A program made the translations under genes and the position numbers. Positions 1-42,879 of a stretch of 42,879 bases of DNA are shown here, piece by piece; within the stretch, counting starts at the first letter, position 1, and each line of letters starts with the position of its first letter. The stretch is from a bacterium. Its GTDB lineage: Bacteria; Campylobacterota; Campylobacteria; Campylobacterales; Sulfurimonadaceae. The DNA is taken from the NCBI GenBank assembly GCA_018824305.1, contig JAHJGM010000066.1, positions 1 through 42,879 on the forward strand, read 5' to 3'. The notes under the pieces were generated by a model. That model was not told where the DNA came from, made no database searches, and was given only the letters and a program-made list of their open reading frames with translations.

Positions 1-1
1 C

Positions 2-517
2 GTTACATGTAAGGGTGTCGACTTAAGCCAAGTGATGGTCGATGAGTGTAAAGAGATCGGACTGGATGCCCAGTGCATAGATGTCAGCGAAGTAGGTGGC
101 AAATATGACGCTGTCGTAGCAATATTTGATGTCTTGAACTTTATGGACAAAGAGGGGCTTTTAAAGTTTTTGGATGCGGTTGCTTCAAAACTCAACGATG
201 ATGGTCTTTTTATCGCAGATATCAACACTTTGTATGGTTTTAGCGACGTTGCCGAGGGTACGATGAGCAATGAAGAGAAAGATGAGTTCTTAATCGTCGA
301 TGCCGTGTTTGAAAATGATGAACTGCATACAAAGTTCACTCTGTTTGAAAAAGAGGGTGACGGCAGATACAAAAAATACCAAGATACGATAGTGCAGTAT
401 TTTCACAAGATACAGCTGTTTCAAAAGATACCCGCATTAAAACTTGTGGATAAGCAGACCTTCTCGCTCTATGACGAGCATGATAAAACACTTTTGATTT
501 TTAAAAAGAGAGACTAA
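2..517 (+). CDS. SAM-dependent class I methyltransferase, 5'-truncated by the window edge
   Basis: The reading frame is open from base 2, so the true start lies outside the window and only about 171 codons are seen. Near the visible N-terminus, GVDLSQVMVDECKEIG fits the segment after motif I of class I methyltransferases, where the acidic residue binds the SAM ribose. VAIFDVLNFM followed by a helix and ADINTLYGF fits the later Rossmann strands, with VLNF in the motif IV position. The substrate cannot be told from this fragment. A GTG/ATG pair at 32-37 could be mistaken for a start, but the conserved motif begins upstream of it. The gene converges on the Lys/Ala-rich gene, with a hairpin between them. 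Confidence 0.75.
   Translation, partial: VTCKGVDLSQVMVDECKEIGLDAQCIDVSEVGGKYDAVVAIFDVLNFMDKEGLLKFLDAVASKLNDDGLFIADINTLYGFSDVAEGTMSNEEKDEFLIVDAVFENDELHTKFTLFEKEGDGRYKKYQDTIVQYFHKIQLFQKIPALKLVDKQTFSLYDEHDKTLLIFKKRD
3..12. repeat. TTACATGTAA palindrome
   Basis: Perfect copy inside the truncated methyltransferase gene, read in frame as V-T-C-K. Confidence 0.7.
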
Positions 518-523
518 AGAGGT

Positions 524-549
524 TTATGAGAGAGTAGAATCTCTCATAA
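524..549. terminator. Bidirectional hairpin between convergent genes
   Basis: A perfect 10-bp stem (524-533 paired with 540-549) with a 6-nt loop lies between the stop at 517 and the stop of the minus-strand gene at 556. No strong T-run follows on either strand, so terminator efficiency is uncertain, but the placement fits a shared terminator. Confidence 0.55.
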
Positions 550-555
550 GTTGAA

Positions 556-861
556 TTAGTTTGCTTGACCTGCAGGTGCAGTTTCACTCATAGGTGCTGT
601 TTCAGGTTTAGCAACAGGAGCTTTTTTTGGAGCTGCTTTTTTCGAAGCTTTTTTAGCTTTTACTTTTTTGTCGGCTTTTTTAGCTTTTGCTTTCTTTTGA
701 GCTTTTTTTGCAGTAGTTTTTTTAGCTACGGCTTTTTTCTCAGTTTTCATTTCTGCTTTTTTCTCAGTTTTCATTTCAGGTTGTGCATCGGTGCTAACAG
801 CATCAGCAGCAAATATAGACGTTAGACCAAGAGTTAGAAGAAGTGCGATGAATTTTTTCAT
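556..861 (-). CDS. Secreted Lys/Ala-rich low-complexity protein
   Basis: This 101-residue protein starts at MKKFIALLL, where AAGGA lies 8 nt upstream; an in-frame ATG 30 nt further out has no such support. Residues 1-19 form a clear Sec signal peptide ending in an AxA-type site (IFAADA). The rest is Lys, Ala, Pro and Glu with many KKA units, like histone H1 tails, plus a tandem EMKTEKKA repeat. No enzymatic motif is visible. A periplasmic or surface polycation that binds polyanions is possible, but that is inference. It lies 53 nt downstream of the histidine kinase gene on the same strand and may be co-transcribed with that two-component pair. Confidence 0.75.
   Translation of the reverse strand: MKKFIALLLTLGLTSIFAADAVSTDAQPEMKTEKKAEMKTEKKAVAKKTTAKKAQKKAKAKKADKKVKAKKASKKAAPKKAPVAKPETAPMSETAPAGQAN
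731..777 (-). repeat. Tandem 24-bp repeat encoding EMKTEKKA twice
   Basis: Two copies of a 24-base unit begin at 731 and 755 and share 23 identical bases. They encode two consecutive EMKTEKKA octapeptides in the Lys/Ala-rich protein, so the repeat count could vary by slippage. Confidence 0.8.
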
Positions 862-914
862 AAGGTGTTCCTTTGTGGTGTGTAGACACATTTTTGTGCT
901 GTGAGAATTTTATA

Positions 915-2096
915 TCATGTAGCGTGAACAATCCGTGAATTTTTCCAAGATACGGTAAAAGTAGTACCGACCTCTTTTTGCGATCTTACCTCCACACTCA
1001 TATCGTACATCTCACAAAGTGATTTTACGATACTAAGTCCAAGTCCAAATCCGCCGCTGCTGTTTTCCAGCCTTTTGTATCGCATAAATATCTCATCGCT
1101 CTGTGCAGTGTCAAATCCTATGCCCGTATCTGAAACACTAAATGAGTCTTGATCTGACGTGATCTTGATCTCTCCGTCTCTTTTATTGTATTTGATGGCA
1201 TTTGAGATGAGGTTGTCGATGATCCTGCTGATGACATGCTCGTTTATGAGGATCTCGCATACTTCCAACTCTGTTGTAAATTCGATCTGTTTAGCCGATG
1301 CAAGCGGCATGAAATAATCTATGCGTCCCAGTATCAGTTCATCTACGCGTATCTTGCCAAGAGGATATGCCTGCGAGGGAAACATCAAGAACGTAAGGTC
1401 GCTGTAGAGATGGGAAAGTGTCTTTGTCGCGACTTGAATATGTCGGATGTACTTTGTATTTTTTGGATTGAGATTGTCTTTGTCTATCCTCTCCAAACTC
1501 ATAGAGATGACTGAGATAGGCGTGTTAAGCTCATGGGTGGCATCTCTGATAAATCTGTCTAAAAGTTCGATATATTCGCGCAATGGTCTTAAAAAAAGTT
1601 TTGACAAGATGAAGATCACGATACCGAAAAACAAAATTGAGAAAAATAGGACTATAGAGAGTATTTTTTTTGTTTTTGCCAGCTCTTTATCGATGGTATC
1701 GGCTCTGATAATCAAATAATGGACATCTTTGATCTGGTCAAGTTCGATCGTTTTTATATAGAGATAGTTATCGCCGTCTGTGGAAAAACCTTTTTTAAAC
1801 TTTACATGCAGGCTGTTTTGGGGTGGAAAAAGGACGTTTTCCTGTTTGTCTAACAAGACTATGCTAAAACGCGCATCATGGAGTAGAAAGTCATCCAATT
1901 TTTCCATAGCATCGGTGTAATAAATCGATTCCGATGCCGTTTCCGCGTAGTTTATCATCTCATTTTGAAGTATTTCAGTATAGAGGTTTTTTTGATAGTT
2001 ATAGTAGAGAACCGATAAAGTGACCAAAAATAGAGTGTTTAAAGCGACAAAAACAGATACGAACTTTAAAAGGGAACGTCTCTCAGCTAACAGCAA
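915..2096 (-). CDS. Membrane sensor histidine kinase
   Basis: This 393-residue protein has TM1 at about 12-34, a short periplasmic sensor of about 110 residues, TM2 at about 145-168, then HisKA and HATPase domains. The phospho-accepting His188 sits in an ATHELNTP H-box. The N-box (DNLISNAIKYN) and G-boxes (DTGIGF, GGFGLGLSI) are intact, so the kinase should be active. No HAMP domain is obvious between TM2 and HisKA. The start overlaps the 3' end of the response-regulator gene by 14 nt, which implies translational coupling. The ligand is not predictable; the small periplasmic domain has no recognisable fold signature. Confidence 0.92.
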   Translation of the reverse strand: MLLAERRSLLKFVSVFVALNTLFLVTLSVLYYNYQKNLYTEILQNEMINYAETASESIYYTDAMEKLDDFLLHDARFSIVLLDKQENVLFPPQNSLHVKFKKGFSTDGDNYLYIKTIELDQIKDVHYLIIRADTIDKELAKTKKILSIVLFFSILFFGIVIFILSKLFLRPLREYIELLDRFIRDATHELNTPISVISMSLERIDKDNLNPKNTKYIRHIQVATKTLSHLYSDLTFLMFPSQAYPLGKIRVDELILGRIDYFMPLASAKQIEFTTELEVCEILINEHVISRIIDNLISNAIKYNKRDGEIKITSDQDSFSVSDTGIGFDTAQSDEIFMRYKRLENSSGGFGLGLSIVKSLCEMYDMSVEVRSQKEVGTTFTVSWKNSRIVHAT

Positions 2097-2769
2097 GCAG
2101 GTACCCTTGTTTACGTATATTTTGGATCATATCTTTGCCGAGTATCTTTCTGAGTTTTTTGATGTGCGTGCGAAGATTTTCCTCTGTCGCTTCATCGTCA
2201 TATCCCCACGCAGCAGTGATGATCTCTTCATGTGATACCATCTGCCCTTTGTGGGTTATAAGAGTTTTGAGTATTTTTGCCTCTTTCTTGGTCAAAAAGA
2301 GCTCACCGTTTGCTCCGCTGAGTTTGCCGCTGATAGGTTCGAATGACCAAATAGTGTTGAGGACGATCTTGTCTTCATTGTTAAGAGAAAATGATTTTTT
2401 CAGCAGTTTGAAAAGGCGCAGTTGAAGCTCTTTGAGTTCAAAAGGTTTTTTTATGTAGTCGTCACATCCCGCATCGTAGCCGTTTGAGAGGTCATCGACG
2501 CTTGAGAGCGAAGTGATAAAGATCGCAGGGACTTCCTGTTTTGCCGCCCGAAGAGATCTCAACACGTCAAAACCATTTTTGGAAGGTACTTTTACATCAA
2601 AGATAAAGGCATCAAAATGCTCTTCGTAAGCCTTGTCAATCGCTTCCTCTCCATCATAGACAGGTACGACCTCATAGCCGCATTCATCTAAAAACTCCGA
2701 GATGATGTCACAAATGATCGGATCGTCTTCCAGCAAAAGAATACGCAGTTTAGTTCCTTTTTTTATCAT
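2083..2769 (-). CDS. OmpR/PhoB-family response regulator
   Basis: This 228-residue protein has an N-terminal receiver domain with acidic pair D15/D16, phospho-acceptor D58 (FIFDVKVP) and a switch Lys in YIKKPF. The C-terminal winged helix ends in the typical NLRTHIKKLRKIL recognition-helix region. It is the partner of the overlapping downstream kinase and presumably binds DNA as a dimer after phosphorylation. The ATG at 2769 is followed by a Lys-rich leader before the first receiver strand. The ribosome-binding site is weak (GACAGAGAC). The gene diverges from the membrane protein at 2887, which could be its target. Confidence 0.93.
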   Translation of the reverse strand: MIKKGTKLRILLLEDDPIICDIISEFLDECGYEVVPVYDGEEAIDKAYEEHFDAFIFDVKVPSKNGFDVLRSLRAAKQEVPAIFITSLSSVDDLSNGYDAGCDDYIKKPFELKELQLRLFKLLKKSFSLNNEDKIVLNTIWSFEPISGKLSGANGELFLTKKEAKILKTLITHKGQMVSHEEIITAAWGYDDEATEENLRTHIKKLRKILGKDMIQNIRKQGYLLAVS

Positions 2770-2886
2770 CAGGGTCTCTGTCCTAGTTTATTAATCTCTA
2801 CATGTAACGGAAATTATACAACTTTATAGTGTCTAGATTGTAGTACAATCGTAAATGGAATTAAGTTTTTTTACTAGGAAACAACA
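2770..2886. promoter_or_regulatory. Divergent intergenic region with promoters for both sides
   Basis: These 117 bases separate the divergent response-regulator gene and the 2887 membrane gene. A TACAAT -10-like box at 2844-2849 points rightward, and a TAGGAAAC ribosome-binding site precedes the 2887 ATG. The TACATGTA palindrome occurs at 2799-2806, one of the few intergenic copies in the window. Confidence 0.45.
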
Positions 2887-3540
2887 ATGCCACATAGACA
2901 TTATGCAAGTATATTTGCCGAGATAAAAAAAAGCAGATTTGTCAGAATCCAATCCTTAGTCCTTTTCATCATCACATACATAGATTGGACTATTTTACCT
3001 TTTATAACAAAGCTGGAAGGCACGTATCTTCCCGTTTGCATGATAAGTATATTTATGCTTATCGGCGCATTGGACGGTTTTATACAGCCGCTTTTTAAGA
3101 ACATCCGTATCTATCATATCTATATGTTCTCGATTTTATTAGATATCGTTCAGATCTTTAGCTATATGGTATTTAGTGCTTCAGTTCTTGTCTTTACATA
3201 CATTATGCTGAGTATTTTCACTGTTCAGGGGATAACATTTGAGATAGCAAGGGTTCATACCGTCGATTTTATGCAGGACGAGGATGTGGAGCTGAAAGAG
3301 TATCTTATGATAAGATCGTTTATTATTTCCGCTGCGATCATCTCCGGCGGTATCAGCAGTATTGTTTTTGATTATTTCAAAACCGATCTGAATGTTTTAC
3401 TGATCTATCTCTCAGTATTGGGTATTGTGGGGATAGTGTTTCAGTATAAACTTTACAAAAAGTTCAAGCTAAAAAGCTTAAACTCTCAAGTCGAAATAGA
3501 AAAAGATAGAAAAGAGATATATGAGAAGATGAGATGTTAG
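2887..3540 (+). CDS. Six-helix membrane protein of unknown function (half-MFS-like)
   Basis: This 217-residue protein has about six hydrophobic helices, near residues 20-40, 46-66, 78-97, 99-119, 140-163 and 168-190. It ends in a charged, Lys/Glu-rich cytoplasmic tail. The layout resembles one half of a major-facilitator transporter, but I see no MFS signature loop and do not recognise the family. The start has a good ribosome-binding site (TAGGAAACAACA). Its stop overlaps the stop of the convergent NifX-like gene by a few bases. It could be a regulatory target of the divergent two-component system. Confidence 0.7.
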   Translation: MPHRHYASIFAEIKKSRFVRIQSLVLFIITYIDWTILPFITKLEGTYLPVCMISIFMLIGALDGFIQPLFKNIRIYHIYMFSILLDIVQIFSYMVFSASVLVFTYIMLSIFTVQGITFEIARVHTVDFMQDEDVELKEYLMIRSFIISAAIISGGISSIVFDYFKTDLNVLLIYLSVLGIVGIVFQYKLYKKFKLKSLNSQVEIEKDRKEIYEKMRC

Positions 3541-3929
3541 ATGAACTTCGCAGATACTTCTCTTAAAATCCCGTCGGCTTTTGGTGAACTACCCTCATAT
3601 TTTACTATTTTGACGCCGTAGTTTTTCATGGCGTTCGCCGTATTCTTACATGCACGCTTGACAACGATATAGTCACAGTCTTCGAGTACTTCTCCCATTT
3701 TAAAATGCTGAGCAATATGCTCTGCATCGTCTTCACCGTGGTCACATTGGTGATTTTCATCGTGATCGTGTTCATCTAAGTCTGTTCTTGGATTGTTACG
3801 TACCTCTTGAAGTTTAAAAGAACGGAACATTCCCGCTCCATTTACATCAAAGATCGCAAATGCAGGAGTATGACCGGCATTGCCAAAAAAAGTCAGAGTA
3901 TCGTCTTTTACGCCAATAGCTATTTTCAT
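3537..3929 (-). CDS. NifX/NifB C-terminal-like (dinitrogenase Fe-Mo cofactor-binding family) protein with His-rich insertion
   Basis: This 130-residue protein begins MKIAIGVKDDTLTFFGNAGH and has later segments (DCDYIVVKRACKNTA, YGVKIVKYEG) typical of the single-domain family that includes NifX, NafY and the NifB C-terminus. Those proteins bind iron-sulfur or iron-molybdenum cofactors. Between residues 50 and 75 it carries an insertion rich in His, Asp and Glu with one Cys, which suggests metal binding. No nif structural genes are in the window, so a role in general Fe-S or molybdenum handling is as likely as nitrogenase assembly. The ribosome-binding site is AAGG, about 8 nt before the start. 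Confidence 0.85.
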   Translation of the reverse strand: MKIAIGVKDDTLTFFGNAGHTPAFAIFDVNGAGMFRSFKLQEVRNNPRTDLDEHDHDENHQCDHGEDDAEHIAQHFKMGEVLEDCDYIVVKRACKNTANAMKNYGVKIVKYEGSSPKADGILREVSAKFI

Positions 3930-4029
3930 ATTTTTACCTTATAATATATTGTATCTATTAGTATATCATAAATAGTTCTAAGGATTATTTGAGTGCTGGT
4001 GTGAATTTTTTGTAAAGAGGAGGTCGTTT
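3930..4029. promoter_or_regulatory. Divergent intergenic region
   Basis: These 100 AT-rich bases separate the NifX-like gene (minus) and the CHAD gene (plus). TATAAT-like sequence occurs near 3939-3944. A strong AGAGGAGG ribosome-binding site lies directly before the CHAD start. Confidence 0.4.
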
Positions 4030-4812
4030 ATGAGATTTGAAAAATCATTAAAAATAAAGATTACTCTCGTTGAAAAACTTTATAAAGATTTACACGAAAA
4101 CGATGATATAGAAGTGTTGCACAAATATCGCGTGACATTGAGAAAAATGCTTGCGTACAGCAGTGTCTACGGGGAAAAGATAGATGCAAAAAGTTCGGCA
4201 AAATTCTCAAAAATTCTCAAAAAACTTTTGAAGCCCACATCTCTTTTGCGTGATTTGGACCTGCTTTTAATCGAAATAGATCTTATGGATTGTCCGATCC
4301 AGACAAAAGAGAAACTTCGCAAGATATTTACCTCAAAAAGAGATAAAAAGTTTCAAGCTCTGCTTGATGACGACAGGTATAAAAAAAATCTTAAACATCT
4401 TAAGTCGATGAGTAAAAAAGGCAGAATGTTTTTTTATAACATTGATAAAGTAGATAAATATGCGATAATACAAAAAGTCGCTAAAAAGCTATATGACAGA
4501 TTTTACAAAATCGATAATAACACCTCTTTGGGTGAACTCCATAAGTTGAGAATCGAGTTCAAAAAATTTCGTTATGCACTAGAAGCATATGAGGAGTTTT
4601 TTAATGAGGAACATAAACAGTTTGAAAAGATGTACGATCTAAAAGAGCTGCAAGATCTCTTTGGGATCATACAAGATAATAACATCAGGCTTCAATTTGT
4701 CGATAAAATAGAAGATAAATTGACAACAAAAGAGTTGTTGGGCGTAAGAACATATTTTGATAAAAGAATTCAAAGTGCAAAAAAAGAACTTTTTGCACTT
4801 ATCGGAAAGTAG
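4030..4812 (+). CDS. CHAD domain protein (predicted polyphosphate-binding)
   Basis: This 260-residue, strongly basic, all-helical protein carries the two CHAD signatures. One is VLHKYRVTLRKMLAYSSVYG near residue 35; the other is LGELHKLRIEFKKFRYALEAYEEFF near residue 168. The conserved His, Arg and Lys residues line a basic pore known to bind inorganic polyphosphate. There is no attached CYTH domain, so this is a stand-alone CHAD protein. The ATG has a strong AGAGGAGG ribosome-binding site. It lies 9 nt upstream of the MgtC/DUF4010 gene, which suggests an operon linking polyphosphate or metal counter-ions with a membrane protein; this functional link is inference. Confidence 0.9.
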   Translation: MRFEKSLKIKITLVEKLYKDLHENDDIEVLHKYRVTLRKMLAYSSVYGEKIDAKSSAKFSKILKKLLKPTSLLRDLDLLLIEIDLMDCPIQTKEKLRKIFTSKRDKKFQALLDDDRYKKNLKHLKSMSKKGRMFFYNIDKVDKYAIIQKVAKKLYDRFYKIDNNTSLGELHKLRIEFKKFRYALEAYEEFFNEEHKQFEKMYDLKELQDLFGIIQDNNIRLQFVDKIEDKLTTKELLGVRTYFDKRIQSAKKELFALIGK

Positions 4813-4821
4813 GGTAGAACA

Positions 4822-6072
4822 ATGTTAGAGTCATTGCTAAATGAAGTATGGGTACAGCTTATCGTCGTTATTATGGGCGGACTGCTCATAGGTCTTGAGA
4901 TTAAGGGCTACCGTGTCCACCATGACTCATCAAATGAGCATGAGTTGGGGAGCGTCAGAACATTTTCTTTTATAGCGCTTATCAGTTATATCTTTGCTAA
5001 GATAGATATATACATGTATATCATCGGTTATCTTGCCATACTTTCCCACTTTGCACTGTTTTACTATTTTAAATTAAAAAATACGAGAAGCGGGATCCTT
5101 CTGTTTTTGCTCGGGACTCTTGTGTACAGTTTTGGAATGATCGTCGTCAAGTTTAACATCTGGTTCTTGATCGTAGTCTTTGTGGCGATCGTGTTTATCT
5201 CGAATATCAATAAAAAGCTGGAACATTTTTATACGATTTTTGATGAACATGAGATAGAGACTTTTTCAAAACTTCTGTTGCTGAGTGCCGTTATACTGCC
5301 GCTACTGCCGCAAGGAAACATATCTGAGTACATACCCGTGTCGTTTTTCAAGGTCTGGCTTGCAGTCGTAGTCGTTTCGATGTTCTCTTATGTGGGATAT
5401 GTCCTCAAAAAATATATATTCAAAGATAAAGGTTATCTGCTTACCGGAATACTTGGAGGTATTTATTCAAGTACGGCTACGACTATCGTACTGGCAAAAA
5501 AAGCCTCTTCAAACAATACGCCGCATCTTTTTGCATCATCCATCATAATGGCGACAGGGTTCATGTATATAAGACTTTTGGGTATCACTTACGCGTTTAA
5601 TTTTGAGATCGCAAGCAGACTTCTTGTGCCGTTCGTTGCTTTGGCTTTGCTGACTATCGGTATCGGTTACTTTATGTACAAACGGGCAACAGTCGAATTG
5701 ATGACGGATCTGGACAATGTGGAAGATAAAAATCCACTGGAACTCTCAACCGCTTTTCTTTTTTCATTTTTATTTATAGCTATGGCGATATTGACCCATT
5801 TCGTAGTCACGAACTATGGAAATATGGGACTGAACGTGTTGTCTTTTATCGTCGGTTTTACGGATATAGACCCTTTTGTCTTGTCGATCTTATCTTCAAA
5901 ATTCAATGTCACGATAGAGAGTGCCTCAATGGCGATCATGATAGCAGTAGGAAGCAATAATATTTTAAAAGCTTTTTACGCATATATCTTTTCTAAAAAC
6001 AGAGCAGGAGTCCTAAGCGGTCTCGCACTTCTGTTCTTAGGAGTTTTAACAATGGGAATAGCGTTTATCTGA
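4822..6072 (+). CDS. MgtC-like/DUF4010 integral membrane protein
   Basis: This 416-residue protein has about 11-12 hydrophobic helices. The N-terminal part (LIVVIMGGLLIGLEIKGYR, then ELGSVRTFSFIALISYI) matches the MgtC/SapB start, in which a GxLIGxER-like motif and a GxRT motif are diagnostic. The rest, including YIFKDKGYLLTGILGGIYSSTATTIVLA split over two helices and the end GFTDIDPFVLS, matches DUF4010. MgtC proteins act in magnesium stress and modulate membrane ATPases; the role of the DUF4010 fusion is not established. The gene ends 1 nt from the stop of the convergent TonB receptor. Confidence 0.85.
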   Translation: MLESLLNEVWVQLIVVIMGGLLIGLEIKGYRVHHDSSNEHELGSVRTFSFIALISYIFAKIDIYMYIIGYLAILSHFALFYYFKLKNTRSGILLFLLGTLVYSFGMIVVKFNIWFLIVVFVAIVFISNINKKLEHFYTIFDEHEIETFSKLLLLSAVILPLLPQGNISEYIPVSFFKVWLAVVVVSMFSYVGYVLKKYIFKDKGYLLTGILGGIYSSTATTIVLAKKASSNNTPHLFASSIIMATGFMYIRLLGITYAFNFEIASRLLVPFVALALLTIGIGYFMYKRATVELMTDLDNVEDKNPLELSTAFLFSFLFIAMAILTHFVVTNYGNMGLNVLSFIVGFTDIDPFVLSILSSKFNVTIESASMAIMIAVGSNNILKAFYAYIFSKNRAGVLSGLALLFLGVLTMGIAFI

Positions 6073-6073
6073 G

Positions 6074-8236
6074 TTAAAAATTTTGGACAAAACTTACAAG
6101 ATAGTTTCTGCCCTCACGCTGAATGCCGCCATTGACATAGTAATAATATGCCGGCTGCATAACTCGTTCATTAAAAATATTTTTAACTGTTATCTGCAAG
6201 GTACTTGTCGGTGAAATATGATATGTTAGAGTCTCATCAAAGATATTTGCTGCTTTTACAGGCGTATCGGCACCATCACTGACTACCCACACTGTTCTTG
6301 GTGCTGTCGTTTGAGAAAAATACCTCCACGCTGTCCCAAAAGAAAATGCTGTCGTTGGTTTATAAATATAAAGAGTTTTTGCCATAAAAGGAGAGATATC
6401 GGGCATACTTTCTACGATCGAAGGATCCGGTGCTTCTAAATTTTTATCTTGGTTGCTATTATGTGTATCAAGAGGTGTAATATAATCGGTCTTTGTATAA
6501 GAAAGATTAAAATAAAAGTTGTGTTTTATAGATGTCTTATAAAAGTATTCAAATTCCACTCCTTTACTCGTTCTATCCGGATATTGCGTATATCCGTATG
6601 GAGTATAAGAAAGTTCTTCCAAATCAATTGCATTATGAAGCACTGTGTAATAAAAATTGAGTGTAAATTTATTATAAAAATCCGGAACATATACCATGGC
6701 TGCTTCATAAGTGTTACACTCTTCAGGTTTTAAATCAGGGTCTCCCATGCGCAGATTGATATGTCCTAGAGCATATTTTTCCGTCAAAGTCGGAGCTCGA
6801 TATGCAGAACCGTAGAGAAGTTTAAGCGTTGTTTTGTCATTTGCACGGTAAACAAATCCAATGCGTTTACTAAGTTCATTTCCGACATCTGACATATTGT
6901 CAAAACGCAGACCTAAAATAAGATCTATTGTGTTAGTAAGTGAAATCAGATCTTGCGCATATCCATAAACATTCGTTCTACTGATACCGCTTGGAAGTAT
7001 TGTCGTTGCAGTCGGGTCAAGCCAGTAAGCAGGTTCATTTACTTGATTATATCTAAAACTGCTGTCACTCTTGAGCGTACTCATGTTACCGCTTTGTACA
7101 ATTGCATTTTCAACACTGCTGAAGTAATCATCTTGCGAAACTACATCATAAGTCACACCTACTCCGATTAAAATATCATTTGAAGCGATCGGAGGCAGGG
7201 TTAAAGTGGATTCAAAGCCATAGTTGTCTTCCCCAATATTTTCAATACTGTAAAAACCGTTTAATCTTGTTCCCGCATAGCTAGAACTATTTGTTACGGA
7301 GGCTATATTTGCATTAACATTTTCATTACGATGTGAGTAATTGATTTTTGTCTCAAGTTCATAATCATTAAAAGAGGTTTTATTGCTTAATTGTGAAAGA
7401 AAATAGATATTTGTATGATTTTCAGGTCTATCAGAAAGGGGATTGAGTTCGCCCTCAAAACTATAATAGTTTCCCGAAGTTTCGTGTTTGAGTCTGGTTA
7501 AAAATTCCCAGCCGTCTTTTGATGCTTTAAAACCTACACTGTAATCTTTTGTCGTTTCATCTGTATCTCCGCCATAGCCGGGAAGAGGAAGTGCTTTATT
7601 ATTAGAATACGCATATCCGTCTGCAAAGATATTCCAGCCGTTTTCTGTCGTAAAAAGATTTGTTCCGGCAGTAATAGCGCCATAACTTCCGCCACCTACA
7701 TAAATTTGATTATTTTTTTGAGAACTGCCCATTTTTGTGATGATGTTTACAGCTCCATAATATGCCCCGCCGCCGTACATCGTAGAAGCAGGACCTCGAA
7801 GTACCTCAATCTTTTTAACAAGATGCATTGGAAAATCAAGATAAAAGCTTGCTGTCCCAGTCACATCATTGTTAATAGGTACACCGTCGATAAGGATCAG
7901 TGTTTTGTCCGCAAAGTAAGCGTTTGGATTCTTAAAACCTCTTACAGTGGTAATAGTATATCCCATTGGACTGACTTGAACTTGAAAGCCGGGAAGCATA
8001 TCTAGGGCTTGGGAAATATTTTGTATTCCTGCATCTAAAAATGTCTGGGCATCTATGACGGTAACGACCGAGGGCAAATAATCCACATTGATGGATTTTT
8101 TAGTGGCTATACTACTTACGTCGTTTAGCAGTGATTCAAAATCCGTTACATTGCTGTTTGTTGTATCTGTTGTATTTGCATGTAGTAAATTGCTCAAAAA
8201 AAGCAAAAAAGCAATATTAGTAAAAATTATTTTCAT
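6074..8236 (-). CDS. TonB-dependent outer-membrane receptor
   Basis: From MKIIFTN, chosen because it starts the Sec signal peptide (cleavage near LLHANT), this is 720 residues; an in-frame ATG 51 nt upstream would add a non-signal leader. The plug domain spans about residues 45-165, with YLPSVVTVIDAQTF, ALDMLPGFQV, ILIDGVPINND and VLRGPASTMYGGGAYYGAVNIIT. The remainder is a 22-strand barrel ending in the terminal aromatic strand (LVSFVQNF). The plug resembles the vitamin B12 and colicin receptor group (BtuB/CirA), but the substrate cannot be assigned. It diverges from the yfiR-like and GGDEF genes, so it may deliver the signal they sense. Confidence 0.93.
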   Translation of the reverse strand: MKIIFTNIAFLLFLSNLLHANTTDTTNSNVTDFESLLNDVSSIATKKSINVDYLPSVVTVIDAQTFLDAGIQNISQALDMLPGFQVQVSPMGYTITTVRGFKNPNAYFADKTLILIDGVPINNDVTGTASFYLDFPMHLVKKIEVLRGPASTMYGGGAYYGAVNIITKMGSSQKNNQIYVGGGSYGAITAGTNLFTTENGWNIFADGYAYSNNKALPLPGYGGDTDETTKDYSVGFKASKDGWEFLTRLKHETSGNYYSFEGELNPLSDRPENHTNIYFLSQLSNKTSFNDYELETKINYSHRNENVNANIASVTNSSSYAGTRLNGFYSIENIGEDNYGFESTLTLPPIASNDILIGVGVTYDVVSQDDYFSSVENAIVQSGNMSTLKSDSSFRYNQVNEPAYWLDPTATTILPSGISRTNVYGYAQDLISLTNTIDLILGLRFDNMSDVGNELSKRIGFVYRANDKTTLKLLYGSAYRAPTLTEKYALGHINLRMGDPDLKPEECNTYEAAMVYVPDFYNKFTLNFYYTVLHNAIDLEELSYTPYGYTQYPDRTSKGVEFEYFYKTSIKHNFYFNLSYTKTDYITPLDTHNSNQDKNLEAPDPSIVESMPDISPFMAKTLYIYKPTTAFSFGTAWRYFSQTTAPRTVWVVSDGADTPVKAANIFDETLTYHISPTSTLQITVKNIFNERVMQPAYYYYVNGGIQREGRNYLVSFVQNF

Positions 8237-8348
8237 AATAGTTTGAAGACCCTTTCTTTTGTTGCATAATTGTAGCATAAGTGTCAAAAGTTTATGAAAA
8301 ATATGTTACTATTAACAGGTATTTATTTTAGCTTTAAAGAGTTGCATT
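8237..8348. promoter_or_regulatory. Divergent promoter region between TonB receptor and yfiR-like gene
   Basis: These 112 AT-rich bases must hold the promoters of both transcription units. An AAAGAG ribosome-binding site at 8336-8341 lies 7 nt before the TTG start at 8349. On the minus strand GAAAGGG lies about 14 nt before the receptor ATG, a long spacing. No clear Fur-box palindrome was recognised. Confidence 0.4.
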
Positions 8349-8909
8349 TTGTTATTAAGAGTTTTCAAACTTTTTTCGATTATTTACCTGCTTTTTGGAT
8401 TGACCTCTTTAAATGCTGCAGACTATGATGATGACGTATTGGAGATTTTTTCGAGATTATTGCCGCGTTTTGTCTTGATGAGCAATCAAAAACTCAAAAT
8501 AGAGAATCAGATCGATATATGCGTCTTGCATGAAGATGTCGACGGGATGGCTTTGATCAATCTGTTGGATAAAATAAACAACAATTATCCAAACGGCTTA
8601 AAAAACTACAAAATAAAATTTTCCCATAATGATTTTACAAATCTGGATCTATGCAAAGACAGTGAACTTGTATTTTTGTTTAATGCTTCGGAGAAACATG
8701 TGGCCGATACGATCAGCTATGCAAAAAAAGAGAAGATCATGACCGTTTCGTATGATGCAAAATTGCTTGCCAAGGGTGTGGGGCTTTCTCTTTTTTTAGG
8801 AAGAAAGATCGTACCGTATATAAATGTCAAGGCTCTACAGGATAATGGGATCCTGTTGGACAGTCTTTTATTTAGAATCTCAAAAATATATACACAGACG
8901 GATAAATAA
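8349..8909 (+). CDS. YfiR-like (DUF4154) periplasmic regulator
   Basis: This 186-residue protein has a signal peptide (residues 1-23, ending LNAADY). Its body fits the YfiR/DUF4154 fold: a strand INQ/IDICVL near residue 55, ELVFLFNASEKHV, a VSYDAKLLAKGVGLSLFLGRK core, and the C-terminal LDSLLFRISKIY. Known YfiR proteins are periplasmic repressors of a membrane diguanylate cyclase. Two Cys residues (CVLHE and LCKDSE) could form the regulatory disulfide known in this family. The start is a TTG, supported by AAAGAG 7 nt upstream and by the need for a full signal peptide. Its stop overlaps the next start by 1 nt (TAATG), so the two are coupled. Confidence 0.8.
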   Translation: MLLRVFKLFSIIYLLFGLTSLNAADYDDDVLEIFSRLLPRFVLMSNQKLKIENQIDICVLHEDVDGMALINLLDKINNNYPNGLKNYKIKFSHNDFTNLDLCKDSELVFLFNASEKHVADTISYAKKEKIMTVSYDAKLLAKGVGLSLFLGRKIVPYINVKALQDNGILLDSLLFRISKIYTQTDK

Positions 8910-10195
8910 TGCGTAAAATAGGTATAGAGATCAAAATCATTTTAAGTGTCGTCTTCTTTACGCTTTTGATTGCCGGTTTGGAGCGATATCAGCTTTCCGA
9001 GAACATTGTCAATCAATTTATCAATTCAAAAAAGTCAAAAAATAAACTGTTGATGGATACCATTCTTCCCGTTATCAGCTTAGACCTTTCTTTGGGACTT
9101 GGCGATTCCAATATTGAGTTTTTGGATCTTATTGTCAAGCAAAATAAAGATATAAAGTATCTGCATATTACAAATAAAGAGAATAAACCGATTTTTCAGT
9201 ATCCAAAAAATTTGGATTTTAAACTTCAAACAGGAAATATCGACAGTATCAATAATTGTGCGAGCCCGATAGTCGATAATATTACGGGAGAGACGATAGG
9301 ACATATATATCTGGAGTTTTATAATAACGACTATGAACAGGTTCTCTCTAAAAATAAAGAGACGACGATCAAGATCTTTTTGGTCACATTGGTTCTGCTA
9401 GGAGTTCTTGTCTATTTTATTAAAAAAGAGTTTAAACATCTAAGAAAGCTGACTAAGGCTGTTTTACAATATGACCCGAAGCAGAATCATTTTAGCTTGA
9501 AAAGGACGAAAAGACTCGATGAAGTCGGAGTCATTCATAATGCCATCATCGATATGGTAGATAAAATAAGTTCTCATACGAAACTTTTGGATGATTTGAA
9601 CTATTCTTTGGAGGAAAAGATCATAGAGCGGACACAAGAGCTTCAAAAGGTCAACGAACAGTTAGAAAAGCTCTCTATTACCGATCCTCTTACCAAGGTC
9701 TCAAACAGGAGACATTTTGAAAACTACGTGCAAGAGATCTGGAATCTGTCGGTACGTACGAATATACATCTGTCTTTGATTATGTGCGATATAGATTATT
9801 TTAAAACAGTCAACGACACATACGGGCATCTTGTAGGTGATGAAGTCCTGAAAAATGTTGCCAAGACCATTCAAAAATCATTGAAAAGGTCTACAGACCT
9901 AGTGGCGCGTTATGGCGGCGAAGAGTTTGTTATAATCTTGTGTGACACGGATATAGCCGCAGCTAAAGAGGTGTGTGAGGAAATAGTCAACAATCTTAAA
10001 CATCGCAACAACTTTAAGATAGGGGATAAAATAATCGAACCGTTCACGATGAGTTTTGGTATCAGCAGTATGCGGCCTACAAAAGATCATAGATATAAAG
10101 ACCTATTGCGGCTCGCAGACGAAGCTCTTTATAAAGCAAAGGAAAACGGTAGAAATCAGACAGTCGCTATTGATTTTAACGATCAAGACAGCTAA
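8909..10195 (+). CDS. YfiN-like membrane diguanylate cyclase (HAMP-GGDEF)
   Basis: This 428-residue protein has TM1 at about 8-24, a periplasmic domain at 25-150, TM2 at about 154-171, a HAMP linker, a coiled coil (about 220-255), and a C-terminal GGDEF domain. The active-site loop is GGEEF at 336-340. An allosteric I-site, RSTD at 327-330, sits exactly five residues upstream, so product inhibition is expected. It should make c-di-GMP from two GTP. Coupling to the yfiR-like gene and divergence from a TonB receptor suggest that periplasmic YfiR restrains it until an outer-membrane or redox signal relieves the block. Confidence 0.93.
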   Translation: MRKIGIEIKIILSVVFFTLLIAGLERYQLSENIVNQFINSKKSKNKLLMDTILPVISLDLSLGLGDSNIEFLDLIVKQNKDIKYLHITNKENKPIFQYPKNLDFKLQTGNIDSINNCASPIVDNITGETIGHIYLEFYNNDYEQVLSKNKETTIKIFLVTLVLLGVLVYFIKKEFKHLRKLTKAVLQYDPKQNHFSLKRTKRLDEVGVIHNAIIDMVDKISSHTKLLDDLNYSLEEKIIERTQELQKVNEQLEKLSITDPLTKVSNRRHFENYVQEIWNLSVRTNIHLSLIMCDIDYFKTVNDTYGHLVGDEVLKNVAKTIQKSLKRSTDLVARYGGEEFVIILCDTDIAAAKEVCEEIVNNLKHRNNFKIGDKIIEPFTMSFGISSMRPTKDHRYKDLLRLADEALYKAKENGRNQTVAIDFNDQDS

Positions 10196-10220
10196 CGATT
10201 TTCCTCGGCTTTGAGAGTAT

Positions 10221-10649
10221 TTATTTGATCTTTATCTGTTTTGCCGTTTTACTTTTAGATGATTTTTTAGGCAGTGTGATCTCTAGTACACCGTCTTTAT
10301 TCTCAGCATGTATATTTTCGGCATCAACGTTTTCCGGCAGTGTAAAACTGCGCATAAAGCTGCCAAAACTGCTTTCGACTTTGTAATAGTCCTCTTTTTT
10401 CGTCTCTTCTTTGGTCTTTCGCTCGCCTTTTAGAGTAAGGATGTTGTTTTCGACCTTGACACTGATATCCTCTTTTTTTACACCGGGAAGATCAATATCC
10501 ATATGATAGGCAAACTCGCCCTCTCTTGTATTTACACAAGGACTGAAACTTGAAAATATATCTTTTTTCAAGTCACTAGAGAACGCTTCGTTCATGCGTT
10601 CTTCAAGTGTACGCAACTCTTTAAACGGATCGAATTTTGTGAGTAACAT
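10221..10649 (-). CDS. Hsp20/alpha-crystallin small heat-shock protein
   Basis: This 142-residue protein has the alpha-crystallin domain at about residues 35-130. GEFAYHMDIDLPGVKKEDI starts the domain, ILTLKGERK is the central strand, and NKDGVLEITLPK is the conserved GVL motif before the C-terminal extension. The tail ends KQIKIK, an IxI-type anchor used in oligomer assembly. It is an ATP-independent holdase. The ribosome-binding site is AAAGGA. I looked for CIRCE- or HAIR-type operators upstream and saw none. It lies tail to tail with the diguanylate cyclase gene, 25 nt away. Confidence 0.95.
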   Translation of the reverse strand: MLLTKFDPFKELRTLEERMNEAFSSDLKKDIFSSFSPCVNTREGEFAYHMDIDLPGVKKEDISVKVENNILTLKGERKTKEETKKEDYYKVESSFGSFMRSFTLPENVDAENIHAENKDGVLEITLPKKSSKSKTAKQIKIK

Positions 10650-10726
10650 GGGAAATCCTTTATTCTCAGATTTATAAAGAACCAGTTATTAACAATCTGT
10701 CTATCTGACGCAACCGGTCATTTATA

Positions 10727-10746
10727 TAAGAAATTTTAATTTCTTA
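10727..10746. terminator. AT-rich inverted repeat downstream of pdxA
   Basis: A 9-bp inverted repeat around TAAGAAATT lies 15 nt beyond the pdxA stop and upstream of hsp20, both minus strand. It may end the tgt-pdxJ-pdxA transcript or act as an hsp20 operator. The stem holds only one G-C pair and would be weak. Confidence 0.35.
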
Positions 10747-10761
10747 AAGATTAAAAATAAA

Positions 10762-11705
10762 TTATGGATTTATGTTAGGTTGCGTGAGTTCAATAGCCGC
10801 TTTAACCGCATTGATATAACTGAGCGTATGGGCTTTGTTTTTGTATGCGATGTCAAAAGCCGTACCGTGATCGACCGATGTTCTGACGATTGGAAGGTTC
10901 AGCGAGACGTTGATACTCTCTTCAAAATAGAGCGCTTTAAGCGGAGCAAGACCTTGGTCATGGTACATCGCACAAATATACTGTACCGTGTTTCTGAAGT
11001 AGGGTGCAAATGCAACATCTGGCACTATGGGACCGAAAAACAGCTCTTTTCCCAGTGTCTTGTTTACATGTAAGATCGCTTTTTCTATCTCGCGCTCTTC
11101 ATCGCCGATGGCTCCGTTGTCGCCTGCATGAGGGTTGAGTCCAAGAACCGCCACGCGTTTGTCGCCGATACTTTTGTGCAGGTCAAGCAAAAACGGGATG
11201 AGTTTTTCCTCTCTTACATGTAAGGCTACTTCGCGAAGCGGGATATGCTCGGTAAAAAGCGGCACGTAGAGCTTCTCGCATCCGAGCATCATGATGGCGT
11301 CACGTTTAAAATAATCGCGCAGCATATCGGTATGACCTTTATACTTGAGACCAGCTTTCATCCATGCTTCTTTGTGGATCGGTAATGTGACGAGGGCATC
11401 GCATTCGCCGCTCTCACACAGCTTTATGGCTTCTAAAAACGAGGCGTAGGAGTAGGCTCCGCTCTCTCGTGTTACACATCCCGCTTCGATGTTTACGTCA
11501 AGGTTTAGCGGCTTACATGCAAAGCCATCAGGGATACTTACATGCGAAGTGCCCTTTGGGTGTAAGAGTTTCGCACCTTGATGCAATACCTTTTCATCCA
11601 CGCAGTAAAGAGGCTCGCAGAGACGGCTTATCTCCTCATGGGCCTTGAGGGCTATCTCTAGTCCTATGCCGTTGATGTCGCCGATGCTTACCGCTACTTT
11701 TTTCA

Positions 11706-11706
<1 letters not shown>
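10762..11706 (-). CDS. pdxA: 4-hydroxythreonine-4-phosphate dehydrogenase
   Basis: This 314-residue enzyme oxidises 4-phospho-hydroxythreonine with NAD to give 3-amino-2-oxopropyl phosphate, the partner substrate for PdxJ in de novo vitamin B6 synthesis. SIGDINGIGLEIALKA is the N-terminal family signature. The three metal-binding His are seen in KGHTDML, in the LGLNPHAGDNG region, and in MYHDQGLAPLK. Length matches the family. Its ATG overlaps the pdxJ stop by 1 nt, consistent with coupled expression of two enzymes that share an unstable intermediate. Confidence 0.97.
11064..11073. repeat. TTACATGTAA palindrome
   Basis: Perfect copy inside pdxA, read as L-H-V-N. Confidence 0.7.
11214..11223. 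repeat. TTACATGTAA palindrome
   Basis: Second perfect copy inside pdxA, 150 nt from the first, read as L-H-V-R. Confidence 0.7.
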
Positions 11707-13747
<2,041 letters not shown>

Positions 13748-14470
13748 ATGAACTATGTAATCGGTGATGTCCATGGAAACTATGACACACTTTTAGCTTT
13801 AGTAAAAAAACTTCCTTCGGATGCGAAGCTTATATTTGTCGGCGATCTTATCGATAGAGGAGACAAAAGTGCAGAAGTGATCCGTTTTGTGCGTGAAAAC
13901 GGATGTCAGAGTGTGATGGGAAACCATGAAGAGTTGACTTTTACATTTGGATATTTGGTAGTAAGCTCTTATGAAAACGCGACACCTTTAGCGCTTCATA
14001 ATTTTTGGTACTCAAACGGCGGAATAGAGACACTGCTCTCTTACGGTCTTATAGAATTAGCGGATGGAAAACCGCAAAAAGTGAAAGATTATGAGAATGC
14101 CTTGCAGCGATTCAAAGATGATATTCGATGGATGGAAACTCTGCCTTTATATATAGAACTGGAGGGAAAATATATCGCAGAGAAGCCTGTAGTCGTCTCT
14201 CACGCTCCCATCGACAGTGTATGGGATCTGCGTAATGTGGAGTCGATGTATGATACGTTTCATAAAACAGCGACCACAAACCGAAAAAATCCAAGCAAAG
14301 ATGCCAAAATATTCAATATATTCGGACATACTCCGGTGGAATTCGGTCCTGAGGTGGAAGAAAACTATGTCAATGTAGATACGGGGTGTTATGTACACAA
14401 GCATGGATACGGACAACTTAGCGCTTATTGTGTTGAAAACGGCGAGATAATCCGTGTGCATCGAATCTAA
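13748..14470 (+). CDS. PrpA-type metallophosphoesterase (Ser/Thr protein phosphatase family)
   Basis: This 240-residue protein carries the full metallophosphoesterase set: GDVHGNYDTL (residues 6-9 for the GDxH motif), FVGDLIDRGDKS (GDxxDRG), VMGNHEEL (GNHE), a later VVSHAPID His and NIFGHTPV (GHTP). These residues bind two metals and hydrolyse phosphomonoesters. It is closest in motif layout to bacterial PrpA/PrpB and lambda phosphatases; diadenosine tetraphosphatase is a less likely alternative. It has no signal peptide. It lies 23 nt upstream of a small esterase gene on the same strand. Confidence 0.92.
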   Translation: MNYVIGDVHGNYDTLLALVKKLPSDAKLIFVGDLIDRGDKSAEVIRFVRENGCQSVMGNHEELTFTFGYLVVSSYENATPLALHNFWYSNGGIETLLSYGLIELADGKPQKVKDYENALQRFKDDIRWMETLPLYIELEGKYIAEKPVVVSHAPIDSVWDLRNVESMYDTFHKTATTNRKNPSKDAKIFNIFGHTPVEFGPEVEENYVNVDTGCYVHKHGYGQLSAYCVENGEIIRVHRI

Positions 14471-14493
14471 AAAAAGAGCATAAAAGGATTGTC

Positions 14494-15048
14494 ATGGTGA
14501 TATATATACACGGTTTTGGAAGCAGCGGAGAGGGAAGTAAAGCTAAAAAGTTTAGAGAGTATTTTCACTCTTTAGGCGAGGGTTTTATAGCCCCATCGCT
14601 CTCTTATGTACCCGAACTTGCCGTAGATACGCTTGAAGAACTTGTCCTCTCCTACAAGGAAGATGTGTATCTCATAGGCTCTTCTCTTGGAGGATATTTC
14701 GCACTTTATCTCTCTAGACTTCCCCAAGTGAAAAAAACAGTGGTCATAAATCCTTCGGTATATCCCTACAATACGCTCTCAAAGATGATAGGACATGCAA
14801 AGAACTACTACGACCAAAGCAGTTATGATTGGTACGCTTCACATGTAGAGATGCTGAAAAAATATGATACCGTACCCGAGAATAAAAAGAACGTTCTTGT
14901 CCTGCTGCAAAAAGGGGATGAGGTGCTGGATTATAAAGAAGCCGTTTTAAAACTTGAGGGCTGTGACATAATCGCAGAAGAGGGCGGTGATCACGGCTTT
15001 GTTGGGATAGAACGATACTTTGAAAAAGTTAAAGAGTTTTTTGTCTGA
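14494..15048 (+). CDS. YqiA/YcfP-type alpha/beta-hydrolase (small esterase)
   Basis: This 184-residue compact alpha/beta-hydrolase opens with MVIYIHGFGSSGEGSKA, an oxyanion-loop signature. The nucleophile elbow is GSSLGGYFA (near residue 63), the acid is in LLQKGDEVLDY, and the catalytic His is in EEGGDHGFVG. Length and motif spacing match the YqiA/UPF0227 family of esterases. The physiological substrate is unknown. A ribosome-binding site AAAGGA precedes the ATG. Confidence 0.88.
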   Translation: MVIYIHGFGSSGEGSKAKKFREYFHSLGEGFIAPSLSYVPELAVDTLEELVLSYKEDVYLIGSSLGGYFALYLSRLPQVKKTVVINPSVYPYNTLSKMIGHAKNYYDQSSYDWYASHVEMLKKYDTVPENKKNVLVLLQKGDEVLDYKEAVLKLEGCDIIAEEGGDHGFVGIERYFEKVKEFFV

Positions 15049-15067
15049 TCCTTTATGCAATAAGTTA

Positions 15068-15096
15068 GAAGATAATCTTCTGCTATAATCACGCTT
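15068..15096 (+). promoter_or_regulatory. Promoter with operator-like palindrome; predicted leaderless start
   Basis: TATAAT at 15084-15089 lies 7 nt before the ATG at 15097, so transcription would start at or next to the A of the start codon. No Shine-Dalgarno sequence is present. The perfect inverted repeat GAAGATAATCTTC (15068-15080) lies just upstream of the -10 box, where a repressor could act. Confidence 0.5.
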
Positions 15097-16503
15097 ATGA
15101 AAAAGATTTTGATAATCAGCGACGGTGAAATCGGCAACCATTTTATAGAGCGTGTCGTGGATACTTACACGAGCGATAATATATATTATGTCGTCCAGAT
15201 GAAAGCTACGGTGTTTGAAAATGCCAATCCTGCACGCTTTAAATTTTTTGAGTTCGACCCTACGAGTCTGTACAAACTTTCCAATCTTTTAAAGATGGAG
15301 TTTGTGCAGGTTCTCATAGCTATGGATAATCTTTCGGATGTCGAAAACACCATCAAAAATATAAGATCGATAAAAAAACAGATCCGTGTGATCGTCTTGG
15401 ATCAATGGAACATACAAAACAAAGACTCAAACGTAGTGTATGTAAAACAGCATGAGATCATGGCCTCAAGACTTCTCGATTATCTTCCAAATGTTCCTGT
15501 GATCGCTCAAAATGTCGGTCTTGGCGAAGGTGAGATAATGGAAGTTCTGGTTCCTTTTGGAAGCTCTTTTGTCTACCGTCATATAGGGGTGATCGAGCAA
15601 AACAGATGGAGAATTGTCGCCATCTATAGAAACCGCGAACTTTTGATGCCCTCATCTAGACGTATGATCCATCCAAACGACCTTTTACTCTTAGTGGGAG
15701 AACCGGCAGTTTTAAAATCTGTATATCGTGCTATTAAACGTGAATTAGGACAGTTCCCGGAGCCGTTTGGTTCAAATCTTTATCTGTACTTGGATATGTT
15801 CAAAGAGAATGAAGAGAATGTAAAAGATCTGGTAAGACGTGCGCTTTTCATCCATAAAAACTTTAAACACAAGCTTTATATCAAAATTTTCAATCCAAGT
15901 GACCTTGACCTGTTGCGTCATATTAAAGATCTCAGATCAGACAGCGTAAGTGTCGAAATAGATTATGAAGACGGCGATGTGGAAGATGCTTTTCATGCGG
16001 ATGTAAGAAAATATCATATCGGTCTTGTCATGGTCTCAAAAGATATATTTCATGATTTCAAAACAAGAAATATGCTTTATGATGCCCATGTTCCGGTGTT
16101 AAAGATCGCAAACAGGTCATTTTCCAAACTCAAAGACGCACTTGCGATACTAACGGAGAACAGAGATTTGGAAAAGGTCTCTACGACGATTTTCGATATC
16201 TCTTCACAGATGGGTTTCAATCTCGAGCTCTTTAATTATCTTAATGAAAAAGATGAGTATAAAGAACAAGTCGTCGAGCATTTTAACAATCTGGCGACGA
16301 TCTTTTCAAAATCTATCAAGATCACAGAGAGCGAAAGCAATCCGATACGGGAACTGCAACAAAGAGAAAACTTTTTACAGGTACTCCCTTTTACGAAGAA
16401 GATGATCAGTAGACATCTGTATTCGCTCTTTTCCACAGACAGTGAAAAACTCTATTATAAACTTGATGATTATCATCAGATCTTCATTCCTGTACAGCTC
16501 TAA
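15097..16503 (+). CDS. TrkA-N/TrkA-C (RCK) domain protein
   Basis: This 468-residue soluble protein opens with a Rossmann-like strand and turn (KKILIISDGEIGNHFIERV) of the TrkA-N type, followed by a TrkA-C (RCK_C) domain around residues 140-210. In that domain GEIMEVLVPFGSSFV and HPNDLLLLVGEPAVL are the recognisable strands. A long C-terminal half has a second alpha/beta region (LYIKIFNPSDLDLLRHI) of unclear function. Such proteins gate K+ channels or transporters through nucleotide binding, but no channel is fused here. I recall a similar protein upstream of aroB in Helicobacter and Campylobacter. The start is firm because the Rossmann strand begins at residue 2. Confidence 0.8.
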   Translation: MKKILIISDGEIGNHFIERVVDTYTSDNIYYVVQMKATVFENANPARFKFFEFDPTSLYKLSNLLKMEFVQVLIAMDNLSDVENTIKNIRSIKKQIRVIVLDQWNIQNKDSNVVYVKQHEIMASRLLDYLPNVPVIAQNVGLGEGEIMEVLVPFGSSFVYRHIGVIEQNRWRIVAIYRNRELLMPSSRRMIHPNDLLLLVGEPAVLKSVYRAIKRELGQFPEPFGSNLYLYLDMFKENEENVKDLVRRALFIHKNFKHKLYIKIFNPSDLDLLRHIKDLRSDSVSVEIDYEDGDVEDAFHADVRKYHIGLVMVSKDIFHDFKTRNMLYDAHVPVLKIANRSFSKLKDALAILTENRDLEKVSTTIFDISSQMGFNLELFNYLNEKDEYKEQVVEHFNNLATIFSKSIKITESESNPIRELQQRENFLQVLPFTKKMISRHLYSLFSTDSEKLYYKLDDYHQIFIPVQL

Positions 16504-16572
16504 AATATCTATTTGAACGACCGTTTCACAGACTTTTAAGCAAAAATAAAGTATTATCTAAGAAATCACTTT

Positions 16573-17634
16573 ATGGACGAAAAAATGGTCGTAGATATTG
16601 CTCTTAAAAACGTTGTAGACAACTCATATAAAATAACAATCGATAAACTTCAAGATATGCACTTTGACAAAAAAGTGGCGATCGTAACCAATCCTACCGT
16701 GGCAGGACTTCATCTAAGATATCTTTTAAACACTATTTCTGCCAAAGAGCTTTATATCATCACGGTGCCTGATGGCGAAGAGTACAAAAATCAAGAAACG
16801 ATAGAACTGATACTGGAAAATCTTTTTAATCACCGTTTTAACCGTAACTCTCTGCTTATCGCTTTTGGCGGCGGCGTTATAGGCGATATGACGGGTTATG
16901 CGGCTAGTATCTATGAAAGAGGGATAGATTTTATCCAGATACCGACGACTCTTTTATCTCAGGTAGATGCGAGTGTCGGCGGTAAGACGGGGATGAACAA
17001 CAAGTTTGGTAAAAACCTTGTGGGAGCATTCCATCAGCCAAAAGCCGTTCATATAGATCCATATTTTCTCTCTACTTTGCCTTCTCGCGAGTTTGGAGCA
17101 GGGATCGCCGAGATCGTGAAGATGGCGGTGACTTTCAATGAAGAGTTCTTTATTTGGCTTGAAGAAAATGATCTCAATAACTCTACACTGCTTGCAGAAG
17201 CGATCAAAAAAGCGGTCGAGACCAAAGCAAATGTCGTCTCTTTGGATGAGAAAGAAAAAGGGCTTCGTGCGGCGCTCAATTACGGACACACATTTTGTCA
17301 TGTGATAGAGAATGAGACAAACTATAAAACATATCTTCACGGTGAAGCCGTGGCTATTGGTATGGTCATGGCAAATGAAGTAGCCGTTAAACAGGAACTT
17401 CTAACAGAACATGAAGCGATGAGAATAAAGAATATTCTTCTCAAATATCATCTACCGATAAGCTATAACGTCAAAGATGTAGATCGTTTTTATGAAGCGT
17501 TTTATCTGGATAAAAAAAGCTCAGATGATGCCATTACTTTTATCTTGCCTGAACATATCGGCGGAGTCAAGATCACCGATAAGGTAGATGCATCGGTGAT
17601 CAAAGACGTACTGCAATCATATAAGGCGTTATAA
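16573..17634 (+). CDS. aroB: 3-dehydroquinate synthase
   Basis: This 353-residue enzyme of the shikimate pathway converts DAHP to 3-dehydroquinate using NAD and zinc. AFGGGVIGDMTGYAASIYERG is the NAD-binding glycine-rich segment, split as GGGVIGD plus ASIYERG. IPTTLLSQVDASVGGKTG and NYGHTFCH supply active-site and zinc residues, with a further His in LHGEAVAIGM. Length is typical. No good ribosome-binding site precedes the ATG at 16573; the alternative M5 at 16585 is no better. Its stop overlaps the next start (TAATG). Confidence 0.97.
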   Translation: MDEKMVVDIALKNVVDNSYKITIDKLQDMHFDKKVAIVTNPTVAGLHLRYLLNTISAKELYIITVPDGEEYKNQETIELILENLFNHRFNRNSLLIAFGGGVIGDMTGYAASIYERGIDFIQIPTTLLSQVDASVGGKTGMNNKFGKNLVGAFHQPKAVHIDPYFLSTLPSREFGAGIAEIVKMAVTFNEEFFIWLEENDLNNSTLLAEAIKKAVETKANVVSLDEKEKGLRAALNYGHTFCHVIENETNYKTYLHGEAVAIGMVMANEVAVKQELLTEHEAMRIKNILLKYHLPISYNVKDVDRFYEAFYLDKKSSDDAITFILPEHIGGVKITDKVDASVIKDVLQSYKAL

Positions 17635-19241
17635 TGCAAAAACTGCTTTTAGTTTTCTTTTTTCTTTTCTCGATCTCTGCTAATGCGGCAGATAACAAAG
17701 ACAACAATAAAACAGATCCGGAATTTGTAAAACAAAAACAACATTTGGTCCAAGAGTATATGGCGGCGCTAAGTTCCATAGAAAGTGACATACCTGCTGA
17801 CAGTGTTTGGATGAAAAACTATAGTTCTTATCTGACCTCTATCGAAGTAAAAAACAATCTTGCAGAGATAAAAGCAAAAATTTCACAACTCTCTAAAAAT
17901 AACAGATACGGAAAAAATCTAGATGAACTGAGTGCTCTTCGTTCAAAAGAAAATATCCTCTCCAGCCAGATGTTACAGTTAAAAGGCAAAGACACAACAC
18001 CGTTTGCAGAACTGTTAACTCCTCCTGAAATCGGTGATATTCCACCTATAAGCAATCCTATTGACATCTTTACGGGATATTCTTTTATTAAGCAAATAAA
18101 TAATAATCATGAAGATTATATTATGCAGAAAGTCAGATTGAAAAAGTTGATAGATCTGCTTGATAAGAAAAAAAGTATCTATGAAAATCTGATCGTTTTA
18201 CAAAAAGATAAAAAGACTCAAGAGGCACTTGACATCCTTAAAAAGCAGCTGGACAGATTTACAATTGCCCTAGATACGATCGATATTACAGATAGTGTTT
18301 ACAAAAAACGTATCGAAGTCATTGAGATCAACATCAATAAAAAAATAGAGGAGCAGATATATAAACTGACTAAGATAGGGATTATCGTAGTCGTTTTCTT
18401 TGTGATCTCATTTTTGATAAAACTCATAATCAAAAAATATATCACGGATAATGAAAGATTTTATACGGCAAATAAGATCATCACATTTACAAATTTTACG
18501 CTGATCTTATTGATAGTATTTTTCAATTATATAGAAAATGTCGGTTATTTAGTCACGATACTCGGGTTTGCATCTGCAGGTATCGCTATTGCTATGAAAG
18601 ATTGGTTTATGAGCTTACTTGGATGGCTTGTCATAGTCTTTGGCGGGAGCATACATGTAGGCGATAGAATACGTGTAGATATGGACGGGATGCTATATAT
18701 CGGAGATGTTTTAGATATTTCGCTTCTTCGTATAACGATCTTGGAAGATATTACGCTTACCTCATTTGAAAAAAACCGTCGTGCGGGTCGTATAATATTT
18801 ATACCAAACAATTATGTTTTTACAAGGATGATCGCTAACTATACCCATAACTCTTTAAAAACAGTTTGGGATGGAATAGATATCGTTGTCACATTTGATT
18901 CAAATCATAAAAAAGCGCTGCATATCTGTAAAGAGATCACAAGAAAGTATTCAAAAGGTTATACGGACATAACCCGTAAACAGCTCAACAAACTACGTAA
19001 TAACTATAGTCTTAAAAACACGAATGTCGAGCCTAGGATATTCTCTTTCATCGTACCAAACGGTGTGGTGATAAGCTCTTGGTATCTAACAAACGCTTAC
19101 GGGACTTTGACTTTAAGAAGCACGATCTCTTTAGAGATAGTAGAAGAGCTCAACAAAGCGCATGATATCACGATCGCATACCCTACGCAACAGCTTTTTA
19201 TCGACTCTTCGGAGCGCAGAATGCCTTTAAATATGGAATAA
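17634..19241 (+). CDS. MscS-family mechanosensitive channel with periplasmic N-terminal domain
   Basis: This 535-residue protein has a signal peptide (residues 1-19, ending ANAADN) and a charged helical periplasmic domain to about residue 240. Three or so TM helices follow (about 243-262, 278-298, 305-330). The pore-lining TM3 is GFASAGIAIAMKDWFMSLLG, then the MscS beta domain with FGGSIHVGDRIRVD, ISLLRITILED and IIFIPNNYVF. It resembles extended MscS homologues rather than the minimal 286-residue MscS. It should release osmolytes on membrane tension. It is coupled to aroB upstream and sits 1 nt from mtaB downstream. Confidence 0.92.
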   Translation: MQKLLLVFFFLFSISANAADNKDNNKTDPEFVKQKQHLVQEYMAALSSIESDIPADSVWMKNYSSYLTSIEVKNNLAEIKAKISQLSKNNRYGKNLDELSALRSKENILSSQMLQLKGKDTTPFAELLTPPEIGDIPPISNPIDIFTGYSFIKQINNNHEDYIMQKVRLKKLIDLLDKKKSIYENLIVLQKDKKTQEALDILKKQLDRFTIALDTIDITDSVYKKRIEVIEININKKIEEQIYKLTKIGIIVVVFFVISFLIKLIIKKYITDNERFYTANKIITFTNFTLILLIVFFNYIENVGYLVTILGFASAGIAIAMKDWFMSLLGWLVIVFGGSIHVGDRIRVDMDGMLYIGDVLDISLLRITILEDITLTSFEKNRRAGRIIFIPNNYVFTRMIANYTHNSLKTVWDGIDIVVTFDSNHKKALHICKEITRKYSKGYTDITRKQLNKLRNNYSLKNTNVEPRIFSFIVPNGVVISSWYLTNAYGTLTLRSTISLEIVEELNKAHDITIAYPTQQLFIDSSERRMPLNME

Positions 19242-19242
19242 G

Positions 19243-20493
19243 ATGAAGAAAAAAGTTTATTTTAAAACATTCGGATGCAGGACAAATCTATTTGATTCTC
19301 AAGTAATGATGCAAAATCTGCAGGATTTTGAAGTCACGGAAAACGAGGATGAAGCGGATGTCGTCGTCGTTAACTCCTGTACGGTGACAAACGGTGCAGA
19401 TACTACCGTGCGCTCTTATGTAAACCATGTAGAAAAAAGCATAGGAGCCAAAGTTTTTTTGACCGGATGCGGGGCTCATACAAAGGGTGAAAATCTTTTT
19501 GAAAACAAAAAAGTCTTCGGAGTTTTCGGTCAAAGTGAAAAGAAAAGGATCAATACGCTTTTAAAAGAGAACATACCCTTTTATGAACTGGGTGATCTGA
19601 ACTTTGTGGATGATGCCGTCGTCGAAGAGTTCATCGGTAAGAGCAGAGCGTTTATCAAGATACAGGAGGGGTGTAACTTCAGATGTAACTACTGCATCAT
19701 CCCTTATGTGCGCGGAGACGCTAGAAGTCTTGATGAAAAACGGATACTAGAACAGGTTTACAGACTCGCAACGAATGGTTTTGGCGAGTTTATACTAACA
19801 GGTACGAATGTCGGAAGCTACGGGACGGGCGAGGGCACCAATATCGCTCGTCTTATGAAAAAGATGAGCCAGATCCGCGGTGTCAGACGCATAAGAGTAG
19901 GGAGTCTGGAACCTATACAGGTGAATGACGAGTTTAAAGAGATACTTGACGAGCCTTGGCTAGAACGTCATCTGCATGTAGCGTTGCAACACACATCTCC
20001 GGCCATGTTGAAGTTTATGAACAGACGCAACCGTTATGAAAGCGATCTGAAACTTTTTGATATGTTGGCAGACAAAGGTTTCGCACTGGGAACGGATTTT
20101 ATCGTAGGTCATCCGGGTGAGAGTGAAGCGCTTTGGAGGGAGGGGATCCAAAACATAAAAAGGCTCCCCTTGACCCATGTCCATGCATTTACCTATTCCA
20201 AACGTGACGGAACGCCTTCTGCATCCATGAAAGAGGAAGTAAACGGTGCAGTGGCAAAAGAGCGTTTACATGAGCTTACATCCATCATCGATGAGAAAAA
20301 TCTGGAGTTTAGAAAAGCTTTTAAAGGTGAACTTGATGTTTTGATCGAGAGCCAAAAAGAGGATGGACTCTATTATGGTCTTGACCAGCATTTCAATAAA
20401 GTTATTGTAGAATCAGACGAAGATCTAAGCGGGAACTGGGTTACATGTAAAGACTACACTGTAAAGGATGAATATAACTATGCTCAAATCTAA
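19243..20493 (+). CDS. mtaB: tRNA t6A37 methylthiotransferase
   Basis: This 416-residue radical SAM enzyme adds a methylthio group to t6A37 of ANN-decoding tRNAs. The N-terminal MTTase domain has its three cluster Cys in FGCRTN, VVNSCTVT and LTGCGAHT. The radical SAM motif is C144-N-F-R-C148-N-Y-C151. GTNVGSYG and HVALQHTSPAMLKFMNR fit the MtaB subfamily better than MiaB (i6A). The C-terminus has a TRAM-like region (VLIESQKEDGLYYG). Its 3' end overlaps the FtsH-like gene. Confidence 0.94.
   Translation: MKKKVYFKTFGCRTNLFDSQVMMQNLQDFEVTENEDEADVVVVNSCTVTNGADTTVRSYVNHVEKSIGAKVFLTGCGAHTKGENLFENKKVFGVFGQSEKKRINTLLKENIPFYELGDLNFVDDAVVEEFIGKSRAFIKIQEGCNFRCNYCIIPYVRGDARSLDEKRILEQVYRLATNGFGEFILTGTNVGSYGTGEGTNIARLMKKMSQIRGVRRIRVGSLEPIQVNDEFKEILDEPWLERHLHVALQHTSPAMLKFMNRRNRYESDLKLFDMLADKGFALGTDFIVGHPGESEALWREGIQNIKRLPLTHVHAFTYSKRDGTPSASMKEEVNGAVAKERLHELTSIIDEKNLEFRKAFKGELDVLIESQKEDGLYYGLDQHFNKVIVESDEDLSGNWVTCKDYTVKDEYNYAQI
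20441..20450. repeat. TTACATGTAA palindrome
   Basis: Perfect copy near the 3' end of mtaB, read as V-T-C-K, 30 nt upstream of the FtsH-like start. Confidence 0.7.
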
Positions 20494-22120
20494 ATATAAC
20501 AATATAGCTATTTATGTATCGGCGTTTTTTATCATTGCTCTTATACTTTTTGCTATTTTGCGAGACACATCTAGTCCAATCACACTCAATGATGCTCAAA
20601 AACTTTTAGATAATCACAGTGTAACGAAGGTCATCGCTACAAAAGAGTATGTCTATTTAAAGACTCAAAATGAGATCTACAAAATAGCCAGTACACAAGT
20701 CTCTGCAAAAATGTTCGCAGATTATGAGGTCGAGATAGAACAGGGGCAGACACCTCTTTTTTATGTTCTTGTAGGCATCATAATCCTTGGTGCAGGTTCG
20801 TTGACATTTAGATGGTATCAGAAAAAATCTACTCTTTTTACCTCTTCGACTATGGCTAATTCAACAGCTCCCATCTCATCGAACGAACCTATCCAAGCTA
20901 TTAAACCAAGTGTCTCTTTTAAGGATATCGGCGGGATCAGCGAAGTAAAGATCGAACTCTCCGAGATAATCGATTTTATGAAAAATCCAAAACGTTACAG
21001 AAATTTCGGTGCAAGAATGCCAAGAGGTGTGTTGCTCGTGGGGCCTCCGGGTGTCGGAAAAACTATGATAGCAAAGGCTGTTGCGCATGAAGCGGGTGTA
21101 CCGTTCTTTTATCAAAGCGGTGCTTCGTTTGTGCAGATCTATGTGGGGATGGGTGCAAAACGTGTCCATGAACTTTTTACCGCTGCAAAGAAAAACGCTC
21201 CTGCCATCATCTTTATAGATGAGATAGATGCCGTGGGTAAAGCGCGTGACGGAAACCGTAATGACGAGCGTGAAGCGACACTTAACCAGTTGCTTACGGA
21301 GATGGACGGTTTTGAGGAATCAAGCGATATCATCGTGATCGCCGCGACGAACAAGATAGATGTCCTAGACAGTGCGCTTCTTCGTGCAGGGCGTTTTGAC
21401 AGACGTATCTTTGTCGATCTTCCGACAAAACGCGAACGTGCTTCCATCATCTCTAAATACCTTGCGGCTATTCCAAATGAAACGGATATAGATGCTCTTG
21501 CCAATATGACCGTCGGTTTTAACGGTGCGTCTTTGGCAGCGCTTGTCAATGAGGCTGCACTGCTCTCACTCCGTCAAAACGGTTCAAGAGTCACTATGGA
21601 ACATTTTCATCAGGTAAAAGACAAGGTGATGTTTGGAAAAAGAAAACTTTTGATCTTAAATGAGGAACAAAAAGCTCACCGTATATGTTATCAGGCGGGT
21701 AAAGCAGTGGCTGCGGCAGCTTTTGATATCGATTTTGAAAAACTGCTGTTGTCAAACGAGTCTATGACACCTCCTATTACGACACCGCTTTTAAAACATG
21801 AGATAGAGTCCAGAATCAAGATGCTGTTGGCGGGTATGGCTTCTTGTGAGCTAAAATTCGGTGAACATTCAAGCAGTTCAAAAGTCGATCTGGATGAAGC
21901 AAAACAGAGCGTCAAAGAGATGATAGAGGATTTTGGTATGGGTGATTCTCTATTTGCCTCAAAAGAACAGGAAGATGCCGTGTTAGACAAACTTTACCAT
22001 GAAACAAAAGAAACACTTAGCGGTTTAAGCAGTATATTGCTCTATGTCGAGGGTATTCTTTATGAACGTGAGAGTATCACTAAAAATGAGATCATCAGGA
22101 AGCTAGATGGTCTACAGTAG
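20480..22120 (+). CDS. FtsH-like membrane AAA+ ATPase with inactivated protease site
   Basis: From the ATG at 20480 (AAAGGA lies 11 nt upstream; the ATG at 20468 lacks spacing) this is 546 residues. Two TM helices (about 9-27 and 90-110) flank a short periplasmic loop as in FtsH. The AAA+ module is intact: Walker A GPPGVGKT at 188-195, Walker B with D247/E248 in IIFIDEIDA, and the second region of homology RAGRFDRR. The metalloprotease motif HEAGH is replaced by YQAGK at 404-408, losing both zinc His and the catalytic Glu. The third-ligand Asp region (VDLDEAK) remains. It is probably an unfoldase, dislocase or regulator rather than a protease. I recall an FtsH-like gene at the same place in Helicobacter (after mtaB). 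Confidence 0.9.
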   Translation: MLKSKYNNIAIYVSAFFIIALILFAILRDTSSPITLNDAQKLLDNHSVTKVIATKEYVYLKTQNEIYKIASTQVSAKMFADYEVEIEQGQTPLFYVLVGIIILGAGSLTFRWYQKKSTLFTSSTMANSTAPISSNEPIQAIKPSVSFKDIGGISEVKIELSEIIDFMKNPKRYRNFGARMPRGVLLVGPPGVGKTMIAKAVAHEAGVPFFYQSGASFVQIYVGMGAKRVHELFTAAKKNAPAIIFIDEIDAVGKARDGNRNDEREATLNQLLTEMDGFEESSDIIVIAATNKIDVLDSALLRAGRFDRRIFVDLPTKRERASIISKYLAAIPNETDIDALANMTVGFNGASLAALVNEAALLSLRQNGSRVTMEHFHQVKDKVMFGKRKLLILNEEQKAHRICYQAGKAVAAAAFDIDFEKLLLSNESMTPPITTPLLKHEIESRIKMLLAGMASCELKFGEHSSSSKVDLDEAKQSVKEMIEDFGMGDSLFASKEQEDAVLDKLYHETKETLSGLSSILLYVEGILYERESITKNEIIRKLDGLQ

Positions 22121-22619
22121 CGGGTTTTCGCTAAAAGATGATCTCTCTTTTTTTAAACAATATATAAAAGAGAGCGAGTATACAGTCGCAGGATTTAGTT
22201 ACGGTGCGATAAAAGCATTTGAATATACGCTTACATGTAAAGAGAGAATAGACACACTGCAGCTCTTTTCTCCGGCATTTTTTCAAACAAAACCCGAGAA
22301 GTTTAAGCGTTTACAGCTCATCGCCTATAACAAAGACAAAGAGAAATATCTTGCCAACTTCATAAAAAGCTGTTTTGATCCCTATGGACAAAAAGAGACG
22401 CTACATGTAGATACCAAAGAGAGTGAGCTACAAGAGCTGCTTTATTATGAGTGGGACATCTCCAAACTCAAAGAGATATCTGAGCGGGGTGTAAATATCG
22501 AGGTTTATCTCGGCAGTGAAGATAAGATAATCGATGCACAAGGAGCAAAAGAGTTTTTCTTGCCCTATGCGACCACGTACCTGATAAACGGTGCGAACCA
22601 TTTTTTACAGACACAATAG
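22107..22619 (+). CDS. bioV: Small alpha/beta-hydrolase, probable BioV-type pimeloyl-ACP methyl ester esterase
   Basis: This 170-residue protein is very short for an alpha/beta-hydrolase. The nucleophile elbow is GFSYGAIKAFEY (Ser about 33), preceded by YSSGFSLKDD, which supplies the N-terminal strand and oxyanion region. The acid is in VYLGSEDKIIDAQ and the catalytic His in NGANHFLQ. The motif pattern and length agree with my memory of Helicobacter BioV, which frees pimeloyl-ACP from its methyl ester in biotin synthesis. I could not compare sequences, and another esterase role is possible. The ATG overlaps the FtsH-like gene by 14 nt, so translation is coupled. Confidence 0.65.
   Translation: MVYSSGFSLKDDLSFFKQYIKESEYTVAGFSYGAIKAFEYTLTCKERIDTLQLFSPAFFQTKPEKFKRLQLIAYNKDKEKYLANFIKSCFDPYGQKETLHVDTKESELQELLYYEWDISKLKEISERGVNIEVYLGSEDKIIDAQGAKEFFLPYATTYLINGANHFLQTQ
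22231..22240. repeat. TTACATGTAA palindrome
   Basis: Perfect copy inside the bioV-like gene, read as L-T-C-K; a CTACATGTAG variant follows at 22401. Confidence 0.7.
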
Positions 22620-22631
22620 GAGAATTTTTTA

Positions 22632-23165
22632 ATGGCAGAAATAAAGATAGGCGTGATCACGGCAAGCGACAGAGCAAGTGCGGGAATATATGAGGATATC
22701 TCTGGAATGGCGATACAAGATACGATGAAAGATTATCTCACGAGCGAGTTTGAGATAGTTTACAGATGTATCCCAGATGAGCAGGATATCATCGAAGCGA
22801 CGATGAAAGAGCTATGCGATGAGGCAGGATGCTGTTTAGTAGTGACAACAGGCGGGACCGGTCCTGCTCTTCGTGACGTGACACCCGAGGCGACAGAAAA
22901 CGTATGTGAGAAGATGATGCCTGGTTTTGGCGAGCTGATGCGTCAGGTGAGTCTTTTGTATGTACCCACAGCCATCCTCTCACGCCAGACTGCGGGTATA
23001 AGAGGCAAGTCTCTTATCATCAACCTTCCAGGCAAGCCGAAATCCATACGTGAATGTCTGGATGCGGTATTTCCTGCAGTGCCTTACTGCATCGACCTTA
23101 TAGAGGGTCCATATATTGAAACAAACGAAGAGGTCATCAAAGCATTTCGACCAAAGAGTAAATAA
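22632..23165 (+). CDS. mogA: Molybdopterin adenylyltransferase
   Basis: This 177-residue enzyme adenylates molybdopterin before molybdenum insertion. IGVITASDRASAGIYEDISG is the N-terminal signature, split as TASDRASAG plus YEDISG. TTGGTGPALRDVTPEAT is the catalytic loop, and the RDVTPE form favours MogA over MoaB. LINLPGKPKSIRECLDAV is also conserved. A strong AGGAG ribosome-binding site precedes the ATG. The final 18 codons (from 23109) are duplicated at 28364, beyond the signalling cassette. The last five residues use different synonymous codons in the two copies, so the present 3' end may be of foreign origin. Confidence 0.95.
   Translation: MAEIKIGVITASDRASAGIYEDISGMAIQDTMKDYLTSEFEIVYRCIPDEQDIIEATMKELCDEAGCCLVVTTGGTGPALRDVTPEATENVCEKMMPGFGELMRQVSLLYVPTAILSRQTAGIRGKSLIINLPGKPKSIRECLDAVFPAVPYCIDLIEGPYIETNEEVIKAFRPKSK
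23109..23165 (+). repeat. Direct repeat, copy 1: 3' end of mogA
   Basis: These 57 bases encode PYIETNEEVIKAFRPKSK and stop. The first 39 bases (23109-23147) are identical to 28364-28402; the last 18 differ at five positions, all synonymous. It forms the left border of the signalling cassette. Confidence 0.95.
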
Positions 23166-23198
23166 AATTTAATCAAGTTATATCTGAGGAATCTAAAA

Positions 23199-25814
23199 GT
23201 GAAATTTATTTCCATTAATACTAAGCTCAATATCGCTGTTATCGGTGTATCATCGATAATCTTGATAATAAGTTCGATTATATTGTTTTGGTATGCACAG
23301 CAGATAAAAGTTGATGTATACAAGAGTGTTCAACAAGATTTGATCATTCAAGCTGACGATGATATAAAATCGAAGATGGATATAGGAATAACAAACGCAT
23401 ATTCTATTGCAAACGATGAGCGGATAAAACTGGCATATAAATCGAATAAAAGAGAGTATGCGATCGATGCGCTCAAAGAGATCTCTGTTAAAATGCGAGA
23501 AAATACCAGTTTTAAAAATATTAAGATCCATCTTCACACGAAGGACAACAAATCATTTTTGAGAAATTGGGATCCCTCCCATTATGGGGACGATCTCAGT
23601 TATTTTAGATATGACGTAGTTGCCGTAAATAAAACAAAACAGCCTATTGTCACGTTTGAAACAGGGAAAGCGGGACTTTTATTAAGAGCGATTATTCCCA
23701 TATCCTATAACGATCATAAGCATTTAGGTTCATTGGAATTTATACAGGGATTAAACTCTATCGCCGAAGATTTCGATAAAAAAAATATTGGTTTTTTACT
23801 TTTAATGGATGAAAAGATAAAAGAAAATATTACAAGAGGTAAAATAAAATCATCGGAAGATAAAATATTCGGCACCTATATCATATCTCAAAAATTCATT
23901 AATCAAGATTTTTTAAATGATGTAAAAAAGATAGAGATCAAACGATTGCTAAAAGAGAAGTACTTGGTAACCTCTAAATATTATTATACCTATAAAGAGA
24001 TAAAGGATTTTCAAAATAATATACTTGGAATCGCGATACTTGAAAAACCTCTAACAGAAGTAGAGCGAATAATTGTAAATCAAAAAAATTTAATCTATAT
24101 GGCTCTTTTTGGTATATTCCTTATGGCGGTAATTATAAGCATAATAATAATTTTGGCGATAAGAAAGCTTGTGACTAAACCGTTGAAAGCATTTGAAAAC
24201 GGGTTACTTGATTTCTTTCTGTTTTTACAAGCCAAAAAAGATTATGTTTTAAATATTGATATCGACTCCAATGACGAGTTTGGCGTAATGGCAGAATCTT
24301 TGAGAGAAAATATTGCCGTAAGTGCAAGGCTTCACGAAGAGATAAATGATCTTAACCAAAATCTTGAAAATAAAATTGAGCAAAAAACAAAAAAAATATC
24401 TGTACTTTTAGACAATGCAGGTCAGGGTTTTTTAACATTCGATAAAAACTTTATAATAGATGAAGAATACTCAAAAGAGTGTATAAAGCTCTTGGGCGAT
24501 AAGATCGGCAGAAAGAACATTGCCGAACTTCTGTTTGAAGATAATTTAAAACGGGAGTTTTTTAGGTCTACTTTACTGGAAGCTCTCAATGAACCGATGG
24601 CTATTAAAAGAAATTCATACCTGTCACTTTTGCCGCAGATTACCATCTTGAATAAAAAAGCTTTAAAGCTTGAATATAAGATTTTAGAAGATAGCTATTT
24701 TATGCTGATCTTGACCAATATAACTTCTCAAAGAAAACTTGAAAACAAGATGAAAAAAGAGCAGGAAACTTTTAAAATGATAGTTTCTATAGTCAGTGAA
24801 AGCGGTGTGTTTTTCGATCTAAAAAAAGAGTATGGCAATTTTATAAATAATTATAAAAAATTAATCGACATAAAGCTGAGTCCAAAACATAATATCGGTG
24901 AGATATATCGGGCAGTCCATACTTTCAAAGGCTCTTTTTCACAAATGTATATGCAAAATATCGTTGGTTTCTTGCATGATTTGGAAACAAAAATATCTCT
25001 TATGCTTAAAAAAGAGGATGTTACGAATGAAGAGTTGATACACTTGTTGGACCAAACGAATTTCAAAGAGAATCTGGATGAAAGTCTGAAAATCATAATA
25101 GAGATACTGGGAGATGATTTCTTAAACGCTCAAAACTTTTTAAAGATAAACTTATCAAATATACTTGCTCTTCAGGATAAGATAGCCAATATTGTAGATA
25201 AAGTAGAATCAACATCTCCGGAGTGTCAGGATATTCTATGTCATGTTCAAAATCTTTCAAACTATAAATTGATAGATTTACTAAGACCTTACAATAAGTT
25301 GGTGCAGCAATTAGCATCAAAATTTGGAAAAGAGATATATGAATTTGACATTGCAGGAGATACGGATATAACTGTTTCGGAAAATATAAAACCGTTTATA
25401 AAGTCACTTATACATATATTTAGAAACAGCGTTGATCACGGTATAGAGTCCTATGAAAAGAGAGAAGAGCTGCAAAAAGATGAAATAGGGACTATCACTT
25501 GTAGTATTCAAACAAATAATGATAATATTCATATAATAATCGAAGACGACGGTTCAGGGATAGATATCGAAAAAATCAAAAATAAAGCTGTTTCATTTGG
25601 TATAGATACGAGTAAAATGAATGACGAAGAAATTTATAACCTTATCTTTGAAGACGGATTCAGTACCAAAGACAGGGTGGATGAAATATCGGGCAGAGGA
25701 GTAGGCATGGCGGTTGTGAAAAATGAGCTTGAAAAAATAAATGGGGTGATTCAAATAAAATCACTTGCAGATGTCGGTACGACATTTGAATTTATCATAC
25801 CAAACAAAGGATAA
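23199..25814 (+). CDS. Membrane CheA-like hybrid kinase (Cache-HAMP-PAS-HPt-HATPase), no CheW domain
   Basis: This 871-residue protein starts at a GTG with GAGGA 9 nt upstream. TM1 (about 10-34) and TM2 (about 300-322) enclose a Cache-type sensor with FLRNWDPSHYGDDLSYFRY and FETGKAGLLLRAIIP, a dCache_3-like pattern. HAMP, a coiled coil, and a PAS domain near 400-510 (LLDNAGQGFLTFDKNFIID) follow. The HPt domain has phospho-accepting H574 in AVHTFKGSFSQMY. The ATPase is CheA-like, with RNSVDHGIE near 740 and GRGVGMAVV near 830. It ends right after the ATPase, so no CheW-like coupling domain exists. It should sense a periplasmic ligand and phosphorylate the adjacent CheY. Confidence 0.9.
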   Translation: MKFISINTKLNIAVIGVSSIILIISSIILFWYAQQIKVDVYKSVQQDLIIQADDDIKSKMDIGITNAYSIANDERIKLAYKSNKREYAIDALKEISVKMRENTSFKNIKIHLHTKDNKSFLRNWDPSHYGDDLSYFRYDVVAVNKTKQPIVTFETGKAGLLLRAIIPISYNDHKHLGSLEFIQGLNSIAEDFDKKNIGFLLLMDEKIKENITRGKIKSSEDKIFGTYIISQKFINQDFLNDVKKIEIKRLLKEKYLVTSKYYYTYKEIKDFQNNILGIAILEKPLTEVERIIVNQKNLIYMALFGIFLMAVIISIIIILAIRKLVTKPLKAFENGLLDFFLFLQAKKDYVLNIDIDSNDEFGVMAESLRENIAVSARLHEEINDLNQNLENKIEQKTKKISVLLDNAGQGFLTFDKNFIIDEEYSKECIKLLGDKIGRKNIAELLFEDNLKREFFRSTLLEALNEPMAIKRNSYLSLLPQITILNKKALKLEYKILEDSYFMLILTNITSQRKLENKMKKEQETFKMIVSIVSESGVFFDLKKEYGNFINNYKKLIDIKLSPKHNIGEIYRAVHTFKGSFSQMYMQNIVGFLHDLETKISLMLKKEDVTNEELIHLLDQTNFKENLDESLKIIIEILGDDFLNAQNFLKINLSNILALQDKIANIVDKVESTSPECQDILCHVQNLSNYKLIDLLRPYNKLVQQLASKFGKEIYEFDIAGDTDITVSENIKPFIKSLIHIFRNSVDHGIESYEKREELQKDEIGTITCSIQTNNDNIHIIIEDDGSGIDIEKIKNKAVSFGIDTSKMNDEEIYNLIFEDGFSTKDRVDEISGRGVGMAVVKNELEKINGVIQIKSLADVGTTFEFIIPNKG

Positions 25815-25816
25815 GC

Positions 25817-26290
25817 ATGATCATTGAATCGCTGATGCTTCAAATGAAGCTGTTTTTACAAGATGATATGAATATAGTCATCGAGCATACGGAAATTTTA
25901 GACAAAGACAATGATAAGGTGATTTTAAAAGATTATACATCGATGATCGGAGTCGGAGGTAAACTGAATCTGATGGTCGTAATCAGTTATCAAAACTCTT
26001 TATTGAATGAACTGGTTTCTCTTTTTATGGACGGCGAAGAGGTTGACCCGCAGGAGGAAGAAGAGATCAAAGAGAGTGTAGCCGGTGAGGTCGTTAATAC
26101 GATCATGGGTCTTGCTTTACCGACTTTTCCAAATAGAGGAAAAGGGGTGACGATCACTCCTCCAATTACTATTAATGACGCTTCAAATATAGCAAAACAC
26201 AAAAATTCAAAAATTATAACGGCTATCATAACAACACAATTCGGAGAACTGAGCGTAAGCGCAATCGGTCCTGACGATATTATAAAGTAA
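25817..26290 (+). CDS. CheX-like phosphatase or chemotaxis-fold protein
   Basis: This 157-residue acidic protein fits the CheX/CheC fold. An ESVAGEVVNTIMG segment near residue 85 carries the ExxN motif that in CheX inserts into the CheY active site to hydrolyse phospho-Asp. TITPPITINDASNI and the C-terminal strand (FGELSVSAIG) agree with CheX. There is a single such motif. It starts 2 nt after the kinase stop with an AAAGGA ribosome-binding site and precedes the CheY gene, so it is likely the off-switch of this phosphorelay. Confidence 0.75.
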   Translation: MIIESLMLQMKLFLQDDMNIVIEHTEILDKDNDKVILKDYTSMIGVGGKLNLMVVISYQNSLLNELVSLFMDGEEVDPQEEEEIKESVAGEVVNTIMGLALPTFPNRGKGVTITPPITINDASNIAKHKNSKIITAIITTQFGELSVSAIGPDDIIK

Positions 26291-26305
26291 AGTAAAAAAA
26301 TATTT

Positions 26306-26719
26306 ATGTTAAAAGTTTTAATTGTAGATGATTCATTGATCATAAGAAAAAAAGTTTCCAAATTGCTTGAGAATTTGGGACATGAAGTGATCGCAGATGC
26401 TCAAAACGGTCAAGAAGCCATAGACGCGTATAACGCAAAACAACCCGATATGGTGACTATGGATATAACAATGCCCGATATGGATGGTATAACTGCTGTA
26501 AAACACATCATGAAGGATAATCCTGAAGCAAAGATAATCATGGTTACTTCACACGGACAAGAAGATATGGTCATAAAATCAATACAAGCAGGGGCGGTTG
26601 GGTATATGCTAAAACCGATAACCGAAGATAAACTAGCACATGCGATCGGTGAGATATTTATAGAGTATGCTATTGATGAGAAAGATGATGAACTCGATCT
26701 GTTAGATGATAGTTTTTAA
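26306..26719 (+). CDS. CheY-type single-domain response regulator
   Basis: This 137-residue protein is a receiver domain with acidic pair D8/D9, phospho-acceptor D53 (TMDITMPDMDG), T81 and K103 (MLKPI), plus an acidic tail of about 20 residues (DEKDDELDLLDDSF). It has no output domain, so it must act by protein contact, most simply with the neighbouring diguanylate cyclase or PAS protein. It is the expected acceptor from H574 of the upstream kinase. The ribosome-binding site is weak. Confidence 0.93.
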   Translation: MLKVLIVDDSLIIRKKVSKLLENLGHEVIADAQNGQEAIDAYNAKQPDMVTMDITMPDMDGITAVKHIMKDNPEAKIIMVTSHGQEDMVIKSIQAGAVGYMLKPITEDKLAHAIGEIFIEYAIDEKDDELDLLDDSF

Positions 26720-26730
26720 GAAAGAAGATA

Positions 26731-27678
26731 ATGCAAGAAAATAAACTTTTTGAAGCTTTGCTCGATGTCATTCCTTTTGCTTCTTATGCCGTTGATATAG
26801 AGACTTTCGAAGTCGTATATGCAAATAAGATGATGCATGAGAAGATGTATGCACCAAAAGAGAGCTCTTGCTGGAAAAAGATTTATGGTCAGAATAATGT
26901 ATGTTCATGGTGCACTATTGCTCAGTTTAAACAAAGAGAAAAACTTTACAACAGTGGAAAAATAATCAGTAGCTTTTTCGATGAAGCAACTGATCTATGG
27001 TTTCAAGTCTATGATGAAATTGTAAAATGGCCCGATGGTAGAAGTGTGAAATATTCTGTTGCAGTCGATATCACGGATCAAAAAGAGATTCAGGCCTCTA
27101 TGATTAAGACTCACACAAAGCTGGCGGTTCAAACTAACAAATTGAAACAGGCGTATGAAAAGATGGAAATCTTAGCTACAAAAGATGCTTTAACAAAGAT
27201 AAACAACAGAGGTAACTTTTTTGCTCTTGCAAAAAAAATATGGAGTAAAAAATTATCTGAGAATAAACATATTTATGTTGCAATGCTAGATCTAGATAAG
27301 TTTAAACAATTAAATGATAAATATGGGCATCAACTTGGTGATGAAGCCCTTGTAAAGTTTACAAAGGCCGTAAATAAAAATTTAGATAATGAAGATATTT
27401 TCGGAAGAATAGGCGGAGAAGAATTTGCCATTGTCATGATAGGTTCCAATATTGAGGATATCTTTAATAAACTGGAGTCTATCAGAGCATCGGTAGAATC
27501 GATAACACTTGTTAAAGATGGAGAAAGTATTAAATTTACGGTGAGTATCGGGTTTGAAGAAAAATTTGAAGAAGAGAGCATTGATAGTCTTCTTGAAAGA
27601 GCAGATAAACGACTTTATGAAGCAAAATCAATAGGAAGAAATAAAGTGAATTTTAGAGGTTTAGATGATAGAAAATAA
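26731..27678 (+). CDS. PAS-GGDEF diguanylate cyclase with Cys-rich PAS
   Basis: This 315-residue soluble protein has an N-terminal PAS domain (residues 1-120, ending KYSVAVDITDQKEIQ), a coiled coil, and a GGDEF domain from about 150. The active-site loop is GGEEF at 228-232. The allosteric I-site is absent: DNED stands where RxxD would be, so product inhibition is not expected. The PAS carries C47, C58 and C61 in a CWxKxxGQNxxCxWC pattern, which could bind a metal, Fe-S or haem cofactor or act as a thiol switch. The next gene carries the same PAS. Gene order suggests that the CheY relay feeds this cyclase. Confidence 0.9.
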   Translation: MQENKLFEALLDVIPFASYAVDIETFEVVYANKMMHEKMYAPKESSCWKKIYGQNNVCSWCTIAQFKQREKLYNSGKIISSFFDEATDLWFQVYDEIVKWPDGRSVKYSVAVDITDQKEIQASMIKTHTKLAVQTNKLKQAYEKMEILATKDALTKINNRGNFFALAKKIWSKKLSENKHIYVAMLDLDKFKQLNDKYGHQLGDEALVKFTKAVNKNLDNEDIFGRIGGEEFAIVMIGSNIEDIFNKLESIRASVESITLVKDGESIKFTVSIGFEEKFEEESIDSLLERADKRLYEAKSIGRNKVNFRGLDDRK

Positions 27679-28348
27679 GCTTTTTGAAGCACTTCTTGAT
27701 GTTATACCGTTTGCTGCTTATGCCGTTGACATAGATACATATGAAGTTGTGTATGCGAACAAGATTATGAGAGAAAATATGTTTGCACCTCAAGAAAAAC
27801 ATTGTTGGGCAAAAGTTTTCGGACAAAATAAGATTTGTGATTGGTGCAGCATAAAAGATTTAAAAAATAGAAAATTAAAAAATAGAAGTGCTGAAAAGCT
27901 AACCCGAGATTTTTTTTATGAGATAGACGATAAATGGATAAAATCCTACAATGAACTTATCAGCTGGCCAGATGGCAGAGATGTAAAATATTCTATTTTA
28001 ATCGATATTACCGACCAAAAAGCGATACAAGGCGATATGATTCGAGCCCATGCAAAATTGGCAATGAATAATAAGCATATTACATTGACAAATAAAAACT
28101 TACAGATTACCAAGTTAAAATTTCAGAAATCTCTGAATGAATTAGAGAGTGTAAAAAAATCTAAATTCGAGCTTTTTCATACCATGAGTGATGAAATAAA
28201 AATGGCAATGGATACTACTTTGAGCAGTATAAATGCAATGAAAAAAACTACTCTTAGCCCGGAACAATCGGAGCGTATAAAAGCGATAGAAAACTCATCA
28301 AAAAATCTTTTAGATAAAATAGATAAACTTTCCAACTTTACTAAGTAA
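27665..28348 (+). CDS. PAS protein ending in a degenerate, catalytically dead HisKA
   Basis: This 227-residue protein is a tandem paralogue of the preceding cyclase over its first 120 residues, with C47, C58 and C61 at the same positions. The C-terminal part replaces GGDEF with a HisKA-like helical hairpin (KSKFELFHTMSDEIKMAM, then NLLDKIDKLSNFTK). The phospho-accepting His of the MSHEI motif is Asp here, and no HATPase domain follows. It may be a dimerisation partner or decoy, or the truncated remains of a kinase cut at the cassette border, since the mogA-tail repeat begins 15 nt after its stop. It overlaps the upstream gene by 14 nt and has an AGAGG ribosome-binding site. Confidence 0.75.
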   Translation: MIENKLFEALLDVIPFAAYAVDIDTYEVVYANKIMRENMFAPQEKHCWAKVFGQNKICDWCSIKDLKNRKLKNRSAEKLTRDFFYEIDDKWIKSYNELISWPDGRDVKYSILIDITDQKAIQGDMIRAHAKLAMNNKHITLTNKNLQITKLKFQKSLNELESVKKSKFELFHTMSDEIKMAMDTTLSSINAMKKTTLSPEQSERIKAIENSSKNLLDKIDKLSNFTK

Positions 28349-28363
28349 TCAAAGTATTTCTTA

Positions 28364-28420
28364 CCATATATTGAAACAAACGAAGAGGTCATCAAAGCAT
28401 TTAGACCGAAATCTAAATAA
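28364..28420 (+). pseudogene. Direct repeat, copy 2: orphan 3' end of mogA
   Basis: These 57 bases encode the same PYIETNEEVIKAFRPKSK tail as mogA but have no start or upstream coding part. The first 39 bases are identical to 23109-23147. The copy is in frame with the stop of the preceding PAS-HisKA gene. It marks the right border of the cassette and is probably the original mogA terminus, or a donor-derived one. Confidence 0.92.
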
Positions 28421-28482
28421 TTTTACTTTGAATTAAGGGCAAGACACATATCATTTACATATAGTTAGAAAAAGGGGAGAAA

Positions 28483-29325
28483 ATGAAAAAAATTTTATTG
28501 TCGCTTACTTTTGCAGCGACTTCTTTGCTCGCATTTTGTGATACGCAGGCTGGTCAGACCTGTAATAATCAGAGTGAGCTTTTCATCAGTAATCAGTCAA
28601 TAGTAAATGAGGTAGTCGTTGATACACCAAAAACAGATCTGATCACAAGTACGACAAATAAGTTCTCAGCTTCCGTACAGGCGATCCATTCGGATGATTT
28701 TAATATGTTTAATCTTCCGTTGGGTGCAAATATAGGTTCACATTTCGGAGCTGAAGTCAATGTCCCTTATATCTCTAAAAAAGATCAGGTAACAGGCGAT
28801 ACAAATAGTGGTATTGGTGATGTGTCAGCAGGCGGGAACTTTCATTTTGGTGCTATGAGCGAGGGGAGTGGACTTAACATTACGACACTGTTATATAAAA
28901 CAACTACAGGCGGCAGTAACAAGGGGCTTGGGTCTGATAAACCGGCATATACGCTTTCACATAAGTTCTCAAAATATATGATTAAAGAGATCGAAGGAAA
29001 TGCTATTTTTTCTTATACTTTCAATGACACTTCTGTTTCAGGGAACTCTTATCTTGCAGCACTGGGCGGTTCGATGCCGTGTTTACTTTATAATAAAATA
29101 CATACAAATGCGAAAATCTCCTATTTTCATATCGACAAAGTAGGTGACGGATTCCTGCTTCCTGAGGTAAAATCGGCTGATCTTTGGATAGGCTGGGATT
29201 TGAAACAGATTACGGCAAACATTCCGGTTTCTTTTGGTTTAAAAGTGCCTTTACTCAATGAAGTCGGCGGTGTGGATGCAGATAAAAAGTTTTTATTTTA
29301 TCTTAGTATGACGGGACTCTATTAA
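28483..29325 (+). CDS. Predicted outer-membrane beta-barrel protein
   Basis: This 280-residue protein has a signal peptide (residues 1-17, ending SLLAFC). Amphipathic strands of alternating pattern follow and end in an aromatic-terminated strand (FLFYLSMTGLY). The central GIGDVSAGGNFHFG segment is typical of the transporter/MetA-pathway type of outer-membrane barrel families. Two Cys near the mature N-terminus (FCDTQAGQTC) could form a disulfide or a lipid anchor. The function is not recognised. A strong AAGGGGAG ribosome-binding site precedes the ATG. Its 3' end overlaps the convergent xthA stop by 4 nt. Confidence 0.75.
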   Translation: MKKILLSLTFAATSLLAFCDTQAGQTCNNQSELFISNQSIVNEVVVDTPKTDLITSTTNKFSASVQAIHSDDFNMFNLPLGANIGSHFGAEVNVPYISKKDQVTGDTNSGIGDVSAGGNFHFGAMSEGSGLNITTLLYKTTTGGSNKGLGSDKPAYTLSHKFSKYMIKEIEGNAIFSYTFNDTSVSGNSYLAALGGSMPCLLYNKIHTNAKISYFHIDKVGDGFLLPEVKSADLWIGWDLKQITANIPVSFGLKVPLLNEVGGVDADKKFLFYLSMTGLY

Positions 29326-30098
29326 AAAGAGATCCTGATCCCTACAGGGCAGTGATCTGAGCCCGTGATCTCTGGCAGTATAAAAGCATCTTCGAGATTT
29401 TCTGCCAGATCTTCGGAGATAAAAAAATAATCTATTCTCCAGCCTACATTGTTCATCCTAGCGTTAAATCTGTAACTCCACCAACTGTAAGCATCAATTA
29501 CATCCCCGTGAACATATCTGAATGTATCGATATACCCGTGAGAAAGGAGTTTGTCTATCCAAGCTCTCTCTATTGGTAAAAATCCGCTTGTCTTTGAGTT
29601 TGCTTTTGGGTTTTTGAGGTCTATCTCGCGGTGGGCGGTGTTGACGTCGCCGCAGATAATGATCGATTTTCCCTCTTCACGAAGTTTCTCACAATGTTCT
29701 AAAAAGTCATCATAAAACTTCATCTTTAACCGTAGTCTTTCTTCATCCTTTTGTCCGTTTGGAAAGTAGACGTTAAAAAGAGCAATATCGCCAAAATGCT
29801 GCTCTATGATGCGTCCCTCATTCATTGTATCGATATCTTTACATGTAGAGTTATAATCGCTTTTGAGTGCTGAAAACGTAGCGGTTCCCGAGTAGCCTTT
29901 TTTTTCGGCGCTGTTGATTAGCACCTCATTGTGCTGCTTAAGAAAAAGAGTGTCGGGTATCTGCTCAGGAGTCGCTTTTATCTCCTGAAGGCATAAGATG
30001 TCCGTATCTCTCTCATCGAGCCATTTAAGCGCCTCTTTGGTGGCAATAGCACGTATTCCGTTGACGTTCCATGAGATTATTTCTATCGAGTCTGACAT
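29322..30098 (-). CDS. xthA: Exodeoxyribonuclease III (AP endonuclease)
   Basis: This 258-residue DNA-repair nuclease cuts 5' to abasic sites and has 3'-5' exonuclease activity. ISWNVNGIRA at the start, LCLQEIKA (metal-binding Glu), NVYFPNGQ, ICGDVNTAH, WSYRFNARMNNVGWRIDYF (split over two motifs) and the terminal GSDHCPVGI (catalytic His) are all intact. The length is typical. It stands alone, converging with the outer-membrane protein gene and separated by about 110 nt from the sdh operon upstream. Confidence 0.97.
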   Translation of the reverse strand: MSDSIEIISWNVNGIRAIATKEALKWLDERDTDILCLQEIKATPEQIPDTLFLKQHNEVLINSAEKKGYSGTATFSALKSDYNSTCKDIDTMNEGRIIEQHFGDIALFNVYFPNGQKDEERLRLKMKFYDDFLEHCEKLREEGKSIIICGDVNTAHREIDLKNPKANSKTSGFLPIERAWIDKLLSHGYIDTFRYVHGDVIDAYSWWSYRFNARMNNVGWRIDYFFISEDLAENLEDAFILPEITGSDHCPVGIRISF

Positions 30099-30171
30099 AG
30101 CGTTAATTTTTCCTCATTTGTATAATGCGAACTATAACACAAACGATAAAGAAAGTAAATTTTAAAGTATT

Positions 30172-30197
30172 CGCTCCCACGCTGGAGCATGGGAACG
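30172..30197. repeat. Palindromic repeat-like hairpin downstream of sdhE
   Basis: An 8-bp stem (30172-30179 with 30190-30197, one mismatch) encloses a 10-nt loop with a further GCT/AGC pairing. The core CTCCCACGCTGG resembles a palindrome I remember as dispersed in many proteobacteria (half-site GTTCCCACGCTG). It lies 11 nt beyond the sdhE stop and may serve as its terminator. Confidence 0.5.
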
Positions 30198-30207
30198 AGT
30201 TGAAATA

Positions 30208-31089
30208 TTATATGAAGTTTACGTTTGTAACGTGGTGTTTTAGACCTAACTCTTCAGATGTACAACCAAGAGCAAGTCCTAACATCTGTTGCATGTGTAG
30301 TACTGGCAGTGAAACTTCACGACCTATTGCAACTGATGCGTGATGTGTTTGCGTATCAAGTTTTAGATGACACAATGGACATGGTGTGACCATCCAGTCA
30401 GCATTTGCATCCATAGCACCCGCAACCGCATTTCCTGTAAGGATCGCAGCTGTACGCGGTGCTTGAAGCTCAGCATGGAAACCACAACATTTGTTTTTCT
30501 CGACATAATCCACGTTTACACCGCCACACGCGATGATCAGTTCATCAAGTGAAGTAGGGCGGTATGGATTTTCTGCACTTTTGTGAGATTCGTTTTGAAG
30601 TTCGGAAGGGCGGATGTTGTGACAACCGTAAAAAGGTGCGATGTTGAACTGGCTGAGAGGTTTTACGACCATTTTTTTGATCTCATCTAAGCCAAAATCA
30701 TCGATGATAGCGTACAGGAAATGAGTTATTTCTGAAGTACCTCTGTATGATAAACCGACTTCTGCAAGTTTTGCATTGACCTTAGCTTTTAGTTCAGGGT
30801 TGTGATCTAGTCTGTGTTTTGTCATAGCTGTGTTTAATTGACATGTATTACAGATAGTGACCATTGTAAGACCGTGTTTCTCAGCATAAGCGATGTTACG
30901 AGCATTTAATACCAAAGATAAAAAATCATCGTAATCTTGCAGGTGAGAAGCACCGCAGCAAGATGCTTCTGTCAGTTCCACAAGTTCTATACCAAGTTTT
31001 TTTGCAACTGCCATCGTTGACATCATCTGTTCAGGAGTACTCTCTTTAGCGGTACAACCTGTAAAAAGTGCATATCTTAATTTTTTCAT
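30208..31089 (-). CDS. sdhE: Succinate dehydrogenase/fumarate reductase subunit E (HdrB-like, two CCG domains)
   Basis: This 293-residue protein has two complete cysteine-rich CCG domains of the heterodisulfide-reductase subunit B type. The first has CTAKES, ASCCGASH and CNTCQLN; the second has YGCHNIRP, NKCCGFHAE and CPLCHLKL. These hold unusual iron-sulfur clusters and replace the haem-containing membrane anchor of classical succinate dehydrogenases in type-E enzymes. It is the last gene of an operon with the iron-sulfur and flavoprotein subunits, 12 nt after sdhB. Related Campylobacterota enzymes act as methylmenaquinol:fumarate reductases (Mfr) or succinate dehydrogenases. Confidence 0.92.
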   Translation of the reverse strand: MKKLRYALFTGCTAKESTPEQMMSTMAVAKKLGIELVELTEASCCGASHLQDYDDFLSLVLNARNIAYAEKHGLTMVTICNTCQLNTAMTKHRLDHNPELKAKVNAKLAEVGLSYRGTSEITHFLYAIIDDFGLDEIKKMVVKPLSQFNIAPFYGCHNIRPSELQNESHKSAENPYRPTSLDELIIACGGVNVDYVEKNKCCGFHAELQAPRTAAILTGNAVAGAMDANADWMVTPCPLCHLKLDTQTHHASVAIGREVSLPVLHMQQMLGLALGCTSEELGLKHHVTNVNFI

Positions 31090-31101
31090 TGCTTCTGACT
31101 C

Positions 31102-32085
31102 CTAGAACTTAGCTGTTGATGATGATTTGACAAGCTTTTTAATCTCATCTAATTTATCTGATTTTGGCATATTCCAAGGCAATACTATCTTGCCTTTTGT
31201 AAACATCTTGATAGCGACAGGGACATGTTTCATCACGCCGATATTTCCCTCAGAGTAGCGAACAAGTTCACCCTCATCGAGTAAGCCGTGTTTTGCTATA
31301 GAGTGTTTAAATCCAACCGCATGGCGAGTAGCGACATTGTTTGTTGCTACGCCTTTAGCAAAGATCATATTGTGAAGTTTTGTTATCTTTTCAATCGGAT
31401 CGACCTCTTTAGGACAAGCTTCTTGACACTCATAACATTTCACACAATCCCAGACGCCTTGAAACTCTTGATTGACTTCACTGATACGAGAAGTACCTGC
31501 TTGATCACGAACGTCAGCTTCAAAACGGTAAGCCGCAGCGAATGCCGCAGGTCCGATGAAGTCTTCGTTCACTTCCACTGCAGGACATGCATAGTGACAA
31601 GCTCCACATTGAATACAAAGATCCGAATCAAGCAGTCTTTCAGCCTCTTCTGGAGAAACCAGATTTTCCGATTCGGGATTGTCGTCAATATCGCTTACGA
31701 TGTAAGGCTGTACCTGTGCATGTTTTTCCCAGAAATCGGCTTTGTCGATGATCATGTCTTTTACGGCGCGTTTGATGCTTAGAGGCTCGATCGTGATCTC
31801 GTTGCCGAAAAGTTCGATCATATCGTTCATGCTCTCTTTACATGCAAGAGTAGAACGTCCGTTTACTTTGATAGCACAAGCTCCGCATATACCGTGACGA
31901 CAACTACGACGGTAAGAAAAACTACCGTCGTGATCCCATTTGATCCTGTTTAATATATCTAGTACAACCTCTTCAGAAGTGACTTCCATCTTATACTCTT
32001 TATAGTATGGAAGATAATCCTCGTCAGCATTGAAACGAAATACTTTAAAAGTTACATCTTGTGTAGTAATTTTATGAGTACCCAT
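31102..32085 (-). CDS. sdhB: Succinate dehydrogenase/fumarate reductase iron-sulfur subunit
   Basis: This 327-residue subunit carries electrons between flavoprotein and SdhE. The N-terminal plant-type ferredoxin cluster ligands are in RRSCRHGICGACAIKVNG and the later STLACKE. The C-terminal two-cluster domain has DLCIQCGACHYACPA and WDCVKCYECQEACPKEVDP. It is longer than E. coli SdhB (about 238 residues), with an extra C-terminal region as in other type-E enzymes. AAGGGGA lies 8 nt before its ATG, and the gap from sdhA is 14 nt. Confidence 0.95.
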   Translation of the reverse strand: MGTHKITTQDVTFKVFRFNADEDYLPYYKEYKMEVTSEEVVLDILNRIKWDHDGSFSYRRSCRHGICGACAIKVNGRSTLACKESMNDMIELFGNEITIEPLSIKRAVKDMIIDKADFWEKHAQVQPYIVSDIDDNPESENLVSPEEAERLLDSDLCIQCGACHYACPAVEVNEDFIGPAAFAAAYRFEADVRDQAGTSRISEVNQEFQGVWDCVKCYECQEACPKEVDPIEKITKLHNMIFAKGVATNNVATRHAVGFKHSIAKHGLLDEGELVRYSEGNIGVMKHVPVAIKMFTKGKIVLPWNMPKSDKLDEIKKLVKSSSTAKF

Positions 32086-32099
32086 ATTCTGTAATCCCC

Positions 32100-33812
32100 T
32101 TAGTAATTTCTTGCTTTTAACTCATGTTTACCAAGAGTTACAGGCATATAATCAAGTTTTAAATCGCCGTTTGCATCCATATATGCCATTGTGTGTTTTA
32201 AGAAGTTCTCATCATCACGAGCCGTAAAGTCTTCTCTATAGTGAGCACCGCGGCTCTCTTTTCTAGCAACTGCACATTCAACGATGAATGCAGAATAATC
32301 AAGCATGTGTCCAAGTTCGATAGCTTCTTGAAGTTCGGTATTGAACACCTTAGATTTATCGGCAATACGGATATTTTTAAATCTTACATGTAGCTCTTTT
32401 ACTTTTCTCACAGCTTCTTCTAAAGATTCTTGTGTTCTAAAAGCACCTGCATTGTGAGTCATACTCTCTTGCAGTTCTGCACGTAAAGCAGGAACGCTTT
32501 CGTTTCCATTATTGTTAAGTATCCATTCTATCTCAGCCATAGCAGTTTTTGCATCATCTGCATGAGCTTTTCTTAGTGGGATAGTATCGATCTCTTCGAC
32601 CATAGTCTTACCGACAAAACGTCCAAAAAGCAGTGCTTCAAGGACTGAGTTCGCACCCAGACGGTTGGCCCCATGGACAGAAACACATGAACACTCACCA
32701 GCAGCATAGAACCCTTCTACGAACTCATCGTTGTTTTTACGAACGTGACCAGGGATATCTACCGGGATACCACCCATAGAGTAGTGTGCAGTAGCAGAGA
32801 TAAGGATAGGCTCTTTTATCATGTCTAGACCAAGGAACGTGATAGCAAGATCACGAAGCTCAGGCAGTCTTTCCATGATAAGTTCTTTTCCTAAATGTGT
32901 TACATCTAAGTAAACAGCGTCTTTTCTTGGACCTACACCGCGACCCTCACGGATCTCATTCATAATAGCACGGCTGACAACGTCACGGCTAGCTAGTTCA
33001 AGAGCGTTTGGAGCATATTTTTCCATAAATCTTTCGCCAAGAGAGTTGAAAAGGCGTCCGCCTTCTCCACGAGCAGCTTCAGAGATAAGTACACCGTTTC
33101 CGGATAATCCAGACGGGTGGAATTGAACGAACTCCATATCTTCTAACGGAAGACCGTGACGAGCTACGATAGAAAGACCATCACCCGTGTTTGCATGCGC
33201 ATTAGAGTTGATCTTGAATGAACGAGCATAACCGCCTGTTGCAAACATCACAGATTTCGCGTTAAAGATCGCCATCTGCATATCACGGATATTAAACGCT
33301 ACGACACCTGAGACTTTACCGTCTTTATAGATAATGTCCGCTGCATACCACTCATCCCAAAACTTCACGCCTGCGCGGAAAGCTTGTTCATACATAGTCT
33401 GTAAAAGAGTAAGACCTGTTCTGTCTTTTGCATAACATGCACGTGGAGACGATTGACCTCCGAACGGGCGTTGAGCGATCTTGCCATCGGCAGTACGACT
33501 GAATGCCGCACCCATTCTTTCAGCCCAACGAATTGTTTCAGGCGCTTTTTGACACATGAATTCAACTGCATCTTGGTCAGCTAAATAATCAGAACCTTTT
33601 ACGGTATCAAACTCGTGTAACTCTATGCTGTCTTTATCACTAAGTGCTGCATTGATCCCGCCTTGTGCTGCACCGGAGTGAGAACGAAGTGGATGTAGTT
33701 TAGTTATAACAGCAACATTTTTGCCTGCATTTTGTAGTTCACGCGCAGCTGCACAACCTGCTAGTCCAGCTCCAACGATAACTGCATCATAAGTATAAAT
33801 AGGAATACTCAA
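32100..33812 (-). CDS. sdhA: Succinate dehydrogenase/fumarate reductase flavoprotein subunit (cytoplasmic form)
   Basis: This 570-residue subunit holds covalent FAD and the dicarboxylate site. The FAD-binding [14 protein letters not shown], the [16 protein letters not shown] segment with the flavin-linking His, [23 protein letters not shown], and [10 protein letters not shown] followed by GLYAAGE-like [10 protein letters not shown] are intact. The start is a TTG, with AAGGAAG 6 nt upstream and the FAD fold beginning at residue 8. There is no twin-arginine signal, unlike the periplasmic MfrA fumarate reductases I know from Wolinella and Campylobacter. This favours a cytoplasmic enzyme, possibly running as succinate dehydrogenase in a Krebs or reverse Krebs cycle. 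Confidence 0.95.
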
Positions 33813-33972
33813 TTTGCCTTCCTTTTTAAGAGAAATAATGTTTTTATTGTATCTTGATATAGCTTGTGTAAGGTTAAAACGGCGGATTATTTAAACGAAG
33901 TTTTGTTATGTTACTATTTGAACCACTTATAACTCATATCGGAGTTATGACTAGTTCCATTTAGTAACAAAA
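33813..33972 (-). promoter_or_regulatory. Upstream region of the sdhABE operon
   Basis: These 160 bases separate sdhA from the upstream degenerate GGDEF gene. On the minus strand a TACAAT box (33846-33851) could be the -10 of the sdh promoter. A hairpin at 33929-33948 (7-bp ATAACTC stem, 6-nt loop, with a further GAAC/GTTC pairing outside) may end the GGDEF transcript or act as an operator. No T-run follows it. Confidence 0.4.
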
Positions 33973-35172
33973 TTAAAATTTCTCAGCGTGATCGCGTATT
34001 TGAGCAATGCGGTTTTGACCGTTTGCTTTTGCAGTTTGCAGTATCTCTTTTGCATTTGAGATCGCATCATCTAAAGATTTGTTGGCTTGTTTTATCAGAA
34101 AACCGCCGCTTAAGGTAAACGGGATCCTTTCGCCCTGCGGATTTTTGAATACAGCCTCTTCAATGCTTTTTCTAATCGAGTCACAGTCATTGAGAGCTTT
34201 GTCTTTTGATTCTCTTGATAAAACGACTGCAAACTGGTCATAATCGATGCGAGCAATAACATCGGTAGGCTGCTCATATAAAGATATAATGAAAGCTATC
34301 TTTTTAAGCATCGTCTGCGTTAGCTCTTTTGGCAGCTCTTTTTCATATTTTCTGAAATTATCGACTTCAAACACACAGACTGTGGTGTAGTTGCTGTCTT
34401 TCATTCCCTTCTTTTCTGAGTATGCGTGAACCATACCTTTATAGTTTTTTATTCCGGTGACGGGATCTACCATACTGGGATTTTGTGTGGTCGTAGGTTT
34501 TCTTACCATTCTTATTTTAATAGCGTCTACCTCTTCGGTAGCAATGGTCTCTGATGTTTTTTCTTGTCCGATCGCGTATAAAGAGCGTATATCGTTATAG
34601 ATGATCTTTAGTTTTTTGGAATACCAAAAAACACCGATCAGTGATAATAGAAAAGTTGTATAAAAAATCCACTGTGTGATGAAAAATTTGCTTTTATCAT
34701 ATTTTAGATTTTTATAAACAATCTCATCTAAATGAGATAAAAGAGCTTTTTTTGAACTGGTTAAGTCATTTAATTTTTTATCTAACTCTTCTGTGTTGTT
34801 TGCATAGTATAGATTTAATTGTTCAATATACTTATCTTCTGAATCCAATAATATTTTGATGTCATTATTGAATTCACTGCTAAATCCAAAAAGAGTTCCT
34901 AAAACATCATAAGAAGATATCGTATTTAAAGATAATGCCGTTGTCTTGAGATCAGCGCTCATCCCGCGTACTTGGATAATACTGTAATCAAGGTCGGCTC
35001 TGCCAAGGTCATATAGTTTATTGACAAGAACTTTTTGCTCTTGTATATTCTCTATTTTACGGAAAGAGGAGTATCTATTAAGCTCAATAAGAGAGATCAT
35101 AAATAATAAAATAGAGATCATTGTTAATAAAAATAGTAAGTTTTTAAACACAGATTGGATTGAAAATTTCAT
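33973..35172 (-). CDS. Membrane protein with degenerate GGDEF domain
   Basis: From the ATG at 35172 (AAGGA 8 nt upstream; an in-frame TTG lies 6 nt further out) this is 399 residues. TM1 (about 10-30) and TM2 (about 165-182) flank a helical periplasmic domain rich in Leu and Asn, like a four-helix-bundle sensor. The C-terminal GGDEF fold begins at PVTGIKNYKGMVHAY, but its active-site loop reads IDYDQF in place of GGDEF, so catalysis is unlikely. It may bind c-di-GMP or GTP, or act by protein contact. It lies upstream of the sdh operon on the same strand, 160 nt away, and diverges from thiL. Confidence 0.85.
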   Translation of the reverse strand: MKFSIQSVFKNLLFLLTMISILLFMISLIELNRYSSFRKIENIQEQKVLVNKLYDLGRADLDYSIIQVRGMSADLKTTALSLNTISSYDVLGTLFGFSSEFNNDIKILLDSEDKYIEQLNLYYANNTEELDKKLNDLTSSKKALLSHLDEIVYKNLKYDKSKFFITQWIFYTTFLLSLIGVFWYSKKLKIIYNDIRSLYAIGQEKTSETIATEEVDAIKIRMVRKPTTTQNPSMVDPVTGIKNYKGMVHAYSEKKGMKDSNYTTVCVFEVDNFRKYEKELPKELTQTMLKKIAFIISLYEQPTDVIARIDYDQFAVVLSRESKDKALNDCDSIRKSIEEAVFKNPQGERIPFTLSGGFLIKQANKSLDDAISNAKEILQTAKANGQNRIAQIRDHAEKF

Positions 35173-35252
35173 TACCAAAGTCCTTTTAAATTTATCACAT
35201 TCTTTAGTTATTCTATATAGATATAGTTTAACATATCCTTAATCACATTTCA

Positions 35253-35266
35253 TATAAAATAACTCT
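35253..35266 (+). promoter_or_regulatory. -10 box immediately upstream of thiL; predicted leaderless start
   Basis: TATAAA (35253-35258), or TAAAAT ending at 35260, lies 6-8 nt before the ATG at 35267, and no Shine-Dalgarno sequence is present. The transcript would begin at or within a base or two of the start codon. Confidence 0.45.
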
Positions 35267-36091
35267 ATGAATTTAGAAGAGTATTTTATATCACATTTTA
35301 GCACAAAAAGTAAACATATCGGTGATGATGGAGCGTTAATAAACGGGTATGTCTATTCAAAAGATGCATTCTTTGAAAATATCCATTTCAGACGCAGTTG
35401 GATGAGTTTAAAAGAGATAGCATACAGGTCAATGGTAGTTAATATAAGTGATGCTATCGCGATGAATGCAAAACCGCTTTATGCCCTCCTTGCTGTTGCG
35501 ATGCCAAAAAACATCAGTAAGTCGGATATGAAAGAGATATCATCGGGCTTTATGCTCGCAGCCAAAAAATATGGTATAGATATTATCGGCGGAGATACGA
35601 TTTCAAACACGAAATTGGATATCAGCGTGACAATCATCTCTCAAACAAAAAATCCGCTTCTTAGACGGGGGATGAAAAAAGGTCATCTGCTTGCGTATAC
35701 GGGCAAGTTGGGAGATTCAAAAAAAGATCTGAAAAAACTGCTTAGCGGAGGGATGATCCACTCAAGATCAAAATTTAGAAACATCATACTCAGAGACAAG
35801 TTTATCTCTACATGTACGAGATATTTGAGTGCTGGTATGGATATTTCAGACGGTATTTTTAGTGATTTGGATAAACTATCGATTGTAAATGTTCTGGGAT
35901 ATGATTTTTTGAAAAAAATATCAAAAGATGTAGGTTGCAGCGGCGAAGAGTACGAGATGCTTGTCTCATTTGACCCAAGAAATAGAAAAACCCTGCAAAG
36001 ACGTGCCGCGCAGACAAGAACACCGATCACTATTTTTGCAAAAGCGGCAAGAAAAAGATACAAGAACAGATGTAAATCACACCATTTTTAA
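35267..36091 (+). CDS. thiL: Thiamine-monophosphate kinase
   Basis: This 274-residue enzyme phosphorylates thiamine phosphate to the diphosphate. HIGDDGALI (metal and ATP site), YRSMVVNISDAIAMNAKPLYAL, GIDIIGGDTISNTKL and SAGMDISDGIFSDL are the AIR-synthase-like motifs in order. It is shorter than the approximately 320-residue enterobacterial enzyme, and the C-terminal domain is trimmed; short forms are what I expect in Campylobacterota. It is the first gene of a thiL-truD-psd-rmuC run. Confidence 0.93.
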   Translation: MNLEEYFISHFSTKSKHIGDDGALINGYVYSKDAFFENIHFRRSWMSLKEIAYRSMVVNISDAIAMNAKPLYALLAVAMPKNISKSDMKEISSGFMLAAKKYGIDIIGGDTISNTKLDISVTIISQTKNPLLRRGMKKGHLLAYTGKLGDSKKDLKKLLSGGMIHSRSKFRNIILRDKFISTCTRYLSAGMDISDGIFSDLDKLSIVNVLGYDFLKKISKDVGCSGEEYEMLVSFDPRNRKTLQRRAAQTRTPITIFAKAARKRYKNRCKSHHF

Positions 36092-36100
36092 AAGGCAAAT

Positions 36101-37177
36101 ATGAACCGTTTTTATAGTATGAATCACTCTAGCATTGATTTCATTTTTAAACAGACTGCTAGAGATTTCGTTGTAGAAGAGATACCCCTTTATGAATTCA
36201 GCGGTGAGGGCGAACATCTAGTCTTACATGTAAGGAAAAAAAACCTTACTACATGGGAGATGATAGACAAGATATGCGTACATCTTGGCATCAAAGCCAA
36301 AGAGGTCGGATATGCCGGACTCAAAGATAAATTTGCGATGACAAAGCAGTATATCTCTATCAATAAAAAATATGAAGAACAGATGGAAAGTTTTGAAGAT
36401 CCGGATATCAAGATACTTTCAAAAACGTATCACAATAACAAAATACGTACTGGGCATCTTAAAGGCAACAGGTTTTTTATCCGTTTGAAAAAAGTCAATC
36501 CAACAAATGCCAAAAAGATATCTTTGGCACTCAGACATATAAAAGAGTACGGTCTTCCTAACTTTTTTGGATACCAACGTTTTGGAAATGACGGGGACAA
36601 CTATATACTTGGAGAAAAAGTCGCGCGCGGAACTGTAAAAGAGCGCAATCCAAAAGTGAAAAAGCTGCTCATCAACTCGTACCAGAGTCATCTTTTTAAC
36701 CTTTGGCTTAGCCGTCGTTTGGAAATAAGCACGCTTGTAAACAGTTTTAGTGCACAAGAACTTGAACCTATGCTCAATCTTTCAAAGCATACGATAGAGC
36801 AGATGAAAGAGCAAAAACATCCATTTAAGATGATAGTAGGTGATGTTATAGAACATTATCCGCATGGACGTCTTTTTAACTATGAAGGCGATAAAGAGGA
36901 TATAAAAAGGTTTGAGGAACGTGGTGTGTCTATCACAGGACTTTTATGCGGTAAAAAAGCTTGGCTTGCAAAAGATGAAGCATGGACGATTGAAAAAGAC
37001 TACAATGAAACCATTTCAGCTGATGGGGCAAGACGCTATGCATGGATATTTCCAGAAGAGGTAGAGGGTGAGTACAAAGAGCAAGAAGCTTGGTTTGAAC
37101 TACACTTTTCACTGCCAAAAGGTTCATACGCGACCGTACTCATTGAAGAGATAGCAAAAAGGGAGATAAGATCTTGA
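36101..37177 (+). CDS. truD: tRNA pseudouridine(13) synthase
   Basis: This 358-residue enzyme isomerises U13 in tRNA-Glu. Catalytic D76 lies in YAGLKDKFAMT, the TruD hallmark. FVVEEIPLYEFSGEGEHL at the N-terminus, NFFGYQRFGNDGDNY and the late DGARRYAWIFPEEV agree with the family. A ribosome-binding site AAAAGG precedes the ATG; an internal Met7 is an alternative. Its 3' end overlaps the psd start by 4 nt. A TTACATGTAA palindrome lies inside at 36224. Confidence 0.95.
   Translation: MNRFYSMNHSSIDFIFKQTARDFVVEEIPLYEFSGEGEHLVLHVRKKNLTTWEMIDKICVHLGIKAKEVGYAGLKDKFAMTKQYISINKKYEEQMESFEDPDIKILSKTYHNNKIRTGHLKGNRFFIRLKKVNPTNAKKISLALRHIKEYGLPNFFGYQRFGNDGDNYILGEKVARGTVKERNPKVKKLLINSYQSHLFNLWLSRRLEISTLVNSFSAQELEPMLNLSKHTIEQMKEQKHPFKMIVGDVIEHYPHGRLFNYEGDKEDIKRFEERGVSITGLLCGKKAWLAKDEAWTIEKDYNETISADGARRYAWIFPEEVEGEYKEQEAWFELHFSLPKGSYATVLIEEIAKREIRS
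36224..36233. repeat. TTACATGTAA palindrome
   Basis: Perfect copy inside truD, read as L-H-V-R. Confidence 0.7.
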
Positions 37178-37995
37178 ATAAACATATAACGAGTTTAATA
37201 TCACAATATTTCGGAAAGTTCGCTTCTTGCGAATTTACTCCTTGGTTTCAAAAAATAGTAAATCAGAGTTATGTATCTTTGATGGGTCTTGATATGAGTG
37301 AATTCCATTCGCCGTCGACATATAAAACTCTCAATAAACTTTTTACCCGCAAGTTGCGTGAACCAAGACATTTTAGTCTTGATTCTTCTGACTTTATCTC
37401 TCCATGTGATTCATTGATCTCTGAGTGCGGAGATATGGATGAGGATTATGCCATGCAGATAAAAGGGATGCAGTATAAGACAGATGAACTTTTAGGTGAA
37501 AACTTTAGCAAAGAAGAAAAAAAAGCGGTTCATAACGGGCAGTTTATCAACTTTTATCTCTCTCCAAAAGATTACCACCGTTACCATATCCCTATGAACC
37601 TGAGAGTCTTAAAAGTGGTGCATATCCCGGGAAAACTTTACCCTGTCAATATGCCTTCGCTAAAAAAACGTTTGAACCTTTTTATAGAAAACGAACGTGT
37701 CGTGATCAAGTGTGAGACACTGGATAAAAAAATATTTTATATGGTTCTAGTGGGTGCGTTAAACGTTGGTGTCATGCAGGTCGCTTTTGAGCCGCGTATT
37801 AAAACGGATGCCGATGCACATGAACAAAGTGTGTATGAATATGAAGAACTCTATTTAAATAAAGGTGATGATTTCGGATGTTTTGAAATGGGTTCTACGA
37901 TCGTGATTATCAGTGAAGAGAATATGTTCGACCTTTTAGTAGCCGGTGGAAAGAGTGTCCGTTACGGTCAGACGATAGCAAAATATCGCGAATAG
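37174..37995 (+). CDS. psd: Phosphatidylserine decarboxylase
   Basis: This 273-residue proenzyme makes phosphatidylethanolamine. The self-cleavage site is FEMGSTIVI, with G240-S241; S241 becomes the pyruvoyl group of the small subunit. YLSPKDYHRYHIPMNL supplies the conserved Asp/His pair, and FTRKLREPR and SPCDS match the N-terminal part. The start is TTG, overlapping the truD stop, with GGGAG about 10 nt upstream; the next in-frame Met is far inside. Membrane association is expected. Confidence 0.95.
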   Translation: MNKHITSLISQYFGKFASCEFTPWFQKIVNQSYVSLMGLDMSEFHSPSTYKTLNKLFTRKLREPRHFSLDSSDFISPCDSLISECGDMDEDYAMQIKGMQYKTDELLGENFSKEEKKAVHNGQFINFYLSPKDYHRYHIPMNLRVLKVVHIPGKLYPVNMPSLKKRLNLFIENERVVIKCETLDKKIFYMVLVGALNVGVMQVAFEPRIKTDADAHEQSVYEYEELYLNKGDDFGCFEMGSTIVIISEENMFDLLVAGGKSVRYGQTIAKYRE

Positions 37996-38003
37996 GTCTT
38001 TAC

Positions 38004-39353
38004 ATGTATGAGTCTATTATTGCGGTACTGAGTCTTCTTGTCGGCGCATTGATCGTTTGGTTAGTCGGTTTTAAATCATTAAAAAACAGATATGAGAGTG
38101 AACTTGAGCTTTTAAAAGATGAATTTGACAGACAAAGAGAGAGTGTTAATGAACTGAACAACCAAAAAGCGACACTTCTTGAGCGAGTCCGCGGATTGGA
38201 ACAAAAAACAGAGAGCTTTAACAAACTTCTTGAAGAAAATACAAACAGCAAAAGTAAGATAGTCCAGCTTGAGACCATGCTCGACAAAGAGAAACAGATG
38301 AGCAGTGAAAAGCTTAGACTTCTTGAAGAGAATAAAGAACATATGAAGCTGGAGTTCAAAGAACTCGCAGACAAGATACTCACATCAAACTCCGAAAAAT
38401 TCTCCACACAGAATAAAGACACTTTAACGAAGATGATAACTCCCATCAAAGAGCAGTTTGACGCATTTAAAAAACAGATAGACGATGTTTACATAAAAGA
38501 GACAAAAGAACGCTCGATGCTCCAATCTGAGATAAAAGCGATCAAAGAGATCAACCATCAGATGAGCACGGATGCAAAAAATCTTACCAAAGCACTCAAA
38601 GGAGAGAGCAAAAAACAGGGTATCTGGGGAGAGATGATACTTGAGAGCGTCTTGGAAAATTCAGGACTTCGCGAGGGGTATGAGTATGAGCGCGAAGCGA
38701 GTTTTATCCATGAGGGTGATAATAACCGTTACCGTCCCGATGTTATAGTGCATCTCCCCGATACCAGAGAGATCATCATCGATGCAAAGACTTCTCTTAC
38801 GGCGTATGAACAGTATATCAATGCAGAAGATGAGGATGAAAAGCTCATTTTCGCCAATGCACATGTGGCATCCATGAAAAAACACGTGGATGAACTGAGT
38901 AGCAAAGATTATACGAAGTTAAAAGGTATTGAGACTCTGGATTTTATCTTTATGTTCGTACCAATTGAGAGTGCTTTGCTCATGGCGATGGAGTACGACC
39001 CGACGCTCTTTGACTATGCTTTTAAAAAGAGAGTTGTCTTGGTCGGTCCGACTACGCTTATGGTCTCGTTACGCGCGGTTGAGAACACATGGAAATATGA
39101 ACATCAGCAAAAGAACGCACAGGAGATAGCAAAACGGGCAGGGCTTCTGTTTGACAAATTCGTCGGTTTTGTTGAGAGTGTCGAAAAGCTCGGCAAACAG
39201 ATAGAGACGGTTCAAAAAACATATCATGAGACATACAACAAACTCCATATCGGCTCAGGAAGCATAACGACTCAGTTTCAAAAGCTTGAGAAACTGGGTG
39301 CCTCAACGAGTAAAAATATACCACAGCATATCGTAAGACAGATAGAAGAATAG
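38004..39353 (+). CDS. rmuC: RmuC-family DNA recombination protein
   Basis: This 449-residue protein has an N-terminal TM anchor (residues 3-23, IIAVLSLLVGALIVWLVGF), a long coiled coil to about residue 180, then a PD-(D/E)xK nuclease-like domain. The domain has RPDVIVHLPD and IIIDAKTS near residues 243-263. RmuC limits inversions at short inverted repeats in E. coli. The start codon is embedded in a TACATGTA palindrome (38001-38008), with AGG 7 nt upstream. Confidence 0.93.
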   Translation: MYESIIAVLSLLVGALIVWLVGFKSLKNRYESELELLKDEFDRQRESVNELNNQKATLLERVRGLEQKTESFNKLLEENTNSKSKIVQLETMLDKEKQMSSEKLRLLEENKEHMKLEFKELADKILTSNSEKFSTQNKDTLTKMITPIKEQFDAFKKQIDDVYIKETKERSMLQSEIKAIKEINHQMSTDAKNLTKALKGESKKQGIWGEMILESVLENSGLREGYEYEREASFIHEGDNNRYRPDVIVHLPDTREIIIDAKTSLTAYEQYINAEDEDEKLIFANAHVASMKKHVDELSSKDYTKLKGIETLDFIFMFVPIESALLMAMEYDPTLFDYAFKKRVVLVGPTTLMVSLRAVENTWKYEHQQKNAQEIAKRAGLLFDKFVGFVESVEKLGKQIETVQKTYHETYNKLHIGSGSITTQFQKLEKLGASTSKNIPQHIVRQIEE

Positions 39354-39357
39354 GTCA

Positions 39358-42300
39358 ATGAACGCTCTGATAGAATATTTTATCAAAAGTAAGCATTTAA
39401 GCTACGTACTGCTTATATTTCTACTGTATCTCGGATACAACGCCTATGTAAATATCCCAAAAGAGATGTTTCCTACCGTAGTGCTGGATAAGATCAGTAT
39501 TACGGGAAAATATGCCGGTGCAAGTGCCAGCAACATGGATAAGATGGCGGTACGCGACATCGAGGATGAGATAAGCAATCTTAACGGCATCGACAAGACA
39601 GAGACGACCATCATCCCCGGTTCGTTCGTCATCACTTTGACTTTAAACGAACATGCAGATAAGATAAATCTTTTGAGCAAAGTTAAAGATTCTATCTCTG
39701 CTTCAAGACAGTATCTTCCATCAGATATGAACGAGCCTGTCGCAAAACTCTTAGATAAAAGCAAATCACTGATCAAACTCTCCATCTCTTCCACAAAACT
39801 CACAAAGAGTGAGCTGATACCGATAGCTCAGGATATAAAGACAAAACTATCAAGAATAAGAAATATCAGCGAGATATCCATAAGAGGCGATGCGGATCAA
39901 GAACTCTCGATCAGATTGAACTCTAATGCGATACTGACCTATAATCTAAGTCAATCAGATGTCATCAGCGCTATCTCCAATCTGTCGTATATCTTTCCGA
40001 TCGGGGATATAGAAGACAGAGGAAATTTTGTATTTATCTCGACGATCAACGGCAAGAGTTCTAAGCAGGATTATAAAGACGCGATACTGAAAATAGGCGC
40101 TAAATTCGTAAGACTCGGTGATATCGCCGATGTAAATATCTACTATCCTCAGACAAACACTCTTTCATCATTTAACGCAAATCAGACTTTGACGCTCGTG
40201 ATCGACAAATCGGAAGAGGGCGACTCGATCAAGCTCTCTAAACAGCTGCAAGAGTATGTCAAAAAGATACAAAGCAATTACAAAGATATCATATTTGATT
40301 TCTATCAAGACAGTTCAAAACCTGTGAAAGACCGTCTTGATACAGTTGTATCAAACATGATGTTCGGACTTATCTTGGTGTTTATATCTATGTACATCTT
40401 TATAAATCTCAGGATAGCGATCATTGTGGCCGTGGGGATACCGTTTTCATTCATCATAGGGCTTTTATTCATCTATTACATGGGGTATTCGATAAACATC
40501 GTCTCGCTTTTGGGCGCTCTTATTGTTATAGGGATCGTTGTCGATGATGCCATTGTCGTGAGTGAGAACATCCAGCGTCACATAGATGAGGGACGTTCTA
40601 ACGATGAAGCGGCACTCATCGGTGTAAAAGAGATGATGTTGCCCGTAACACTCGCAACTATTACGACGGTAGTAGCATTTTTACCGATGTTTATGCTCAC
40701 CGGCGAGATAGCTCTGTTCTTGATCTTGGTTCCCATAGTAGTCGTGATGATACTCATTGGCTCGCTTTTGGAGAGTTTTCTGTTCTTGCCTTTACATGCA
40801 CAGGAGTTTTTGAGAAAGAGTAATAACTTTTTTGACTGGACGGGCTTTCAAGATCTTTATGAGAAAGTCTTGCATAAGTTCATCAAGTATAAAAAACTTT
40901 CGCTGCTTCTTTTCTTGATACTGATCCCGCTGCTAACAGTAGTGACGATACAATCTATGAAATTTCAGTTTTTCCCGAATTTTGACGGAAACAATCTTTA
41001 TATTTCAGGAAAACTGAGTGTCGATACTCCTATAGATGATACCTTTAAAATAGCACAAGAGATAGAACGCGAGATGATGAAGCATAAAGAGGAGTTTTCA
41101 TTAAAGTCTATCTCTGCAACAAGCGGATACAGAAGAAGTCTCTCGGGAGAGACAGAACACTCTAACAACGTGTTTTATATAACGATGGAACTCTTTGACA
41201 GAGAAGATACAAACTGGATAAACAAGTATGTCAACCCTCTGCTCAATTTCAGTTTTAATTTTAATGATCCTGAAAAGATCAGGCAGAAACGTACTTTTGA
41301 GCTCTCACCGCTTGCAAAAGAGATAATCGAACCCTATAAGAAAAAGTATAATATGGTCGAACTGGGCGTCACTGAGGACAAACCCGGGATGATCCGCAGT
41401 GACATACAGATAAACCTTTCAGGTGTGAATGACACTGAACTTGAAAGCTCAATAAACAAGCTGGAAAAAAAGCTGGCAAGTATAGAGGGTGTTTTAAACT
41501 ACAGTGACAACATTCGTTACGGCAAGATGGAGTATAAGATAAAGATAAACCCTTACGGCGAAAGTCTGGGGCTTAGTGAGGCATCTATTGCAAGGGTTTT
41601 AAGTGATTCTTTTCTTGGAAAACGTCAGACAAGTACATTTAATGACCGTGGAGTTATGGAGATCAAAACAGAGGATATGGACAAAGACAAGACAAAGACT
41701 CTGCTTGATTTTGACATACCTTTGAGTGACGGCCGTTTTGTAAAACTTCTGCAAGTGGCAGATATCGTTAAGATAAGAGATTACGAGAAGATAGACAAGC
41801 TAAACGGTAACATCATTAAAACAGTGTTTGCAAATGTGGACAAAAGACGTATAACGCCCCAAGAGATCCTAGATCAGCTGCAGCCTACACTTGATCAGAT
41901 ATCGGATTCGGGCATCGAGGTTACTCTGCTTGGGGAAAAAGAGAAAAGTACCCAGCTCAAAAGCGATATGAAAAAAGCGATATTTTTGGCACTGTTTTTG
42001 ATATTGATAACACTGCTGATAATCTTTCCGAAGATAAAATATGCACTTATGGTCATGAGTGTTATACCGCTTTCTGTTTTGGGAGCACTGATAGGCCATA
42101 AGTTGTTAGGTATTAACCTTACAATGCCATCAATCATTGGTATTTTAGGACTTGCCGGAGTTGTTATAAACGACGGTATCATCATGCTTGATTTTTTGCA
42201 TGGAACACATAAAACGGATGAGTTTTATAAACGTGCGAAACTAAGACTCCGACCCATCGTCATAACATCGGTGACGACGTTTTTAGGATTGTTTACATTG

Positions 42301-42450
42301 ATATTTTATGCAACGGGGCAGGCTGTCATCTTACAACCCATAGCTGTGTCCATAGGTTTTGGACTTGTTTGGGGAACATTTTTAAATCTTTTATATCTGC
42401 CGACACTGTATGCTTTGATAAATGGTATTAAAGCAAGTAGGGGTGAATAG
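39358..42450 (+). CDS. RND-family efflux transporter inner-membrane subunit (AcrB/HAE1-like)
   Basis: This 1030-residue protein has the RND plan: TM1 near 13-30, a first large periplasmic loop, TM2-6 from about 335 to 480, TM7 near 520, a second loop, and TM8-12 to the C-terminus. The proton-relay Asp pair is in GIVVDDAIVVSENIQRH of TM4; GIPFSFIIGLLFIYYMG and LAGVVINDGIIMLDF are also conserved. It starts 4 nt after rmuC. No membrane-fusion protein or outer-membrane channel gene is adjacent, so its partners must lie elsewhere or be absent. The substrate is unknown. Confidence 0.93.
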   Translation: MNALIEYFIKSKHLSYVLLIFLLYLGYNAYVNIPKEMFPTVVLDKISITGKYAGASASNMDKMAVRDIEDEISNLNGIDKTETTIIPGSFVITLTLNEHADKINLLSKVKDSISASRQYLPSDMNEPVAKLLDKSKSLIKLSISSTKLTKSELIPIAQDIKTKLSRIRNISEISIRGDADQELSIRLNSNAILTYNLSQSDVISAISNLSYIFPIGDIEDRGNFVFISTINGKSSKQDYKDAILKIGAKFVRLGDIADVNIYYPQTNTLSSFNANQTLTLVIDKSEEGDSIKLSKQLQEYVKKIQSNYKDIIFDFYQDSSKPVKDRLDTVVSNMMFGLILVFISMYIFINLRIAIIVAVGIPFSFIIGLLFIYYMGYSINIVSLLGALIVIGIVVDDAIVVSENIQRHIDEGRSNDEAALIGVKEMMLPVTLATITTVVAFLPMFMLTGEIALFLILVPIVVVMILIGSLLESFLFLPLHAQEFLRKSNNFFDWTGFQDLYEKVLHKFIKYKKLSLLLFLILIPLLTVVTIQSMKFQFFPNFDGNNLYISGKLSVDTPIDDTFKIAQEIEREMMKHKEEFSLKSISATSGYRRSLSGETEHSNNVFYITMELFDREDTNWINKYVNPLLNFSFNFNDPEKIRQKRTFELSPLAKEIIEPYKKKYNMVELGVTEDKPGMIRSDIQINLSGVNDTELESSINKLEKKLASIEGVLNYSDNIRYGKMEYKIKINPYGESLGLSEASIARVLSDSFLGKRQTSTFNDRGVMEIKTEDMDKDKTKTLLDFDIPLSDGRFVKLLQVADIVKIRDYEKIDKLNGNIIKTVFANVDKRRITPQEILDQLQPTLDQISDSGIEVTLLGEKEKSTQLKSDMKKAIFLALFLILITLLIIFPKIKYALMVMSVIPLSVLGALIGHKLLGINLTMPSIIGILGLAGVVINDGIIMLDFLHGTHKTDEFYKRAKLRLRPIVITSVTTFLGLFTLIFYATGQAVILQPIAVSIGFGLVWGTFLNLLYLPTLYALINGIKASRGE

Positions 42451-42456
42451 GGAAAG

Positions 42457-42533
42457 TGGAGCGGGTGAAGGGACTCGAACCCTCGACCCTCAGCTTGGAA
42501 GGCTGACGCTCTAGCCAACTGAGCTACGCCCGC
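42457..42533 (-). tRNA. tRNA-Gly (anticodon UCC)
   Basis: Cloverleaf on the minus strand: acceptor GCGGGCG pairs with CACCCGC, with one C-A mismatch at position 6-67. The anticodon loop is CTTCCAA and a TTCGAGT T-loop is present. CCA is encoded. It lies directly after the RND gene, tail to tail. Confidence 0.95.
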
Positions 42534-42543
42534 GTCCTGTATA

Positions 42544-42620
42544 TGGTGCCGGCACGAGGACTTGAACCCCGGGCCTGCTGATTACAAATCAGCTGCTCTA
42601 GCCAACTGAGCTATGCCGGC
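42544..42620 (-). tRNA. tRNA-Thr (anticodon UGU)
   Basis: Minus strand: acceptor GCCGGCA/TGCCGGC pairs perfectly. The anticodon stem is CTGAT/ATCAG with loop TTTGTAA, the T-loop is GTTCAAG, and CCA is encoded. It is 10 nt upstream of tRNA-Gly. Confidence 0.96.
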
Positions 42621-42687
42621 TTTTTTATAATATTATTTTTGTCTTGCTAAGATGATTAGTTAAGAAAAAAACAGTGATTGTAGTTTG

Positions 42688-42762
42688 TGGATGGGGTGAA
42701 GGGATTCGAACCCCTGAATGTTGGTACCAAAAACCAATGCCTTACCGCTTGGCGACACCCCA
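42688..42762 (-). tRNA. tRNA-Gln (anticodon UUG)
   Basis: Minus strand: acceptor TGGGGTG/CACCCCA, anticodon stem TTGGT/ACCAA with loop TTTTGGT, T-loop GTTCGAA, encoded CCA. The weak U1-A72 pair is typical of tRNA-Gln. Confidence 0.96.
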
Positions 42763-42800
42763 ATAATGATTTGAGTTTAAGTTAATTTAATACATAAATT

Positions 42801-42877
<77 letters not shown>

Positions 42878-42879
42878 AA

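Follow-up and report, generated by a model that had tools for sequence, protein, structure and literature searches.

Background

The chemotaxis kinase CheA has no sensor of its own and relies on receptor arrays via CheW. In the Wsp pathway (WspE/WspR), an MCP, CheW and CheR/CheB homologues occur together with a REC-GGDEF protein. SiaC, the partner protein of the SiaABCD system, is not a receiver. A survey of 13,673 CheAs found CheW in all of them, stated that CheA is without a sensor domain, and reported fusions with CheC/CheX from the F1 CheAs of Leptospirae alone (PMC10782961); a survey of Campylobacterota counted kinases by the presence of HisKA plus HATPase (PMC9239204).

In this study, a five-gene cluster was analysed in a 42,879-nt stretch of DNA, hereafter called the window. 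A preliminary description of the cluster had listed a membrane kinase, a CheX-like phosphatase, a stand-alone CheY, a PAS-GGDEF cyclase and a PAS/dead-HisKA protein, and had inferred a self-contained relay that appears to end in c-di-GMP.

Organization of the cluster and its insertion site

All five ORFs are present on a single strand, packed closely into one operon whose catalytic residues are intact. The parts are as follows:

22632 to 23165, + strand: moaB-like gene, left flank
23199 to 25814, + strand: membrane receptor-kinase, 871 aa; TM1 about 11–31, dCache_3 54–287, TM2 about 300–325, HAMP-like segment about 326–375, PAS-like domain 409–507, HPt 535–643, short hairpin 652–687, CheA-P4 ATPase 691–870; without a CheW domain
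23199 to 24302, + strand: sensor half of the kinase (TM-dCache-TM-HAMP, aa 1–368), with homologues among same-genome MCPs and clade-B kinases
24369 to 25811, + strand: transmitter core of the kinase (PAS-HPt-hairpin-ATPase, aa 391–871)
25817 to 26290, + strand: predicted CheX-family phosphatase, 157 aa, with E91-x-x-N94 (PF13690, 1.6e-14)
26306 to 26719, + strand: stand-alone CheY-like receiver, 137 aa, with D53 (PF00072, 1e-31)
26731 to 27678, + strand: PAS-GGDEF diguanylate cyclase, 315 aa, with GGEEF and without RxxD; C47, C58 and C61 invariant in the PAS domain
27665 to 28348, + strand: PAS protein with a remnant HisKA, 227 aa, Asp176 in place of His, no ATPase
29322 to 30098, − strand: xthA-like gene, right flank and other border of the empty site

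The spacing between consecutive ORFs is +2, +15, +11 and −14 nt, the last being a 14-nt overlap. Neither MCP, CheR nor CheB was found among the cluster genes, and CheW, with 12 matches elsewhere in the genome, was found nowhere on the window contig, in agreement with the absence of these four components noted earlier.

The G+C content of the cluster is 32.7%, compared with 41% upstream and 39% downstream, making it the lowest 5.15-kb stretch of the window. CheX of the window type was absent from all seven other species of the genus that were searched, and in three of these seven (G016, G017 and G018) moaB directly adjoins xthA, which represents an empty site. Low G+C content and the empty site in sister species indicate that the cluster is a self-contained, mobile insertion that was, as far as the sequences tell, horizontally acquired. 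A small outer-membrane-type gene (28483 to 29325) is also missing in G016, G017 and G018, so it may or may not have arrived with the insert. The moaB-xthA interval (22632 to 30098) is variable in the genus: it is empty in three species, contains other small genes in G013 and G019, and holds the five-gene cluster plus the outer-membrane-type gene in the window species.

Receptor-kinase

The Pfam search placed dCache_3 at aa 54–287 of the kinase (E 7e-24) and HATPase_c (PF02518) at aa 736–869 (E 3e-17), and two hydrophobic helices were seen at about 11–31 and 300–325. HPt was matched below threshold (562–611), the PAS-like domain was not named, and the HAMP region received no Pfam call, yet it aligns with the HAMP of true MCPs. 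No CheW domain was matched at E<=1, and the chain stops right after the ATPase; Pfam found no HisKA in the kinase, the candidate acceptor His being located on the HPt instead. The domain order Cache, HAMP, PAS, HPt and CheA-type ATPase without CheW, as first described, is thereby confirmed, with HAMP resting on alignment.

Aligned over 369 aa, residues 1–368 share 34% identity with MCP L006, a chemoreceptor of the same genome; the same-genome chemoreceptors matching the sensor half have the architecture dCache_3-HAMP-MCPsignal-CZB. The sensor half is thus homologous to true chemoreceptors, and the proposal that receptor and CheA are merged in one chain is literally supported. Over the first 390 residues, the N-terminal half shows 51–61% identity to clade B (L046–L052) and 13–26% to clade A, while the transmitter core is 57–60% identical to the kinases of L054, L055 and L057. 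With its N-terminal half nearer to L046–L052 and its core nearer to the L054/L055/L057 clade, the window kinase is a chimera with a swapped sensor. CheX and CheY, like the core, are nearer to the L054/L055/L057 clade.

All 20 relatives compared share the predicted phosphorylation site H574 (codon 24918–24920), and the corresponding alignment column is uniform across 53. K577 and the ATP-site motifs show no variation either, and the HPt motif reads H-x-x-K-G. PDB relatives of the C-terminal part of the kinase were all CheA (E down to 9e-35), and profile alignment with CheA gave 100%. An AlphaFold model of aa 391–871, built on a 53-row alignment (pLDDT 88), contains the PAS domain, a five-helix bundle carrying H574, a short hairpin of helices and a P4 fold; its best Foldseek match was CheA P3P4 of Thermotoga (4xiv, E 1e-16), and 1b3q was also matched. 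H-kinase_dim had no Pfam match; profile alignment covers its second helix, and the hairpin of the model is short (17+14 residues). That the dimerization helices are missed by Pfam and short in the model counts against the mechanism favoured below.

With neither CheW nor HisKA, the kinase is by published definitions neither a CheA nor a HisKA kinase. Its dCache_3 and two TM helices share the chain with the CheA-type ATPase, unlike CheA as defined in PMC10782961. Under the stated criteria of the two surveys (CheW in PMC10782961, HisKA in PMC9239204), this kinase family would go uncounted. No description of a receptor-fused CheA-type architecture was found in the open-access literature searched.

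Conservation and spread of the family

The search for relatives covered 228 genomes from the same family and 397 from the phylum. The sensors N-terminal to the recurring transmitter core (aa 391–871) differ and include dCache, an NMT1/SsuA-like binding protein, 7TM and Ser/Thr-kinase-GAF. Of the 55 kinase loci uncut by a contig end, 47 have CheX, separate or fused, and CheY no more than 4.5 kb away on the kinase strand; 13 of those 47 carry CheX as a C-terminal extension of the kinase, at the position of CheW in CheA. Kinase and phosphatase in one chain were seen in L063, L065, L075–L082, L126 and L127. Two tandem CheY genes lie behind the kinase with fused CheX in L063 (4362–5174) and L065 (6172–6990).

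Seven loci (L054, L055, L057, L059, L060, L061 and L262) show the exact five-gene order; L270 has it with the two PAS genes exchanged, and in G216 it is divided between two contigs. L262 and L270 belong to two further families of the order, including the one with Arcobacter, and L267, also from there, has the first four genes. The order, which the preliminary description had suggested looking for elsewhere in Campylobacterota, is thus conserved across families; together with the insertion at a site empty in sister species, this bears out the self-contained nature of the unit. All 16 strong PAS-GGDEF matches in the 228 genomes (E below about 1e-19) were in clusters with CheX and CheY or on a contig end completing one.

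Outside the phylum, CheX and CheY adjoin the kinase in a Burkholderiaceae MAG (L129) and in another Proteobacteria MAG (L130), and relatives with fused CheX occur in Bacillota (L126 and L127, Syntrophomonas). In L129 (3486–10464), a 2019-aa Ser/Thr kinase-AAA-TPR-GAF-HPt-HATPase protein is followed by CheX and CheY; a PAS match adjoining it, probably L129's own PAS, was excluded from the counts. In an unrooted tree of the core, the kinases of these loci group together (SH-aLRT 100), apart from the CheAs of the window genome.

Proposed mechanism

We consider it fairly probable that the cluster is an acquired self-contained cassette in which a receptor-kinase signals to CheY, CheX resets the system, and CheY~P acts on the PAS proteins and c-di-GMP. 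A ligand would be bound by the periplasmic dCache domain, and the signal would pass through TM2, the HAMP-like segment and the PAS domain to the CheA-type ATPase, which would phosphorylate H574 of the built-in HPt with no need for CheW, a receptor array or methylation. The phosphate would be transferred from the HPt to D53 of the stand-alone CheY and taken off by CheX. In the window's clade, CheY~P would then act on the PAS proteins encoded alongside it, with the PAS-GGDEF protein as the likeliest target, and so set c-di-GMP; the PAS-only partner, as a decayed kinase with the same PAS, would probably tune the cyclase, e.g. through PAS/coiled-coil heterodimers. Phosphotransfer, dephosphorylation by CheX, the c-di-GMP output and direct action of CheY on the PAS-GGDEF protein are the steps that we infer. 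The present analysis thus gives partial support to the mechanism put forward in the preliminary description.

PAS proteins and c-di-GMP

The cyclase has GGEEF at 228–232 and the metal-binding DxD at 187/189, which is invariant in the family. The I-site position (219–222) reads DNED, so the cyclase without RxxD is as described; RxxD is retained in L046, L050, L052, L063 and L065, and its loss is specific to the window's clade.

The PAS domains of genes 4 and 5 (26731 to 27129 and 27665 to 28063) share C47-W48, G53 and C58-x-W60-C61, which are kept without exception among 19 relatives and may form a metal, Fe-S or redox site. These three invariant cysteines make a separate metal or redox input a serious alternative: the relay would be real, with the PAS-GGDEF protein working independently as a one-component cyclase controlled by its three-Cys PAS, CheY would have its target in trans, and the genes would travel together for a common response. 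This agrees with L047, L048, L049 and L051, where kinase, CheX and CheY are followed by housekeeping or transport genes and GGDEF is lacking, and with the absence of any CheY-PAS fusion among the PAS matches in the 228 genomes; both findings, like the three-Cys motif itself, also count against the cassette mechanism favoured here. On the other hand, the PAS family is restricted to these clusters in the 228 genomes, and a PAS shared by two proteins whose outputs differ would fit a common domain for docking or control; an independent cyclase is regarded as somewhat unlikely. As to the cassette mechanism, the presence of a common PAS on two proteins beside a stand-alone receiver suggests that this domain may be the common control point, either through docking of CheY~P or through heterodimer formation.

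About 60 GGDEF domains and more than 50 receiver matches are present in the 2.4-Mb genome, so that co-location in one genome alone means little. Elsewhere in the window, a GGDEF-domain membrane protein with the signature DYDQF (33973 to 35178, − strand) is probably inactive, and a TonB receptor, a YfiR/HmsC-like protein (DUF4154) and an adjoining GGDEF protein (6074 to 10195) form a YfiBNR-like c-di-GMP unit. Around the kinases, GGDEF genes numbered 31/377 within four genes and 0/276 farther away, an enrichment giving weak support because the loci are related and the genome is GGDEF-rich. No uncut member of the clade to which the window cluster belongs lacks PAS-GGDEF. The GGDEF gene thus belongs to the system in this clade, as the preliminary description had it; the four loci without GGDEF indicate that the family can do without the c-di-GMP branch, which is not its universal output. 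Accordingly worded, c-di-GMP is the probable output of the window's clade, not of the whole family.

Gene 5 encodes the same PAS as gene 4, followed by a HisKA with Asp176 replacing His and no HATPase domain. Its counterparts in relatives are full PAS-HisKA-HATPase-(REC-HPt) kinases, and elsewhere it has shrunk to PAS plus a coiled coil. The "dead HisKA" of the first description therefore stands in its residues and is better read, by this comparison, as the remnant of a full hybrid kinase. In G216, the last cluster gene encodes a 294-aa REC-GGDEF protein (L235, 4362–5246), an explicit phospho-to-c-di-GMP output.

A multistep phosphorelay would accommodate these proteins, with CheY as a shuttle or sink, hybrid kinases and REC-GGDEF (G216, G117 and G151) as the final receivers, and the window copy having lost part of this branch. 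PAS-HisKA-HATPase-REC-HPt proteins in L055, L057 and L235, the REC-GGDEF in L235 and the remnant in the window are all in keeping with it. However, most clade members have the short PAS protein only, or none, so the hybrid branch is not needed for the core, and we consider such a relay unlikely.

CheX and CheY

E91-x-x-N94 of CheX aligns with the E-x-x-N of Thermotoga maritima CheX (1squ), and the motif is kept across the family; the catalytic motif expected of a CheX-like phosphatase gene is thus present. CheY carries D8/D9, D53, T81 and K103. The residues W58, K91 and K119 (E. coli numbers), involved in FliM binding, have been reported as conserved in, and exclusive to, motor-binding CheYs of Campylobacterota (PMC9321776). 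In the window CheY they are I, Q and A, with T87 and Y106 kept, and they are replaced in all 37 family CheYs (by I, Q/E and a non-Lys residue). Another CheY of the same genome, L103, retains W58 and K119.

If CheY~P acted on the flagellar motor, the receptor-kinase would bypass the array for taxis, a role that the homology of the sensor half with MCPs and the retention of T87 and Y106 would fit. The replacement of W58, K91 and K119 in 37 of 37 family CheYs argues against a motor output, as do their partial retention in L103 and the fact that no flagellar genes were seen in the cluster; we regard this output as very improbable.

The divergence of CheX and CheY tracks that of the kinase (r = 0.80 and 0.77, respectively; Mantel p 0.0005), and in three genomes with two clusters each CheX and CheY groups by its own kinase type, not by genome. 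This co-divergence favours a dedicated kinase-CheY-CheX circuit, without proving one. For the five-gene unit, chance proximity in a genome with about 60 GGDEF domains in 2.4 Mb is refuted: three families of the order keep the gene arrangement, the genes were inserted together, the PAS family is linked to these clusters exclusively, and kinase, CheX and CheY co-diverge.

Comparison with known systems

The family may tentatively be regarded as a separate class of prokaryotic phosphorelay with members in several phyla, the receptor being joined to a CheA-type transmitter (PAS-HPt-P4, without CheW) and accompanied by a dedicated CheX and CheY; we hold this to be possible rather than established. 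It is a conserved family spanning several phyla that dispenses with arrays and CheW yet keeps CheX and CheY. If true, the class would stand midway between two-component and chemosensory systems, carried by a cassette moving between species with interchangeable sensors. With such a family, the origin of receptor-CheA arrays from two-component systems becomes testable in living examples. Signal engineering gains a simple cassette of two to five genes, and a periplasmic signal may have a new route to c-di-GMP.

The kinase resembles CheA in the HPt motif, the P4 ATPase, the CheY and CheX partners and the lack of HisKA; it differs in being membrane-bound, with its own periplasmic sensor, no CheW domain and short dimerization helices. 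Compared with chemosensory clusters, the cassette is without receptor, CheW, CheR and CheB genes. Like classical two-component systems of the Cache-HAMP-PAS-HisKA-HATPase type, it has a one-chain sensor kinase and a cognate receiver, but the phospho-His is predicted on an HPt, the ATPase is of the CheA type, CheX is dedicated and DHp/HisKA is absent. The Leptospirae F1 CheA-CheC/CheX fusions (PMC10782961) are similar to the loci with fused CheX (L063, L065, L075–L082, L126 and L127) in having CheX on a CheA-type kinase; the Leptospirae CheAs retain CheW, whereas this family has CheX in its place. A stand-alone partner protein driving a separate diguanylate cyclase, as proposed here, is reminiscent of SiaABCD (PMC8457831), from which the cassette differs in both kinase and phosphatase. 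The proposed feeding of a GGDEF enzyme by a CheA-type kinase outside taxis is shared with Wsp; in contrast to Wsp, the cassette is without MCP, CheW, CheR/CheB and REC-GGDEF, and its receiver and cyclase are separate proteins.
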